Shown: in pieces, positions 1 to 64,000 of the stretch
How positions within the stretch are numbered: position 1 is the first letter of the stretch
How the letters are laid out: each line of letters starts with the position of its first letter
Assembly: GCF_900604965.1 (NCBI RefSeq)
Contig: NZ_UWPD01000001.1
Location: 248,001 to 312,000 of the forward strand
Source of the DNA: Gordonibacter sp. Marseille-P4307
GTDB lineage: Bacteria > Actinomycetota > Coriobacteriia > Coriobacteriales > Eggerthellaceae
DNA: 64,000 bases
Direction of reading: 5' to 3'
Translations under genes and position numbers: made by a program
Notes under the pieces: model-generated
The model's database searches: none
The model's input: the letters and a program-made list of their open reading frames with translations, nothing else
Told to the model about the DNA's origin: nothing

Positions 1-892
1 CGGCATCGCGCGCCAACCGAAACGTATCGCGCGCCGAGTGCCCACACGCGAGGATCAGCTGATCGGCTGCGACGGTCTCGGTCGCCCCCGTTGCCGCATC
101 CTCGATCTCGACGCTGCGGAGTCGGCCGCCTTCGATGAGCCAGTCCGATAAGCGGGCATCGAAGCGCACCTCTGCGCCCAGCGAGACAATGCGTTCGCGC
201 AGTCTGCGCACGACCGTCTCCAGCTTGTCGGTTCCCACATGGGGCTTAGCCTGCCACCAGATCTCTTCGGGAGCGCCGGCGTCGATGAGCCAACGCAGAA
301 TATGGCGGGCGATCGGGCTTTTCGTTCCCGTGGTGAGCTTCCCGTCGGAAAACGTCCCCGCACCCCCTTCCCCGAACTGGATGTTCGTTCCCACATCGAG
401 GGGGCCTCCCGCCTCGAACGCGTCGACCGCCGCCCTGCGGCGCTCGATGCTGGACCCGCGCTCGACCACCAGCGGACGCAAGCCCGCCTCGGCCAGGTAC
501 AGTGCCGCGAACATACCCGCGGGGCCGAACCCCACCACAACCGGACGAAGAGGCGAAGCGTCGCCGCCCAGCATGCCGACGGTCTGCGAGAAGCAGGGAA
601 TGCGCATGCGCTCGTAGGGCTTATGGATCCTGACGCGCGCACCGCGGGAACGCCCGTTATCGCCCGCGATCAGACGCCGCTCCAAATCGGGATCGATGAG
701 GGAAACCACAAACGTCGCAATGAAGTGCACGTCGTTTTTCTTGCGCGCATCGACGCTGCGCCTCGAAAGCTCGAACGATGCGATATCGGAGGGCTTGCAG
801 GAAAGCGACCGCGCAATCGCGCGCCTTTCCAGACGCGCCCCGTCGGGCAGGCCCGCATCAAGGGGCAGCGAAACGTTCGATACCTCGATCAC
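1..892 (-). CDS. FAD-dependent dehydrogenase (COG2509-like), C-terminus outside window
   Basis: Partial gene; 297 codons are visible and the C-terminal part lies beyond the left edge. A GTG start at 892 overlaps the stop of the upstream flavoprotein by 4 bases (GTGA), so the two are translationally coupled. After an N-terminal region of about 115 residues there is a Rossmann dinucleotide-binding motif (VVVGFGPAGMFAALYLAEAG, around residue 118-137) followed by VVERG. Further on come TNIQFGEGGAGTFSDGKL and a LILACGHSARDTFRLARDA segment. These are typical of the uncharacterised FAD-dependent dehydrogenases of COG2509. The physiological substrate is unknown. The family call is from motifs; the coupling is read directly. 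Confidence 0.85.
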   Translation of the reverse strand, partial: MIEVSNVSLPLDAGLPDGARLERRAIARSLSCKPSDIASFELSRRSVDARKKNDVHFIATFVVSLIDPDLERRLIAGDNGRSRGARVRIHKPYERMRIPCFSQTVGMLGGDASPLRPVVVGFGPAGMFAALYLAEAGLRPLVVERGSSIERRRAAVDAFEAGGPLDVGTNIQFGEGGAGTFSDGKLTTGTKSPIARHILRWLIDAGAPEEIWWQAKPHVGTDKLETVVRRLRERIVSLGAEVRFDARLSDWLIEGGRLRSVEIEDAATGATETVAADQLILACGHSARDTFRLARDA

Positions 893-2202
893 GAGCGGCC
901 CCCGATCGAAAACCGAGCCACTGCACGACCCGCGACCAGGCCCGATCCCCAGGCCCAGTGAAGATTGTACCCACCGCACGGCCCGTCCACGTCCAAAGCC
1001 TCCCCCGCGAAGAACATCCCCGGCACACCCAGCGCCTGAAGGTCGCGATCGGACACGGACGCAACGTCGATGCCGCCGCGGCGCACCTGGCATAGGTCCG
1101 CATCGCCCATACCCTGGACTTCGAAGGAAAACGCCGAGAGCGTCGCGGAAAGCGCATCGAGGACGGCATCCGAGCACGCCGATTTGCCCGAAAGACCGCA
1201 GCGCTTCAGCACCACGCGCCCGATCTGGGGAAGCACCAGGCCCCTCATCATGTCGTCGCAGGTGATACCGTCGCCTCCGAACACATGGGAAAGGCGCTCG
1301 CGGCGGCGGCGGAGCTCGAAGCGCGCCTCGGACGCGTCGCACCCGAGCATGTTCAGCTCGACCGCATCGCCTGCGCGTGCAAAGCGGGACAGGTCGTACA
1401 CCACGATTCCCGACAGCCCGTATTTGCGGAACAGTACCTCGCCGGCAACAGAAGGCGCGATCACGCGGCGCTTGCCCGATCGATCGGTCCTGACCAGGGA
1501 GGCCTTGCAGCGAAGGCGAATGTTGTCCAGCTCGCGGGTCCACGCGGGGTCGGTTCTGAGCGGCCCCAGAACCGGACGCGGGCTCAAAACGCGCACCCCC
1601 TCGACAGACAGCGACTCCAACGCCCGCCCGCCAACGGCGACGACCACCGCATCGGCCCGCTCGAAAGCGCCGTCGGCCATACGCAGGGTGAAGCGTCCCG
1701 ACGGCGTGCGCGGCGGCTCGACCGCCTTGACGCAGCGCCCGCAGCACTCGACCACCCCGGCGCGACGGGCGGCCGCGCGCAGCACGTCAAGCACGCTGGT
1801 CGCCTTGTTCGCCGCAGGATAAAGGCGACCGCCGGATTCTTCGCGAAACGCCAAACCTCGATCGGAGAAGAAGCAGAAGACGGGGTCGGCCGAGCGCAGC
1901 AATCCGTCGCTGCGGCACTGATCGCCCGCCCCGTCGGCGGTTGCGGCGCGAGCACCCAAAAGCCCAAGCACGCGCGCGACGAACTCGCCGTTGTGAAACG
2001 AAGAAGCCGCGTCCGCCCCGGCACGGACGTTCGACACGTTGCAGCGCCCGTTGCCCGTCGCCAAGATGGAGCGACCCACCCGGTCGTCTCGCTCGAACAC
2101 GGCCACTTCAACGTCAAGCGCGCTGTTTTTACAAAATTCACCTGCAGAAACGGCGGCTGCAAGCCCTGCTGCGCCGCCGCCTATGATCACAATTCTTCTC
2201 AT
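889..2202 (-). CDS. BaiN/HI0933-family NAD(P)/FAD-dependent oxidoreductase
   Basis: A 437-residue flavoprotein that opens with the FAD-binding motif IIGGGAAGLAAA (residues 6-17). Near the C-terminus it has GMFFAGEALDVDGPCGGYNL, the signature of the HI0933/BaiN flavoprotein family. Length matches the family (about 400-440). Some members reduce bile-acid intermediates, but most are uncharacterised, so no substrate is claimed. The ATG at 2202 lacks a Shine-Dalgarno sequence; a TATAAT box ends 6 bases upstream, which suggests a leaderless transcript. The gene sits between the ohrR-type regulator and the second flavoprotein, all on the same strand. Confidence 0.88.
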   Translation of the reverse strand: MRRIVIIGGGAAGLAAAVSAGEFCKNSALDVEVAVFERDDRVGRSILATGNGRCNVSNVRAGADAASSFHNGEFVARVLGLLGARAATADGAGDQCRSDGLLRSADPVFCFFSDRGLAFREESGGRLYPAANKATSVLDVLRAAARRAGVVECCGRCVKAVEPPRTPSGRFTLRMADGAFERADAVVVAVGGRALESLSVEGVRVLSPRPVLGPLRTDPAWTRELDNIRLRCKASLVRTDRSGKRRVIAPSVAGEVLFRKYGLSGIVVYDLSRFARAGDAVELNMLGCDASEARFELRRRRERLSHVFGGDGITCDDMMRGLVLPQIGRVVLKRCGLSGKSACSDAVLDALSATLSAFSFEVQGMGDADLCQVRRGGIDVASVSDRDLQALGVPGMFFAGEALDVDGPCGGYNLHWAWGSGLVAGRAVARFSIGGRS

Positions 2203-2208
2203 GGCCCC

Positions 2209-2214
2209 ATTATA
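2209..2214 (-). promoter_or_regulatory. -10 box (TATAAT) of a probable leaderless promoter
   Basis: A perfect TATAAT on the minus strand ends 6 bases before the ATG of the BaiN-like gene. Initiation about 7 bases downstream would fall on the A of the start codon. No recognisable -35 box lies 17 bases upstream. Confidence 0.5.
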
Positions 2215-2230
2215 GGCCAGAAACGAAACG

Positions 2231-2707
2231 CTAGCCGAGTTCGGACTCGCGCACGTTGTCGAGCAGCTTGTGCAGAAGGGACCCCAGAAGCGCCGCCTCG
2301 TCGGCGTCGAGGTCCATGCACGACGCCATCTGCAGGGGAACGCCCAGCGCCTTCTTGCGCAGGGCCGCGCCCTCCTCGGTAACAGCCACCTCGACGCGCC
2401 GTTCGTCGGCGCTGCTGCGCCGCCGCGTAATGAGCCCCTTCGATTCCATCTTCTTCAGAAGCGGCGTGAGCGTGCCGGAATCGAGGTACAGTTCGGCACC
2501 CAGCTCGCTTACCGAAACGGTTTCCCTCTCCCAGAGGACCATCATCGTCAGATACTGGGTGTAGGTGAGGCCCAGCAGGTCGAGCAGGGGAGTATAGCGC
2601 CGCACCACTTCCTTCGCGGCGGCATAGAGGGGAAAGCACAGCTGGTTTCCAAGCTTGAGCCTTTCCTCGGGACTCAAGGGGAAATCGTCGAGCGCTGCTT
2701 CGGACAT
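2231..2707 (-). CDS. ohrR: OhrR-type MarR family peroxide-sensing repressor
   Basis: A 158-residue winged-helix MarR protein. It carries the hallmark NQLCFPLY with Cys24 at the peroxidatic position of OhrR, then LGLTYTQYL and LYLDSGTLTPLLKKMESKGL (recognition helix), with the DERR wing. A second cysteine, Cys130, lies close to where two-cysteine OhrR proteins carry their resolving cysteine (Cys127 in Xanthomonas), so a 2-Cys mechanism is plausible. It follows a glutathione peroxidase gene on the same strand, 165 bases away, rather than the usual ohr gene. The ATG at 2707 is preceded by AAGAGG. The family call is strong; the target assignment is inferred from position and the AT-rich palindromes upstream. 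Confidence 0.88.
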   Translation of the reverse strand: MSEAALDDFPLSPEERLKLGNQLCFPLYAAAKEVVRRYTPLLDLLGLTYTQYLTMMVLWERETVSVSELGAELYLDSGTLTPLLKKMESKGLITRRRSSADERRVEVAVTEEGAALRKKALGVPLQMASCMDLDADEAALLGSLLHKLLDNVRESELG

Positions 2708-2764
2708 AGCGGAACCTCTTACTGGGCTGAATCGGACAATCGTATTGCGCTAAATCGCAGGCTG

Positions 2765-2788
2765 TACAATTTACCATGTACCCAATTG
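2765..2788 (-). promoter_or_regulatory. candidate OhrR operator upstream of ohrR
   Basis: TACAATT (2765-2771) and AATTG (2784-2788) form CAATT/AATTG inverted arms about 60-80 bases before the ohrR start. A second CAATTG-centred palindrome lies near 2837. The TACAATT half-site resembles known OhrR operators. This is a motif match only. Confidence 0.4.
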
Positions 2789-2872
2789 AAATGCTCGTGG
2801 CTGAGCGAATTTGCGCAGCCACTGTTGACAAACCTTCAATTGGAAGCGCCCGGCGATGGAGCCGGCCAATCG

Positions 2873-3412
2873 TTACAGCAGGTCGGACACGCGGCGACGG
2901 ACCTCGTCCATCTTGTCCGTGGGCTCGAAGCGCTCAACCACATTGCCCTCGCGGTCGATGAGGAACTTGGTGAAGTTCCAGCGGATGTAGGTCTTGTCGC
3001 CGAACTCCTTCTCGACCGATTTGGACACCTTGTCCAGCACGAGCTTCTTCAGGCCGCTGAATCCCTGGAAGGGCTTGGCTTCGGCCAGCTCGACGAACAG
3101 CGGATGGGCGTTGTCTCCGTTGACCTCGATCTTGGAGAACTGGGGGAACTCGGTTCCGAACTTCAGCGTGCAGAACTGGCGGATCTCCTCGTCGTCGCCG
3201 GGAGCCTGGTTGGCGAACTGGTTGCACGGGAAATCGAGGATCTCGAAACCCTGGTCGCGGAACTCCTTGTACATGGCCTCGAGCTCTTCGTACTGCGGGG
3301 TGAAGCCGCATCCGGTTGCCGTGTTCACTACCAGCAGAACCTTGCCCCGGTACTCGCCGAGCGAGGTCGTGCTTCCGTCGGGGTTCTTGGCTTCGAAATC
3401 GTACACGCTCAT
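2873..3412 (-). CDS. glutathione peroxidase family (thiol peroxidase) protein
   Basis: A 179-residue protein matching the non-selenium glutathione-peroxidase family, which reduces hydroperoxides, usually with thioredoxin-like donors in bacteria. It shows LLVVNTATGCGFTPQYEEL with the catalytic Cys35 (cysteine, not selenocysteine), then LDFPCNQFANQAPG, and IRWNFTKFLIDREG with the conserved Trp-Asn-Phe. Length is normal for the family. The start at 3412 was chosen for the good Shine-Dalgarno GAGGAG and the family N-terminus; an in-frame upstream extension to 3493 lacks both. It pairs with the downstream OhrR-type regulator. Confidence 0.92.
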   Translation of the reverse strand: MSVYDFEAKNPDGSTTSLGEYRGKVLLVVNTATGCGFTPQYEELEAMYKEFRDQGFEILDFPCNQFANQAPGDDEEIRQFCTLKFGTEFPQFSKIEVNGDNAHPLFVELAEAKPFQGFSGLKKLVLDKVSKSVEKEFGDKTYIRWNFTKFLIDREGNVVERFEPTDKMDEVRRRVSDLL

Positions 3413-3482
3413 AGGACAGCTCCTCTCGAAACGACGGGTGCATCCCCCGTCTGATTGCGGACTCAGTATTGCACGATATTCG

Positions 3483-3494
3483 ATTGTATACAAT
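3483..3494 (-). promoter_or_regulatory. 12-bp palindrome, candidate OhrR operator of the peroxidase gene
   Basis: ATTGTATACAAT is a perfect palindrome about 70 bases upstream of the peroxidase start. It shares the TACAAT half-site with the sequence in front of ohrR, which supports one regulator for both. Confidence 0.5.
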
Positions 3495-3509
3495 TAAATA
3501 TTGCGCTGT

Positions 3510-4193
3510 CTACATATTTCTCACACGATCGGCATCGAGCAGCCTGAAACGCGACCGCTGGGTTTCCAGGATCCCCTCTTTGTGCATCCGCCCCAGCTCA
3601 GCCGACATCGCCGAACGATCGACCCCCAGGTAATCGGCAAGTTCCTGGCGGTTGAACGGGATGGTGAACTCGTCGGATCCGCAGCGGCCCGCCTCGAACG
3701 ACAGGTATGCCAAAAGCTTGCCCCGAATCGTTTTGGGAGCCGCCGCAAAGGCGCGGCGCGACAGGGCGAGGTTCTTCTGGGCGAAGATGGACAGCAGGTT
3801 GCGCGAGATGAGCGCGTGGTGGGCGCACGTGCTGGAGCAGGTGGTGAGGATGCGCTCGACGTTCAGGAACAGGACCTCGCACTCTTCGAGCGCCACCACG
3901 TCCACCATCAGCGGCTCGTCTCTCACCGCGGCGTAGGTTTCGGCGAACACGCTGCCGCGCGACGCGCGGCCCAAGATGCTGGTATTGCCCCACACATCGA
4001 CGGCCTGCATGACCACCGCCCCCGACAGAACCAGGCCTAAAGACGATGTCCTGTCGCCCCGATGCAGCAGGTAGGCGCCTTTGGGATAACGCTTGCGACG
4101 CGCACCCAGACAACCCAGGACGGACTGAACTTCGTCAGATCCTATGCCTTTGAACAAGAGCGTGGCCGCCATGAATTCCTCAGTTGAGCCCAT
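3510..4193 (-). CDS. Crp/Fnr family transcriptional regulator
   Basis: A 227-residue protein. Residues about 10-125 form a cyclic-nucleotide-binding-like sensor fold (YPKGAYLLHRGDRTSSLGLVLSG). The C-terminal 70 residues hold the helix-turn-helix FNRQELADYLGVDRSAMSAEL. The conserved Arg/Ser phosphate-binding cassette of true cAMP receptors is absent, so the ligand is unlikely to be cAMP. Cysteines lie mid-protein (C-S-S-T-C), and a redox or metal ligand is possible but unproven. It is divergent from a 4Fe-4S protein gene, and a perfect 17-bp inverted repeat sits between them. The ATG at 4193 has AAGGAG. Confidence 0.87.
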   Translation of the reverse strand: MGSTEEFMAATLLFKGIGSDEVQSVLGCLGARRKRYPKGAYLLHRGDRTSSLGLVLSGAVVMQAVDVWGNTSILGRASRGSVFAETYAAVRDEPLMVDVVALEECEVLFLNVERILTTCSSTCAHHALISRNLLSIFAQKNLALSRRAFAAAPKTIRGKLLAYLSFEAGRCGSDEFTIPFNRQELADYLGVDRSAMSAELGRMHKEGILETQRSRFRLLDADRVRNM

Positions 4194-4281
4194 ATGCGCT
4201 CCTTTTTCGTCCCGATGTGCGCATCGACGCCATCCGACATCGATCGGTTCGCTTCGTTTATACGCCGCCCCATCCCATGCA

Positions 4282-4321
4282 GGACTTTGCGTATGTTGGA
4301 TTCACAACATACGCAAAGTCC
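4282..4321. promoter_or_regulatory. perfect 17-bp inverted repeat, candidate Crp/Fnr operator
   Basis: Left arm GGACTTTGCGTATGTTG (4282-4298), 6-base spacer GATTCA, right arm 4305-4321, with every base paired. It lies in the only intergenic space between the divergent Crp/Fnr-like and 4Fe-4S genes. No T-run follows on either strand, so a terminator is unlikely. Palindromic operators are expected for dimeric Crp/Fnr proteins, though arms this long are unusual. Confidence 0.6.
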
Positions 4322-4383
4322 CGCAACCGCTACCATGGGCGCACAAGAGAGAATCGATCGAAAACGCGAATGCGGGGGAAATC

Positions 4384-5166
4384 ATGATCAGACGAGTGAT
4401 CCAGATCGACGATGAGAAGTGCAACGGCTGCGGGATCTGCGCCGACGCGTGCCACGAAGGAGCAATCGGCATCGTGGACGGCAAAGCGAGGCTGTTGCGC
4501 GACGACTACTGCGACGGCCTGGGCGACTGCCTGCCCGCCTGCCCCACAGGCGCCATCACCTTCGTCGAACGCGAGGCCGTGGCCTACGACGAGGAAGCCG
4601 TCAGAAAGAACCTGGAGGCCCGAGCCGACGCCGAACATGCAGCGCGACCCGGCATCCGAACCGAAACGAAGGAGACACCCCGCATGAACGCACCTGCCCA
4701 TCACCACGACCACGCCAGCTGTCCCGGAGCACGCGCGCGATCCCTCGCCCCGGCTGCGCAGGCTCCCGATACCGAGCAGGCGCATCGTCCGCACAACGTT
4801 CCCTCGCAGCTTCGGAACTGGCCCATCCAGATCAAGCTGGCTCCCACCCAGGCACCGTATTTCGACGGGGCGCACCTGCTTGTTGCCGCCGACTGCTGCG
4901 CATTCGCCTACGGCAACTTCCACGCCGAGTTCATGCGCGGCAAAGTTACCCTCATCGGATGCCCGAAGCTGGACGGAACCGACTACAGCGAGAAGCTGGC
5001 CGAGATCATCCGAGCGAACGACGTGCGCAGCGTGTGCATCGCCCGCATGGAGGTGCCCTGCTGCGGAGGCCTCGAGCAGATGACGAAAAACGCGCTGATG
5101 GCAAGCGGTAAGTTCATTCCCTGGCAGGTGGCCACTTTCTCGCTAGACGGACGCCTGCTCGATTAG
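4384..5166 (+). CDS. 4Fe-4S dicluster electron-transfer protein with conserved C-terminal domain
   Basis: A 260-residue protein. The N-terminus is a two-cluster ferredoxin domain: CNGCGICADAC (residues 15-25) and a variant second motif, CDGLGDCLPACP. A linker rich in His (HHHDH) leads to a CPG motif and a C-terminal domain of about 120 residues with AADCCAFAYGNF, IGCPKLD and MEVPCCGGLEQM, all cysteine-bearing. This architecture is common in anaerobes, often beside hybrid-cluster protein or Crp-like regulators; its exact role is unknown. The start at 4384 follows GGGGGA. An internal in-frame ATG at 4684 also has a strong AAGGAG. The 3' end overlaps the convergent helicase gene by 24 bases. Confidence 0.85.
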   Translation: MIRRVIQIDDEKCNGCGICADACHEGAIGIVDGKARLLRDDYCDGLGDCLPACPTGAITFVEREAVAYDEEAVRKNLEARADAEHAARPGIRTETKETPRMNAPAHHHDHASCPGARARSLAPAAQAPDTEQAHRPHNVPSQLRNWPIQIKLAPTQAPYFDGAHLLVAADCCAFAYGNFHAEFMRGKVTLIGCPKLDGTDYSEKLAEIIRANDVRSVCIARMEVPCCGGLEQMTKNALMASGKFIPWQVATFSLDGRLLD

Positions 5167-8100
5167 CCCGCGCACCACGCTCTCGAGATCCTCCGCGTCG
5201 TCGCACGTGAAACGGTACCGCACGCACTGGGGCGCTTCGGGCGCCCCCTCGCGCGGCTGCTCGACGCGCACGAATACGGCTTCGACCTCGTTATATCCCT
5301 GCCCCAGCACCACGAAGGCGTAGCAGAGCGCCTGAAGCGCATGCTTGCGAACGAGCGCTTCGGCGCTTTCGTCGGCGCGACCGCCCGTCTTGTAGTCGAC
5401 GATCAGAGCCCGCTCCGAAACGGCGTCGTCGGCCAGAAGGTCGATCGCACCCTCGAGGATCGCACAGGATCCATCGGAGAGCCCTATCGGATAGGCAAAC
5501 GGAACCTCGCTTCTCACCCGGCCAAACGCCTCGACCTCACGGGCGATGTCGCTTCGGGCCCAACGCCCCAAAGCCGCCTCGATCCGCGCGGCCTCGATGC
5601 GACCGAGGTCGAACCGGACCGCCTGGATCCTCACGCGATCGGACGAGGGAGCTTCAATCCGGTTGTCGCCGCGCGAATCAACCGCATACTGCGCCAACAG
5701 GTGGAACGCCGAACCCACATCGGTTGCCCGGTCGGGATCGGCCACGGCAACGCGCGCACGACCGTCCTCGGGTTCGAGGAAGCCCTCGCTCCACGACAGC
5801 CCGGAATGAGCCGACTGCGCCCCTTCTCCGTCCGCGTCGCCGAGCGAAGCCCGCTGTTCGGCCCCCGGCAAGCCGTCATCCTCGGTTTGCGCCCCGCCAT
5901 CAACCGAGACCGCATAGCGAACCGCCGCATCGACCGCCGCGGCAGCATCGATTCTGTCGTCACCGTGAGCAAGCGACGAGTAGCTGAAGAAGCCGGAGCG
6001 CGACCATTCGAACGTTCCGTACGAGGGCAGCCCGAACGGCTCGTGGACCGGCACGATGAAATCGTCTCCGCCCGCATCGGTCCCGTCCGCATCGCGGGGT
6101 GGGAATATCTCGTCCAGCGCGACCTCCTTTTCGGGAACGCTCTGGTGAACCACGACCGCAGGCTGCGACCCGCGATACGAAAACGTCGTAACGCCCGGAT
6201 CGAAGCAGCCGCCCGGTCCGGACAGGGCGGGAACCACGGCGCTCATGGGGTCTGCCGCGCCGGGCGATCCGTCGGGCCTATCTTTCGTGCGCGTCCCCTT
6301 CATAGACAGCACCACGGCCTCTTTGGCCCGCGTGATGCCCACATAGAGAAGCCGCTTGGCCTCTTCCGCCTCGCCGATGTCGTTCAGCCTCACCATGGCT
6401 TCACAGGCCGCCACGGCATCTTCGCCCTCCTCTACAAGGTTCGCCAGCTTGTCCTCGTCGTCATCGGCGTCGAAGAAGTCGCCCGAAGCAACAGCCAGGT
6501 CGGCTGCATGGGGAACCGCCAGGCGATCGTTTCTGGCGAGCAGAGACAAGTACACGCGGCCGCCAAGCCTCGCCGACCTCAGCGGAGACGAAGATCGGCG
6601 CTTCTCGTCCATCTCCGAGATGGCCACGATGGAAAATTCCAGGCCCTTCGAGGCGTGAACGGTCATGATGCGAACGAAATCGCCCACCTGCGCCGAGAGG
6701 GCGCCGGGAGCGAGGCGGCTGCCTTCGACGGTCGCGCGGTACAACCGGGAAACCTCCGCCGCACCCGCACCGGAGGCTTCCAGGCCCTCGACGATGCGGA
6801 TGGCTTTGTACATGTTCCCCGCGCTGGCCAGCCCCTCTCCCCCCCGCCGCTGCAGACGGGACGCCAGACCCGACTCCACGAACGCGAAGCGCACGGCCTC
6901 GGCCACCCCGCGCGACGCCAGCATCGAACGCGCCGCAGCGAGCACGTATCGGGCGTTTTCCATACGATCCGACACGTCGGCGCCCTCGAGCTTGCCGTTC
7001 GCCATAAGATCGGACAGGCCGCGATCGAGGCGGCGCGGATGCACCGCCCCGTCTCGGCGGGCAGTCGCCAGATCGAGCAGATCGGCTGTGGACACCTCGA
7101 ACAGCGTTCCGGTAAGCACCCGGTATAGCGCCTGCGTGTCGTGAGAGTCGGCCAGCACGTCCAGCAAAGAGGCGACCTCGACCGCCTCGAGCGACGTCGA
7201 GAACACCGATCCGCCCGCCACCACGCAGTTGAATCCCGAAGCGCGCAGCTCGTCGGCGTATACCGAAGCCCTCGTCATACGGCCCAGCAGCACGACCATA
7301 TCCGAAGCAGCGCATCCCGCCTTCCGATAGGCCGCAAAGCGCTCGGCTATGCGGCGGGCGCGCAGACGGGCGGTCACCTCGGTTCCGTGCGTCACCCGCG
7401 CCTGCGTGCTGAACAGATCGACCGCCACGCGCGGTTCCCCCGTGGGAAGGGGACGATCGACGCGACGCTCGCTGCGTCCCGCCTTAAGGCTCATGAACCG
7501 ACCGCCGAACACCTGCGGCTGTTCGAAAACGCGATCGACGAACGCCAGAACGTCGGCGTGGCTGCGGAAGTTATCGGCCAGCTCGATAACCCTGCCCCCA
7601 TCGTCCGACCTGACCTTTTCAAGGTGATCGCGATACACCGATACGTCGGCCCCGCGGAACCGATAGATGCTCTGCTGCCAGTCGCCCACCGTGCACAGGC
7701 GGCGCGCACCCGGCCCCGCAAGCCGCTTGATCATGGCAACCTGCATCCGGTCGGTGTCCTGGAATTCGTCGATCATCACCAGCTTGAACCGATCCTCGTA
7801 GCGCGCGGCGATCTCGGGACGCTCGACCAGGGCCCTGTAGGCCATAACCAGCAGGTCGTTGTTGTCCAAAACCCCTCGTTCGGCCTTGGCGTGCCCGAAC
7901 GAAGCGCAAGCGTCCTTGGCTATCGAGATAAACATCGACAGGAAACCCGAAGCGTACAGCATGCGGGCGGTCTGAACCGCATAGGCGAAGTCGGCATCGA
8001 CCTGCAAAGCGCGCTCCTTGAACTTCGCCCCGCAGTTCCCCGGAACGCGCACCACGTCGCGCGCGATGGAAAGAGCCTCTTCCAACGAGGGATCGGAGCT

Positions 8101-8805
8101 GCACGACAGCTCTCCCAAACGCTCGGCGGCTTCGACCGTCGAGAGCTTCGAGACGATGCGCTTGTCCGTCTCGGGAAGCGCGACCCACACCTCGGCAACC
8201 GCTTCCGCGCATTCTCCCAGGTAGGCGATCGCCTGGCGAACCGACAGCTTCGGGGTACGCAGCACCAGCGACGACACTCCGTCCTCGCAGGCGAGGGCTT
8301 CGTCCATCAGCTCGGAGACCAGGGCCGCGACGCCGAGATCGCCCGCACCGTATTCTTCGTGCGCAGAGCCGAGGGCCGCCGAGCCGAAACGATCCTCGGC
8401 ACGGCGCAGCGCCCCTTCAAGCGCCTCGCTCTTCAATCGAGCGACCAGGGGCTCGTCTGCCATCGAAAAGCACGGATCGATCCCCAGCTCCACCGCATGG
8501 GCCCGCAGCAGCCGAGCGCACATGCCGTGAATGGTCGATATCCACGCACCGTCTACCAAAAGGGCCTGGTCGATACAGCCGATGGCACGCAACTCGCTTT
8601 TGATGCGCGCTTTCAGCTCGCCGGCCGCCTTCGTGGTGAACGTGATGGCCAGCACCTCGTCGATGCTGTCGACGTATCCCGTTTTCACCGCATGCGCAAT
8701 GCGCTTCGTCAGAGTGAAGGTCTTTCCCGACCCCGCTCCGGCGGCCACAACCACCGGCTGATCGAGGATATCGACGCACTCCTGCTGTCCGGGCGTCAGT
8801 CCCAT
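5143..8805 (-). CDS. addA: AddA-like UvrD-family helicase/nuclease (double-strand break repair)
   Basis: A 1220-residue ATP-dependent helicase-nuclease acting at double-strand DNA ends. Superfamily 1 motifs are clear: Walker A AAGAGSGKT (residues 22-29), DEFQDTDRMQ (motif II), VGDWQQSIYRFRGAD (motif III), MTVHASKGLEFS (motif V) and LLYVGITRAKEAV (motif VI). The C-terminal 150 residues hold a RecB-type nuclease core (LEGAIDLL...LIVDYKTGG). The start at 8805 lies 5 bases after the stop of the partner gene; upstream in-frame ATGs at 8832 and 8856 lack a ribosome site. Size, domain order and the neighbouring nuclease support AddA. The actinobacterial AdnAB system is the alternative name. Confidence 0.9.
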   Translation of the reverse strand: MGLTPGQQECVDILDQPVVVAAGAGSGKTFTLTKRIAHAVKTGYVDSIDEVLAITFTTKAAGELKARIKSELRAIGCIDQALLVDGAWISTIHGMCARLLRAHAVELGIDPCFSMADEPLVARLKSEALEGALRRAEDRFGSAALGSAHEEYGAGDLGVAALVSELMDEALACEDGVSSLVLRTPKLSVRQAIAYLGECAEAVAEVWVALPETDKRIVSKLSTVEAAERLGELSCSSDPSLEEALSIARDVVRVPGNCGAKFKERALQVDADFAYAVQTARMLYASGFLSMFISIAKDACASFGHAKAERGVLDNNDLLVMAYRALVERPEIAARYEDRFKLVMIDEFQDTDRMQVAMIKRLAGPGARRLCTVGDWQQSIYRFRGADVSVYRDHLEKVRSDDGGRVIELADNFRSHADVLAFVDRVFEQPQVFGGRFMSLKAGRSERRVDRPLPTGEPRVAVDLFSTQARVTHGTEVTARLRARRIAERFAAYRKAGCAASDMVVLLGRMTRASVYADELRASGFNCVVAGGSVFSTSLEAVEVASLLDVLADSHDTQALYRVLTGTLFEVSTADLLDLATARRDGAVHPRRLDRGLSDLMANGKLEGADVSDRMENARYVLAAARSMLASRGVAEAVRFAFVESGLASRLQRRGGEGLASAGNMYKAIRIVEGLEASGAGAAEVSRLYRATVEGSRLAPGALSAQVGDFVRIMTVHASKGLEFSIVAISEMDEKRRSSSPLRSARLGGRVYLSLLARNDRLAVPHAADLAVASGDFFDADDDEDKLANLVEEGEDAVAACEAMVRLNDIGEAEEAKRLLYVGITRAKEAVVLSMKGTRTKDRPDGSPGAADPMSAVVPALSGPGGCFDPGVTTFSYRGSQPAVVVHQSVPEKEVALDEIFPPRDADGTDAGGDDFIVPVHEPFGLPSYGTFEWSRSGFFSYSSLAHGDDRIDAAAAVDAAVRYAVSVDGGAQTEDDGLPGAEQRASLGDADGEGAQSAHSGLSWSEGFLEPEDGRARVAVADPDRATDVGSAFHLLAQYAVDSRGDNRIEAPSSDRVRIQAVRFDLGRIEAARIEAALGRWARSDIAREVEAFGRVRSEVPFAYPIGLSDGSCAILEGAIDLLADDAVSERALIVDYKTGGRADESAEALVRKHALQALCYAFVVLGQGYNEVEAVFVRVEQPREGAPEAPQCVRYRFTCDDAEDLESVVRGLIEQASV

Positions 8806-8810
8806 ACGCT

Positions 8811-11516
8811 TCAAGCACCTCGTTTCGGGCATCGGGGAACCGGGCAGTACGAGCACGCATCCGCATGCAGCGGAGCGGGTTCGATATCGCCCGCCTCCAA
8901 ACGGGAAAGGGCCTCCTCCACGCGCGCCTCGGTTTCATCCATGAGCTCGGCGAACCCGAACGGTCCCGTCGCATCGCAGGAGAGCTTTTCGGGCTTCGGC
9001 AGGGGAAGGTCCGCACCGCCGATCACTGTAGGGTCGTACAGACCGGCAATGCCGCCGCCCGGCCCGCGACGGTAGCGCACGAACAGCGCACCCACCACGT
9101 TCAACCCCAACGCGCGCTTCACCGCCTGGGCGTACACAAGCGCCTGGACCTTGCAGACCCCCTCGTCGCGAGCGGCCTCGACGTTGTAGCGCGCCGAGAG
9201 CGACCCTTTGTAGTCTATGATCACCGCGTTTCCGCATCCATCAACGTCGATGCGATCGACGCGCCCGCGAATCGCGCGGCCCGCATACGCGACCGGAGGG
9301 TCCTGCGGAAGCTCGTACTCCAGGTAAGCGGGATGAAACCCGGGAAGCAGCACCGCTTCGACCTCGAGATACCCCTCGAGAAAACCCTTCAGTTCCTGCA
9401 AGCGCCGACGCTCGAAATGATCGAGAGCCACCAAGCGGCGACCGGGCTCGAGGGACGGCTGCAGATCGGCCAGCCTATCGGCTTCCTCGCGCATGATCTT
9501 CCGTGCGCGCTCGAGAGTGCCCTCGGTCACCTTCGGCGCCACTTCGCACTGGAACCGACGGTAGAAAGCCTCCAAGACGGCATGGGCAAAGGTGCCCTTC
9601 TCGGCCGGGCCGAACAGCTCGTCGGGAGACTCGAGGCGCAACCTCCGCTCGACGAACCACCGATAGGGGCATTCCAGGTACAACTCGATCTGAGAGGGGG
9701 ACGGGCACCATCGCGATCCCGGTTTTTCCAGATAGACGAACGGTGCCAAGCCGACGGGCACGAAACCCAGAGGATCGCCTCTCCCCAAGCGCTTCGCGAG
9801 GCCGCCTTCTTCCGAAGCCGGGCGCTCGTTTTCAAACAGCAGCTCTTCTCCGCGCTGAGAGGCAAGACCGTGCAGGCTGGACGGAAGCCGAAAGGCGTTT
9901 TTCACCTCGTCGATATCGGTGGGATCAGCGCGGTAGGCGTCGACGAACTCTTCCAGCACAACCGACGGATACGCTTCTGCGGCGTCCGCATCGTTGAGCG
10001 AACGCTCGACCGCGAAGATGCGGCGGGCAGCATGCTGAAGATGCGAGAATTCGCGACGCGCGCGGTCGAGGGGAGATTCGCAGGGAGGCATCCCCAGATC
10101 GGAGAGAACCAGCTGGGCCGCCGATGCGCGGTCGGACACCGACTGGGAGACGCTGTCCATATCGCACACCACCACAGCGTCGCACGATCCCGGCTCCAGG
10201 CGCGCCGCTTCTCGATGCTCGAGAAACCGCACGCTTCCCGGAAAGCCTTCCATCGGGCGCGACCGCGAAACGGAAACGCGCACCAACTCGAGGGCCCTCA
10301 TGCAGTCCCGCATATCGGCCCCGACCCGACGCGCCGCCGACGTAACCGATTGGAACGCATACGTAGCCGCGATCTGATCGGCTGCGAAATGCTCCCCCCT
10401 CCGACGCTGGCCTCGAATCCCATCGCGTATGAAATCCAGCAGAACGTCGGCATCCGCATCGAGCGCGATCTCTTCGAATCGTCCGAACAGCTCGCTTTCG
10501 GCGCGCAGCTCGGATAAAACCCGCTCCCTATCCGACAGGCGATCGGCCCTCAGCTGCGCATCGAGTTTCTGCGAACGCCATTCGGGGAACCCCAGCAGGG
10601 GATTTCCCACCACATCGACCACGCACGGCGCCCACGAGGCATCGTCGGACGACAGACGGTTGAGCCCCCTTATCGCAGAGCCGAACGACGATCTGAAAAA
10701 CGGCAGCCCGGCAGACGCGAACAGGGGCACGTTCAGCGCATCGACCAGCTTCTCGAACAGTCCGAGCGGATCGTTGCAGGCCACCACCACATCGCTTCCG
10801 CTCGGAAACGCACGCAGAGCATCCGCCAGCGCTCCAGCCTGAGCGTAGGCGCCCGAAGGGAACAGGAAGCGAAGCTCGACTCCCTCGGGAAGGCGCCCGA
10901 CCGCAGAACGGATCCCGCCCCCCTCGTCTCCGGCATGCGCCCCGTCAAGCTCGAGGCCGTCGCATTCCTCGACGAACCAGCGCTGCTGGGGGGTTATCGC
11001 CGCCCTTTCGGAGAAGCGCACGGTTTTCTTGCGGGGAAACACCCGATCCTGATGCTCGGCCAGAAACGAGAGCGCATCGCCCGGCTCGACGAGCCCGACC
11101 GATCCCAAGGCGCTGCGGTAGTCGGACAGAAGGGAGCTCACCCGGGCGAAGCGGGGAGAACGCCGCCCCAGCTCGGACATGCCCCGCTCGAACGCAGGGA
11201 TGCCGAAGCCCGTGGAAGCGAGCTCGGCAGCAAACTTCGCGTAGCCGTCCGACCACATCCCCATCTCGGGAGAAGCCGTCTGGCCTGTCACGGCCTCCCG
11301 TTCGCGACGCTCGCGCACGAGCCTGCCCAACAGCAGGCTGCGCTCGGCGCGACCGACCAGCTTCCGCTCGTCGCCGAACAGATCCCAAAGCGAGGAGACC
11401 CACGTACCCCAGGGAACAACCTCGACTCCGAACAGGGACGACCCCGCTTTCGCTTCTCGCTTGACGAACAGGTCCGCCTCGACGAACCCTTCGACGATCA
11501 CGATATCGGCCGACAT
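8811..11516 (-). CDS. addB: AddB-like PD-(D/E)XK nuclease with Fe-S cysteine cluster
   Basis: A protein of about 901 residues, the partner of the AddA-like helicase. The C-terminal third has a RecB/Cas4-type nuclease core (GRVDRIDVDG...AVIIDYKGS). One cysteine lies in LECPYRWFVERR and three lie at the very C-terminus (CSYCPVPRC), the four-cysteine pattern that binds a 4Fe-4S cluster in AddB and Cas4. The N-terminal part lacks a convincing Walker A, as expected for AddB-type subunits with a degenerate helicase. It is shorter than Bacillus AddB (about 1160). The start at 11516 follows AAGGGGG; a further upstream start at 11546 is possible. Confidence 0.85.
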   Translation of the reverse strand: MSADIVIVEGFVEADLFVKREAKAGSSLFGVEVVPWGTWVSSLWDLFGDERKLVGRAERSLLLGRLVRERREREAVTGQTASPEMGMWSDGYAKFAAELASTGFGIPAFERGMSELGRRSPRFARVSSLLSDYRSALGSVGLVEPGDALSFLAEHQDRVFPRKKTVRFSERAAITPQQRWFVEECDGLELDGAHAGDEGGGIRSAVGRLPEGVELRFLFPSGAYAQAGALADALRAFPSGSDVVVACNDPLGLFEKLVDALNVPLFASAGLPFFRSSFGSAIRGLNRLSSDDASWAPCVVDVVGNPLLGFPEWRSQKLDAQLRADRLSDRERVLSELRAESELFGRFEEIALDADADVLLDFIRDGIRGQRRRGEHFAADQIAATYAFQSVTSAARRVGADMRDCMRALELVRVSVSRSRPMEGFPGSVRFLEHREAARLEPGSCDAVVVCDMDSVSQSVSDRASAAQLVLSDLGMPPCESPLDRARREFSHLQHAARRIFAVERSLNDADAAEAYPSVVLEEFVDAYRADPTDIDEVKNAFRLPSSLHGLASQRGEELLFENERPASEEGGLAKRLGRGDPLGFVPVGLAPFVYLEKPGSRWCPSPSQIELYLECPYRWFVERRLRLESPDELFGPAEKGTFAHAVLEAFYRRFQCEVAPKVTEGTLERARKIMREEADRLADLQPSLEPGRRLVALDHFERRRLQELKGFLEGYLEVEAVLLPGFHPAYLEYELPQDPPVAYAGRAIRGRVDRIDVDGCGNAVIIDYKGSLSARYNVEAARDEGVCKVQALVYAQAVKRALGLNVVGALFVRYRRGPGGGIAGLYDPTVIGGADLPLPKPEKLSCDATGPFGFAELMDETEARVEEALSRLEAGDIEPAPLHADACSYCPVPRCPKRGA

Positions 11517-11676
11517 GATGGACAACCCCCTTACGAATGCTCGCACGCGATTGTACCCCGCAAGCTCGCCCCGAGGCAGGACCCCGATGGCAGAAACCCC
11601 CGCGAATCCGTGGATAATATCCGATACATCAAGTATTATTTATGCACGTTACATTCCTGCGACCAAAGGATCTCCT

Positions 11677-12726
11677 ATGAAGTGCCCTCAGTGTGGTTCG
11701 GAATGCCCGAATAGCGCCCTTTTCTGCACCGAGTGCGGCACGGCGCTGCCCGCAGCGCCCGTCGATGACTCCCAGCCGATGAGTGCGCCCCAACCCGCAG
11801 AAACGCAACCCGAACCCGAGGCGCCCGCGCAGCCCGCTGCCGCACCTCAACCGGCCGCACCGGTCGCGCAGCCCGTCGCAGCCCCGCCGCAACCCGTAGA
11901 CGCCGCGCACCAGCAGGCCTCTCCTCCCACGGGGCAGCCGCAGGCGCCCTACGGACAGCCCATCTACGAACAGGCTTCCAATACCCCCTGGTACGGCAAG
12001 ACCTGGGTCGTCGTGCTGTTCCTCCTGTTCTTCTGGCCGATCGGCGTCGTGCTCATGTGGCTGAAGTCCTGCAGATGGTCCAAAGTCGCCAAAATCGTGA
12101 TCTCCGCCATCGTCGGCATCAGCGTTATATGCTATATCTCCCTGGGTGTCACGATGTTCAGCTCGCTCTCATCGCTGGGGCAGTCGTCCGGCAATACCAG
12201 ACTCGATCCCGCCATCACCGCGCCCAGCACGCCGAAAGACGATTCGCGCAATAATGCGCCCGCTCCTTCTGCAGGAGCCCTTGACAGCAGCCGATTGAAA
12301 GACGCGAAGGGCAACCCCACGGTCTACGCCCTGATCAACATCGACGGCTCCGACCTCGACCCTCTTCTCCAGTCCTGCGACCTGCGGTTCGACAAGCAGT
12401 GGGAGGGATGGATCGGCGAAGACATGTCGCGCACCGTCGACCTGTACGACTCCAGCACCAACGACGTTTCCTTGGACACGATCGGAACCCTGTCGTCCAC
12501 CGAGCTGCTTCAGCGCGGAGACTTCTTTGTGACCTGCGGAGAGTCCTACGATTCGATCGACTCGTTTGCAAGCTCGGTCGTCAACACGGATTCCCAGAAG
12601 ATCTCGTACCGTAGCGACGGCGAATCGACGATCATCTACGAGGTAACCGACCTGGACGGGAACAAATACAGCGTGCTGGTATCCGAATCGCTTGGCAGCT
12701 ATAGCTATATGATCACGCAAGACTAG
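11677..12726 (+). CDS. zinc-ribbon membrane protein of unknown function
   Basis: A 349-residue protein. It begins with a zinc ribbon (CPQCG at residues 3-7, CTECG near 17-21). A Pro/Ala/Gln-rich linker of about 80 residues follows, then two hydrophobic segments (about residues 108-127 and 136-160), and a soluble C-terminal domain of about 170 residues rich in Asp and Ser. Zinc-ribbon plus low-complexity linker plus membrane anchor is common in actinobacteria and firmicutes, but the output domain is not recognised. The ATG at 11677 has AAAGGA. It is divergent from the addBA-like operon. Confidence 0.8.
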   Translation: MKCPQCGSECPNSALFCTECGTALPAAPVDDSQPMSAPQPAETQPEPEAPAQPAAAPQPAAPVAQPVAAPPQPVDAAHQQASPPTGQPQAPYGQPIYEQASNTPWYGKTWVVVLFLLFFWPIGVVLMWLKSCRWSKVAKIVISAIVGISVICYISLGVTMFSSLSSLGQSSGNTRLDPAITAPSTPKDDSRNNAPAPSAGALDSSRLKDAKGNPTVYALINIDGSDLDPLLQSCDLRFDKQWEGWIGEDMSRTVDLYDSSTNDVSLDTIGTLSSTELLQRGDFFVTCGESYDSIDSFASSVVNTDSQKISYRSDGESTIIYEVTDLDGNKYSVLVSESLGSYSYMITQD

Positions 12727-12754
12727 GTACGCCGATCGACCGGAGCTTTTCTGT

Positions 12755-12811
12755 GGGCCGGCGGGAGATTTTGCTAACGACGTGTTTCGAAGCGATTTCT
12801 CCCGTCGGCCC
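12755..12811 (+). terminator. imperfect hairpin after the zinc-ribbon gene
   Basis: Arms of 14 bases (12755-12768 and 12798-12811, GGGCCGGCGGGAGA paired with one G-T wobble) enclose a 29-base loop. GTCTTTCGTTCT follows, a weak T-rich tail. It is placed 28 bases after the stop codon. Confidence 0.45.
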
Positions 12812-12825
12812 GTCTTTCGTTCTGC

Positions 12826-12831
12826 TATAGT
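12826..12831 (+). promoter_or_regulatory. -10 box (TATAGT) in front of the leader ORF
   Basis: TATAGT ends 8 bases before the ATG of a 32-residue reading frame. This spacing would give a transcript that starts at or within a couple of bases of the ATG. No clear -35 element is seen. Confidence 0.45.
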
Positions 12832-12839
12832 TCCGCGCC

Positions 12840-12938
12840 ATGAGCATTTCGACGACATACGCATCTTCGACCCGCACCTCCCGGGTGCGAACCGATGCGG
12901 CTCTCGTCTCTTTCCCTTATTCCTACCGATACCTGTAG
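12840..12938 (+). CDS. putative leader peptide (32 aa) upstream of the symporter
   Basis: ATG to TAG, 32 codons, with no Shine-Dalgarno but a -10-like TATAGT directly in front, so it may be read from a leaderless transcript. The first half is rich in Ser, Thr and Arg (S-T-R-T-S-R-V-R). The end is strikingly aromatic: FPYSYRYL then stop, with one Phe and three Tyr in eight codons. It is followed at once by a nested stem-loop (12939-12991) and then by the sodium:solute symporter gene 115 bases on. This layout fits ribosome-mediated attenuation responding to an aromatic amino acid. Chance is possible, since only one sequence is seen. Confidence 0.4.
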   Translation: MSISTTYASSTRTSRVRTDAALVSFPYSYRYL

Positions 12939-12991
12939 CACACGGGCGCAGTCCCTGTACGCTGCGCTGTCCGCGCGGCAACAACCGTGTG
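12939..12991 (+). promoter_or_regulatory. nested stem-loop directly after the leader ORF
   Basis: CACACGG (12939-12945) pairs with CCGTGTG (12985-12991); inside it CGCAG (12947-12951) pairs with CTGCG (12962-12966). The structure starts on the base after the leader stop codon, where ribosome position could influence folding. Confidence 0.4.
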
Positions 12992-13053
12992 CGCCTCCGG
13001 CCCGTCTGTTTCGGCAACCGTTTCACCAACGGCAGTATCGATAGGAACCACCC

Positions 13054-14562
13054 ATGATAAAAATACTGATGGTGCTCGTTTTCTTGGCTTCAGCCATCGG
13101 CATCGGCTTCGCTACGCGCGCAACATCGCGCAGCATCGACGGGTTCGTGCTGGGCGGACGCAACGTCGGCCCGTGGATGTCGGCGTTCGCATTCGGCACC
13201 AGCTACTTCTCCGCCGTCATCTTCGTCGGATACGCCGGGCAGTTCGGATGGAAATACGGTCTGGCAGCCACCTGGATCGGTGTGGGAAACGCACTGTTGG
13301 GAAGCCTGCTTGCCTGGTGGGTGCTGGGTCCGAAGACCCGCAAAGCGACCCGCGAGCTCGATGCGGCCACCATGCCCGAATTCTTCGGCAAGCGCTTCGG
13401 ATCCAACGCCCTGCGCATCGCATCGGCAGCCATCATCTTCGTGTTCCTCGTCCCTTACACGGCCAGCATCTACAACGGGCTCTCACGCCTATTCGGCATG
13501 GCCTTCGGCGTGCCCTACGAGGCATGCGTCGTCATCATGGCTATCGCCACCTGCGCCTACGTGGTGCTAGGAGGATACATGGCCACCGTGGTGAACGATT
13601 TCGTCCAGGGCCTCGTCATGCTGTTCGGCATCGCGGCCGTCATCGTGGGCGTACTTGACGGCCAGGGCGGAATCGCGCAGGCGGTGCAGAGCCTCGCGGA
13701 GGTATCCGACCCCTCCACTTCCCTTGTCGCCCCCTTCGCCAGCCTCTTCGGCCCCGATCTGCCCAACTTGCTGGGCGTCGTGGTGCTCACCAGCCTGGGA
13801 ACCTGGGGGCTGCCCCAGATGATCCAGAAGTTCTACGCCATCAAAACCGACTCGGCCGTTCAGAAGGGCGCGATCATCTCGACCCTGTTCGCCCTCGTGG
13901 TTGCCGGGGGAAGCTACTTTCTAGGAGGGTTCGGACGTCTCTACGGCGACCAGATCGAACGCGGGGCCAACGGATCTCCCGTCTACGACAGCATCGTTCC
14001 CACCATGCTGTCGGGCCTTCCCGACATCCTCATCGGACTGGTTATCGTGCTGGTGCTGTCCGCTTCGATGAGCACGCTGTCCTCGCTGGTTCTCACCTCG
14101 TCGTCAACACTCACCCTCGATCTGATCGATCGCAACCTCGTCGATTTCAAGACGCCCGAGCGCAAGGTGGCGTGCATGCGCGCGCTTCTGGCGGTGTTCG
14201 TAGCCGTATCCGCTGCAATCGCGCTCGTGCAGCACACGTCCTCGGTCACGTTCATCGCCCAGCTGATGTCTATCTCCTGGGGTGCGCTGGCCGGATCGTT
14301 CCTCGGCCCGTTTTTCTGGGGACTCTATGCGAAGCGCGTGTCGCGGGCGGCGGTATGGACCAGCTTCGTCGTCGGGGTTGGCCTCACTGTCGGGAACATG
14401 ATCCTCGGATCCTTCGGAATGCCGGTCTTCGCCTCGGCCATCAACTGCGGCGCAGCGGCCATGGTGCTCTCGCTGATATCGGTTCCGCTGGTCAGTCGCT
14501 TCACGAAGCCAGCCGACCCGGCAGCGCCCGCGCAGAATCGGCAAGACGCTCCGACGGCCTAG
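13054..14562 (+). CDS. sodium:solute symporter (SSS family)
   Basis: A 502-residue polytopic membrane protein, about 13 hydrophobic helices, matching the SSS/PutP family. It has a GFVLGGRNVGPWMSAFAFG region after helix 1 and a GGYMATVVNDFVQGLVML segment, the conserved SSS signature region. It imports a solute with sodium; the substrate (amino acid, sugar or organic acid) cannot be read from the sequence. The ATG at 13054 is preceded by TAGGA. The 327-base leader region upstream contains a putative terminator, a leader peptide and a stem-loop, which suggests regulation of transcription elongation. Confidence 0.9.
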   Translation: MIKILMVLVFLASAIGIGFATRATSRSIDGFVLGGRNVGPWMSAFAFGTSYFSAVIFVGYAGQFGWKYGLAATWIGVGNALLGSLLAWWVLGPKTRKATRELDAATMPEFFGKRFGSNALRIASAAIIFVFLVPYTASIYNGLSRLFGMAFGVPYEACVVIMAIATCAYVVLGGYMATVVNDFVQGLVMLFGIAAVIVGVLDGQGGIAQAVQSLAEVSDPSTSLVAPFASLFGPDLPNLLGVVVLTSLGTWGLPQMIQKFYAIKTDSAVQKGAIISTLFALVVAGGSYFLGGFGRLYGDQIERGANGSPVYDSIVPTMLSGLPDILIGLVIVLVLSASMSTLSSLVLTSSSTLTLDLIDRNLVDFKTPERKVACMRALLAVFVAVSAAIALVQHTSSVTFIAQLMSISWGALAGSFLGPFFWGLYAKRVSRAAVWTSFVVGVGLTVGNMILGSFGMPVFASAINCGAAAMVLSLISVPLVSRFTKPADPAAPAQNRQDAPTA

Positions 14563-14582
14563 TCCCTATCGATCCGCGCATC

Positions 14583-14612
14583 GCGGGGCTCCGCGCGCAA
14601 GCACAGCCCCGC
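14583..14612. terminator. hairpin between convergent genes
   Basis: GCGGGGCT (14583-14590) pairs perfectly with AGCCCCGC (14605-14612). It lies in the 57-base gap between the convergent symporter and alpha-galactosidase genes. No T-run is present, so its efficiency is uncertain. Confidence 0.5.
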
Positions 14613-14619
14613 ATCTCCA

Positions 14620-16221
14620 TTACCGAGCCCGCCCCCGTCGGGCGCGAATCGCTTGGAACGCGCCTTCGAACGCAGCCTTCTGCCGGGCGTTCCATGCACC
14701 CATATCGTCCGAGGTGAAAAGGACGCTTCCCAACGAAGAGGCCTCGATCGCCCGCGCCCGTCGTTCGGCGGAAAGCTTCGTATCGCCACTCAGCGTAACG
14801 ACATCGGGATCGATCCCGAAGGCTCGGCCGTCAAGAGCGCAGCGACCCCGCGTAGAGGCGATGTTGTTCTTCGCGCTGGCGCGTTCGCGGTGCAGCAAGC
14901 GCATATGCAAAAGGCCATCCCAGCCCGGCCTCACATCGCATCCCACACGCACGTAATCCAGCACGCCGAAGGCCGAGGACAGCGGAACGCCGCCACCCAC
15001 AACGACACACGCCTCGCCTGCCGCCTCGCGCAGAAGGCCCAGCGCGTCGGCCATCAACTGCCCGCGGTTCATCCCATCGTGTGGAAACATGCATGCAGCG
15101 TAGAGAAAATCGGCCTTCAGGAGGGAGAAGCCCCAAACGCCCGTCATGGTGGAAACGCAGCGGCGCACGTAATCGCGCACCCCGGGATGCCGGGTGTTCA
15201 GTGCAAGCATCCCTCCCCAATGCGGAGCGACGGTTACCCTCCGCCCGCGATCGTCGCGCAAAAGCCAATCGGGATGCTCTGCCGCCACGCGCGATGCCGC
15301 CGAACACGCGAACGGGGCGATCCACAGACCGGGTTCGAGGCCCTGCGCCCTGATCCGGTCGGCCAGCTTGTCCAAACCAGAGGGGAACCGCGTGCGATCG
15401 ACCTCCATCCAATCCCCCGCGCAGCAGTACCCGGCGTCCAACCGAAACACGCGCCGTGCCCCCTTCATCGGATGATCGGCGAAAAACGCTGCCGCGCCCT
15501 TCAGGTCGTCCAGCAGACCGCGTTCGTCCACGCGATCGAAGCGACGATACCAACTGGTATAGCCCACCAGCGCAAGATTGTCGCGGGCAACACATCCAAC
15601 CAGGTCGAACCAACGATCGTACACCTCATCGGCAGAGCCCGACACCACGCAGTAACGCGCCAGCGAAACGCGCTCGCCCGCCGCGATCATACGTTCGGGC
15701 ACCTCGGTGTCAGCCGTCACCACTCCCCCGAATGCATCGGTTCTGAACAGGGTGAACCCCTGGCTCTCGTCCAGCGAGGCAAGAAGAAGGCAGCGATCAC
15801 CCCGCCGAAGCACCGCATAGGAGAACGCATGCATCTCGCCCGCGCGGCCCGTGTACTCCACGAAGCGGTAATCGCCCATCCCGTCCAACGCGCAGCGTCT
15901 CTTCACGAATTCGGGAACGCGGTTCAGTCCGCGCATCTTATCCCACACGGAACGCTCGGCCGTATCGGTCCAGCTCTGATAGCCATTCAGCAGCACGCGT
16001 TCGTCATCTGCGTACTGGTGGCGAAACCCGATCGAGCAGGCGGCCATCGTCAGATCGACGTTGGGCGTGATAGCCAGCTCCAGCACTTCGCCGTCGAACG
16101 ACGCTTCGATCCGCGCCTCCCCCGAATCGAACGACTCGAACGGAACCTGGCGCACGTCGAGGCCCTCGCCGGTCGCCAGGCGATAGCGTATCCAGCAAAA
16201 CGCCGGGGACAGCTCCATCAT
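14620..16221 (-). CDS. GH36-type alpha-galactosidase
   Basis: A 533-residue glycoside hydrolase of the melibiase/GH36-GH27 clan D type. The N-terminal beta-rich region contains NGYQSW. The TIM barrel carries FRLDAGYC, GLWIAPFACS, the nucleophile motif LKADFLYA (Asp371) and the acid/base motif RVGCDVRPG (Asp429). The expected activity is cleavage of terminal alpha-galactosides (melibiose, raffinose-type sugars). It is shorter than classical GH36 enzymes (about 700), lacking part of the N-terminal and C-terminal sandwich domains. No signal peptide is seen, so it should be cytoplasmic. ATG-ATG start with GAGGG upstream. Confidence 0.85.
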   Translation of the reverse strand: MMELSPAFCWIRYRLATGEGLDVRQVPFESFDSGEARIEASFDGEVLELAITPNVDLTMAACSIGFRHQYADDERVLLNGYQSWTDTAERSVWDKMRGLNRVPEFVKRRCALDGMGDYRFVEYTGRAGEMHAFSYAVLRRGDRCLLLASLDESQGFTLFRTDAFGGVVTADTEVPERMIAAGERVSLARYCVVSGSADEVYDRWFDLVGCVARDNLALVGYTSWYRRFDRVDERGLLDDLKGAAAFFADHPMKGARRVFRLDAGYCCAGDWMEVDRTRFPSGLDKLADRIRAQGLEPGLWIAPFACSAASRVAAEHPDWLLRDDRGRRVTVAPHWGGMLALNTRHPGVRDYVRRCVSTMTGVWGFSLLKADFLYAACMFPHDGMNRGQLMADALGLLREAAGEACVVVGGGVPLSSAFGVLDYVRVGCDVRPGWDGLLHMRLLHRERASAKNNIASTRGRCALDGRAFGIDPDVVTLSGDTKLSAERRARAIEASSLGSVLFTSDDMGAWNARQKAAFEGAFQAIRARRGRAR

Positions 16222-16430
16222 GCGACTTCACCCTCGCCCCGCGCAGCACCCCCGATAGATCCGAACGCGCACCGTCCGCTGTACGACATACCCACCAAGC
16301 CTTCCACTGACCGCTCTGATTCTATGTTCCGAGAGCAGAGCATACCGCAAAGCATTCCGCATCAAGCGCAATCGGAAGAAAAGATACGGGGGCGATACGC
16401 GCAACGCCGTCGGACTGGCGAAAAAGCCCC

Positions 16431-16459
16431 TTGCACGCGCAGCGCGCCCGAACTAGAAT
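16431..16459 (+). promoter_or_regulatory. promoter of the riboflavin uptake operon
   Basis: TTGCAC (16431-16436), 17-base spacer, TAGAAT (16454-16459). Initiation near 16466 would start the RNA about 10 bases before the FMN riboswitch. The rest of 16222-16430 shows no gene. Confidence 0.7.
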
Positions 16460-16476
16460 TCGTCCCATGAATTCTG

Positions 16477-16622
16477 TTTCAGGGCGAGGTGAAAATCCTC
16501 ACTGGCGGTAATCGGAGCCGGCGGTCAAGCCGCGCCCCCCGAGAGTCCGCGAACCCTGCGCTTCGCAGGGCCGATCCGGTGGAATTCCGGAACCAACGGT
16601 TACAGTCCGGATGGAAGAGGCA
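16477..16622 (+). promoter_or_regulatory. FMN riboswitch (RFN element)
   Basis: The conserved RFN blocks occur in order: TTTCAGGGCGAGGTGAAA, then TCCTCACTGGCGGTAATC, GCGGTCAAGCCGC, GAGTCCGCGA, a variable stem (CCCTGCG/CGCAGGG), GATCCGGTGGAATTCCGGAA, and CAACGGTTACAGTCCGGATG. This aptamer binds flavin mononucleotide. It is followed by a terminator hairpin and then by the riboflavin transporter gene, so binding of FMN should switch off uptake. Confidence 0.97.
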
Positions 16623-16662
16623 GAAATCGCACGCGATCGCACTATATTCGCATGTGGTTACG

Positions 16663-16701
16663 GGCCCGTATGAATCCAGGAATTCATGCGGGCCTTTCCT
16701 T
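16663..16701 (+). terminator. intrinsic terminator of the FMN riboswitch
   Basis: A 13-bp stem (16663-16675 with 16682-16694, one wobble pair) with a 6-base loop is followed by TTTCCTT. It lies 40 bases after the aptamer and 60 bases before ribU: the expression platform. Confidence 0.85.
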
Positions 16702-16762
16702 GCGATGCGAGGCCGAGGAAACCGGGCCCGGGCGAACCGTTTGCCTCGCGCAAGGAGGAACC

Positions 16763-17350
16763 ATGTCCACCGACGAAACGACACTCGCATTCACCAATAC
16801 CAACCGATGGGAGACGCGCCAGATCGTCACGATGGCGCTTCTGGCCGCCATCGGCGTTCTGCTGTCGTTCATCGAGATCCCGCTCATGCCCGGCGTTCCC
16901 TACCTGAAATACGATCCCTCCGCCGTTCCCGCCATGGTAAGCGGGTTCTCCTTCGGACCGGTCGCCGGCGTTGCGGTGGGCATCGTGACGGGATTGATCC
17001 ACGGTCTGCTTACCAGTAACTTCTGGGGAACCATCATGGTGTTTGTCTGCACCACCGCGTTCGTGCTTCCCGCGGCCCTCGTTTACGGAAAGCGCCGCAC
17101 GTTCAAAAGCGCCATGGTCGGCCTCGGGCTGGGAGCGGTGTGCATGGTGGTGTTCGCCATCATCGGCAACCTGCTGGTCACGCCCCTGTACTCGGGAATC
17201 GGCATCGAGGCGGTGCTGAGCATGATCGCACCCGTGCTGCTTCCCTTCAACATTCTGAAGTCCCTTGTGAACGCCGCCCTTACCCTCGTCGTGTACAAGA
17301 GCGTGTCAAACCTGCTCACACCCAAGAAAAAGCAGGTACGCGGACGCTAG
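16763..17350 (+). CDS. ribU: riboflavin ECF transporter substrate-binding subunit (S component)
   Basis: A 195-residue membrane protein with about six hydrophobic segments. The N-terminal region of the first helix (MALLAAIGVLLSFIEIPL) and the Y-L-K-Y-D-P-S-AVPAMV segment are typical of RibU. It binds riboflavin in the membrane and delivers it through the ECF module. Identity is fixed by the FMN riboswitch in front. The ATG at 16763 has a near-perfect AAGGAGGAA. It is followed by ecfA, ecfA' and ecfT, so this operon encodes its own complete transporter rather than relying on a shared module. Confidence 0.93.
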   Translation: MSTDETTLAFTNTNRWETRQIVTMALLAAIGVLLSFIEIPLMPGVPYLKYDPSAVPAMVSGFSFGPVAGVAVGIVTGLIHGLLTSNFWGTIMVFVCTTAFVLPAALVYGKRRTFKSAMVGLGLGAVCMVVFAIIGNLLVTPLYSGIGIEAVLSMIAPVLLPFNILKSLVNAALTLVVYKSVSNLLTPKKKQVRGR

Positions 17351-17433
17351 CGCCTTTTCGCCGGCATCGAGGCCCAAGGTGCCTCGATGCGCCCGACTCG
17401 CACGACCCACGACCACGACCCTAAGGTAACGCC

Positions 17434-18255
17434 ATGATCGATTTCTCACAGGTCGGATTCACCTACGACGGCGAGCGCTTCGTCCTGAAAGGCATCGACC
17501 TTTCCATCGGAAGAGGGGAATTCGTCTGCATCCTGGGCGGAAACGGATCGGGAAAGTCCACCCTCGCCCAGCATATCGACGCGCTTTTGCGGCCCGACGA
17601 GGGATGCGTGACGGTCAACGGGTGGAACACGAACGACACTACGGCGCTCTACCTCATCCGATCGACCGCCGGCCTGGTGTTTCAGAACCCCGACGACCAG
17701 ATCGTCGCCAGCATCATCGAAAACGACGTCGCCTTCGGCCCCGAAAACCTGGGAGTGAAACCCGACGAACTGCGCCGGCGCGTAACCGCCGCGCTTGCGC
17801 AGGTGGGTCTCGTGGGGTTCGAGGAGCGCGACACCGGTGCGCTGTCGGGCGGTCAGAAGCAGCGCGTCGCTTTGGCGGGCGTCTTGGCTATGGAACCGCA
17901 GATCCTCGTGCTTGACGAGGCAACCGCCATGATCGATCCGCGCGGGCGCAAGGGCCTCCTGAAGATCTGCCGACAACTGAACGAAACGGGCATGACCGTC
18001 GTCATGATCACCCACTTCATGGAAGAGGCCGCTTCGGCCGATCGCGTGGTGGTGCTGGACCGTGGGCGCATCGTCGCAGACGGTGCGCCCACCGACGTGC
18101 TGGTGCGCGCCGAAGACCTGGAGCATCTGCACCTCGGCGTCCCTTGCGCAGCCAAACTGGCAATCGAGCTGCGGCGGCGAGGGGTTCCCGTATCCGTTTC
18201 CATCGACGAGCGAGCATTGGAGGACGAACTGTGCCGATTGTTTTCGACCAGGTAA
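17434..18255 (+). CDS. ecfA1: ECF transporter ATPase A
   Basis: A 273-residue ABC ATPase. Walker A is GGNGSGKST near residue 37. The Q-loop region QNPDDQIVASIIENDVAFGPENLG is the hallmark of ECF/cobalt-type ATPases. The signature is LSGGQKQRVALAG, followed by LVLDEATAMIDPRG (Walker B) and the switch MITHFMEEA. It hydrolyses ATP to drive riboflavin import with the A' subunit. The ATG has AAGGT upstream. The 3' end overlaps the next gene by 25 bases. Confidence 0.94.
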   Translation: MIDFSQVGFTYDGERFVLKGIDLSIGRGEFVCILGGNGSGKSTLAQHIDALLRPDEGCVTVNGWNTNDTTALYLIRSTAGLVFQNPDDQIVASIIENDVAFGPENLGVKPDELRRRVTAALAQVGLVGFEERDTGALSGGQKQRVALAGVLAMEPQILVLDEATAMIDPRGRKGLLKICRQLNETGMTVVMITHFMEEAASADRVVVLDRGRIVADGAPTDVLVRAEDLEHLHLGVPCAAKLAIELRRRGVPVSVSIDERALEDELCRLFSTR

Positions 18256-19259
18256 GCTACTCCTACGACGAGAAGGCCGAGGCGTCGCGCAGACGCGGGA
18301 TCATGGCCCGAATTCGCAAGGAGAACCGGGCGGATGTCCAAGACGGAGCGCCCCCGGAGAAACCCGCCTGGGGTTCGACCGCCCATCAGGCGTGGGCGCT
18401 TCGCGACGTGTCCTTCACCCTGGAAGACGGCGAGTTCCTTGGTCTATGCGGACATACGGGAAGCGGGAAGAGCACCCTCATCCAGCATACGAACGGGCTG
18501 CTGCACCCCACCGGCGGACGCGTGATCTCCGACGGGGCCGACCTCTCCGACAGGCGGGCGGCACAGCGCTGCCGCTTCGACACCGGCATAGTGTTCCAGT
18601 ACCCCGAACATCAGCTGTTCGCCGAAACCGTGTTGGCCGACGTATCGTTCGGCCCGCGCAACCTCGGCCTTTCCGACGAAGAAGCCGTCGAGCGCAGTCT
18701 CGAGGCGCTGCGCGCGGTCGAGCTGGATGCAAACGGCATTGCGGACAAAAGCCCCTTCGAGTTATCGGGGGGACAGCAGCGCCGCGTCGCGCTGGCCGGA
18801 GTGATCGCCATGAGGCCCTCGGTGCTCGTGCTTGACGAACCGGCGGCCGGGCTCGATCCCCGGGCGCGCGCAGAAATGCTGAGACTCGTCGATCGCCTGC
18901 ATCATGAGGGCATGACCGTCCTCATGGCCTCTCATAACATGGATGACCTCGCGCGCCTGAGCGACCGCATCCTTGTACTGAACCGAGGAAGCGTCTTCAT
19001 GCTGGGGACGCCCGAGGAGGTGTTCTCCCGCGGAGACGAACTGCGCTCTATCGGCCTGGACGCCCCTTTCGCTCAGAACATAGCCGACTCGCTGCGCGCA
19101 CGCGGCATCCCCCTCGATCGAAAGCTCTACGATATCGAAAGCCTTGCCTCGGCGCTGTCCGAGCAGTACCGAGCCCGCAACTGCGATGGACGGGCAGAGG
19201 GAAAAGACGCCGAGGGCGCCTCGGGCAACAACCGATCGGACGGCACGCATCATGCCTGA
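18231..19259 (+). CDS. ecfA2: ECF transporter ATPase A'
   Basis: A 342-residue second ABC ATPase. It has GHTGSGKST (Walker A), FQYPEHQLFAETVLADVSFGPRNLG, LSGGQQRRVALAGV and LVLDEPAAGLDPRAR. The GTG start at 18231 follows GGAGG and lies inside the end of ecfA1, so translation is coupled. About 30 extra charged residues (roughly 14-45) are inserted between the first beta strand (VSYSYDEK) and the ALRDVSF strand, where family members usually have about ten. There is also a Gly/Ala/Asp-rich tail of about 25 residues. Confidence 0.92.
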   Translation: MPIVFDQVSYSYDEKAEASRRRGIMARIRKENRADVQDGAPPEKPAWGSTAHQAWALRDVSFTLEDGEFLGLCGHTGSGKSTLIQHTNGLLHPTGGRVISDGADLSDRRAAQRCRFDTGIVFQYPEHQLFAETVLADVSFGPRNLGLSDEEAVERSLEALRAVELDANGIADKSPFELSGGQQRRVALAGVIAMRPSVLVLDEPAAGLDPRARAEMLRLVDRLHHEGMTVLMASHNMDDLARLSDRILVLNRGSVFMLGTPEEVFSRGDELRSIGLDAPFAQNIADSLRARGIPLDRKLYDIESLASALSEQYRARNCDGRAEGKDAEGASGNNRSDGTHHA

Positions 19260-20058
19260 TATCCCCATCCTCGGAAACTATCGGGCGGGCTCGAGCATCG
19301 TTCACCGGCTTGATCCGCGCACCAAACTGCTTGCCGCCCTCGCCCTTATCTTCATCACGTTCGCCGCGCAGACTTTTTCCGCTCTCGGAGCCCTGACCCT
19401 ATTCGTTCTCGCCTGCGTGATGGCGGCCGAAATCCCGGTGGGAGACGCGCTGAAATCGATCGCGCCCTTGCTGTTTTTCGCCGTCATCACCGCACTGGTC
19501 AACCTGTTTTGGACGCAGGGGGGCGCTACGCTGTTCCAATGGGGATTCGTCACCATAAGCGAACTGGGCGTGCGCACAGCCGCGTTTTTCGGATACCGCA
19601 TGATCCTGCTGCTGATGGCGGTGAGCCTACTCACCCTGACCACCACGAACCTCGATATCACCGAGGCCTTCGAGCGCGTGTTGAAGCCGCTTCGCCGCGT
19701 GGGCGTGCCCGTCCACGAGCTAAGCATGATGATGGGCATCGCGCTGCGGTTCCTTCCGCAGTTCGCGTTCGAGGCGAAGGCCCTCTATATGGCGCAGATC
19801 AGTCGCGGGGCGAGATTCTCCCAAGGCGGGGGAAAAACCAGGATGAGCGCGCTCGGCTCGATCGCCGTACCGCTGTTCACCAGCGCATTTCGTCACGCAG
19901 AGACGCTTTCGAACGCCATGGAGGCGCGCTGCTACCACGGCGAACAGGGTCGCACGCGCCTGGCGCCGCTTGCATTCGGCACGCGCGACGCGGTATGCGC
20001 GATAACCCTCGCCGTCGCGCTGGCCTGCACCGTTGCGGCGAACCTCCTACCCTGGTAA
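19252..20058 (+). CDS. ecfT: ECF transporter transmembrane subunit T
   Basis: A 268-residue membrane protein with several helices. The conserved HRLDPRTKLLAALALI N-terminal region and the two coupling motifs (A-M-E-A-R-C-Y and a similar A-Q-I-S-R-G-A) dock onto the ATPases. The start at 19252 overlaps ecfA2 by 8 bases. It completes the riboflavin transporter. No terminator is obvious before the convergent DUF1292 gene 15 bases on. Confidence 0.93.
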   Translation: MPDIPILGNYRAGSSIVHRLDPRTKLLAALALIFITFAAQTFSALGALTLFVLACVMAAEIPVGDALKSIAPLLFFAVITALVNLFWTQGGATLFQWGFVTISELGVRTAAFFGYRMILLLMAVSLLTLTTTNLDITEAFERVLKPLRRVGVPVHELSMMMGIALRFLPQFAFEAKALYMAQISRGARFSQGGGKTRMSALGSIAVPLFTSAFRHAETLSNAMEARCYHGEQGRTRLAPLAFGTRDAVCAITLAVALACTVAANLLPW

Positions 20059-20073
20059 AGAGACGCGAACAAC

Positions 20074-20394
20074 CTAGTCTTCGAAGTCGTACAGGTCTTT
20101 GGCAACCTTGCGGAACTCCTCGTACGCCTGATCGGCGATGGCTTCATCCTCCACCATCTCGAACTCGGAAGGCTGGCCCTCCTCGTCGCTCTCCACAACC
20201 TCGAGCACTAGCACCTCGCCGGATTGATCGGCGTCGTCTTCCCCTGTCGGGAAGAAGAACCCGTACTCGCGTTCGGATATGATCACGCTTCCCAGGAACT
20301 CGAGTTCAATGGAATCGCCATTCTCGTCCTGAAGCGCGATGGTCACGCCCTCTTCGGTGGGCGGGCAGAAATTAGGGGCGCTGGCTTGACGCAT
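20074..20394 (-). CDS. DUF1292-like acidic protein
   Basis: A 106-residue, strongly acidic protein. It matches the pattern of DUF1292 proteins: an N-terminal beta segment VTIALQDENGDSIELEFLG, the motif REYGFFFP and a Glu/Asp-rich second half. Function is unknown in the family. The start at 20394 has AGGAGG. It follows secDF by 23 bases and probably shares its transcript. Confidence 0.75.
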   Translation of the reverse strand: MRQASAPNFCPPTEEGVTIALQDENGDSIELEFLGSVIISEREYGFFFPTGEDDADQSGEVLVLEVVESDEEGQPSEFEMVEDEAIADQAYEEFRKVAKDLYDFED

Positions 20395-20417
20395 GTTGCC
20401 TCCTTGGCATTCTCTTG

Positions 20418-22988
20418 TTAGCGACGCTTCTTGCGGTTGGCCGATCCCGTCACCGAGACGGAGGCCGAGTGATCGAACTCGAACGTTCCCACCTCGGGAC
20501 CTAACTTCTTCTGAAGCTTGGCATAGCGCTCTTCGCGGGTCTTCCACAAAGCGAACAGCGGCGTCGCGACCGCGATGGAAGAGTACGATCCCGCAATCAA
20601 GCCGATGACCATGGGGAACGCGAAGTCCCGCAGCGTCTCGCCGCCGAACAGCAGCATGGCGATGACGGGGATGATGGAGGTGAGCGTCGTGTTCACCGTG
20701 CGCAGGAACACCTGGTTGAGCGAATGATTCGCCATCGTCATAAACGAGCACTTGATGCTGAGCTCCTTGGCGTTCTCGTTGATGCGATGGAAGACGACCA
20801 CCGTATCGTACAGCGAGTACCCCAGAATCGTAAGCAGCGCGGCGATGGTGTTGGGCGTGATCTCACGTCCCACCAGCGCGTAGACGCCCATCACGATGAT
20901 CAGGTCATGCAGAAGCGCCACCACCGCCACGATACCCATCTTGTATTCGAAGCGTATGGCGATATAGACGATGATCAGCAGCAGCGAGACCAGAAACGCG
21001 ATAAGCGATGCGCGGATGACGCTGGAGCCCCAGTCGGGTCCGATGGTGGATACCTGGATATCGGAAGTGGAAAGCCCCAGTTCCGCAGCCACCTTGTCGG
21101 CGGCGGCGCTGGAAACCTTCGCATCGGTCTGGGTGGTGCGGACCAAAAAGCCCTCTTGGCCGTCGGCCTGCGTGGTCTGAACGGTCGCGTCGTTGACGCC
21201 CGCGTTGCGCAGGGCTTGGTTCATGCGGTCGGCCGTCACGCCGTCGGTGTTCGAGAACGTGACGGACGTGCCGCCCACGAACTCGATGCCGAAGCTCATG
21301 CCCTTGACGCCCACCACCGCAATGGAAGCGGCCACCAGCACGGCCGACACCGCCAGAAGAACCCTTCGGCCCTTCATGAAGCCGATGTCGTGCTTGATGA
21401 AGCGTCCCTTCAGCGCACGGACCGCCGCTACGGCCCTCGACCCCTCCTCCTCGCGCTTGCCAGCCACGCGATCGGTGATAGCGCGGTTCATAGCCTCGCC
21501 GATCTCGGCGTCGGAGGTGGAAACGCCCTCGACTTCGGCAAGCGCCGCATAGGCGCGATGGGCCTCCTGGCTGTCCTTGAGGTCCCAGAATCCGGGGTGG
21601 CGCGCGATAACGCGCGGAGCGAGCAGACGGATGAGCGGGGCTTTGAACAGCAGCATCATAACGATGTCGCAGATGATTCCCAACGCAAGCGTCAGGCCGA
21701 AGCCCTTCACCGACGCGGACGCCAGGAAGAACAGCGACAGAGCGCTGACCAGGGTAACCAGGTCGGCGTCGATGGAAGTGAGAATGGCATGCCTCACGCC
21801 GGTGATCGAAGACGCGCGCACGCTGCGTCCCATGCGCACCTCCTCTCGGAAGCGCTCGACCGTAAGCACCGACGAGTCGGCGGCCATGCCGATAGTGAGC
21901 ACGATGCCCGCAACGCCCGACAACGACAGACTGAAGAGGCCGAAATGGGAAAGAGTGGCCAGAACGCCCAGGTAGAACACCGCGAACACCACCATGGCGC
22001 CCGCCGTGATCAGGCCCAGACCGCGGTAGAAGAACAGCAGATACAGCATAACCAGCGCAAGACCGACCAGAGCCACCACTACGCCGGCAGCCAGCGCGCC
22101 CTGACCGAGCGTCGGGCCGACCACCTGGCTTTGCGCGTATTCGAAGCTCACAGGAAGCGACCCGCTCTGGAGCACCGTCTGCAGGGCCTTGGCGCCATCG
22201 AGCGTGTAGCCGCCCGTGATGGAGACCTTGCCGCCGGTGATTTCGGACTGAACGGCGGGAGCGGACTGAACCTCCCCATCCAAGATGATGACGATCTTGC
22301 CCTTGGTGGGCGCCAGCTCGCGCGTCGCATCGGCGAACGCCTGGCTCCCCTCGCCGTCGAGCGTGACGTTGACGGCGTAATCGGTACCCGCCTCGGATGC
22401 GTGGTCCACCGAAACGCCGGTGATGTTCGCACCCGTGATCATCGCGGTGTACTGATCGGACCCCACCTTGAGGTTGCCGCTGTCCTGCGCGGGAAGGGAA
22501 TTGCCGAACGCATCGGTGACCTTGGCATTCTCGCCGTAGTTGCCCGAATCGATCTTGCTGCGCAGCGTCGAGTCGGTGAAGGAGTCGAGGCGCGCGAACT
22601 CGAGCTTGCCCGTCTTGCCGATGGTTTCCAGGGCCTTTTCAGTATCGGTGAGACCGGGGATCTGAACGAGGACCTGGTCGGATCCCTGACGCTGAACCAC
22701 CGCTTCGCTCGCACCCAGCGCATTCACGCGTCTCTCGATGATGGCGCGCGAGGTCTCCATATCCTCGTCGGTGATTGCGCTTCCGTCGGTGCTTTTCGCG
22801 GTAAGCACGACCGACAGGCCGCCCTGGATATCAAGGCCCTGATTGATGCGTTGCGCGGGGGGCGTGAACGCGAATACCGACGCAACGATCAAAAGCGTCG
22901 TGACGACGAGTAGCCAGATATTGCGACGATCGACGGATGCTCCCGACTTCTTCTTGCGGCTCTTGGCCTGATTGGCTTTAATGGCCAT
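20418..22988 (-). CDS. secDF: SecDF fused protein-export membrane protein
   Basis: An 856-residue fusion of SecD (residues about 25-470) and SecF (about 545-830). It uses the proton gradient to help SecYEG release exported proteins. The SecD part has TM1, then GLDIQGGLSVVL, the P1 domain and GGYTLDGAKALQTVLQSGSLP before the five-helix bundle. The SecF part has GIEFVGGTSVTF and the helix segment YSLYDTVVVFHRINEN. A linker of about 75 residues, charged in its second half, joins them. Separate secD and secF are more common, though fusions are known in several lineages. No yajC lies next to it. ATG with GAGGAAG. Confidence 0.95.
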   Translation of the reverse strand: MAIKANQAKSRKKKSGASVDRRNIWLLVVTTLLIVASVFAFTPPAQRINQGLDIQGGLSVVLTAKSTDGSAITDEDMETSRAIIERRVNALGASEAVVQRQGSDQVLVQIPGLTDTEKALETIGKTGKLEFARLDSFTDSTLRSKIDSGNYGENAKVTDAFGNSLPAQDSGNLKVGSDQYTAMITGANITGVSVDHASEAGTDYAVNVTLDGEGSQAFADATRELAPTKGKIVIILDGEVQSAPAVQSEITGGKVSITGGYTLDGAKALQTVLQSGSLPVSFEYAQSQVVGPTLGQGALAAGVVVALVGLALVMLYLLFFYRGLGLITAGAMVVFAVFYLGVLATLSHFGLFSLSLSGVAGIVLTIGMAADSSVLTVERFREEVRMGRSVRASSITGVRHAILTSIDADLVTLVSALSLFFLASASVKGFGLTLALGIICDIVMMLLFKAPLIRLLAPRVIARHPGFWDLKDSQEAHRAYAALAEVEGVSTSDAEIGEAMNRAITDRVAGKREEEGSRAVAAVRALKGRFIKHDIGFMKGRRVLLAVSAVLVAASIAVVGVKGMSFGIEFVGGTSVTFSNTDGVTADRMNQALRNAGVNDATVQTTQADGQEGFLVRTTQTDAKVSSAAADKVAAELGLSTSDIQVSTIGPDWGSSVIRASLIAFLVSLLLIIVYIAIRFEYKMGIVAVVALLHDLIIVMGVYALVGREITPNTIAALLTILGYSLYDTVVVFHRINENAKELSIKCSFMTMANHSLNQVFLRTVNTTLTSIIPVIAMLLFGGETLRDFAFPMVIGLIAGSYSSIAVATPLFALWKTREERYAKLQKKLGPEVGTFEFDHSASVSVTGSANRKKRR

Positions 22989-23156
22989 CGCACTTCCTCT
23001 TCCATCCCTTGACTCCGGCTCGCTTGCACGCAGCGGCCGGCATCATATACGCGAACCTGATTATTTTGCCACAGGAACAAAGAAAAACCTTCTGGGAACG
23101 GAAAGTTAGACGCATTATCAAACTTCTTACGTCATCGGCGCCGCCTTGGCCGCGGC

Positions 23157-24305
<1,149 letters not shown>

Positions 24306-25175
24306 CTACGCATCCATCTCCTCAGGGCCCCTCTTGCGGGGGACCACACCCAACCTGGCAAGCGCAGCCCCGGTAAACGTCGGGTCCACCGAACCGCGCT
24401 CGACCGACGCGGCGGGGTTCGCGCAGACGGGCAGTCTTTCGACCCAGGAAGCGAACTGCGCAAGCGTCCCGTTGCGCACCGACGTCGCATCGAACCCGTT
24501 GGGGTTCAGCAGGTTGTCCGTAACCAGAAACGCATCGGCCCCCAGATCGCAGCAGGCGAGGTCTTCGACGGTGTTGTTCCCCACCATCAGCACCTTGTCG
24601 GCGGGTACGTCGGCGGCCAGCATATTCTCGACGAAGTACGCGGCATGGGGTTTCGTGGATCGCGAGTTGTCGAAGCACGTCGCGCGCTTGAACAGCGACG
24701 AATCAAGGCCCGCCCACTTCAGCCGCTCGTCAACCGCAACCGGGGGAAACAGTGGCATGGTGGTCAGAAGCAGCGGATAGCCCTTCTCAACCAGGGCGCC
24801 CACGACGCGCGCGGCGTTCGGGTCGGGTTCGACCATACGGCCCACCTCGGGAAAGACTTCGAGGTAATACGCGTCGAACCGGTCGATCCAATCCGTCCAG
24901 TAGCCGTCGTTATATCGCATGAAGGCTCCCCAGAACTCCTGGTCGTTAGTGGTATCCAGATCGTGATCGCGCATAGCGGCGATGCCCGCGGAAAGTCCGC
25001 GCTTGAAATCGTCCTGATCGGCGCCGGCGCGCACCATGAACCGCGCGATGCTGTCGAAGTAGCGTTTCAGGAATTCATCCAGATCCATCGGCAGAAGCGT
25101 GCCGTCCAGATCGAAGAACACCGCACGCACATCCATATCTTCGGGGGCCCTGAAGGCGCCGCTCTGTTCATTCAT
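24306..25175 (-). CDS. HAD-superfamily hydrolase
   Basis: A 289-residue HAD hydrolase, probably a phosphatase. Motif I is FFDLDGTLLPMD, motif II is LLTTMP, and the C-terminal motif III/IV region is KVLMVGNNTVEDLACCDLGADAFLVTD. A helical cap lies between motifs I and II. The start at 25175 was chosen for its GAGGG; an upstream in-frame start at 25235 has none. The gene abuts tgt, so a role linked to queuosine is possible, but the substrate cannot be read. Confidence 0.85.
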   Translation of the reverse strand: MNEQSGAFRAPEDMDVRAVFFDLDGTLLPMDLDEFLKRYFDSIARFMVRAGADQDDFKRGLSAGIAAMRDHDLDTTNDQEFWGAFMRYNDGYWTDWIDRFDAYYLEVFPEVGRMVEPDPNAARVVGALVEKGYPLLLTTMPLFPPVAVDERLKWAGLDSSLFKRATCFDNSRSTKPHAAYFVENMLAADVPADKVLMVGNNTVEDLACCDLGADAFLVTDNLLNPNGFDATSVRNGTLAQFASWVERLPVCANPAASVERGSVDPTFTGAALARLGVVPRKRGPEEMDA

Positions 25176-25259
25176 GGCTGTTCCCTCACCCTTGTTCTTA
25201 TCGGCAGACTCGTTCGTTAAGGTAGTATAGGGCACATCGAAAGGAGCGCTGGAAACCCG

Positions 25260-26042
25260 ATGAAATTGCTATTGCACGCATGCTGCGGCCCTTGCTCGCT
25301 CGAACCCGTCAGACTGCTGGCCGAGGCGGGCCACGACATCGCCATCTTCTACTCGAACAGCAACATCGCTCCGCGCGAAGAGTACGAAAGGCGCCTGTCG
25401 GAGCTGCGCGCGTTCGCCGATTCGGCGGGAGTTCGGGTTATTGAGGGAGCCTACGACCCGGCTGCATGGGAGGCTGCCGCAGGAACGCTGGGCGACAGGT
25501 TGTCCGCAGACTACGCTGCCCGCATCGACCGAGCGAAATCGGTAAGCGAGCTGCTAGACGACGCCAACCGCCAGAAGCGCTGCCGCGCCTGCTACCGTCA
25601 GCGACTGCGAGAAGCCGCCGAGGCGGCGCGGGCGGGCGGTTTCGACGCGTTGTCCACCACGCTGTCGGTAAGTCCCTACCAGTTCACCGACATTATTCGC
25701 GAAGAGCTCGAGCGCAGCGGGGATGCGGCGGGAGTCAAGGCGCTGTTCGAAGACTTTCGCCCCTACTACGATGAAGCGACCAGGCGCAGCCGCGAGGCGG
25801 GCATGTACCGCCAAAGCTACTGCGGTTGCCGCTTCTCCATCGCCGAAGGGAATGCCACGCGCGCATGGCTCAAGCGGCAGCGGGCGCTGAGGCAGGCCGC
25901 CTCGGCTCGGAAACGCGCGGACGAAGATGCCCGCCTCAGCGCCGAACGGGCCGATAAGGCCCGGCAGAAGCGCGCCTACGCCGACAAACAGGCCCGAAAG
26001 AAAGCCGTCCTGAAGGCGCTGCGCAAGCAGAACAGCGCATAG
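25260..26042 (+). CDS. queH: epoxyqueuosine reductase QueH
   Basis: A 260-residue protein performing the last step of queuosine synthesis, reduction of epoxyqueuosine in tRNA. It has the QueH cysteines: LLHACCGPCS (adjacent Cys8-Cys9), CRACYRQRL, and YCGCRFS, which hold the Fe-S cluster. It also has TTLSVSPYQ. This is the QueG-independent form of the enzyme. The C-terminal 60 residues are a basic, Lys/Arg/Ala-rich tail of low complexity, beyond the usual family end. AAAGGAG lies 12 bases before the ATG. It is followed by queA. Confidence 0.93.
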   Translation: MKLLLHACCGPCSLEPVRLLAEAGHDIAIFYSNSNIAPREEYERRLSELRAFADSAGVRVIEGAYDPAAWEAAAGTLGDRLSADYAARIDRAKSVSELLDDANRQKRCRACYRQRLREAAEAARAGGFDALSTTLSVSPYQFTDIIREELERSGDAAGVKALFEDFRPYYDEATRRSREAGMYRQSYCGCRFSIAEGNATRAWLKRQRALRQAASARKRADEDARLSAERADKARQKRAYADKQARKKAVLKALRKQNSA

Positions 26043-26114
26043 GGGCGATCGGCCTCCTCGTCCGGCGGAACCCGTCAACTCGTACCGTCCTCAAACCAAC
26101 CCGAAGGCGTCCCC

Positions 26115-27200
26115 ATGAAAACAAGCGATTTCGATTACGATCTCCCCACCGAACTCATCGCCCAGGAACCCGCGGCGGACCGCGACGGCTGCCGACTGCT
26201 GGTGATGGATCGGAAAACCGGGCAATTGGAGGACCGCATCTTCCGCGATATCGTCGATTATCTGCGCCCGAACGACCTTCTGGTGGTGAATGAAACGCGC
26301 GTGCTTCCCGCGCGCCTGCTGGGCGCCAAGCGGGGAACCGGCGGGGCTGCCGAGGTTTTCCTCCTGCGCGAGGTGTTCGATCGCGAGCCGAAAACCGATG
26401 CAAGCGCGCTGTGGGAGGTGCTGGTACGTCCCGGAAAGCGCCTGAAACCGGGGTCGGGAGCCATCGTCGACGTGCGCGACGGCGCTGGAGACATCGCCTT
26501 GTCGGCAGAGATAGTCGATTGGGTGGAAGGTGCGACGAAAGGAGAGCGCATCGCACGGCTCTCTACCGAACTTTCCTCGCTTGACGAGGCGCTTCACCGC
26601 GCGGGACATACGCCCTTGCCCCCCTACATCAAAAACTACGCAGGCGACGAGGAGCTGTACCAAACCGTCTACTCCAAAAAGGAGAGCTCGGCCGCGGCGC
26701 CGACCGCCGGCCTGCACTTCACACCCGAGCTGATCGAGCGGCTTAAGAGCAAGGGCGTCCGCTGGGAAACCGTCGAGTTGGAAGTAGGGCTGGACACGTT
26801 CCGCATCGTCGACGAGGAGGACCCCGCCGACCACAAGATGCACACCGAGTTCTATACGGTGCCAGCGCGCACCATCGCCGCCATCGAGGAAACGAAGCGG
26901 ACGGGAGGGCGCGTGATCGCGGTGGGGACCACGAGCATGCGCAGCCTGGAGAGCTGCTGGAGCCCCGAGGAGCAGCGCCCCATGGAGCGCAACCGGGAGG
27001 CAACCTCGCTGTTCATCCTTCCCGGATACCGCTTCAACGTGTGTGACTGCATGATCACGAACTTCCATGTGCCGCGTTCGACCCTCATGATGCTGGTGAG
27101 CGCGTTCTCGTCGCGCGAATTCATAATGGGCGCCTACCGCCATGCGATCGACGAGCGCTACCGCATGCTCTCGTTCGGCGATGCGATGTTCATCCAGTAG
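26115..27200 (+). CDS. queA: S-adenosylmethionine:tRNA ribosyltransferase-isomerase
   Basis: A 361-residue enzyme transferring the ribosyl moiety of SAM to preQ1-tRNA to give epoxyqueuosine-tRNA. It has FDYDLPTELIAQEPAADRD, VVNETRVLPARL, PLPPYIKN, SAAAPTAGLHFTPEL and CMITNFHVPRSTLMMLVSAF. Length is normal. It sits 72 bases after queH, so the final two steps of queuosine formation are co-oriented, with tgt divergent. Confidence 0.96.
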   Translation: MKTSDFDYDLPTELIAQEPAADRDGCRLLVMDRKTGQLEDRIFRDIVDYLRPNDLLVVNETRVLPARLLGAKRGTGGAAEVFLLREVFDREPKTDASALWEVLVRPGKRLKPGSGAIVDVRDGAGDIALSAEIVDWVEGATKGERIARLSTELSSLDEALHRAGHTPLPPYIKNYAGDEELYQTVYSKKESSAAAPTAGLHFTPELIERLKSKGVRWETVELEVGLDTFRIVDEEDPADHKMHTEFYTVPARTIAAIEETKRTGGRVIAVGTTSMRSLESCWSPEEQRPMERNREATSLFILPGYRFNVCDCMITNFHVPRSTLMMLVSAFSSREFIMGAYRHAIDERYRMLSFGDAMFIQ

Positions 27201-27211
27201 CGGGGAAAATC

Positions 27212-27247
27212 GAATCCGTGACCAAGCCGATGCTCCGTCACGGATTC
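27212..27247 (+). terminator. hairpin after queA
   Basis: GAATCCGTGAC (27212-27222) pairs perfectly with GTCACGGATTC (27237-27247) around a 14-base loop. There is no T-run, so either it is a weak terminator or it works with the next hairpin. Confidence 0.5.
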
Positions 27248-27254
27248 AACCCAT

Positions 27255-27287
27255 GAAAAAAAAACGATCCGCTTTCGCGGATCGTTT
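27255..27287 (-). terminator. intrinsic terminator of the cold-shock gene
   Basis: On the minus strand an 11-bp stem (27287-27277 with 27272-27262, GAAA loop) runs into nine T residues. It is 29 bases after the cold-shock stop codon. Confidence 0.9.
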
Positions 27288-27315
27288 CCAGCTCTGTATC
27301 TGAATGACTCAGGAG

Positions 27316-27519
27316 TTAAGCTTTCATAACGTTGCTGGCCTGCAGCTTGCCGTTCTGACCGGTGGTAATGTCGAACGTGACGGCAGCGCCCTCGTCGAGG
27401 GTCTTGAAGCCGTCCATCTTGATCTCAGAAAAGTGGACGAAGAGGTCTTCGCCATCAGCCTGGGAGATGAAGCCGTAGCCCTTCTCGGGGTTGAACCACT
27501 TAACAGTACCTTGCGCCAT
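27316..27519 (-). CDS. csp: cold-shock domain protein
   Basis: A 67-residue single CSD protein binding single-stranded RNA and DNA. It opens with [18 protein letters not shown] (RNP1) followed by DLFVHFSEI (RNP2). It acts as an RNA chaperone. The start at 27519 is fixed by the family N-terminus and by AGAGGAATGAA. An in-frame extension upstream is not conserved in the family and is probably 5' leader. Such long leaders are common for cold-shock genes. Single gene with its own terminator. Confidence 0.96.
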
Positions 27520-27696
27520 TTCATTCCTCTTTTCTCTCCCCGGCAGGGCCGACGAGTAACACTCGCGCTGCATGGCATCAGCACTCGCCCTCACCTCGAG
27601 AGCAACGTAGATCACTATACGCTAATATGAACCCGATTCTATCGAGGAATGCAACTAACCTGTTTATTGTGGGCGCTCATCGGCAAAAAACACAGC

Positions 27697-28116
27697 CTAT
27701 CGGCCTTCTTGGCCGCACTCGCGCAAAGCCGCGCTCTCCAAGGCCGAAAAGTCGGCGGGATCGTCGGGAAGGCCGATGCCGTAGCGCGAGGCAAGCGCTC
27801 GGGCCTGGGCCGCGCGCAGATCGGCCAGCTGGTTTTCTCCTCCTTGCTGCAAGTACACCGATTCAAGCAGCAGACCGTGGGCAAGATAGCGAACGATGCG
27901 CGGCTCGACTCCCGACACATCAAGCACCGACGCCATCGATTCGGGTGCCAGCGAAAGCATCGCGGGCCCATCGAGATCGGTGGCCCGGGAAAACGCGTCC
28001 TCGATAGAACGGGCGCTGTCAAGCGGATCGAGTTCCCGTTCCTCCTGAATGCGGGTTTTCGTCAGAGCCTCGACGAACTGGAGGATCTGCCTCATAAGGT
28101 AATCTTTTTCGTACAC
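27697..28116 (-). CDS. hypothetical protein downstream of ruvB
   Basis: A 139-residue, mostly helical, acidic protein with no family recognised. The start is GTG at 28116, preceded by AAGGAG at the right distance. It contains QILQFVEALTK near the N-terminus and an Ala/Leu-rich middle. It lies 26 bases after ruvB on the same strand, so it is probably the last gene of the ruvCAB transcript. No membrane segment or signal peptide is seen. Confidence 0.7.
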   Translation of the reverse strand: MYEKDYLMRQILQFVEALTKTRIQEERELDPLDSARSIEDAFSRATDLDGPAMLSLAPESMASVLDVSGVEPRIVRYLAHGLLLESVYLQQGGENQLADLRAAQARALASRYGIGLPDDPADFSALESAALRECGQEGR

Positions 28117-28142
28117 ATGCTCTCCTTCGAGTAAGCCGCGGC

Positions 28143-29243
28143 TCAGAGAGACTGCGGAGGCGCGATTCCCAGATGCCGATACGCGTGCGCGGTTGCCTGA
28201 CGCCCCTTGGGCGTACGTACGATCAAACCCTGCTGCATCAGATAGGGCTCGTATACGTCCTCGATCGAATCGATATCCTCGGAAAGGGCCGAAGCGATGG
28301 TAGTCAGCCCCACCGGCCGGCCCGCGAACCGAACCGCCAGCAGTTCGAGAATGCGGTTGTCCATGGCATCGAGCCCCAGCGAGTCGATTTCAAAAAAGCT
28401 CAGCGCCTGAGCCGCGACATCTTCGGTTATGGCGGCATCCCCCCGTACCTGCGCCCAATCCCGAACGCGTCTGAGCATACGGTTGGCAAGACGCGGCGTT
28501 CCGCGCGAGCGACGGGCGATCTCCAGCGCCCCTTCTTCCTCCACCGGAGTGCCGAGGATAGAAGCCGAACGCATCACGATGGCGGCCAGCTCTTCGGGCG
28601 CATAGTACTGAAGCCGATAGGCTATGCCGAAGCGATCGCGCAGGGGGCCCGTAAGAAGACCCGTGCGCGTTGTAGCCCCCACCAGGGTAAACCGAGGAAG
28701 ATCGAGTCTGATCGAACGAGCTGCCGGGCCCTTGCCCACTACGATATCGAGCGCGAAATCCTCAAGCGCCGGATACAGCACCTCTTCCACCATGCGATTC
28801 AGACGATGGATCTCGTCGATGAACAAGACATCGCCCTCTTCGAGGTTCGTGAGGATGGCGGCCAGATCCCCCGTCCGCTCGATAGCCGGGCCGCTGGTGG
28901 TTTTGATGTTCGATCCAAGCTCGTTGGCAACCACGGTAGCAAGCGTCGTTTTACCCAAACCGGGAGGGCCCGAGAACAAGATATGATCGGGGGACTCGCC
29001 GCGCGCCTTAGCCGCTTCCAGCAGAATGGCCAGCGACTCTTTTACCTTGGACTGACCCAGGTAATCGCCAAGGTGTTTGGGGCGAAGGCTTCTATCGAGA
29101 GCCAAATCGTCCTGCTGAAGATCGGCAGAGACGACGCGTTCGCGCGCCTCGGCTCCATCCGAGGCATCCGCCGCGCACGCCGACGGCCGAACCGCATCGC
29201 GCGCTTCAAACACCATGCCCTCTATTTCAAAATCGGAACCCAT
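28143..29243 (-). CDS. ruvB: Holliday junction branch-migration helicase RuvB
   Basis: A 366-residue AAA+ motor driving branch migration with RuvA. It has [19 protein letters not shown], Walker [14 protein letters not shown], Walker [30 protein letters not shown] (arginine finger region) and a C-terminal winged helix. There is an extra N-terminal stretch of about 50 residues, rich in Ala and acidic residues, before the conserved core. It is in the ruvCAB order. Confidence 0.97.
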
Positions 29244-29262
29244 ATCAACCTATCCGCACGTC

Positions 29263-29850
29263 TTAGCCGCCCAGTCGTTTCAACGCATATTGTATCAGCG
29301 CCGCCTCCCCGGCCGCCTCGGGTGCGCCCTTCAGCGCAACCTCCGCCTCTGCCGAAGTGAAGCCCATGGAAAGCAGCGCTTCGGTCGCTGCGGGAAGCGC
29401 CGAGGAAGCCGCAGACGCGGTTTGTGCGGACTCGGCGGAACCGCCGAAATCGTCCAGCGACCCTTTCAGCTCGAGCACGATGCGCGACGCGCCCTTCTTG
29501 CCCACACCGGGAATGCGCTGGATCGCCGCAATATCCTGGTTCGCGATATGAGCGCCCAGTTCGCGGGGGACATACGTAGACAAGGCCGCAAGCGCCACCT
29601 TGGCCCCGACGCCGCTTACCGTGATGAGTTTCTCGAAAAACCGCTTCTCGTCAGCCGAGACGAATCCGAACAGCGACATATCGCCCTCGCGCACCTGCAG
29701 ATGGGTGAACACCTGCACGGGCTGACCCGCTGCGGGAAGCTTCGACAGCGACGCCGACGACATACCAACCTCGTAACCCACCCCGTTCACATCGATGTAG
29801 GCCGCCGTGGGCGTTTTACCCGCGAGAACCCCTTTAAGAAACGCGATCAT
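29263..29850 (-). CDS. ruvA: Holliday junction-binding protein RuvA
   Basis: A 195-residue protein. The N-terminal OB-fold (MIAFLKGVLAGK) is followed by helix-hairpin-helix motifs (LITVSGVGAKVAL and IQRIPGVGKKGASRIVLELK). A flexible Ala/Ser linker and a C-terminal RuvB-binding domain (LLSMGFTSAEAEVAL) complete it. The start overlaps the ruvC stop by 4 bases. It holds the junction in planar form for RuvB. Confidence 0.97.
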   Translation of the reverse strand: MIAFLKGVLAGKTPTAAYIDVNGVGYEVGMSSASLSKLPAAGQPVQVFTHLQVREGDMSLFGFVSADEKRFFEKLITVSGVGAKVALAALSTYVPRELGAHIANQDIAAIQRIPGVGKKGASRIVLELKGSLDDFGGSAESAQTASAASSALPAATEALLSMGFTSAEAEVALKGAPEAAGEAALIQYALKRLGG

Positions 29851-30353
29851 TGTGCACCTCCCGCGCAGCGCGACCCCTCGTGCAGCACATAGCAGACAGC
29901 TGCCGCCAGCGCATCTGCCGCATGATCGGGCCGAGGGGTCTCGTCAAGTCCGAGCAGCTGCTTCATCATGTACTGAACCTGCGGCTTGTCCGCCGAACCC
30001 GTTCCCACCACCGCCAGCTTGATCTGGCGGGGCGAGAACTCCCCCACCGAAAGCCCCGCCTGAGCGCACGCAGCCAGCGCCGCTCCGCGCGCCTGACCCG
30101 TTGCGAACGCCGCCGAAACGTTTTGGCCGAACCAAACGGTTTCAACTCCCACCGCCTCAGGCGAAAACCGCTGCACAACTGCGGTGATCTGCTGGTATAT
30201 TTTTCCCAAGCGCCACGCTAGATCTCGCTCGGACGGCGTGGACGCGCAGCCGTAGGCAACGCAGGAAAGCTTAGAGCCAACGCGTTCGATAACGCCCCAA
30301 CCGGTATTCGCAAGTCCGGGATCGATACCTAGGATGATCCGTTTTTGCTGCAT
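29847..30353 (-). CDS. ruvC: Holliday junction resolvase RuvC
   Basis: A 168-residue endonuclease. Acidic residues are in place: ILGIDPGLANTGWGV (Asp), VGVETVWFGQNV (Glu) and the C-terminal DHAADALAAAVC (two Asp). The ATG at 30353 with GAGGAGG was chosen over an upstream TTG at 30374. First gene of ruvC-ruvA-ruvB. Confidence 0.96.
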   Translation of the reverse strand: MQQKRIILGIDPGLANTGWGVIERVGSKLSCVAYGCASTPSERDLAWRLGKIYQQITAVVQRFSPEAVGVETVWFGQNVSAAFATGQARGAALAACAQAGLSVGEFSPRQIKLAVVGTGSADKPQVQYMMKQLLGLDETPRPDHAADALAAAVCYVLHEGSRCAGGAQ

Positions 30354-30419
30354 GCGCGGACCCTCCTCGCCCAATTCAACCTGCTATGCTTCGCCGATTA
30401 TAGAACATTTGTTTGGGTA

Positions 30420-31478
30420 TTACAAACGACCCGGCGGCAGATACCGATAAGCTCCCTCATCGTCGATCTCGCGCCGCGCAAGCCCTTCACCCACCACGTG
30501 GTCGAGAACGACCAAACCGTTCTCGAGAATAACCCAACGCTGTACGGGAAGCAGACCCGAAAAACCCTTCCCCTTGGTATTCCAACGCATAGAGCGAACC
30601 GCCTCGTAGCCCGTCGGGCCGAAGCGCCGCGCAATCAGATCGGCTGCGGCATCGATGCGCTGGCCATGGTGGCTTTTCAGCCATTCGACGCGCTCCCTGA
30701 ACGTTCGACGCAGCCTTCCGTGGGAATGGCACAACAAAGAAACTCCCAGCGTGTTCACTTTATCGAGGTTGGAAAGGTAGCGTGCCATGGTGCAGGGTCG
30801 ATCACACCTGAAACCCAAACCGGGCGACATGGGGTACAGCACGTGATCGCCGCTGAACAGAAAACCCGCCTGCGGTTCGTACAAAGCGAGGTGCCCCGGC
30901 GTGTGCCCTTCCACATCGATGACGACCAGACGGTGCGATCCCACCTTGATCACATCCCCGTCGCCCACGAACACCAGGTTCCGCCCGCGGTCGTCAAAGC
31001 TCTTGACGCCCATGCCGTAACTGCGGGCGATATCGCCGTAGTCGGCCGGACACCCCTCCGCACGCAGACGGGCGGCCAAAGCCCTATGAAACGAGCTTTT
31101 CTGGGCTGCGCACATGTATCCGAAATCCACTTCGCTCAGATAGATTCTCTGGTGAGCCCCGATGATGCGATCGACCAGCCCAGCGTGGTCGAGGTGCAGG
31201 TGAGTAAGGAACAGCGACATTGCGCCGACATCGATCCGCAGCTCATCGAGAACGCCGAGAAGCACCCGGAAGCTCTCGTCGGAAGGAGCGCCCGTATCGA
31301 TCAGAAGCGCCTCGTCTCCGTCTCTCACTACATAGCAGTTCGTCTGCTTGGTGATGACGTTAGGAAACGGAACCGAGACGAGATACACGTCGGGGTTCGA
31401 GCCTATCTGCCAATAGCTCTCGCCCGATGAGAAATGGCCGGGAGCCTCGAAGAAGTCGTCCCTCACCCCGTACGCCAT
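30420..31478 (-). CDS. MBL-fold metallo-hydrolase
   Basis: A 352-residue metallo-beta-lactamase-fold protein. It has the metal motif THLHLDHAG, a later H in VEGHTPGHLALY, FSGDHVLYP and a C-terminal LCHSHG. The C-terminal 100 residues form an extra helical/winged domain (LIARRFGPTGYEAVRSMRW), as in the lactamase-B plus C-terminal-domain family. Substrate unknown; many relatives are thioester or glyoxalase-type hydrolases. AAGGGGGGG precedes the ATG. Confidence 0.85.
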   Translation of the reverse strand: MAYGVRDDFFEAPGHFSSGESYWQIGSNPDVYLVSVPFPNVITKQTNCYVVRDGDEALLIDTGAPSDESFRVLLGVLDELRIDVGAMSLFLTHLHLDHAGLVDRIIGAHQRIYLSEVDFGYMCAAQKSSFHRALAARLRAEGCPADYGDIARSYGMGVKSFDDRGRNLVFVGDGDVIKVGSHRLVVIDVEGHTPGHLALYEPQAGFLFSGDHVLYPMSPGLGFRCDRPCTMARYLSNLDKVNTLGVSLLCHSHGRLRRTFRERVEWLKSHHGQRIDAAADLIARRFGPTGYEAVRSMRWNTKGKGFSGLLPVQRWVILENGLVVLDHVVGEGLARREIDDEGAYRYLPPGRL

Positions 31479-31534
31479 ATCCCCCCCTTCGTCGCCCGAG
31501 CACCCTATGCGGCGTTCTCCACGCGGGTTCCCCT

Positions 31535-31569
31535 ACAAAAAAGATGCGCCGGCAAACGCGGCGCATCTT
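31535..31569 (-). terminator. intrinsic terminator after yebC
   Basis: On the minus strand AAGATGCGCC (31569-31560) pairs with 31550-31541, followed by a run of T residues. It is 24 bases after the yebC stop. Confidence 0.88.
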
Positions 31570-31592
31570 GAAGTCGTCCATCCAGAAGCCGG

Positions 31593-32354
31593 CTACTCGG
31601 CTTCCAGAGCCGCTACAACCTCGTCGGTCATATCCATGGTGTGGTACACGTTCTGGATATCCTCGAGATCCTCCAGCTTGTCGATAAGGCGCATGACCTT
31701 CGGAGCATCCTTGGGCTCGATCGCCGTGGGCGTGGTGGGGATCATGGTAAGCTCGGCGCCGTGGGTCTCGATGCCGCCCTCCTCCAGCGCCCTCTTCGTC
31801 GCCATCAGCGCGGTGGGAGCCGTGTACACGATCCAGGATTCGTCGGCGTCCTCGTAGTCGTCGCCACCGGCCTCGGCCACGGCCAGCATGAGGTCGTCTT
31901 CGTCCGCGCACACCTCTTTCTGGATGGTGATCTGGCCTCGACGCTCGAACTGGAACGCCACCGAACCCGACGTACCCAGATTTCCGCCGCTGTGGTTGAA
32001 CGCGGCGCGCACGTCGGCGGCGGTGCGGTTGCGGTTGTCCGTCAGGGCCTCGCAGTACACGGCCACCCCGGCCGGACCGTAACCCTCGTACACCACCGAT
32101 TCGTAGTTAGCGGCGTCTTTACCTGCACCGAACGCCTTATCGATGGCGGTTTTGATCTTGTCGTTGGGAAGCGAATAGCCCTTCGCCTTCTCGATGGCGG
32201 CGGCAAGGGCTGCGTTGTTGTCGGGGTTGGGATCGCCGCCCTCTTTCGCCGCCACGGTGATGACGCGCGTGAGTTTGGAGAACAGGGCAGAACGCTTGGC
32301 GTCCTGAGCTGCCTTGCGATGCTTGGTGGTTGCCCACTTTGAATGTCCCGACAT
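31593..32354 (-). CDS. yebC: YebC/PmpR-family translation/transcription regulator
   Basis: A 253-residue protein with MSGHSKWATTKHRKAAQDAKR, the defining N-terminus. It also has GYGPAGVAVYCEALTDNRNRTAADVR and GNLGTSGSVAFQFERRG. Family members bind DNA or aid ribosomes at proline stretches. It lies near ruvCAB, its usual neighbourhood in many genomes. AAGGAA precedes the ATG. Normal length. Confidence 0.96.
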   Translation of the reverse strand: MSGHSKWATTKHRKAAQDAKRSALFSKLTRVITVAAKEGGDPNPDNNAALAAAIEKAKGYSLPNDKIKTAIDKAFGAGKDAANYESVVYEGYGPAGVAVYCEALTDNRNRTAADVRAAFNHSGGNLGTSGSVAFQFERRGQITIQKEVCADEDDLMLAVAEAGGDDYEDADESWIVYTAPTALMATKRALEEGGIETHGAELTMIPTTPTAIEPKDAPKVMRLIDKLEDLEDIQNVYHTMDMTDEVVAALEAE

Positions 32355-32411
32355 ACGTGTTCCTTCCGAATCGGTTCGTTTCCAACGGGTGATTCTACCA
32401 CAGGGGAAAAA

Positions 32412-33347
32412 CTACAGGGAGAAATCCTCATCGCCGTTGAAAACCGCCAGAGCCTGCTCGACCCCGGCATCGCCCAGCGTGATGGCGCTGATGGCCTTGG
32501 TCAGGCGCACGGCCTCGTCGAGCGAGCGCTGATGGATGTTGCGACCCGTCGCGTTTCCGCACGCCCCGCCCACATGGATCTGATCATGCAGCTGCGCAAG
32601 GAACGTCGCGGCATCGACCGTCGATCCGCCCGCGCACACCAGACCGCAGCGACCCGCAGCCTGAGAGGCGACGGCCAAAGCTTCGGCAGACGTGCCCTCG
32701 GCGGGCTTGGGGGGGTTGACCTTCACGAAGTCGGCGCCCAAGCATAAAGCCGCGCCGGCTGCGCCGGCGATGAGCGCCGGATCCTTCTCCGCCGTAACGG
32801 CCTTGCCGCGCGGGTAGATCCACAAAACCACGACCAGACCCTCGGCGTGGGCGCGCGCGATGAGCTCTCCCGCCTCGGAGATCATCGTCGACTCGTACTC
32901 GCTGCCCAAATAGATGGTGTAGCCCAAGCCGACGATGTTCACGCCGTTGTCGCGCATATCCAAGACGCGATCCAGATCGCACAGCATCCCGGAATACGGA
33001 TCCTCCTGGGAGGTGCTCACCAGGTTAGTTTTGGAGTTCATCTTCACCAGGTAGTTGATCTGGGGATAGTCGGCCCCGTACAGGGCGACCAGACCGCGCT
33101 GGGCGGCCATAACGCCGCACACGCCCTGATCGGCGATGCGGAACAGGTGCTCGGGATCGTTGTCGGCCGGATCGATGCCCTCGCCGTAGAAATCGCCGTT
33201 GAGGTGCTCGAACTTCTGGTCGCACGCGAACAGCATGAGACGTCCGGTACCGCGCGTGGCCTTCATGAAGTTATCGATGTACGTCTCGCGCATGTCGCAC
33301 GCGACATCGAGCGGCACCCTCACTTGATCACGGGTAATAGTAGGCAT
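32412..33347 (-). CDS. class I aldolase of the DhnA/FbaB-DeoC superfamily
   Basis: A 311-residue TIM-barrel aldolase. The Schiff-base lysine is in ADFVKVNPPK (Lys209). Other family parts are FACDQKFEHLN near the N-terminus, VVLWIYPRG and GLVCAGGSTVD. It probably performs fructose-1,6-bisphosphate cleavage in glycolysis or gluconeogenesis, but related enzymes use other phosphorylated substrates. AAGGAGG precedes the ATG. It is monocistronic, with an inverted repeat in the 5' leader. Confidence 0.87.
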   Translation of the reverse strand: MPTITRDQVRVPLDVACDMRETYIDNFMKATRGTGRLMLFACDQKFEHLNGDFYGEGIDPADNDPEHLFRIADQGVCGVMAAQRGLVALYGADYPQINYLVKMNSKTNLVSTSQEDPYSGMLCDLDRVLDMRDNGVNIVGLGYTIYLGSEYESTMISEAGELIARAHAEGLVVVLWIYPRGKAVTAEKDPALIAGAAGAALCLGADFVKVNPPKPAEGTSAEALAVASQAAGRCGLVCAGGSTVDAATFLAQLHDQIHVGGACGNATGRNIHQRSLDEAVRLTKAISAITLGDAGVEQALAVFNGDEDFSL

Positions 33348-33361
33348 TCGTTCCTCCTTGG

Positions 33362-33374
33362 TTCGACGGTCGAA
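33362..33374 (-). promoter_or_regulatory. inverted repeat in the aldolase leader
   Basis: TTCGAC and GTCGAA flank one base, a perfect 13-base repeat 15 bases before the aldolase start. It could bind a repressor or be chance. The rest of 33348-33518 shows no gene. Confidence 0.3.
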
Positions 33375-33518
33375 TGTACGACACGGTTACGATTCATTTT
33401 AGCGAACGCAGAGGATGCGCAAGCGCGAAGCCGAGCAAACGGAAAAGATCGTCAACCAAACGGTCGGATCGCGCAGAGACCACGGCGTGCGGCCGGCGCG
33501 CCCAAAGTTGCGCGATCG

Positions 33519-33806
33519 CTAGAACCACTCGCGCACCGAGCGGACGTAGACCCTTTGAAACGCCTCGTCGGAATCCATCAGATAGATGAGACCCTCGATA
33601 AGCGAGATGATCAGGCTGATGCCCGTTCCCAAGCCCAGCGTGAGGATGCCGCCCACCACGCTGCAGGCAAGCATCATGAATCCGGTCTGGTAATAGCCCA
33701 GATAAAACTTGTGCAGTCCGAACACCCCTCCGAACACGGCGAAAAGAGCAGCGGTGACGCGCTTTTTCGGGGGACGGAAGTCGACCGCCGAAGAGCTAGC
33801 TTCCAC
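33519..33806 (-). CDS. TM2-domain membrane protein
   Basis: A protein of about 95 residues with the TM2 domain: KRVTAALFAVFGGVFGLHKFYLGYYQTGFM, followed by a second helix and DSDEAF. TM2 proteins are small two-helix membrane proteins of unknown role. The start chosen is GTG at 33806 because a strong GGAGGGG lies 9 bases upstream; a GTG at 33839 is the longer alternative. It overlaps the end of the VTT-domain gene, so the two are coupled. Confidence 0.82.
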   Translation of the reverse strand: MEASSSAVDFRPPKKRVTAALFAVFGGVFGLHKFYLGYYQTGFMMLACSVVGGILTLGLGTGISLIISLIEGLIYLMDSDEAFQRVYVRSVREWF

Positions 33807-34575
33807 TGGGCGTTCCCCTCCCCCCTTTAACACGGCCACTCACGAAATCGATGATGCGGTTCTGGAAGATGATGCCGACAACGGCGATTCCGCCCACCAC
33901 CACCATGATAACCACGCTGAGGGTTATGTTGCCATCGGCGAAACCGGAGGCCGCGACGGTGGACGCCACGATAGCGGGGGTGCGCGCAACGGTAGTCAGA
34001 ATGAGAAACGGCCTCATCTTGATCCTGGTCAAGGGAAGCAGATACGTGAAAGCGTCCTTGGGAAGCCCGGGGATGAAGAACAGCAGGAAGACGATGACCT
34101 CGAACTTATTGGAATCCTCGAACCTGGTGATCTTATCGAGGTACTTCTGGGGGGCCATCTTCTGAACGAACGGCGCGCCCAGCTTATGGACCATCTGGTA
34201 CACCAGCGCCGAGGACATAAGCGCGCCCACCACCATGATGAGCGCCCCCAGCCATGGACCGTACATCAGCCCGGCGGCGATCTGAACCACCTCGCCGGGA
34301 ATGAAGGCGACGATCACCTGGAACAGCTGCAGGCCAAGCAAGATGACGACGCCCGCCGCGCCCGCGCTGCGCACGTGCTCGACCAGGCGGCTTACCCCGC
34401 CTTCGGAAAACAGATCCTTCAGCATGGGCCACATCAAAACGACGGATACGATGACGACGGCGAATATGGCAATGAGGGCTGCGAAGCGATAGACATCGCC
34501 TTTCTCCATAGCGTGACCACGCACCGTCGTCTCGCTCTGCGCCTTGCTCCGTATGGTTTCCTTGCGATCGCCCAT
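33796..34575 (-). CDS. VTT/SNARE-associated-domain (TVP38/DedA-like) membrane protein
   Basis: A 259-residue membrane protein with the VTT domain: FIPGEVVQIAAGLMYGPWLGAL and FFIPGLPKDAFTYLLPLTRIKMRPF, both typical of TVP38-type proteins. It has about six hydrophobic segments. Relatives are proposed lipid scramblases or transporters. The start at 34575 was chosen for AGGAGG, although spacing is long; an ATG at 34509 is possible. Confidence 0.88.
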   Translation of the reverse strand: MGDRKETIRSKAQSETTVRGHAMEKGDVYRFAALIAIFAVVIVSVVLMWPMLKDLFSEGGVSRLVEHVRSAGAAGVVILLGLQLFQVIVAFIPGEVVQIAAGLMYGPWLGALIMVVGALMSSALVYQMVHKLGAPFVQKMAPQKYLDKITRFEDSNKFEVIVFLLFFIPGLPKDAFTYLLPLTRIKMRPFLILTTVARTPAIVASTVAASGFADGNITLSVVIMVVVGGIAVVGIIFQNRIIDFVSGRVKGGRGTPSGS

Positions 34576-34629
34576 AAAACCTAAGAATCCCTCCTATTGA
34601 GCCCGATGCGCAAAAACGCGCGCGCAGAC

Positions 34630-35691
34630 CTATTCCTTCCGAGCCTTGTCGTACTCTTCCTTGAAGGCGGCGAACATGCCGCCCGCGCGGCCCAGCTGTC
34701 TTCCCACTGCGTGGCCGAGCGTCTTATTCTGGGGCTTTTTCCTTACGCCAGGCTTCGCGGAAGCTGTTTTTTCCCCTGACTTCTTCTGGTGCGCACATGA
34801 AGGCGCATCTTCTGCCCCGCCCCCCTTCGCCGGCGCGGATGCGCTCGAAGAATCCGTTCGGGATTTCGAGGCGGATGCGGGTTCGCCAACCTCTTTGCGG
34901 TACTCTTCCCTGAAGGCTCCAAACATGGCGCTTGCACGGCCGATCTGGCGCCCGGTTACGTACGCGCCTTTGTTGACGGCGTCGCCGACCGCCTTTGCCG
35001 CGTCGGCCGCACTCGGCTTCAGATCGTCCACCGCGCTGCGCACGGCCTCGGTCGCCTTCGCGGCGGCTTTGCCCGCCGCATCCGCGGCTCCACCTTCGGT
35101 CTCGATGCGGGCGGCCTCGTCGGACACGAGGATGGCACCGCGCACAACCTCGCCTTCCCCCTGTTCGGAGGTGTTGGAGCCGCAGTCGGACAGCGCCGCT
35201 CCTCTGCCGAATTTGAAGCCCTGCACCAAATCGGCGGGAACGGTGCGCTTGCCGACGATGGCATCGTTGGCAATCCCGTCATCGATCTCGAGCGATACGA
35301 GGATTCCGGAAAACCGCTCGAAGCTCACGTTGCCCACAGCGCCCAGCGTTTCCCCCGATGCCGTGACCACGGGCATGCCCGACCACAAAACGCAGCGGTC
35401 GAAATCCACGCCCAGCGACTTCTCGGCTTGCCTGCCGCATGCTCCGTCATCGTCGTCCACCACGATGCGACCGTCTTCGACCGCATAGCCGTCCAAAGCC
35501 ACGAACAGGTCTTTTCTATGGAACATAAGCGCGAGGTCGGGACGCTTCACCAGAAACCCGACAATGCGCTTCTCCCTGGGATGAAACACGAAGCGCGATA
35601 CCTTGCCCACGCGCCTCTCTTTGCCCTTGCGGCCCTGGATAACGACGCGCGAACCGGCTATATCGTCGGTGGTTGCGATGGAGCTTGCCAT
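34630..35691 (-). CDS. PRC-barrel domain protein with duplicated C-terminal motif
   Basis: A 353-residue soluble protein. Residues about 10-170 form two PRC-barrel-like beta domains (GKVSRFVFHPREKRIVGF and GAVGNVSFERFSGILVSLEI). The middle is Ala/Lys-rich and helical. The C-terminal half holds two copies of one motif: TGRQIGRASAMFGAFREEYRK and VGRQLGRAGGMFAAFKEEYDK, separated by about 70 low-complexity, charged residues. No membrane segment is seen. It is next to a YtxH-like gene on the same strand. GAGGAGG precedes the ATG. Function unknown. Confidence 0.8.
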   Translation of the reverse strand: MASSIATTDDIAGSRVVIQGRKGKERRVGKVSRFVFHPREKRIVGFLVKRPDLALMFHRKDLFVALDGYAVEDGRIVVDDDDGACGRQAEKSLGVDFDRCVLWSGMPVVTASGETLGAVGNVSFERFSGILVSLEIDDGIANDAIVGKRTVPADLVQGFKFGRGAALSDCGSNTSEQGEGEVVRGAILVSDEAARIETEGGAADAAGKAAAKATEAVRSAVDDLKPSAADAAKAVGDAVNKGAYVTGRQIGRASAMFGAFREEYRKEVGEPASASKSRTDSSSASAPAKGGGAEDAPSCAHQKKSGEKTASAKPGVRKKPQNKTLGHAVGRQLGRAGGMFAAFKEEYDKARKE

Positions 35692-35731
35692 GGATCCTCC
35701 TCGAGGCGCCCTGCGGGTGCTGGCAGACGAA

Positions 35732-35778
35732 AGGCGCCGACGCGGTCAGAGCCCTCTCCGTAACCGCGGCCGGCGCCT
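35732..35778 (-). terminator. hairpin between ytxH-like and PRC-barrel genes
   Basis: AGGCGCC (35778-35772 on the minus strand) pairs with 35738-35732 around a long loop with an inner GCGGT/ACCGC pair. TTTCGTCT follows. It may partly terminate or separate the two genes. Confidence 0.5.
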
Positions 35779-35800
35779 GTGAAACTCGATATAGAGCGCA

Positions 35801-36319
35801 TTACTCCCGGGAGTCGCCAGGTTCGATGTCGGACACCGCATCCGCCTGGATCTCGACCGGGGCGGGGCGGCTTTCCTCGGCGTTCTTCACAACCTGGGCC
35901 GCGATGCGCTGACGAGCGGCCTCGATCTTCTCGCGCAGCTCGTCGGAAGCCGCCGCGGTATGCTGGGGTCCGGCCGAAACCGCCTCCTGCACACGCGAGG
36001 CGACGGCGTTGTAAGCTTCCTGGCCCTTCTCGGTGGCCATCTGAGCAAAGTCGGTAGCCTGGGCTTTGGCGGTCTGGGCGAACTCCTGACCCTTGGCGGC
36101 AGCGTCGTGGAACACCGACTCGCCGCGCGCCTGGGCGCTGTCGTAGGCGGCCTGAACGCCCTGGGGTGCGCGGGCGGTGAAGTCCTTGGCCTCTCCCCAG
36201 ATGGCATTTACCTTCTCGCTGACCAGTGCACGCGTTTCCTCACCGCGGCGAGGCGCGTACAGAAGGGCGGCGGCAGCGCCGATAGCACCGCCGATGATGA
36301 GTGTGGAGAGCTTGCCCAT
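35801..36319 (-). CDS. YtxH-like general stress protein
   Basis: A 172-residue protein. The N-terminal glycine/alanine-rich helix (LSTLIIGGAIGAAAALLYAPRRGEE) is the YtxH hallmark, followed by a long helical region with repeated Gln/Ala/Lys. The helices could form coiled coils. Members are associated with envelope or general stress, with no defined activity. AGGAGG precedes the ATG. A TATAAT box lies about 30 bases upstream, so it starts the operon with the PRC-barrel gene. Confidence 0.82.
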   Translation of the reverse strand: MGKLSTLIIGGAIGAAAALLYAPRRGEETRALVSEKVNAIWGEAKDFTARAPQGVQAAYDSAQARGESVFHDAAAKGQEFAQTAKAQATDFAQMATEKGQEAYNAVASRVQEAVSAGPQHTAAASDELREKIEAARQRIAAQVVKNAEESRPAPVEIQADAVSDIEPGDSRE

Positions 36320-36351
36320 GATTTCCTCCTATGAACGGAAACGATGGCCTT

Positions 36352-36357
36352 ATTATA
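36352..36357 (-). promoter_or_regulatory. -10 box (TATAAT) of the ytxH-like gene
   Basis: A perfect TATAAT on the minus strand, 32 bases before the start codon; no strong -35 box is visible. Confidence 0.5.
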
Positions 36358-36465
36358 CGCAAGGAGCATCGCCGCAGCGCCCGAAGGCGCGCCGGTGCAG
36401 CCAAAAGGGTGCGCATCTTCCACACCCTCGGCACAAACGGAGGCGCGCCCGAGGGCGCGTCTTCG

Positions 36466-37449
36466 TTACCGGCAGTTTTCAACCAGCTCGTTCAGCACGC
36501 CGGGCATCGACAGCCCCGCGGCCTCGCACGCCGCCGGGAACAGCGAGGTGTCGGTCATTCCGGGCGACACGTTCACCTCGAGAACGCGCACCGCGCCGCC
36601 GTCCCAGATGCAGTCGATGCGGGCCAGATCGCAGATGCGGTAGGCACGGTACACTTCGAGGGCCGCCCGCTCGATCTCGGCGCGAATGGCCTGAGCGTCG
36701 GATTCGCTCTGGGCCAGGGACGCATTGCGCACCGGAGCGAAGTAATCCACATTCGTCGGATCGATGCGCTGCTCGGTGAGGTACAGCCCGCCGTTGGACA
36801 CGATCTCGACCGGAGGCAGCGCATAGGCGTCCCATCCGGTTCCGAGAATCGAAACGGCCATTTCAACGCCCTCGACCCATTGCTCGATAACCACCGCATC
36901 GTCGAAGGAGAGCGCGTCGAGAATGGCCTTTCCCAGATCATCCTGGCAATCGACGCGATGCACTCCGAGGGCCGAGCCGCCGTGGGCGGGTTTCACCGCA
37001 ACCGGATAACCTCCAATGACGCGCTGCTCGACCAAATCGAGCGCCGTCGCAGCGCCCATGGACTTGAACGCGTCGCGGGCGATGCAGATGCCCTGGGGCC
37101 ACGAGGCAACGGGAGCCTCGCCGGTGATCGCACGGTACGTCGCCATCTCGGAATGGAGCGAGTCTTTGTTCCAGGTGCGCTGGCACACGGATGCGGGGGA
37201 TCCCACGAAGGGGATGCCGACGAATTCGAGCAGGCTCTGAATGGATCCATCCTCTCCATGCTTGCCATGGAGCGCGTTGTAGCACACGTCGGGGCGCTCG
37301 CTGCGCAGCGTGGGAACGAGGTCCTTGTTGGTGTCGAGCGCAATGACGCGATGCCCCGCCTCCTCGAGCGCAGCGCACACGCGCTTTCCGCTGGACAGGG
37401 AGAACTCCCTCTCGAACGACGTGCCACCCATCAAAACCGCAACCTTCAT
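36466..37449 (-). CDS. ddl: D-alanine-D-alanine ligase
   Basis: A 327-residue ATP-grasp enzyme making the D-Ala-D-Ala dipeptide for peptidoglycan. It has VLMGGTSFEREFSLSSG, ALHGKHGEDGSIQSLLE, VAVKPAHGGSALGVHRV, IEQWVEG and LEVNVSPGMTDTSLFP. Length is normal. The start is directly after the stop of the aminotransferase gene (TAA-ATG), with AAGGAGG. Last gene of an operon that begins with serS. A hairpin (CGCGCC/GGCGCG around 36450) may terminate it. Confidence 0.93.
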   Translation of the reverse strand: MKVAVLMGGTSFEREFSLSSGKRVCAALEEAGHRVIALDTNKDLVPTLRSERPDVCYNALHGKHGEDGSIQSLLEFVGIPFVGSPASVCQRTWNKDSLHSEMATYRAITGEAPVASWPQGICIARDAFKSMGAATALDLVEQRVIGGYPVAVKPAHGGSALGVHRVDCQDDLGKAILDALSFDDAVVIEQWVEGVEMAVSILGTGWDAYALPPVEIVSNGGLYLTEQRIDPTNVDYFAPVRNASLAQSESDAQAIRAEIERAALEVYRAYRICDLARIDCIWDGGAVRVLEVNVSPGMTDTSLFPAACEAAGLSMPGVLNELVENCR

Positions 37450-38715
37450 TTAATCCTCCTTCAGAGCGCCGGCCTCGATGAAGGCGCGGTACAGCTCGAG
37501 TTTCTCTTCGATGACGGCGGCGAGGCGCTTGATGGCCTCGTCGATGTTTTCCGGGCTCTCGTAGCAAAACGCGATGCGCATGCTGTTGCGCCCGCGTTTC
37601 CCGTCGGGGAAAAAGCCGTCGCCCGGCGTGTAGATGACGCCCGACGCCAAGGCTTCCGCCAGCATGGACGACGTATCCACATACGACGGCAGCGTCACCC
37701 AAACGAAGAACCCCCCTTCGGGACGCGTCCACGTCGCCTCGGGCGGAAAGTACTCGTCAAGGGCCCGCAGCATGGCATCGCGGCGCATCCGATAGGTTTT
37801 CACGAACTTCTGCAACGTCTTCTGCCACGGCGTATCGCGGAAGTAGTGTTCGACCACCACCTGGTCGAACGAGCTCCCGCACAGGTCGGTTCCCTGCTTG
37901 GCCAGATTGATCTTGGAAAGCACGCCCGACGGCGCCGCCACCCAGCCGCAGCGCAGGCCCGGCGCGAACACCTTCGAGATCGTCCCCAAATACACCACAT
38001 CGTCGCAAAGCGCCTTCAAGGGAAGCACATGACCGCCGTCGTAGCGCAAACGACCGTACGGGTCGTCCTCGACCACGATGAAGTTGTACTCCTCCGACAA
38101 TTCGATCAGACGCTTGCGGCGCTCGGGAACCATCGTGACGCCGCCCGGGTTCTGAAAGTTCGGAATGGTATAGAGAAACTTCAAGCGGGGGTTGCCCTTC
38201 CCGATGCGCTCAAGCTCGGCCTCCAGAAGATCCATCCGCATGCCGGCTTCATCGAAGGGAATGCAGCGGATATCGGGTTCGTAAGCCGAAAACGCCTGAA
38301 GGGCGCCAAGATACGTGGGCCCCTCGGTAACGACGATATCGCCGGGATCCAAGAAGGTCTTCCCGATGAGATCGAGGGCCTGCTGGGCCCCCGACGTGAT
38401 GATGATGTTCTCGGGCTTGCAGCGGATGCCCTCGTCGCGCATCAGATCGGAGAACACCCGACGCGTTTCGATGCGGCCGTCCGTCCCTCCGTACTGCAGC
38501 GCCACCGACATCTCGTCCGACCACGCCGCCTTGACCGCCTTGCGCACCGCCGACTGGGGCAGCAGCGACACGTCGGGCATGCCGCCCGCAAGGGAGATGA
38601 TATCCGAACGATTGGCCGCGGCGAACAGATTGCGCACCGCCGACGGCCTCATCCCGGCCACGCAAGCCGACACCTTCTCGGTTGCGCGTTCGAACTTCAG
38701 ATGAGCGCTTGTCAT
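37450..38715 (-). CDS. PLP-dependent aminotransferase (class I/II, 2-aminoadipate-type)
   Basis: A 421-residue fold-type I aminotransferase. It has SLAGGMPDVSLLP, ALQYGGTDGRIETRR, IIITSGAQQALDL, PNFQNPGGVTM, VEDDPYGRLRYDG, and the PLP lysine in YLGTISKVFAPGLRCGWV. The C-terminal segment is GRNSMRIAFCYESPENIDEA. Relatives include LysN and multisubstrate aminotransferases; no N-terminal GntR domain is present, so it is not a MocR regulator. The start at 38715 overlaps the upstream stop (ATGA). In the same operon as ddl, an amino-acid role for wall synthesis is possible but unproven. Confidence 0.9.
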   Translation of the reverse strand: MTSAHLKFERATEKVSACVAGMRPSAVRNLFAAANRSDIISLAGGMPDVSLLPQSAVRKAVKAAWSDEMSVALQYGGTDGRIETRRVFSDLMRDEGIRCKPENIIITSGAQQALDLIGKTFLDPGDIVVTEGPTYLGALQAFSAYEPDIRCIPFDEAGMRMDLLEAELERIGKGNPRLKFLYTIPNFQNPGGVTMVPERRKRLIELSEEYNFIVVEDDPYGRLRYDGGHVLPLKALCDDVVYLGTISKVFAPGLRCGWVAAPSGVLSKINLAKQGTDLCGSSFDQVVVEHYFRDTPWQKTLQKFVKTYRMRRDAMLRALDEYFPPEATWTRPEGGFFVWVTLPSYVDTSSMLAEALASGVIYTPGDGFFPDGKRGRNSMRIAFCYESPENIDEAIKRLAAVIEEKLELYRAFIEAGALKED

Positions 38716-39125
38716 TGAAAACACCTTCTCATTGCGTCGTTTAAGCGGCGCTGCGCCTCTTTGGCGCAAGCCAGCGCGCACAGGTCGTCGGCGAAGCTCA
38801 CCTCGATGCGAGCCGCCCCCGCGTCCTCGTCGATCCAGCGCGTCGTTCCCGTAAACGACGCCGCATCGCACGATGAGCGCCTCACCTGCTCGTCGATGAT
38901 CATATGCTCCAACAGATGGGGAACCGACGTGTCCTCGATCACGGCGCCGAAGGTCCTCCCCTTTTCGTTGATACAGGCATGATGCGGGAGAGTCGGGTAA
39001 AAATCCAGAGCACGACGGGAAAGAATCGGTGTAGTGCAGCGCATGCCCGGATCGGGGACCGACACCTCGCACACGATCCGATCGCGTCGCACGGTAATAC
39101 GGTCGATCCTAACCGGACGGCACAT
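38712..39125 (-). CDS. small protein resembling the N-terminal domain of cyanophycin synthetase
   Basis: A 137-residue protein. Its middle matches in order the conserved features of the N-terminal domain of cyanophycin synthetase: Y-P-T-L-P-x-H-x-C, then a short G-containing loop, V-I-E-D-T, and HLLEHMIIDEQV (compare H-I-V-E-H-I-A-L-E-L-Q). A W-x-D-E-D stretch, a beta strand (ARIEVSF) and a C-terminal helix (ACAKEAQRRL) follow. Here the domain stands alone, without the ATP-grasp and Mur-ligase parts. It overlaps the genes on both sides (17 and 4 bases), so it is coupled. The comparison is from memory of the family, not a search. Confidence 0.6.
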   Translation of the reverse strand: MCRPVRIDRITVRRDRIVCEVSVPDPGMRCTTPILSRRALDFYPTLPHHACINEKGRTFGAVIEDTSVPHLLEHMIIDEQVRRSSCDAASFTGTTRWIDEDAGAARIEVSFADDLCALACAKEAQRRLNDAMRRCFQ

Positions 39126-40281
39126 CGGCGCCCTCCTCCCGAACCTCGGCCGGCTCGTCTGGAGCCTCGTCCGTCTCGCTTGGCACCTCGGAGGGCTGGC
39201 GCACGAACACGCTTACGCCCTCGCCCGAGGGGATCTCGGGCTCTCTGCCGGAAACGCGCTCCTGCAGCGTCGCGAATGCCCGGCCCATATCCTCCGTCAG
39301 CGTGGACAATGCGGTGTAGCTCCCTCCGTCGATAACCACAAGCTGGCGACGGTCGTCGCTGAAGTAATAGCGACCCGAGCCCTTCATGTTCCCGAAATCG
39401 AACGCGATGGTTTTCGCACCCTGGTCGATCGCATACGAATAGGACACGTCGTCAGACAGCTTGATGGAGGCGTCGTCGATGGCCACCGGGACGGAGGTTC
39501 CCTGCACGAACCACAGCCCCTTGAAGTCGGCGGCGTCGTCGTAGCGCCACCAGCGATTCCAACAAAACGCCGCAGACAGCACGATCAGCACCGCGCACGC
39601 AAGCGCGACGACGGCCAGCGTCATCTTCAGCGGAGTGAACGAGAACGGCATCCGGCGCTTCGTCGGACGCTCCTGCGACTCCTCCCGCAACCCGTCGATA
39701 ACCGACTCGCTCGATGCGGGAGCCGAAACCGGCTCGGAAGCCGAGGGGGGCTCCGACGCAGCTGGATCCCCGCCTTCGGATTCGCTATCGGGCGCAACCG
39801 ATTCAACCCGCTCAAACACAGGAGACGAAACGCCCTCCGGCCGTTCGGGCGCCTCGTGCTGCGAATCGGCGCGCGGCTCTTCGCTCGATGTGGACGCGGT
39901 CTGTCCCGGCGCTTCGCCAGCGCGAAGAGCCTCCTCCTGCGCGACCCTTTGCGCGCGGGTTTTCGACTGGGCGACGCGCGCAGAGGCGACGCTGGGTCGC
40001 TTGGACTTCGATCCTGATCCGGCAGCTGCCCCGACCTTGGGCTTTCTCGCCCGAACCGTCGGCTTCGCTTTGGAAGCCCGTTCCTGCTTGGACTGAGCAT
40101 CGGGTTCGGATGCAGGAGCAGGATCGGGAACCCCATCGGCGCGCTCCTGATCAGATGAACTCTTCGGTCCGCGAAAAACAGGCGTCGCAGCGGACGAACC
40201 GCTGCGACGCTTATGAACTCGCTTCGACGCATGCGAGCGCGATACCCGCTCTTCCGAGGCGCCTTCCCGTCCGTCAGCCAT
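39109..40281 (-). CDS. single-pass membrane protein with long charged N-terminal tail
   Basis: A 390-residue protein. The first about 200 residues are low-complexity, rich in Ser, Ala, Glu, Arg and Pro. One transmembrane helix (TLAVVALACAVLIVLSAAFCW) follows near residue 225, then an extracellular domain of about 110 residues (W-R-Y-D-D-A-A-D-F-K-G-L-W) and an acidic tail. The Lys/Arg-rich stretch before the helix suggests the tail is cytoplasmic. The start is ATG at 40281; TTG at 40293 is possible. Between serS and the small cyanophycin-like gene. Function unknown. Confidence 0.75.
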   Translation of the reverse strand: MADGREGASEERVSRSHASKRVHKRRSGSSAATPVFRGPKSSSDQERADGVPDPAPASEPDAQSKQERASKAKPTVRARKPKVGAAAGSGSKSKRPSVASARVAQSKTRAQRVAQEEALRAGEAPGQTASTSSEEPRADSQHEAPERPEGVSSPVFERVESVAPDSESEGGDPAASEPPSASEPVSAPASSESVIDGLREESQERPTKRRMPFSFTPLKMTLAVVALACAVLIVLSAAFCWNRWWRYDDAADFKGLWFVQGTSVPVAIDDASIKLSDDVSYSYAIDQGAKTIAFDFGNMKGSGRYYFSDDRRQLVVIDGGSYTALSTLTEDMGRAFATLQERVSGREPEIPSGEGVSVFVRQPSEVPSETDEAPDEPAEVREEGADVPSG

Positions 40282-40294
40282 GCCCTCAGCCAAC

Positions 40295-41572
40295 CTAGAC
40301 GGGCTCGATGACCTCGGTGCCCATGTAGGGAACCAAAACGTCGGGAACCTTCACCGAACCGTCTGCCTGCTGGTAGTTCTCCAGAATCGCAGCCATCGTG
40401 CGGCCCACGGCCAGCCCCGATCCGTTCAGCGTATGAACCAAACGCGAGCCCTTGAAGTTCTCGGGGTCGCGATAACGGATGTTCATGCGGCGCGCCTGGA
40501 AATCCTCGCAGTTCGAACACGACGAGATCTCCTTGTAGCCGTTATAGGACGGCAGGTACACCTCGACATCGTAGGTTTTAGCGGCAGAAAAGCCGATATC
40601 ACCCGTGCACAGCGCGATGACGCGATAGGGCAGGCCCAGCAGCTGCAGGATGTTCTCGGCGTCGGCCGTCATGGCCTCCAGCTCGGCGTAGCTCTCCTCG
40701 GGCTTGGCGTACTTCACCATCTCGACCTTGTCGAACTGATGCACGCGGATAAGACCGCGCGTATCGCGACCCGCGCTGCCGGCCTCTTCGCGGAAACAGG
40801 GGGTGAACGCGCAGTAGCGCAGCGGGAGGTCGGATGCCTCAAGCGTTTCACCGGCATGGATGTTGGTCAGCTGAACCTCGGCGGTCGGAATGAGGTAGAG
40901 GCCCTCGCGCGTGCGGAACATGTCTTCCTCGAACTTGGGAAGCTGGCCGGTGCCCACCATGGTCTGCTCGTTGGCCAGGGCGGGGCACCACCACTCCTTG
41001 TAGCCGCGCGAAGAATGCGTATCGGCCATGAAATTGATGATGGAGCGCTCGAGGCGGGCTCCGAGGCCGCCCAAAAGCACGAATCGGCTGCGGGCGAGCT
41101 TGGCGGCGCGCTCGGAGTCGATGATGTTCAGATCGGAGCCCAGATCCCAGTGAGCCTTGGGCTCGAAATCGAACTCGCGCGGCGTGCCCCAGCGGCGAAC
41201 TTCGGGGTTGTCGCTCTCGTCGGCGCCCACAGGCGTCTCGACGCTGGGCATGTTGGGGGTGGACAGAAGGATCTGCGTCATCTGCGCGTCAACCTCTTCG
41301 CGGGCGCAGGAGGCGTCGGCAAGCTCTTCGTTGATGGCGCGGACGCGCTCTTTGGCCGCTTCGGCCTCGGCGGTATCTCCCCGACTCATCAGCTTGCCGA
41401 TCTCTTTGGAAAGCGCATTGCGATCGGCCTGCAGGGCCTCTTCGGCCACGATGGCGCTGCGGCGGCGCTCATCCAGCTCGGCGAACCGCGCAGAGTCCCA
41501 TGAAGCGTTCCGGTTCTTCATCGCCTCGGCAACTGCTTCTTGGTTTTCGCGAACAAAGCGTAGATCCAGCAT
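40295..41572 (-). CDS. serS: seryl-tRNA synthetase
   Basis: A 425-residue class II synthetase charging tRNA-Ser. The N-terminal coiled-coil arm covers residues about 1-105. The catalytic core has motif 2 ([22 protein letters not shown]) and motif 3 ([19 protein letters not shown]). [14 protein letters not shown] is the conserved serine-site region. The start at 41572 has GAGGAG; an in-frame upstream extension to 41686 is not part of the family. The 238 bases before 41811 hold only promoter-like sequences (TATACT boxes for both directions). Confidence 0.97.
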
Positions 41573-41810
41573 CGCGCGCTCCTCGGGTTCGGCGGTCGCT
41601 GACGCGTCCGCAGCCTGCACATCGTAGCCCAGTATAGCGCAGGGACCACCGCCAAGAGCCAAGCGCGCGCCAAGCGGGCATACCAACTCCTTATCCTGCG
41701 TTTTGCGCCGCCGGGAACGTCATTCGCGAACGCTTAGGCTATACTGAACCGACGTAAAACCGACTCGCGCGCAAGCGGGACCAGCACCGAGGAAACCGAG
41801 GCATCGCACC

Positions 41811-42017
41811 ATGGACTTCGCCGAACTGTACCACTTCCTGTTCGAAACCTACGTCGGCATCGGCGTGCTGGTGCTGTCCGGCCTCGTTCTCAGCCTCATC
41901 GCCGCCGTGGTCATGGAGTTCAAGACGCGCAAGACCTTCGTCGACCGCGGTCCGCGCGCTGACGAGGACGAATGGTCGTTCTTCGACGACGAACAGGACG
42001 AGGCGAAGGACCGGTAG
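41811..42017 (+). CDS. small single-pass membrane protein
   Basis: A 68-residue protein. One long hydrophobic helix (YVGIGVLVLSGLVLSLIAAVV, residues about 14-34) is followed by basic residues (FKTRKTF) and an acidic tail ending near DEQDEAKDR. The charge pattern predicts the C-terminus inside. It lies 22 bases before the pyridoxamine-kinase-like gene. The family is not recognised with certainty. No strong Shine-Dalgarno; GAGG lies 16 bases upstream. Confidence 0.68.
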   Translation: MDFAELYHFLFETYVGIGVLVLSGLVLSLIAAVVMEFKTRKTFVDRGPRADEDEWSFFDDEQDEAKDR

Positions 42018-42039
42018 ACCCTTCGACGAAAGGCTCATC

Positions 42040-42927
42040 ATGACTGTTGAGAACGCATCCGGCACGCCCGTGCTCTACCAGCGCGAAGGCGACTACATCC
42101 CCCGCATCGCCGCCGTTCACGATCTCTGCGGGTACGGAAAGTGCTCTCTGGGCGTTGCCATTCCCGTACTTTCCGCCGCCGGCTGCGATGTCTGCCCCGT
42201 CCCCACCGGACTGTTCTCGTCTCACACCGCCTTCCCGGGCTGGTACATGCACGACACCACCGCCATCATGGCCGACTACACGAATGCCTGGAAGGGCATC
42301 GGCGTCGAGATCGATGCCGTGTACTCGGGGTTCCTCGGCGCCGCCGAGCAGGTCGAACGCATCCGCGACCTGTACGCCGCCCATCCCTCGGCACTACGCG
42401 TGGTCGATCCCGTCATGGCCGATCACGGCAAGGTCTACCCCACCTACACCCCCGAGCTGTGCCAGGCTATGGCCCAGCTCGCCTCCGAAGCGGACATCCT
42501 CACGCCCAACCTCACCGAAGCCGCCATCATCCTGGGTGAAGAATGGAAGGGCTCTGACATCGCCGATATCGAAGCCGAGCGCATCATCGACGCGCTGATC
42601 GGCAAAGGTGCCGGGCATGTCGTGCTGAAAGGCATCCAGCGCGAAGGCGAGCCGGTGATCCGCAACTTCGTCGGCGGCGTGGATTGCGATATGTTCCAAG
42701 TGAGAAACGAGTTCGTCCCCCACATGCTTCATGGGACGGGCGACCTGTACTGCTCGGTGCTGCTAGCGGGAATCATGGCCGGACGAAACCTGCGCGAAGC
42801 CGCCGCCTTCGCCGGCGAGCTCACGCGCGATGCCATCATCGTGTCCACCAAGCAGCCCCGCTTCCAGGAGCGCGGTGTGAGCTTCGAGCTGCTGATGGGC
42901 AAGATCGCAACCTTGCTCGCACGCTAA
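42040..42927 (+). CDS. pdxY: pyridoxamine kinase-like (PfkB/ribokinase family)
   Basis: A 295-residue kinase of the pyridoxal-kinase type, expected to phosphorylate pyridoxal or pyridoxamine for PLP salvage. Features are IAAVHDLCGYGKCSLGVAIP, VVDPVMADHGK, ILTPNLTEAAIILGE, and the anion-hole GTGDLYCSVLLAGIM with the catalytic Asp. Length is normal. AAAGG precedes the ATG. It follows the small membrane protein on the same strand. Confidence 0.86.
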   Translation: MTVENASGTPVLYQREGDYIPRIAAVHDLCGYGKCSLGVAIPVLSAAGCDVCPVPTGLFSSHTAFPGWYMHDTTAIMADYTNAWKGIGVEIDAVYSGFLGAAEQVERIRDLYAAHPSALRVVDPVMADHGKVYPTYTPELCQAMAQLASEADILTPNLTEAAIILGEEWKGSDIADIEAERIIDALIGKGAGHVVLKGIQREGEPVIRNFVGGVDCDMFQVRNEFVPHMLHGTGDLYCSVLLAGIMAGRNLREAAAFAGELTRDAIIVSTKQPRFQERGVSFELLMGKIATLLAR

Positions 42928-43015
42928 GCGGGCGCGCCCGCAACGGAATCGCCCCGATATGCGGAAAGGCCGTCGGCTCCGAACGGCGCCGACAGGATCA
43001 GATCTCGTCGGCGCA

Positions 43016-45256
43016 CTACGATCCCGTCGGGTGGCCCGGTCGCAAAAACGCAAGGAACAGAACCGTCAAAACCACGGAGAATACCAAAGGTACCAGGTCG
43101 TTCACCGAGGGAACGAGGCTTGCTCCCTGCGAGCTGAACCACACTGCGACAACAAGGCCGGCCGCAAGAACGGCGCCGCCGACCACCGCGCCCGCCACAT
43201 CGAAAGCGCGCGAGCCGCGAGACGCGACAAGCGCCTGGAGAAACGCGGCGCACACCCAGCTTGCCGCTTCGCACCACAGGGCGGGACTCGCGCCCAGAAC
43301 CAACGCGCGAGGAGCGGCATCGATCGAGGCGAAGCTCCAAAACGACACCGCATCCCAACCTGAAAGCGAACCCGTACCCAGGCAGGCCAGGCAAAACGCC
43401 CACACTGCCGAGAGAAGCCCCGTGGCCGCAGCAGACGAAGGCTTGAGGGCCGCGCCTGCCAGCAGGGGCGCAAGCTGCCCAAAGCCGAATCCTCCGAATA
43501 TCGGCGAGAACACCGCCACATTCGATGCCGCAACGCTTCCCGCGCCCTCGAAGCGCCACCAAACCAGACTGGCGACCAGAAGAGCGACGCCCATAAGCGG
43601 AGTCGCGCCGCAGATCAGCGCTATCGATACGCCCGCAAGCGCCACCACGGACCCGATTGGGGGACGAAACGCCGCCAAAGCCGCAGCCAGCGTTGCCGCG
43701 ATCAGCGACGCGGCAACGCCCTGAACGCTTACGCCCGACATGAACGGCATATTCGCCGCCGCCACATACGCGGTCGCACCCGAGGCGGCCGCCGCCGAGA
43801 CGCGTCCCGCAACCGAGACCACCCGATCGTTTATTCGAGCCCTCATGGGAATCCGATCCTTTCGCAGCTCCAGAGGCGGCCGGGCGAAACGCGCGGCATG
43901 CTGCGGTTCGGTTCGATCTAAATCCGAACAGCCCTCATCGAAACCGTCCCCGTATCCATACGCACCGTATCCGTCGCGACCGTCGAACCCGTCGGCATCG
44001 CCGTAACCGTCTAGAGCCTCGTCGAGCGTTTCGCCCTCGAACCCGGAAAGGGGGTGCCCCAGGGCATCGTGAACGACCAGCGACAGCTGGCGCTTCCCGC
44101 GCGCAGCATCGCCCATGAAGCGATCCATCTCCTCTGCGAAATCCGCAACGGTGTCGTATCGAGCCGACGGATCGGGATCGAGCGCATAGAACAGCACGTC
44201 GTCAACCTGATCGTCAACGTCTTCCCAGCAAAGCGAAGGGAGGATCAGCTCCGCCTCTTCGATGGCCGCTTCGGCTTCTGCCAGCGTCGGGGCGAAGAAG
44301 GGGTTGTCGCCCGCTATCATCTCGTAGGCGACCGACGCCAGGGACCACTCGTCGGTACGCGCATCAAGGTGAGCGCGCCGCATCTGCTCGAGCGGCATGT
44401 ACCCGATAGTGCCGCCGCCCGTCGTCCCTTTGCCCGACGCGTCCGCAAGCGTCGCCAGGCCGAAATCCGTCACTTTCACCTGGCCGTCAGCGTTGACGAG
44501 GATGTTGTCGGGCTTGATGTCAAGATGGAGAACGCCCCTTTTGTGAGCGACGGAAAGCGCTGCGGCCACCGCATCGAACACCGCCGTGGCCATGTCGATG
44601 GTGAGCAGGTCCCCGTATTCGCCAAGTAAACGCGACAGCGTGATGCCCTCGACGTATTCCATGATGAGGTACGCGTCCAGGCCGACCACCTCGACATCGT
44701 AAACCTTGACGATGTGCTGGTCATCGAGGCGCGCCGCGGTGCGAGCCTCGTCGATGCCCGGAATATTCGCCAAAGCCGAAGGTTCGTCGGACGCGGCCTG
44801 CCCGGATGGAACGGAGGCGGCCTCCCCCTCATCCGAGACGGCGGGCATGTGCATCGTCGCCGGCTCTGTCCCCCGTGCGCATCGGGTCGCGGGGCCCTCG
44901 TCTGCGGGCAAGCCCTCGGTACGCCCTTCGGACGGCGCGACGGTGCGCGAAACGGAGACCCCGGCCGGTTCGCTGTCGGAACCCCTTGTGCGAAACGGAG
45001 ATACGAACTCGACGATCTGGGGCTCGTTATCCTCGATGGCCTCCCAGGGAAGCACGCCATGCCAGCGCTCGCGCATCGGCGGCGCCTCGTCGGGTTGCCG
45101 GGCGCGCTGCGCATCCATCTCGGTCAAGTGAATGATCTTGATGGCGACTTTTCGCTGGATCCGAGGATCCCATGCAACCTGAACCGAGCCGAAGCCGCCC
45201 GTCCCGACCGTACCCAGCGGTCGGTAGCGACCCAATATGAGCGTATCGTCGGCCAC
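43016..45256 (-). CDS. membrane serine/threonine protein kinase with insertion
   Basis: A 746-residue Hanks-type kinase. The N-terminal domain has the Gly loop GTVGTGGFGSV (residues 15-25) and catalytic Lys39 in VAIK. A low-complexity insert of about 115 residues, rich in Glu, Pro and Ser, then separates Lys39 from the alpha-C region (EARTAARL). HLDIKPDN (HLD instead of the common HRD), DFGLATLAD and GTIGYMPLEQM follow. After the kinase come about eight or nine hydrophobic segments. So a kinase is fused to a polytopic membrane domain with no PASTA repeats. GTG start with AAAGGAA. Confidence 0.88.
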   Translation of the reverse strand: MADDTLILGRYRPLGTVGTGGFGSVQVAWDPRIQRKVAIKIIHLTEMDAQRARQPDEAPPMRERWHGVLPWEAIEDNEPQIVEFVSPFRTRGSDSEPAGVSVSRTVAPSEGRTEGLPADEGPATRCARGTEPATMHMPAVSDEGEAASVPSGQAASDEPSALANIPGIDEARTAARLDDQHIVKVYDVEVVGLDAYLIMEYVEGITLSRLLGEYGDLLTIDMATAVFDAVAAALSVAHKRGVLHLDIKPDNILVNADGQVKVTDFGLATLADASGKGTTGGGTIGYMPLEQMRRAHLDARTDEWSLASVAYEMIAGDNPFFAPTLAEAEAAIEEAELILPSLCWEDVDDQVDDVLFYALDPDPSARYDTVADFAEEMDRFMGDAARGKRQLSLVVHDALGHPLSGFEGETLDEALDGYGDADGFDGRDGYGAYGYGDGFDEGCSDLDRTEPQHAARFARPPLELRKDRIPMRARINDRVVSVAGRVSAAAASGATAYVAAANMPFMSGVSVQGVAASLIAATLAAALAAFRPPIGSVVALAGVSIALICGATPLMGVALLVASLVWWRFEGAGSVAASNVAVFSPIFGGFGFGQLAPLLAGAALKPSSAAATGLLSAVWAFCLACLGTGSLSGWDAVSFWSFASIDAAPRALVLGASPALWCEAASWVCAAFLQALVASRGSRAFDVAGAVVGGAVLAAGLVVAVWFSSQGASLVPSVNDLVPLVFSVVLTVLFLAFLRPGHPTGS

Positions 45257-45353
45257 GGCTTCCTTTCAGGTTTTTCTCATGGGCAAGCTCTGCGTTGACC
45301 CATGATACCGCATGCGCCGCCGCACCCGCTTAGCCAAAGCCCCGTGAAACGAG

Positions 45354-45386
45354 AAGGGGTCGCAAGCCCGAAGCTTGCGACCCCTT
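45354..45386 (-). terminator. hairpin terminator of tRNA-Leu
   Basis: A perfect 14-bp stem (AAGGGGTCGCAAGC and its complement, 45354-45367 and 45373-45386) with a 5-base loop, 10 bases after the tRNA 3' end on the minus strand. The T-tract is weak (CTCGTTTC). Confidence 0.85.
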
Positions 45387-45395
45387 GAAGTTCCA

Positions 45396-45482
45396 TGGTG
45401 CGGGTGAAAGGACTTGAACCTTCATGGGGTTACCCCCATACGGACCTGAACCGTACGCGTCTGCCAATTCCGCCACACCCGC
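45396..45482 (-). tRNA. tRNA-Leu (anticodon CAG)
   Basis: Acceptor arm GCGGGTG pairs with CACCCGC. The D-arm, an anticodon loop TTCAGGT between TACGG and CCGTA, a long class II variable arm (TGGGGGTAACCCCA) and a T-arm (GAAGG-TTCAAGT-CCTTT) follow. CCA is encoded in the gene. Class II structure and anticodon CAG identify leucine, decoding CUG, the usual favoured Leu codon in GC-rich genomes. Confidence 0.97.
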
Positions 45483-45516
45483 ATTGCCCGTTCGTCATTG
45501 ACGAAAGCGAGTACAG

Positions 45517-45545
45517 ATATTAACCGACTTCAATCCCCTTTGCAA
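45517..45545 (-). promoter_or_regulatory. tRNA-Leu promoter
   Basis: On the minus strand TTGCAA (45545-45540), a 17-base spacer, then TAATAT (45522-45517). It lies 35 bases before the tRNA. A TTCGTC-ATT-GACGAA repeat (45491-45505) sits in the 5' leader. Confidence 0.75.
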
Positions 45546-45594
45546 GGACAGATTGGGTTTCTTTCGCTCTGCACAAAACAACGACGGAGCTATC

Positions 45595-46323
45595 TCACTG
45601 CTTGCGCGCAACCACCACCGTGCGAATGAACGCAACCTCCTCGTCGGAGTCGATCGCGGGAACCACCGCATCGGCCCTCAAGGCCGCCCCGCTCCCAACC
45701 CGATAGTCGATGGGATCCTCGTCGGCATACTCGACGCTTGCGAACCCCGCGCGATGCAGCGCCCGCGTGAGATCGTCGCGGCTATACGACGCCTGAACTT
45801 CGTTTCCCACCACGCGAGCAGGGGCCCAAACAGCGTAATCGCGCGCACCCGTCGCCACGACCGCGTCGAATACGAACGTCCCATCGGCAACCAGAACACG
45901 CGCGAACTCGCGCAAAACCGCGTTGAAATCGTATGAGAGGTTCAAGCTGCAGTTGGAGAACACGCAGTCAAACGACGCATCCTCGATACCCGCCTCGGCC
46001 AGATTCTCGGGAACGGCGCAGGCGAACGCAACCTGGCCGTGAGCCTCGACCCCTCGGCCCAGCGATGCGCGCGCATAGGCCCGCGCCGATTCGACAAGCT
46101 CTTCATCGGGATCGACCCCCATAACGAACCCGTCAGGGCCAACGCGATCGGAAATCGCAAGAACGCCCTTGCCCGCACGGCAGTTCACATCCAGCACGCG
46201 CTTGCCCGAAAAACCCTCGCGAGGAAACGGCATCCGGCACGCCGCCGACGCGGCGCCTCGATGGGGAACGGCCCCGTAATAGGTTTCAAGGGCGGCCTTC
46301 GAATAACTCTCTTTGATGTTCAT
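45595..46323 (-). CDS. SAM-dependent methyltransferase-like protein (class I)
   Basis: A 242-residue Rossmann methyltransferase. Motif I reads VLDVNCRAGKGVLAIS, where D-x-G-C-G-x-G is expected, so the first glycine is replaced by Asn and a later one by Ala. GVDPDEELVESARAYA follows (motif II, acidic residue binding SAM ribose), then SFDCVFSNCSLNLSYDFNAVLREFARVL. The overall order resembles ArsM-type methyltransferases. Whether the altered motif I still binds SAM is uncertain. Substrate unknown. GGGAGCGG precedes the ATG. Confidence 0.75.
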   Translation of the reverse strand: MNIKESYSKAALETYYGAVPHRGAASAACRMPFPREGFSGKRVLDVNCRAGKGVLAISDRVGPDGFVMGVDPDEELVESARAYARASLGRGVEAHGQVAFACAVPENLAEAGIEDASFDCVFSNCSLNLSYDFNAVLREFARVLVADGTFVFDAVVATGARDYAVWAPARVVGNEVQASYSRDDLTRALHRAGFASVEYADEDPIDYRVGSGAALRADAVVPAIDSDEEVAFIRTVVVARKQ

Positions 46324-46368
46324 ACCGCTCCCGTCTCGACAGGGCCAGCAGGTCGCGCAGCGAAAGGA

Positions 46369-47796
46369 TCAATCGCCCAGCGAGGTTTTCAACGCACGGT
46401 AACCAGCCGGATCGTTTTCGGCCAAAGGGCGCATGCTCCCGGCATCGCGATCAAGCTCGACCGGATCGACTTCGCACGACGTTCCCTCGACCACGCAAGG
46501 GTCCAGACTCTGTCGGCCCAGCACGAACGATACGACCGTGCCTTCGCCCAAAACGCTCTGGATATCCATCCGCGCATCGGATCCGAAGTACCCCTTCATG
46601 CGGTCGCGCACGTTCTTCACCGCAATCCCCAGACCGGTGGACGATTCTGAGCACATGATGGTGTTGCGCCGCTCGTCGGTCATGCCCATGCCATCGTCGC
46701 TGATGCGGATGACCACATCGCCATCCTCGATATGGCCCGACACCTTCACCGTCAAGCAGCCTACAGCGGGCATGGCATGGCGAACCGAATTCTCGACGAG
46801 GGGCTGTATCAGAAACGATGGGACCATCATGGTGCCCACGGCCGGGTCGATATCAAGATCAAGTTGCAAGCGCCCCTCCCCGAACCGAGCGACCTCGAAC
46901 GAGAAGTAACGCCGAACCTGCTCGACCTCGCGATCGAGGGCGATAAGGTCGGCAGAATCCTCCAGCGTGCGGCGGTAGAACACCGCGAAGTCCCTCAGCA
47001 GCACGCGCGCCTTTGCAGGATCGGTGCGAATAAGGGATGCGATGGTGTTGATGGTATTGAAAAGGAAATGTGGATTGATCTGGGCTTGAAGGGCTTTGAG
47101 CTCCATGCTGGTGGCCAGGCGCGTCTGCTCTTCCAAAGCCGATGCGGCCATCTGGGTGGACAGCAGCTCGGCAAACCCCACCGCCATCGATTCCTGGGTC
47201 CGGCTGATCTGACGCGAGTGGCGGTAGTAGAACTTCAGCGTCCCTCGAATGTCGCGGCCGATGTAGAGCGGAACGATGATGGCGCCCTTGATGCGCGAAG
47301 CGTGGGGCAGCCCGATATCTTCGGGAGAATCCAGGATGCGCGTGATACCGTCGTCCAGGGTCAGATGCGTTGCCCGCGTGCGAATCTTGCGCCCCTGGAT
47401 GCTGTTTCCGTCGGTGTAGCCCGCATACCCCAGGATGTCTTCTCGATCGGTGATGGCCACGGCGATGGCGGCGGTCGCGGGAAGCAGCAGCTCGCAGATC
47501 TCCTGGGCCGCGCTCTGAGTGAGGCCGTCGGTCGTGCACCGCAGCGTCTGGCTGGCGATGCGCAGCACCGAGTCGGACTGACGCGCCCGCACCGAATCGG
47601 GGTCCATCAGCAGACGGATGAACGCGAACAGCGAGAGCGTGAAGGCGATGCCGGCGATGATCTGCAGCTTGATATCGCCCGCACCGAAATAGCCCATCCA
47701 TAGGATAAGCAGGCCCGACACGATGGCCATGGCAACCAGCACCATCTCCGAGGTAAAGGCGCGCGGACGCATATGAGCCTGGCTGGAATCGGACAC
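46369..47796 (-). CDS. LytS/YehU-type sensor histidine kinase
   Basis: A 475-residue membrane kinase. Two hydrophobic helices near the N-terminus (MVLVAMAIVSGLLILWM and IIAGIAFTLSLFAFI) are followed by a GAF-like sensor domain (about residues 80-205). The histidine site is in QINPHFLFNTINTIASLIRTD, then LDREVEQVRRYFSFEVARFG, LIQPLVENSVRHAM and ISDDGMGM (ATP lid). The start chosen is GTG at 47796, since AAGGAG lies 5 bases upstream; ATG at 47811 would place it inside the coding region. No LytTR response regulator lies next to it. Confidence 0.9.
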   Translation of the reverse strand: MSDSSQAHMRPRAFTSEMVLVAMAIVSGLLILWMGYFGAGDIKLQIIAGIAFTLSLFAFIRLLMDPDSVRARQSDSVLRIASQTLRCTTDGLTQSAAQEICELLLPATAAIAVAITDREDILGYAGYTDGNSIQGRKIRTRATHLTLDDGITRILDSPEDIGLPHASRIKGAIIVPLYIGRDIRGTLKFYYRHSRQISRTQESMAVGFAELLSTQMAASALEEQTRLATSMELKALQAQINPHFLFNTINTIASLIRTDPAKARVLLRDFAVFYRRTLEDSADLIALDREVEQVRRYFSFEVARFGEGRLQLDLDIDPAVGTMMVPSFLIQPLVENSVRHAMPAVGCLTVKVSGHIEDGDVVIRISDDGMGMTDERRNTIMCSESSTGLGIAVKNVRDRMKGYFGSDARMDIQSVLGEGTVVSFVLGRQSLDPCVVEGTSCEVDPVELDRDAGSMRPLAENDPAGYRALKTSLGD

Positions 47797-47827
47797 CGGA
47801 TCTCCTTCCATGAACCTCGAATCCGCG

Positions 47828-48640
47828 CTATGCGGCGAACTCGTTTACCACCAGCAGGATAGACGCGACAATGAGGAATCCACCGAACGTGAGGCGCAGC
47901 GTCCGCTCGGGAATCAGCGTGATCAACCGAGCGCCCAGATACGCCCCCGGCACCGTTCCCAGCGAGACGAAGATACCCGCCAGAATATCGACGTTTCCCA
48001 TAAGGCCCTGCTCGATGACGCCCGGAACGGCCAGGATCATCACGGCGACAAGCGACGTTCCCGAAGCGAACGCCATCGGAATGCCCAGAAGCCCGATCAT
48101 CATCGGAACCATGATAAACCCGCCGCCCACCCCGACGTATCCCGAAGCCAGGCCGGCAGCCAGCCCGATTGCAGCGCCTTTGGCCAGAACGGCGCGCTCG
48201 ATGGCGGGAAACGCGCGGCTCTCCTGGGAGGCGGACGCCGACCTGCCGGCATCCGAAGCGCCCTCCGAACGAAGCGCCAGGGCCTTCTTGAACATGTTGT
48301 ACGCCGACGTCGAAATGATGGCGGCAGCCGCCAGCATAATGGTCCAGCCGGGCGATTTGCTTGCCAGAAGCACTCCCAGAGGCGAGGTGAGCGCCCCGCC
48401 CAGGCCCATAGCGACACCCAAGCGCGGAATGCAGGTGCGATGGCGCACATGGGCGGCCGCCCCCGAAAAGGACGTGGGGACGATGGTGAACAGCGAGGTG
48501 GCCGTCGATCCCATCGCGCTCATGCCGAACAGCAGCCTGAAAACGGGAACGAGGATGGTTCCCCCGCCGATCCCCAGAAGACCGGAGCTCACGCCGACGA
48601 ACAGTCCGGTCAACACGCTGAGTGCAAGGTGGTCGATCAT
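47828..48640 (-). CDS. TauE/SafE-family sulfite/anion exporter
   Basis: A 270-residue membrane protein with about eight helices and the internal repeat of the TauE/SafE family: GLLGIGGGTILVPVF near the N-terminus and GYVGVGGGFIMVPMM in the second half. Family members export sulfite, sulfonates or sulfoacetate; the anion here is unknown. The start is 6 bases after the glycosyltransferase stop, so the two are coupled. Confidence 0.9.
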   Translation of the reverse strand: MIDHLALSVLTGLFVGVSSGLLGIGGGTILVPVFRLLFGMSAMGSTATSLFTIVPTSFSGAAAHVRHRTCIPRLGVAMGLGGALTSPLGVLLASKSPGWTIMLAAAAIISTSAYNMFKKALALRSEGASDAGRSASASQESRAFPAIERAVLAKGAAIGLAAGLASGYVGVGGGFIMVPMMIGLLGIPMAFASGTSLVAVMILAVPGVIEQGLMGNVDILAGIFVSLGTVPGAYLGARLITLIPERTLRLTFGGFLIVASILLVVNEFAA

Positions 48641-48646
48641 GGCCGA

Positions 48647-49963
48647 TTATTCCGAATCGCCCAGGTTAAGCCTGATCTCGCTGGTGGCACCGGGATCCAC
48701 GCCAGCCTCATCGGATGCGGGAACGGAGACCCCCTGGGTTCGAGCGGATACCGAATTGCCGGCCGCAGGACGCATCGACACCGACTGCACCAGCGCCTCG
48801 GACAGAATCGCATCGCCTTCCACCCGCGTCATCAGCTCGGGCCACACGTACTGAAACTCGAAGTACTTGGCGCAGTTGCGCTGGGCATATGCGAGCGCTT
48901 CGCCGTGAACCGCCTTCGCCGCGCGGCGATACGCCGCATGATCGGGACGACCCAGGCTGCGCAGCAACGCCGTGATGCGCACGCGGTTGTCGATGCCGGA
49001 CTCGAGAAACGGGCCCGGATACGGTTCAAGCGACGCGGGCTTCACCTGCAAAAGGTCGATCTGCGTGCGCCCGAACTCCATCTTGCGGTTCTCGTACATC
49101 CATCGGTAGATATCCTGGCGGAACCGATCGCCCTCGCTCGCTCCTTCGGGGGGAAGATGCCTCATATGCCATTTGTTGTCGAACCATATATCGGAACCGT
49201 ACATGCGCAGGTTCAGCATGTAGTCCAGATCTTCGCCGCGCGGGATCCACGGGTCGAACGATACGCGGCGAAACGCCTCTTTGTGCAGGGCCATGCAGCC
49301 ACCGCACACGTGGTTCGAGCGCGACAGCCGCGGACCGCGCATCGCCCGCTCGATCCACTCGTTGAACGATTTCCCCTGCTGCCAGAAACGGTTGTACCAA
49401 CGGTTCTGGCTTTGGGAATAATACGTTCCCCTCGCATTGAAGTAGTACCCCGTCTTCGCGAGGATGGGAACGCCCTTGCGCGTCAGCTTGCCCAGACCGT
49501 ACACGGCCTTCTGCAAGAAGAACTCGTCTTCGACCACCGCATCGTCATCGAGGAACACCGCTGCATCGAAGCCGAAGATGTTCGAGATCACCAAACCGAA
49601 GTTGCGGATGGCCGAATACCCGGTAAGGCCCACCTCGCGAGCAAGGCGCCCCAGCCCCAGCTGCTCGAAACGCTGCTGAACCAGCTCCAGCTCGGGTGCG
49701 CCCATAACCGCGATGGGAAGCGAGGGAAACTTCGCCGCAATGCCCCTGACCTTGGCAAGCGCCCGATCTTCGATGCCGGGCTCGCTGGCAACCAGCACGA
49801 CGATCTGGCCCATGCCGCGCACATTGATGAGCGAACTCAGGCACCTTGCCAACTCGCCCTGCTGATTGAGCGAGGTGGTGTGATCGTACACCGCCACGAC
49901 GCTGCCGGCGGTGCGGCTGCGCCTCATCGAGACGAACGTGGGAATAATCACAACTGGATTCAT
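48647..49963 (-). CDS. family 2-like glycosyltransferase
   Basis: A 438-residue GT-A-type protein, probably using a nucleotide sugar. It opens with MNPVVIIPTFV and later AAVFLDDDAVVEDEFFL (the DxD-type metal motif), NHVCGGCMALHKEAF and PRGEDLDYMLNLRMYGSD, where ED supplies the catalytic base region. The last 60 residues are variable and Ser/Ala-rich. No membrane helix. The start at 49963 has AAGGA; the upstream in-frame ATG at 50002 lacks it. Acceptor unknown. Confidence 0.85.
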   Translation of the reverse strand: MNPVVIIPTFVSMRRSRTAGSVVAVYDHTTSLNQQGELARCLSSLINVRGMGQIVVLVASEPGIEDRALAKVRGIAAKFPSLPIAVMGAPELELVQQRFEQLGLGRLAREVGLTGYSAIRNFGLVISNIFGFDAAVFLDDDAVVEDEFFLQKAVYGLGKLTRKGVPILAKTGYYFNARGTYYSQSQNRWYNRFWQQGKSFNEWIERAMRGPRLSRSNHVCGGCMALHKEAFRRVSFDPWIPRGEDLDYMLNLRMYGSDIWFDNKWHMRHLPPEGASEGDRFRQDIYRWMYENRKMEFGRTQIDLLQVKPASLEPYPGPFLESGIDNRVRITALLRSLGRPDHAAYRRAAKAVHGEALAYAQRNCAKYFEFQYVWPELMTRVEGDAILSEALVQSVSMRPAAGNSVSARTQGVSVPASDEAGVDPGATSEIRLNLGDSE

Positions 49964-49998
49964 GGGCGTCCTTAAAACAGAGCGCGCCCGAAGGCGCG

Positions 49999-51024
49999 TC
50001 ATCGTCGAGCTGAACCCCTATTGTACCGCGAACGGGCGCGAAACGCCCCCTTGCGCGAATCTCTCTGGTCGGAGGCCTTCTCGCCCCGCATCTGGCGAGC
50101 CTCCTCCCGTCGCCTTCGCATCTGATCGAGCTCGTCTTTGAGGGCGCGGTACGATTCCACGCGCACCGATGCCAGATCGCCTCGCTGGACCGCGGCGAGC
50201 ACGGCGCACCCCGGCTCGGCCTCGTGCTTGCAATCGCGGAAGCGGCACTCCGACGAAAATGCCGCCACATCGGGAAACGCAGCCTCGATGCCGTTATCGG
50301 CATCCCACAGCCCCAAGCCCCTCACGCCGGGCATATCCACCACGTCTCCGGCTCCGGGAATAGAGACGATGGCGCGGCTCACCGTGGTATGACGGCCCTT
50401 CCCATCGCCCTCGCGCACCGCGCCCGTCTCCATCACCTGCTGACCGACAAGCAAATTGACCAGGCTCGATTTACCCACACCGCTCTTTCCCAGAAGCACG
50501 CCGAGGGTTCCTTCGGGAAACCACGCGCGCACGGCGTCGACCGTTTCGGGATGCGCCGTCGACATGGACCTCACTTCGACCGACGAACCTGCGAGATCCC
50601 GCGCAAGCCTCTCGACAGCCTCCAGCTCCCGCGCACTGGAAACAAGGTCGGCCTTGGTAAGGAGAACCGATACCTGCACGCCCGCTTCGTGGGCCAAAAC
50701 CAGCTCCCGCTCAAGCCGCTTGACGTTCAGATCCACTGCGGGCTCGACCACGACCACGCGCTCGAAATTGGCGGCCAGCACCTGGGACGAGGTTCTTTCG
50801 GCCGGATCTCTGCGCACGAACTGGCTGCGGCGCGCCTCGATGGAGCGAATGATGCCGTTGTCGTGACCGCACGGAAGCTCCACGTCTACGAAATCCCCAA
50901 TAACCGACCTGATGCGCCGGCCCTTCACCAGCGCCGTCGCATGCTCGCAGCGAAACGGATCCAACCCTTCCACTTTGACCAGCGGATATCCGCGATCAAG
51001 CTTGACAACCCGACCGCGCGCCAC
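49999..51024 (-). CDS. rsgA: ribosome small-subunit-dependent GTPase RsgA
   Basis: A 341-residue circularly permuted GTPase that tests 30S maturation. It has an N-terminal OB-fold (GDFVDVELPCG), LTKADLV (G4), LGKSGVGKSSLVNLL (G1), DMPGVRGLGLW (G3) and a zinc knuckle (ECRFRDCKHEAEPGC). A basic C-terminal tail follows. GTG start at 51024 sharing one base with the upstream stop (TAGTG), preceded by GAGAGG. It is coupled to the OB-fold membrane protein. Confidence 0.94.
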   Translation of the reverse strand: MARGRVVKLDRGYPLVKVEGLDPFRCEHATALVKGRRIRSVIGDFVDVELPCGHDNGIIRSIEARRSQFVRRDPAERTSSQVLAANFERVVVVEPAVDLNVKRLERELVLAHEAGVQVSVLLTKADLVSSARELEAVERLARDLAGSSVEVRSMSTAHPETVDAVRAWFPEGTLGVLLGKSGVGKSSLVNLLVGQQVMETGAVREGDGKGRHTTVSRAIVSIPGAGDVVDMPGVRGLGLWDADNGIEAAFPDVAAFSSECRFRDCKHEAEPGCAVLAAVQRGDLASVRVESYRALKDELDQMRRRREEARQMRGEKASDQRDSRKGAFRARSRYNRGSARR

Positions 51025-51731
51025 TACCGCTGCCTCTCCCGCATGTAGTTGAAGCCGAGCAGCAGGGCGAACCCGAGCACGAGCAGGGCGCCGCCGCCGG
51101 CAAACGCAAGCGGGTCGAACGCATCGACCTCGACGCGGCCGGGCGCCAGCACCGACACGCTGGTCGCACGGACGTTCTGGGCGCCCTCCAGCTCGGGATC
51201 GGCCTCGTAGAACGTACCCGTGACCTGCAAGATGGTCCCGACGCGGTTGTAGCGGCCCAGCGTTTCGATAAGGGACGCCTGCTTCGCGGTCATGTACACG
51301 ATCACCTCGGCGTACGACGACTTCTCGGTGGACATGATGACGACCCAGCGATAATTCGGATCGGAAGCGGCAACGATGTCTCCCACCGCCTCCCCCGACA
51401 CCTGCACGGTCTGCCGATCGAACAGCTCGGCTTGCTGGGCGAGCTCGGCGATATCGGTCTCGTAGATGAACGAGCTGTCGGCACGCTGCGTAACGTCCAC
51501 CTTGTTCGACGGATCGGAGTCGACCGAAGTGGATTTCTTGGCATCCTGCCCGTCCGCCGACTGTTCGCCGGAAGGCTCCCACTCGACCGATATATCGCCC
51601 GCTGGGGACGAAGGCCCTCGCTCGTCGGCCAGGGCGACCGGAGCCATCATCATGCTCGAAAGAGCCAAAGCGAACAGCATCGAGGCGATCTGCGCGCCAG
51701 ACGGCGGGAAAGAAAGGGGAAGCGGCCTCAT
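51024..51731 (-). CDS. secreted/anchored OB-fold-like protein of unknown function
   Basis: A 235-residue protein with a signal-like N-terminal helix (IASMLFALALSSMMMAPVALA) and cleavage near A-L-A-D. A Ser/Asp/Glu-rich stretch follows, then a beta-rich domain of about 100 residues (TVQVSGEAVGDIVAASDPNY, GTILQVTGTFYEADP) that looks like an OB-fold. A C-terminal helix anchor (PLAFAGGGALLVLGFALLLGF) and a basic end (MRERQR) close it. ATG at 51731 overlaps the trkH stop (ATGA) with GGAGGG. It thus sits between TrkH and RsgA genes in a coupled chain. Role unknown. Confidence 0.78.
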   Translation of the reverse strand: MRPLPLSFPPSGAQIASMLFALALSSMMMAPVALADERGPSSPAGDISVEWEPSGEQSADGQDAKKSTSVDSDPSNKVDVTQRADSSFIYETDIAELAQQAELFDRQTVQVSGEAVGDIVAASDPNYRWVVIMSTEKSSYAEVIVYMTAKQASLIETLGRYNRVGTILQVTGTFYEADPELEGAQNVRATSVSVLAPGRVEVDAFDPLAFAGGGALLVLGFALLLGFNYMRERQR

Positions 51732-53266
51732 CGATCCCTCCAAGCCTCGACGACGTCGTTGACCGTCTCGCGCGGATACAGCGATACCGCCAACTTCACG
51801 ATGAGCGCAAGGAAGGTCACGAACTCCAAACGCCCCGCCCACATAGCGAAGATGTAGAACAACTCGAGCGGAACCGGCATACCCGACCCCACCACGCCCG
51901 CGGTAAGGCCCGCGTTCGAGGCCATGGAGACGCTCTCGAAAATGGCCTGCGTCGCATCATGGCCGGCCGCGATGCCCGCCAGCGTCCCCACGATGTAGGT
52001 AATGGCGTACAGCGACATAACCGTCATCGCACCGCGCACCAGATCGTGATCGAGCGGACGCTTCCCCAAATGATAATAGGACGACCCCACGCATGCCGAC
52101 TGGGGCGCGAGCGTCTGCTTGATGGTGGCGATAATCGACTTGAAGATGATGCCGATGCGCTTGATCTTGATACCGCCCGACGTAGACTCCGTGCCGCCGC
52201 CCGCACCCATCAGCACCGCGATGGTCATAAGCGCCCCCGAAGTGAACGCACCCGTCAGCTGCGAGGAGGTGATGTTCAAAAAACCGGTGGTCGAAAAGGC
52301 CGATACCACCATGAACAGGTTCGTTCTCAGCATGGTGGGGAGGTCGGAAAAGGCCGCGGTCCCTGAAATCGTGGCAGCAAGCACTATCGTGATGGCGAAC
52401 ATCCATAGAAGCGCGGCGACGGTCTCCATATCTCGGAAAAACTCGATGGCGCGCCCGCGAACGATGCAGGAATGGAGCACGAAGCTCACCGAGCCCGCCA
52501 GCATGATCACCATCAGCATCAGCTCGACGGAGAAAGAGTGGTAGTACAGCACGCTGAAATCCATCGGCGTGAACCCGCCGGTTGAAAAAGCCGAAATGGA
52601 AAGCCACAGCGAATGGAAGAACGCGCGCGGAGCCTCGAATCCGCACAGCAGCAGACCGGCGGCAAGCACCACGGTCGATATGCTGATGAAGATGAACGCG
52701 ATGCGCGAGATGAAGCGCGCGGTCTGCACGACGTTGGGAACGATATGCTCGCCGCGGCCCTCGGAGGAGAAGAGGCTTGCTCCGCCTCTTCTGAACAGGC
52801 CGAATGTCGTTCCCACCACAATGAAGCCCAAACCGCCGGTGGCGTGCATGGTGAACCGCCACATGTTATCCGCCATAGACAGATGATCGAGGTCCAGGAT
52901 GATGCTCACGCCCGTCGTCGTCACACCCGACACCGCATCGAACAGGGCGTCGAGGAAGCGCCCGTAATGCCCCGACATATGAAGGGGAATGGCTGCGAAG
53001 AACGCCAAGACCACCCACGACAGACCGGTGATGATGAGCGCCTGCTGATAGGTGAGCCTGCCCGGTTGGATGCGCACGAAACGCAAAGCGCTTCCCACGA
53101 CCAGGGTGATGCCGGCCGTGAGCAGGTAATGCGACGCCGGAACCCATTCTTGGAACGCCAGCGCCACCACCAGAGGAACAGAGAGTCCCACCGTGAGAAA
53201 CGAAATGAGAACCCCCAGGTAGTGCGCGATAACGCGCACATCGTTAAGGGAAAGCCGCTGCCACAT
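51728..53266 (-). CDS. trkH: TrkH-family potassium uptake membrane protein
   Basis: A 512-residue cation translocating subunit with the four pore-loop repeats of the TrkH/KtrB family: SGVTTTGVSII, SISAFSTGGFTPMD, VSAFSTTGFLNITSS and SMASNAGLTAGVVG. It imports potassium with a TrkA-like gating protein; no trkA lies in this window. No ribosome site is visible before the ATG, and translation is probably coupled to the small ORF ending 4 bases upstream. Confidence 0.93.
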   Translation of the reverse strand: MWQRLSLNDVRVIAHYLGVLISFLTVGLSVPLVVALAFQEWVPASHYLLTAGITLVVGSALRFVRIQPGRLTYQQALIITGLSWVVLAFFAAIPLHMSGHYGRFLDALFDAVSGVTTTGVSIILDLDHLSMADNMWRFTMHATGGLGFIVVGTTFGLFRRGGASLFSSEGRGEHIVPNVVQTARFISRIAFIFISISTVVLAAGLLLCGFEAPRAFFHSLWLSISAFSTGGFTPMDFSVLYYHSFSVELMLMVIMLAGSVSFVLHSCIVRGRAIEFFRDMETVAALLWMFAITIVLAATISGTAAFSDLPTMLRTNLFMVVSAFSTTGFLNITSSQLTGAFTSGALMTIAVLMGAGGGTESTSGGIKIKRIGIIFKSIIATIKQTLAPQSACVGSSYYHLGKRPLDHDLVRGAMTVMSLYAITYIVGTLAGIAAGHDATQAIFESVSMASNAGLTAGVVGSGMPVPLELFYIFAMWAGRLEFVTFLALIVKLAVSLYPRETVNDVVEAWRDR

Positions 53267-53270
53267 AGCG

Positions 53271-53405
53271 CTACACCACGAACCTCACGACCGCCACGGC
53301 GATCATGCCGACGACGATGAACGCCGCAAAGAAGAGGACGAGCGCCATGTATCCGATCAGGGCGTCCTTTATGGCTTCGATGTTGTCGGGTTTACGCGTT
53401 TTCAT
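53271..53405 (-). CDS. 44-residue membrane peptide upstream of trkH
   Basis: ATG to TAG, 44 codons. A basic/polar N-terminus (MKTRKPDNIEAIKDALIG) precedes a single hydrophobic helix (ALVLFFAAFIVVGMIAVAVV). The stop lies 4 bases before the trkH ATG, which has no ribosome site of its own. No strong Shine-Dalgarno precedes this ORF either. Codon choice is GC-rich as in neighbours. It could be a small accessory subunit, by analogy with KdpF-type peptides. Function is not known. Confidence 0.6.
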   Translation of the reverse strand: MKTRKPDNIEAIKDALIGYMALVLFFAAFIVVGMIAVAVVRFVV

Positions 53406-53427
53406 GACTGCATTCTAATACATACAC

Positions 53428-53453
53428 GGAAGGGCCCCTTGCGGAGCCCTTCC
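53428..53453 (-). terminator. hairpin after the clpB operon
   Basis: GGAAGGGC (53453-53446 on the minus strand) pairs with GCCCTTCC (53435-53428), followed by GTGTATGTATT. It lies 38 bases after the clpB stop and just before the trkH cluster. Confidence 0.75.
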
Positions 53454-53490
53454 AATAAACGTTAAAAGCATGGCGGCAGGCGCCTTGGCC

Positions 53491-56127
<2,637 letters not shown>

Positions 56128-56246
56128 GATGTGCTCCTTTCTGGAGCTCGAGGTGCGGGACGGCAAGCGGTCGTCCCGCGATCTAAGCTCGTTGCTCTCG
56201 GCGCCGCCGAGGCTTGCGCAGCGATCGAGCGGCGGCCTGCTTTTGT

Positions 56247-56645
56247 CTAGGGGAGGCGTCTCAGCGCAAGGGCTCCCTGCCCGCTGCGCACAAGCGAGGC
56301 AACGTTCTCGCGCGTTTCGAGCTCGTGCACGCGATCTGCCAAGCGCCGCACCTTCTTATGCAGGTCGTCCAACTCGCGATCTCGCTCGTCGAGACGCCCC
56401 TGAAGATCGAGGATGCGGATGACCCCGGCCAGATTGATGCCCTCGTCGGTAAGCTCGGTGATAAGCTCGAGCCGCTCGATGTCGGCCTGCGAGTACATGC
56501 GGGTGTTGCCGCTGGTGCGCTGGGGATTCACCAGTCCCTTCTGCTCGTACGAACGCAGCGTCTGGGGATGCATGCCGGCAAGCTGAGCGGCTACCCCGAT
56601 CATGTAGACGGGGCGGTTGCGATCGTCGCGGCCTCCTATTCCCAT
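56247..56645 (-). CDS. hspR: HspR-type MerR family heat-shock repressor
   Basis: A 132-residue MerR regulator. The winged helix reads [46 protein letters not shown], matching HspR, which binds HAIR boxes with DnaK as co-repressor. The C-terminal part is a coiled coil ([26 protein letters not shown]). It overlaps dnaJ by 10 bases and precedes clpB. It should repress the operon in feedback. Confidence 0.93.
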
Positions 56646-57559
56646 GGCCGGATTCCTTTCGTCTCGGCGGCGGCCAGGGCTTCGAGGGCCGACCTCTGCT
56701 CGTCGCTCAGCTCTGTGGGAACGAGCACGCCCACCTTGATCTTGAGGTCTCCCGAACCCGACCCCTTCACCCGCGGGGCGCCCTTGCCCTTGAGGGTAAG
56801 CACGGCACCATCCTGCGTGCCGGCGGGTACCTTCACGCGCACGCGGCCGCCCTCGGGAACGGGAACCACCACGCTTGCTCCCAGCGCGGCCTCGGAAATG
56901 CTGATGGGAACGTCGATGTGGACATCCGCGCCGTCACGGTGAAAATACTCGTGGGACTGGATCTTCGTGGTGATGAACAGATCGCCCGCCGCGCCCCCGT
57001 TTTCTCCGGGCATGCCACGGCCCTTGAAGCGCAAGCGGCCGCCATCGATTGCACCGGCGGGCACCTTCACCGATAGGGTCTCCTTATCGGAACGGCCGGG
57101 AACGCGCACCGTCACGCGCTTTTCCGCTCCCTTGAACGCCTCGTCGAACGTCACCGAAAGCGTTACGTTCGTATCGCGGCCCTTGCGGGCAACCGGACCG
57201 CGTGCGGTTCCTCCGAAGCCTCCGAAGCCTCCGAAGCCGTCGAAACCTAAGCCGCCGCCCTGGCGCAGAGACTCCAGTATCTCGGCCCAGCCCACAGTAC
57301 CGCCGAACATGTCGCCGACGTTGCCCCAACCACCCGGGATCCCGTTGGCCTCGGCAGTTCCGAACTGGTCGTACATTTGGCGCTTCTTGTCGTCGGACAG
57401 AACCTCGTACGCTTCGTTGATCTCCTTGAACCGAGCCTCGTCGCCGCCCGCGTCGGGATGGTGCGTGCGCGCCAGCTTGCGAAAGGCCTTCTTCACGTCA
57501 TCGGCAGAGGCATCGCGGGAAACGCCCAGCGTCTTGTAGTAATCGGGCTTGCTCTCCAT
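56636..57559 (-). CDS. DnaJ/CbpA-type co-chaperone without zinc finger
   Basis: A 307-residue J-protein. The J-domain has [25 protein letters not shown] and the HPD motif in [10 protein letters not shown] Gly/Phe-rich segment ([15 protein letters not shown]) follows, then two C-terminal peptide-binding domains. No Cys-x-x-Cys zinc repeats are present, so it is the CbpA/DnaJ-B type. It is the only J-protein in this operon. ATG at 57559 is chosen; an in-frame GTG at 57568 is possible. Confidence 0.94.
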
Positions 57560-57605
57560 GCTTCCCACCGCCTTTCTCGTATACCGCTGCGGTCTCGGGG
57601 CGATC

Positions 57606-57637
57606 GGGTCCGCCCCTTGGAAAGCAGGGGCGGACCC
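57606..57637 (-). promoter_or_regulatory. strong hairpin between grpE and the dnaJ-type gene
   Basis: GGGTCCGCCCCT and AGGGGCGGACCC (12-bp perfect stem, 8-base loop) lie in the 103-base gap. A partial third copy of the arm lies at 57645-57655. No T-run follows. It may be a processing or attenuating site that separates dnaK-grpE from the rest. Confidence 0.5.
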
Positions 57638-57662
57638 GCTCGATCCGCCCCTGCCGTTTCAG

Positions 57663-58358
57663 CTATTCTTCAACCTCGGGTTTTTCCCTTTTCGGGCCGC
57701 CCGAAGTAATGGTCACCATCGCGGGGCGCAGAACCTTCTTGCCCATGCGGTAGCCCTTCTGGTAGACCTGCGCCACCGTTTCGTCGGGAACCGCGGCATC
57801 CTCTACCGTGCCGACCGCCTGGGCCGAGAGCGCATCGAACGCCTCTCCCACCGGGTCTATAACCTCGAGTCCGGTCTTGCGCAACGTGCCGGACAGCTTG
57901 TTGCCGACCGCCCGAACGCCCTCCAGCAGCCCCGTCTCGCCGTTTGCCTCGGCGTACGAGATAGTGCGCTCGAAGTCGTCCAGCAGCGGAATCAGCTCGC
58001 CGACCAGCTTCTCGTTGGCGCGCAGCTTTTCATCCTCGCGCTGCTCGGCCATGCGGCGGCGGTACGTATCCCACTCCGCATGGAGTCGAACGTACTTGTC
58101 CTGCCAGTCGGCGCACTCTTTGCGTGCCGTTTCAAGCTCTTGCTCGAGCGAGGCTCCGGCTGATGCCACAACCTCTTCGGCCTCGGCGATCAGATCGTCT
58201 GCCGAGGGAGGGTCGGCGACGGGCGCTTCACCCGCCGCCCGACCCTCGGCCACCCGACTCGCGGAAGGCCCGGTACCGTCATCGACGCAGTTCGGGTCGG
58301 TTCCCTGAACGCCGTCGCGATCCTCGCGGTCGTCGGAGTACTCGTTGGGCTGCTCCAT
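57663..58358 (-). CDS. grpE: nucleotide exchange factor GrpE
   Basis: A 231-residue protein. An acidic, low-complexity N-terminus of about 80 residues is followed by the long helix (ARKECADWQDKYVRLHAEWDTYRRR) and the beta domain ending in VYQKGYRMGKKVLRPAMVTI, the GrpE hallmark. It releases ADP from DnaK. Just after dnaK by 5 bases. Confidence 0.96.
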   Translation of the reverse strand: MEQPNEYSDDREDRDGVQGTDPNCVDDGTGPSASRVAEGRAAGEAPVADPPSADDLIAEAEEVVASAGASLEQELETARKECADWQDKYVRLHAEWDTYRRRMAEQREDEKLRANEKLVGELIPLLDDFERTISYAEANGETGLLEGVRAVGNKLSGTLRKTGLEVIDPVGEAFDALSAQAVGTVEDAAVPDETVAQVYQKGYRMGKKVLRPAMVTITSGGPKREKPEVEE

Positions 58359-58363
58359 GAGAA

Positions 58364-60280
58364 CTACTTCCCTTCTTTGCCGTCGTTATTGTCGTCAACG
58401 ACCTCGTAGTCGGCCTCGATGGTGCCGTCATCGGCAGGAGCGGCCTGCGCGCCGGCACCGGCGGCTGCACCATCGGCTCCGGCCTGCGAGTACGCCACCT
58501 CGGCCAGCTTGTAACCGGCGGCCTGAAGCTTCTCGGAAGCAGCCTTGATAGCCTCGACATCGGTGCCCTCGAGCGCCTTTTTGGTCTCGGCGATGGCCTC
58601 CTCGGCCTGCTGCCTCGAGTCGGCCGGAACCTTGTCGCCCAACTCGTCAAGCGTCTGCTGCGTGGCGTTCACCAGGGAGTCGGCGTTGTTGCGCGTCTCG
58701 ACCTCCTGCTTGCGAGCCTCATCGGCGGCGGCGTTTTCCTCGGCGTCCTTCACCATGCGCTCGACCTCGTCGTCGGACAGAGCGGTGGATCCCGAGATGG
58801 TGATCTGCTGCTGCTTGCCGGTGCTGAGATCCTTGGCGGACACGTTCACGATGCCGTTGGCGTCGATGTCGAAGGTCACCTCGATCTGGGGGATGCCGCG
58901 ACGAGCTGCGGGGATGCCGGTAAGCTGGAAGCGGCCCAGGGTCTTGTTGTCGTGGGCCATGGGGCGCTCGCCCTGCAGCACGTGGATCTCGACGGAAGTC
59001 TGGTTGTCAGCGGCCGTGGAGTACACCTCGGTCTTGCGCGTGGGGATGGTGGTGTTGCGATCGATCATCTTGGTCATCACGCCGCCCATGGTCTCGACAC
59101 CCAAAGAGAGCGGGGTGACGTCCAGAAGCAGGATCCCCTCCACGTCGCCGGAAAGCACGCCGCCCTGAACGGCTGCGCCCATCGCCACAACCTCGTCGGG
59201 GTTCACTGACATGTTGGGCTGCTTGCCGGTCATCTGCTTGGCAAGTTCCTGGACTGCCGGCATACGGGTGGATCCGCCCACCAAGATGACCTCGTCGATC
59301 TCGCCGGTCGACAGCCCTGCGTCGCGCAGCGCCTGCTCGACGGGCTTGCGGCAGCGATCCAGAAGGTCTTTGGTGATGCGCTCGAACTCCGCGCGGGTCA
59401 GCGTGTAGTCGAGATGCTTGGGGCCGCTCGCATCAGCCGTGATGAAGGGCAGGTTGATATTCGCCTGGCTGGTGGAGGAAAGCTCCATCTTCGCCTTCTC
59501 GGCGGCTTCCTTCAGGCGCTGAAGGGCCATCTTGTCGGCACGCAGATCGATGTTGTTCTCGGTCTTGAACTTGTCGGCGATCCAGTCGATGACACGCTGA
59601 TCCCAGTCGTCGCCGCCCAGATGGTTGTCACCGGCAGTGGAAGCGACCTCGAAAACGCCGTCGCCCAGCTCGAGCACCGACACGTCGAAGGTGCCGCCGC
59701 CCAGGTCGAACACGAGGATCTTCTGATCCTTGTTCGTCTTGTCGAGGCCGTAGGCCAAAGCCGCCGCCGTGGGCTCGTTGATGATGCGCAGAACCTCGAG
59801 TCCGGCGATCTTGCCGGCATCCTTGGTGGCCTGGCGCTGGGCGTCGTTGAAGTACGCGGGAACGGTGATAACGGCCTGGGTGATAGTCGAGCCCACCTGC
59901 TTCTCGGCGTCGGACTTCAGCTTCTGCAGCACCATGGCCGAAATCTCCTCGGGGGTGTAGTGCTTGCCGTCGATCGAGACGACGGCACGGCCGTCCTTGC
60001 CGGCCTCGACGTTGTAGGCGATGGTTTTGCGCTCTTCGGAGGTCTCGTTGTACGAACGGCCGATGAAGCGCTTGACGGATGCCACGGTGTTCTCGGGGTT
60101 GGTGACGGCCTGGTTCTTCGCAGCCTTGCCGACGACGCGCTCGCCGTCCTTGCGGAAACCCTCGACGGAGGGGGTGGTGCGATCGCCTTCGGCGTTCACC
60201 AGGATTTCGGGCTCGCTTCCCTCCATAACGGCCATCGCCGAATTGGTGGTGCCCAGATCGATGCCAAGAATCTTTGCCAT
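58364..60280 (-). CDS. dnaK: Hsp70 chaperone DnaK
   Basis: A 638-residue chaperone. It has [48 protein letters not shown] and [12 protein letters not shown] in the ATPase domain. The substrate domain follows and the EEVD-like acidic end is replaced by a tail rich in Ala and Asp. GAGAGGAAG precedes the ATG. First gene of the heat-shock operon. Confidence 0.98.
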
Positions 60281-60385
60281 GATAACTTCCTCTCGTTGAA
60301 GTGTTGGTACCGAAGTAAGCGACGCTGCAACCGCGTCGTGAAAGCGATCTCGCTTCAGTTCGTAAGATTACTTTCGATGGTTTGC

Positions 60386-60415
60386 AGTATGAAATCTAAG
60401 TCGATACATGTCAAG
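60386..60415 (-). promoter_or_regulatory. dnaK promoter with degenerate HAIR-like repeat
   Basis: TTGACA (60414-60409), 17-base spacer, CATACT (60391-60386) on the minus strand. Overlapping it, CTTGACA and ACTTAGA are separated by exactly 7 bases (60395-60415), the spacing of the HAIR box (CTTGAGT-N7-ACTCAAG) but with 9 of 14 matches only. It is the likely HspR target. Confidence 0.6.
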
Positions 60416-60484
60416 TTTCTTCATAATTGTATTTCATATTTTATTCAGAGAAGTTATCAATTAATCTGCTATCAGGCAAAACAA

Positions 60485-60513
60485 GAGGCGGCCTCCGTTT
60501 CGGAAACCGCCTC
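60485..60513 (-). terminator. terminator of the ferredoxin gene
   Basis: On the minus strand GAGGCGG pairs with CCGCCTC, with inner CCG/CGG pairing and an AAA loop, followed by TTGTTTTG. It is 48 bases after the ferredoxin stop. The region 60416-60560 shows no gene. Confidence 0.8.
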
Positions 60514-60560
60514 AAATGTGTGCATAGATCTCAGTCCGACCGTATAAGGTCGCGCCGCCG

Positions 60561-60749
60561 CTACTCGTCCACGATCTCGGTGATGGCGCCCATGGGGCAC
60601 TCTTCGAGGCAGTCGCCGCAACCGATGCAGCTATCCTCGTTCACGACCTCGGCGATCCCCCCGGGAACCTCGAGCGTCTCCTGCGGGCATGCGTCCACGC
60701 AGATACCGCAGCCGATGCACTCGTCAGCGTCGATGATAGGATGTGGCAT
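60561..60749 (-). CDS. 2[4Fe-4S] ferredoxin
   Basis: A 62-residue ferredoxin with two complete cluster motifs, CIGCGICVDACP and CIGCGDCLEECP. An acidic protein that carries low-potential electrons in anaerobes. AAGGAG precedes the ATG. It has its own promoter and terminator, so it is monocistronic. Confidence 0.96.
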   Translation of the reverse strand: MPHPIIDADECIGCGICVDACPQETLEVPGGIAEVVNEDSCIGCGDCLEECPMGAITEIVDE

Positions 60750-60816
60750 AGCTAAACTCCTTCTCGTCTTGCATATTCCAAAGGCCGATACGACCCTCCC
60801 CGAAACTCTCTTGCGC

Positions 60817-60844
60817 AAGATATCATGCGAACCCCGATTTTCAA
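60817..60844 (-). promoter_or_regulatory. ferredoxin promoter
   Basis: TTGAAA (60844-60839), 16-base spacer, TATCTT (60822-60817) on the minus strand, about 70 bases before the start codon. Confidence 0.55.
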
Positions 60845-60925
60845 GGAAAGATGTGAAATTTCCAAGGGACGGCAAGAATACGCTTGCCAGCGCCTCAAAA
60901 CCGCCGGCGGACGAACCTCGAGGAG

Positions 60926-61948
60926 CTAGCAGATACGGGGCAGCTGCTCGCCCACCAGCATGTCGAGGATGCGCGTACCGCCGATGGAGGTGCGGATAAG
61001 CGCCTTGGGGCCGCGCTCGAGCTTCATATCCCGCACCTCTCCGATCAGCGCCGCATCGCTGCCGTACCTGTCCGACCTCATAGCCTCGAGCGCGGCTTGG
61101 GCCTCGTCGGCGGGAACGACGCACACTATCTTTCCCTCGTTGGCAACCTGCATCACGTCGTACCCCAGCATCTCGCATGCTCCGGCAACCGATGGCTTCA
61201 CCGGAACCGCATCCTGATCGACGACCATATCGACCTGCGCCTGAGAAGCGAACTCGTTCAGCGTCGACGAGATGCCCCCGCGCGTCGGGTCGCGAAAGCA
61301 GCGCACGTTCGGAGCCGCCTTCAAAACGGCGGCGATCAGGTGGTTCAAAGGCGCCGCATCGGTTTTCACGTCAGCGGAAAACGACAGGGACTCGCGGCAG
61401 CTCATGATGGTGATGCCGTGGTCTCCCAGGGTCCCCGACACGAGGATCTTGTCGCCCGGACGAATACGGGCGCCCCCCAGATTCACATTCGCGGGGATGA
61501 ACCCTATGCCGGTCGTGTTGATGAACACCCCGTCGCCGTGTCCGCGGTTCACCACCTTGGTATCCCCCGTCACCAGGCGCACGCCCGCCTCGGCCGCCGC
61601 GTCCGCCATGCTCGCGCAGATGCGCTTGAGGTTCCGGATGGGATACCCCTCTTCGAGGACGAACCCGCACGATAGGTATTTCGGTACGGCGCCGCTGGTG
61701 GCGACGTCGTTCACCGTCCCGCACACCGCAAGCCTGCCGATGTCTCCCCCGGGAAAGAAGTGCGGGGAGACCACGAAGCTGTCGGTGGAAAACGCCATGC
61801 GCTCTCCGGACGCCGGAGCCTCAAGCACCGCCGCATCGTCTCCGCGCAACAGCTCTTCGCCCGCATAGGCCTCGAAGAACACCTCGTCGATGATGCGCTT
61901 CATCATCGAGCCCCCCGACCCATGGCCAAGCATCACCGTTGCATCCAT
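60926..61948 (-). CDS. hypE: hydrogenase maturation protein HypE
   Basis: A 340-residue enzyme that dehydrates the HypF-transferred carbamoyl group to a cyano ligand of [NiFe] hydrogenases. It has MLGHGSGGSMM, the ATP-binding RGDDAAVL region, GGDIGRLAVCGTVNDVATSGA, and the essential C-terminal PRIC, whose cysteine carries the thiocyanate. No hypA, B, C, D or F is seen beside it, so the set may be elsewhere. GGGGGTGAG precedes the ATG. Confidence 0.96.
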   Translation of the reverse strand: MDATVMLGHGSGGSMMKRIIDEVFFEAYAGEELLRGDDAAVLEAPASGERMAFSTDSFVVSPHFFPGGDIGRLAVCGTVNDVATSGAVPKYLSCGFVLEEGYPIRNLKRICASMADAAAEAGVRLVTGDTKVVNRGHGDGVFINTTGIGFIPANVNLGGARIRPGDKILVSGTLGDHGITIMSCRESLSFSADVKTDAAPLNHLIAAVLKAAPNVRCFRDPTRGGISSTLNEFASQAQVDMVVDQDAVPVKPSVAGACEMLGYDVMQVANEGKIVCVVPADEAQAALEAMRSDRYGSDAALIGEVRDMKLERGPKALIRTSIGGTRILDMLVGEQLPRIC

Positions 61949-62011
61949 GACTCACCCCCGAACGAAAGGGGCCGGTGCTGAACCGACCCGAACCCTCAAA
62001 ACGCAGATGCC

Positions 62012-62440
62012 TTAATCCGGTTGCCCCGCATCGGCTGTGGTAAGCACCAAGCCGCCGTTTTTCACGCCCTTAGTTCCCAGAATGCGGTGCGCGATATCCT
62101 GCACGTCGGTCGTCTCGCCGCGCAGGATGATCACCTCGAGGCAATTATCCTCATCCATGTGAACGTGCGTGGTTGAAACCACCGATCCGTAGGAATGGTG
62201 TTGCACATGATGCAGCTTTTCCTGCACGTCGCTTGCATGGTGGTTGTACACGATGGTAAGCGTGCCCACCACCTCGACCCCCGGATCGGCCACGCGATCT
62301 TCGACGAGAGCTTCGCGCACCAGGTCGCGCACCACTTCGCTGCGGTTTTTCGCCAGTCCGCGCTTCGCCACCAGCGCATCGAAGCGCATCAGCAGGTCTT
62401 CGGGCATGGCGACGGAAAATCGAACCAGCTCGTTTCCCAT
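62012..62440 (-). CDS. nikR: nickel-responsive regulator NikR
   Basis: A 142-residue ribbon-helix-helix repressor. The N-terminus (RFSVAMPEDLLMRFD) binds DNA. The ACT-like C-terminal half carries the nickel ligands His81, His92, His94 and Cys100, in the same pattern as His76, His87, His89 and Cys95 of E. coli NikR. It fits with hypE next door. It overlaps no gene and is 7 bases after a small ORF that shares its transcript. Confidence 0.95.
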   Translation of the reverse strand: MGNELVRFSVAMPEDLLMRFDALVAKRGLAKNRSEVVRDLVREALVEDRVADPGVEVVGTLTIVYNHHASDVQEKLHHVQHHSYGSVVSTTHVHMDEDNCLEVIILRGETTDVQDIAHRILGTKGVKNGGLVLTTADAGQPD

Positions 62441-62447
62441 AGCGGCG

Positions 62448-62702
62448 CTACACCAGGCTCACGGTTACGTTGGAAATGGCCTCGGCATCGTCTTCCAGCG
62501 CGTCTTTCGCGTCGCCCAACAGGGCGCGAACCTCGTCGAGCTTGTGCTGGACCTCGTGCAGCTTCTCTCCGGTAAGGGCGAAGCCGCCGTCGGCCGCCCT
62601 ATGCGCAAGCGTATGCGACCAGCGGCGCTCGATTTTGATGTGGTCGTCGATTTGCTCGATCATCTGCTCGAACTGACCCGTGTTCACTCCGTTGGTGCAC
62701 AT
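62448..62702 (-). CDS. small helical, His-containing protein upstream of nikR
   Basis: An 84-residue protein predicted to be almost all helix. It has one Cys near the N-terminus and five His (at 21, 30, 34, 49 and 53), heptad-like spacing (LHEVQHKLDEVRALLGDAKDAL) and an acidic end. No family is recognised. AGGAGG precedes the ATG. First gene of the nikR operon, so nickel or hydrogenase linkage is possible. Confidence 0.75.
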   Translation of the reverse strand: MCTNGVNTGQFEQMIEQIDDHIKIERRWSHTLAHRAADGGFALTGEKLHEVQHKLDEVRALLGDAKDALEDDAEAISNVTVSLV

Positions 62703-62720
62703 AAGAACCTCCTGGAATCA

Positions 62721-62790
62721 TCCCGTGCGGCCGCAACGACCGCATCTGATTGCTATCATCAGTTATACGGGCGCACGGGATTCCGATCAA
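62721..62790 (-). promoter_or_regulatory. nikR operon promoter flanked by inverted repeat
   Basis: On the minus strand TTGATC (62790-62785), a 17-base spacer, TATAAC (62767-62762). TCCCGTGCG (62721-62729) and CGCACGGGA (62772-62780) are perfect arms 42 bases apart around the -10 box and start site. They may be a regulator site or form RNA structure. Confidence 0.6.
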
Positions 62791-62798
62791 GACTTGGT

Positions 62799-63326
62799 GT
62801 GATATTAAAATTGACCAGTAACATTTACAACATAAACCAGCGCGCGGCATGGGATGCCTTCTCCGCGCACCTTGCCGGGAGCGAGGCGGGCCTTCTGCTT
62901 GCGATAAGCGAAACCGAACTGAGCCCGACCGCTCGGCAAGCGCTGGACAACTCGGCGAAAGCGCTGGGATACGGCAAGGGGGCCTGCACGTTCGCATGCG
63001 TGCAACCTGCATCAGCATCGCAAGATACGCCCGGGGAAACAGCCGCCCCGAGCCTCGACGCCCATTCGCTGAAGCTTCTGGTGGAAGGAATCGACCCTTT
63101 AGCGCTGGTGGCTTCCGACGCCGCAGCGCTCCAGCTTGTGCAGCAAGCCTACCCCGATTCCACGTTCAGTCCGCGACAAGCGAACGCAAAGCGCGGTGCA
63201 TGCTGGTTCGGGAGCGCCCTCGGAAGAACCGTCGTGGCCTTCGAGCGTTTCGAGGGGATGCTGGGCGACGCTGGCGACAAGCAGCACGCCTGGGCGCTTC
63301 TGAAGAAACTGCCGCACCTGGATTAA
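62799..63326 (+). CDS. hypothetical protein (start uncertain)
   Basis: Up to 175 residues from a GTG at 62799; TTG at 62811 is an alternative. Neither has a clear ribosome site, so the start is uncertain. The sequence opens TSNIYNINQRAAWDAFSAHLAG, followed by an Ala/Leu-rich region (LLLAISETELSPTARQALDNS), LKLLVEGIDPLALVASDAAALQLVQQAYP and a conserved-looking end (RTVVAFERFEGML). No membrane helix. It may be a uracil-DNA-glycosylase-like domain remnant, but this is a guess. Divergent from the nikR operon. Confidence 0.6.
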   Translation: MILKLTSNIYNINQRAAWDAFSAHLAGSEAGLLLAISETELSPTARQALDNSAKALGYGKGACTFACVQPASASQDTPGETAAPSLDAHSLKLLVEGIDPLALVASDAAALQLVQQAYPDSTFSPRQANAKRGACWFGSALGRTVVAFERFEGMLGDAGDKQHAWALLKKLPHLD

Positions 63327-63344
63327 CGCCAAGCGAAAGATAAA

Positions 63345-63374
63345 GGCGCCCCGAAGCTTCCTGTTCGGGGCGCC
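63345..63374 (+). terminator. hairpin after the hypothetical gene
   Basis: GGCGCCCCGAA (63345-63355) pairs perfectly with TTCGGGGCGCC (63364-63374), 18 bases after the stop. No T-run follows. Confidence 0.65.
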
Positions 63375-63497
63375 TCGCATTCGAGAGAGAGAACCGAAGC
63401 CCTGAGAGAGGGATGGGGCTGCGGCTAAGACAGGCGAATGCGGAATGGAGCGAGGGAGGGGGCCTCATCTCCAACTCTGCAACCCAGTATACGCTCT

Positions 63498-63521
63498 AAT
63501 TATTCTTAGTCAAGAATAATT
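63498..63521. promoter_or_regulatory. 24-bp palindrome, candidate operator
   Basis: AATTATTCTT and AAGAATAATT flank AGTC; arms pair perfectly. It lies in the AT-rich part of the 368-base gap before the TetR-type gene. The rest of 63375-63694 has no supported gene; an AAGGAG at 63529 has no start codon after it. Confidence 0.5.
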
Positions 63522-63682
63522 TAATCCAAGGAGCACCGAAGCATCGACCGAAAACTGGCCCCTCCTTGCAAACCCATTCCCACGACACCTATTTTCAACC
63601 GGTCGCCGGCAACGAACGCTCACGGCAGAACAAACCCGTCGTCGGCGCAGCGAGCTTCCCCCCCATCGTCGGTCGCATGCCT

Positions 63683-63688
63683 TACACT
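63683..63688 (+). promoter_or_regulatory. possible -10 box (TACACT) of the TetR-type gene
   Basis: TACACT ends 6 bases before the ATG at 63695, as at the BaiN-like gene. This suggests leaderless initiation, but there is no -35 match. Confidence 0.3.
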
Positions 63689-63694
63689 GGCTGC

Positions 63695-64000
63695 ATGGAT
63701 AAAACCGCCCGCACAAAGCAGAAGATCGAACGCGCATTCTGGGATCTGTACGCCCGCAAACCCGTCGAACGCATCTCCGTTCGCGAGATCACCGAAGCGG
63801 CCGGCTTCGCGCGCGGAACGTTTTACCTGCACTACCTGGATATCTACGACTTGCTGGACCAAGCCGAGCAGGCTCTTCTCGACGATATGGAGCGCTGCAT
63901 CGATCGCTGTCCCTCGAATCCGGGAAAGACCGATCTTATCGGCCTCATGACGCGCCTTTTAACGCTGTACGAGCGCAACCGCACGCAAATCGTTTTGCTG
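63695..64000 (+). CDS. TetR/AcrR family regulator (C-terminus outside window)
   Basis: Partial; 102 codons to the window edge. The N-terminal helix-turn-helix is typical: RTKQKIERAFWDLYARKPV, then ISVREITEAAGFARGTFYLHY, and LDIYDLLDQAEQALL. The rest is an Asp/Glu-rich helical start of the ligand domain. ATG at 63695 is chosen; an in-frame ATG at 63677 is possible. Ligand and targets unknown. Confidence 0.85.
   Translation, partial: MDKTARTKQKIERAFWDLYARKPVERISVREITEAAGFARGTFYLHYLDIYDLLDQAEQALLDDMERCIDRCPSNPGKTDLIGLMTRLLTLYERNRTQIVLL

Follow-up and report, generated by a model that had tools for sequence, protein, structure and literature searches.

A tyrosine-rich leader peptide as a probable ribosome-position attenuator of a sodium:solute symporter in Eggerthellaceae

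The sequence preceding a sodium:solute symporter gene in the window (the whole 64,000-nucleotide stretch of Gordonibacter DNA analysed here) probably acts as a ribosome-position attenuator of a sodium-driven transporter, which in turn probably imports an aromatic amino acid. The leader peptide encoded there is one member of a family of leader peptides that precede the same symporter in Eggerthellaceae, and its tyrosine codons, fixed CGA codon, conserved reading frame and compensated RNA pairings are the main grounds for this reading.

The leader ORF and its distribution

The leader ORF of the window (12840-12938, plus strand) has 32 codons, translates as MSISTTYASSTRTSRVRTDAALVSFPYSYRYL* and ends FPYSYRYL-stop. 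An extended -10 box, TGcTATAGT (12823-12831, plus strand; TATAGT at 12826-12831 preceded by TG), stands 8 nt 5' of the ATG at 12840 and is found in relatives as TGnTAnAGT, and no Shine-Dalgarno sequence could be seen upstream of that ATG. The sequence-only reading had named the same TATAGT, 8 bases before a 32-codon ORF devoid of a ribosome site, as well as the FPYSYRYL-stop end and a stem-loop at the stop; all of these are present, the stem starting from the last base of the stop codon. A standard sigma-70 scan of the window promoter returned no site, because this promoter has no -35 match. Further upstream, a strong terminator-like hairpin (12755-12811, plus strand), with compensated changes in the congener G001, sits 3' of a zinc-ribbon gene and parts that gene from the leader. 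The entire leader is alignable with that of G001, which retains the -10 box, the ATG, the frame, YSYRYL*, both stems and the complement of the Shine-Dalgarno sequence.

The exact motif CGA-TAY-NNN-TAG-hairpin arm (pattern CGATAYNNNTAGCRYRYGG) was found in 28 of 48 Eggerthellaceae genera (90 of 138 genomes), with few exceptions as a single copy, and near variants occur in about 16 further genomes of the family, while symporter orthologues are present in 120 of the 138. In nearly all carriers the motif lies 105-490 nt 5' of the symporter. It also precedes the same symporter in two neighbouring families of the order (f3 and f6), and is absent from all 140 genomes of the sister family f2. Chance occurrence of the motif was ruled out by controls, the reversed pattern giving only a handful of matches compared with 90 of 138 genomes for the true one. 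A contig end falls at the matches in G038 and G059 and at the second match in G039, and close to the second copy in G084; a second match in G137 and a match in G330, with no symporter beside either, were rejected as chance. The leaders of relatives end in YYSYRYL, YYYYSYRYL, QFEFRYQ, AIYYFRYC, IYRYC and similar sequences. Some leaders reach 95-117 residues through internal repeats, AVMSEHFAQKC and ALMSAHKAAQC for example, which were observed in genera g2, g8, g23, g32, g44 and g47 (L131-L243).

Several tests based on comparison among relatives show that the leader is under selection as a translated ORF. When any ATG or GTG located 5-9 nt 3' of TGnTAnAGT upstream of the motif was tabulated, the candidate starts were in frame with the CGA codon in 90 of 90 cases, mostly at a spacing of 6-7 nt from the -10 box, and TGnTAnAGT lies 6-9 nt 5' of an in-frame start in 89 genomes. 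Substitutions at codon positions 1, 2 and 3 numbered 611, 658 and 1573, and 54 of 56 indels were in multiples of three, both counts being taken over congener pairs that are not independent of one another. The frame is thus retained in relatives, as an alignment proposed with the sequence-only reading was to reveal, and conserved Tyr/Phe codons together with compensated stem changes were seen there as well. The synonymous bias expected from the same alignment holds family-wide and fails in the window/G001 pair taken alone, which has no third-position excess, the signal at position 3 coming from the wider family. With the extended -10 box conserved at 6-8 nt from the start codon, a leaderless layout is almost certain, the mRNA presumably beginning at or close to that codon, and the proposal of a leaderless start is borne out by the conserved spacing.

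Near leader position +16, about 90 relatives from most genera share ATG-N12-GGACAT(A), conserved at the nucleotide level with GGA and CAT fixed; its counterpart in the window is GACATA at 12854-12859, shifted by 2 nt. No consistent pairing partner for GGACAT was found inside the leader, and the hexamer is not enriched elsewhere.

Tyrosine codons and the fixed CGA codon

Tyrosine makes up 34.7% of the last 9 leader residues, compared with 1.3% of the preceding 36, so the leader is a short translated ORF rich in the codons of one amino acid, as attenuators are. The presumed sensing segment in the window, F-P-Y-S-Y-R(CGA)-Y-L-stop, occupies 12912-12938 on the plus strand, and CGA-TAY-x-stop is near-invariant across the family, with Tyr at position -2 and Arg at -3. 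The arginine codon at -3 is CGA in 101 of 102 leaders and its synonyms are avoided there. Arginine codons elsewhere in the leaders are mostly CGC and include only 19 CGA among 170; in the genes of the window CGA accounts for 22 of 305. Since CGA is so nearly fixed at this one position (101/102 versus 19/170), the constraint must bear on the codon or its nucleotides and not on arginine alone, which fits a constraint at the level of decoding better than one at the level of the peptide. Residue -1, by comparison, is unconstrained (L, C, Q, F, I, H, R, W or absent), the number of tyrosines differs between leaders through in-frame runs, and leaders with a single tyrosine exist, for example SASDRYF and RPNRYR.

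These patterns suggest that the signal is probably slow decoding of Tyr codons, reflecting the supply of tyrosyl-tRNA, and a P-site CGA may delay reading of the Tyr codon that follows. The main rival is ligand-induced arrest resembling that of TnaC, in which the nascent ...YRY(x) and free tyrosine or another aromatic compound would block release at the stop, so that abundant substrate induces the symporter, the held ribosome preventing the terminator or freeing the Shine-Dalgarno sequence. It is retained as such because RY-stop is so constant and the adjacent genes (iorAB and paaK-like) look catabolic. The near-invariant RY lies beside a stop that is in or next to the terminator arm, and a minimal RY-stop persists where the Tyr run has been lost. 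Nevertheless, we consider arrest unlikely: the free variation of residue -1 leaves no fixed release-site residue of the TnaC type, an arginine held as CGA is a codon-level constraint that peptide arrest would not need, and the variable length of the in-frame Tyr runs is closer to codon counting. Because Tyr-run number varies, synonymous change of CGA is excluded and residue -1 is free, decoding of tyrosine codons is favoured over arrest.

RNA structures at the leader end

The predicted fold of the region 12826-13060 has an energy of -82.2 kcal/mol (z = -3.38), and none of 200 shuffled sequences was equally stable. Within it, a stem shared by nearly all relatives is formed by the 5' arm GCACACGG (12938-12945, plus strand), beginning at the last base of the leader stop codon, and the 3' arm CCGTGTGC (12985-12992, plus strand). 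All 8 pairs of GCACACGG with CCGUGUGC are present in 101 of 106 sequences, compared with 4% when the arms are shuffled, and covariation is seen. The strong conservation of this stem, together with that of the 5' GGACAT motif at the nucleotide level, would agree with a riboswitch or protein-binding RNA centred on it, the ORF being of minor importance. Such an arrangement is improbable, given that no aptamer core is visible within the stem, whose interior is hypervariable in both length and sequence, and that the ORF is clearly under coding selection. Rfam covariance models also gave no match to the leader region and 20 related loci, with the sole exception of a sub-threshold match of the mir-483 model to the upstream hairpin, which is implausible; riboswitch and T-box were both rejected for want of an Rfam match and a conserved core.

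Beyond the shared stem, the predicted OFF structures appear to be of two sorts, split largely by genus. Of 106 sequences, 49 have an intrinsic terminator, complete with U-tract, whose 5' arm includes or borders the leader stop codon, and the arms of this terminator carry compensated changes among relatives, from UAGC:GCUA to UGGC:GCCA and also AAGC:GCUU. The remaining 57 sequences, the window among them, have no U-tract; in the window none follows the leader stop, and the intrinsic terminator of classical trp-type attenuation is missing. Here the last leader codons hold a putative anti-Shine-Dalgarno segment, TTCCTA-C-CGATAC (12920-12932, plus strand), which in the folded OFF state would pair with the symporter Shine-Dalgarno region, GTATCG-A-TAGGAA (13035-13047, plus strand). 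The segment is kept in G001 and compensated in G046, where a matched double change (UUCCUUUCGA with UCGAAAGGAA) is found in the pairing. Ribosome-position attenuation, as first proposed from the sequence, is accordingly supported by layout and conservation, with the correction that the OFF state in the window is Shine-Dalgarno sequestration and the hairpin is no terminator.

A permutation test on duplex energies, pairing leader ends with the Shine-Dalgarno regions of other genera, was not significant, partly because the same Shine-Dalgarno sequence recurs across genera, and a comparison of exact Watson-Crick runs between output classes was used in its place. Runs of at least 8 from the last codons to the symporter Shine-Dalgarno region occur in 18 of 56 sequences of the non-terminator class versus 0 of 46 of the terminator class, and CGATAGG, of which the window genome has only 15 sites, occurs in 15 of 56 versus 1 of 46. 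Several genera have neither a terminator nor clear Shine-Dalgarno pairing. Modelled masking of a ribosome footprint placed at the stop, Tyr -2 or codon -6 raised the accessibility of the window Shine-Dalgarno sequence from 0.19 to about 0.63, and masking at codon -20 left it at 0.19. A similar effect was obtained for several other genomes, with no gain in G020, G066, G067 and G103.

The leader ORF thus runs into, or up to, one of two RNA structures that exclude each other, and a ribosome on the final leader codons would block either OFF structure and turn the symporter on. The proposed sequence of events is that the promoter at 12823-12831 would give a transcript starting at, or about 1 base from, the leader ATG, on which ribosomes would consequently load without a Shine-Dalgarno sequence. 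With plentiful Tyr-tRNA, the ribosome would complete the leader and depart, leaving UUCCUA-C-CGAUAC to pair with GUAUCG-A-UAGGAA at the symporter Shine-Dalgarno region and keep symporter translation low; with a ribosome detained at the final Tyr codons or at the stop codon, the pairing would be blocked and the symporter made. In other genera the held ribosome would keep the intrinsic terminator from forming, since the 5' arm of the terminator takes in or adjoins the leader stop codon. From codon -6 a ribosome would fall short of that terminator, so that only stalling on the last 2-4 codons could work in this class. Switching of the structures in cells is presumed. As a tentative extension, CGA-UAY-(x)-stop could be a purpose-built slow decoding context, in which a P-site CGA turns reading of the following Tyr codon into the rate-limiting, sensing step, in a module that evolved toward either a terminator or Shine-Dalgarno sequestration before the same gene and whose leaderless 5' end carries a separate nucleotide signal, ATG-N12-GGACAT.

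The symporter, known leader peptides and significance

The gene presumed to be regulated starts 115 nt after the leader stop and encodes a 502-aa symporter of the SSF family (13054-14562, plus strand). The sodium:solute symporter named by the sequence-only reading is confirmed by a PF00474 match (188.5 bits, E 2.5e-55) well above the gathering score of 22.8, and its score falls under every substrate-specific cutoff. In about 40 genomes, iorA (indolepyruvate oxidoreductase alpha; TIGR03336, 626 bits, slightly below cutoff) or a paaK-like gene, coding for a protein that resembles phenylacetate-CoA ligase, lies closely 5' of the symporter; in the window genome both genes lie away from it, near 470 kb of the contig. 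The indolepyruvate oxidoreductase/CoA ligase pathway converts aromatic amino acids into arylacetyl-CoA, and given these neighbouring genes an aromatic substrate of the symporter is likely.

In G085, G086 and G132, the paaK-like gene itself ends in RY-stop inside the element and replaces the leader, and in G130 the element holds an apparent remnant (the last codons) of this gene; none of the four has a Tyr run. That the paaK-like gene can stand in for the leader would suit constitutive translational coupling, whereby the leader or upstream gene merely brings ribosomes that unwind the Shine-Dalgarno sequence without sensing an amino acid. We give this explanation little credence, as it leaves the tyrosine enrichment, the CGA invariance and the terminators overlapping the stop unexplained.

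Fusion of the paaK-like gene into the element, ending FDSRY-stop or FDNRY-stop, was observed in L249, L250, L251 and G086. An NhaC/Tet(35)-like antiporter gene lies 3' of the symporter in several genera (e.g., L262, 9759-11555), and in the window a melibiase-like glycoside hydrolase gene (14620-16221, minus strand) is convergent with the symporter. Beyond it, an FMN riboswitch (RF00050, 100.6 bits, 16471-16626) precedes genes for an S component and an ATPase of the ECF type, a commonplace layout for riboflavin uptake.

Attenuation by leader peptides is an established mode of regulation, in Actinobacteria included, and the present leader is a variant of which no description was found in the open-licence literature. 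As presented in PMC11802643, citing Neshat 2014, the AroR leader 5' of aroF in Corynebacterium glutamicum contains Phe-Tyr-Phe codons and acts by ribosome stalling. It is likewise an actinobacterial leader peptide with aromatic codons, but by that account precedes a biosynthetic gene and responds to Phe instead of Tyr, whereas the present leader precedes a symporter, is dominated by Tyr and has a fixed CGA-TAY-stop. As in the classical transcription attenuators trpL and pheL, a codon run for the presumably sensed amino acid is present and ribosome position would select the RNA structure; here, however, the held ribosome seems to act at the leader end itself, directly preventing the OFF structure, and no antiterminator between separate segments was found in the present leader. 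The TnaC leader of tnaCAB, an operon for a Trp permease and catabolism, shares the aromatic transporter context and the protection of downstream expression by a ribosome at the leader stop, but it depends on Rho and requires Pro24 at the release site (PMC10941005). In the present leaders the final residue is not fixed, and the terminators are intrinsic or give way to Shine-Dalgarno pairing. Leader peptides of actinobacterial cys operons also carry an amino acid run directly before the stop, in that case of Cys, but belong to other genes, and conserved hairpins such as those seen here were not found for them (PMC1262725).

Initiation without a Shine-Dalgarno sequence could be studied on these leaderless leaders, and the fixed CGA codon allows codon-level and peptide-level sensing to be told apart by direct test. 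Across the family, one leader peptide before the same gene would control transcription termination in some genera and translation in others, a naturally occurring series. If the proposed reading is true, a widespread gut family would possess a tyrosine-linked switch on an uncharacterised transporter beside genes for aromatic amino acid fermentation, providing a handle on the uptake of aromatic compounds by Eggerthellaceae.
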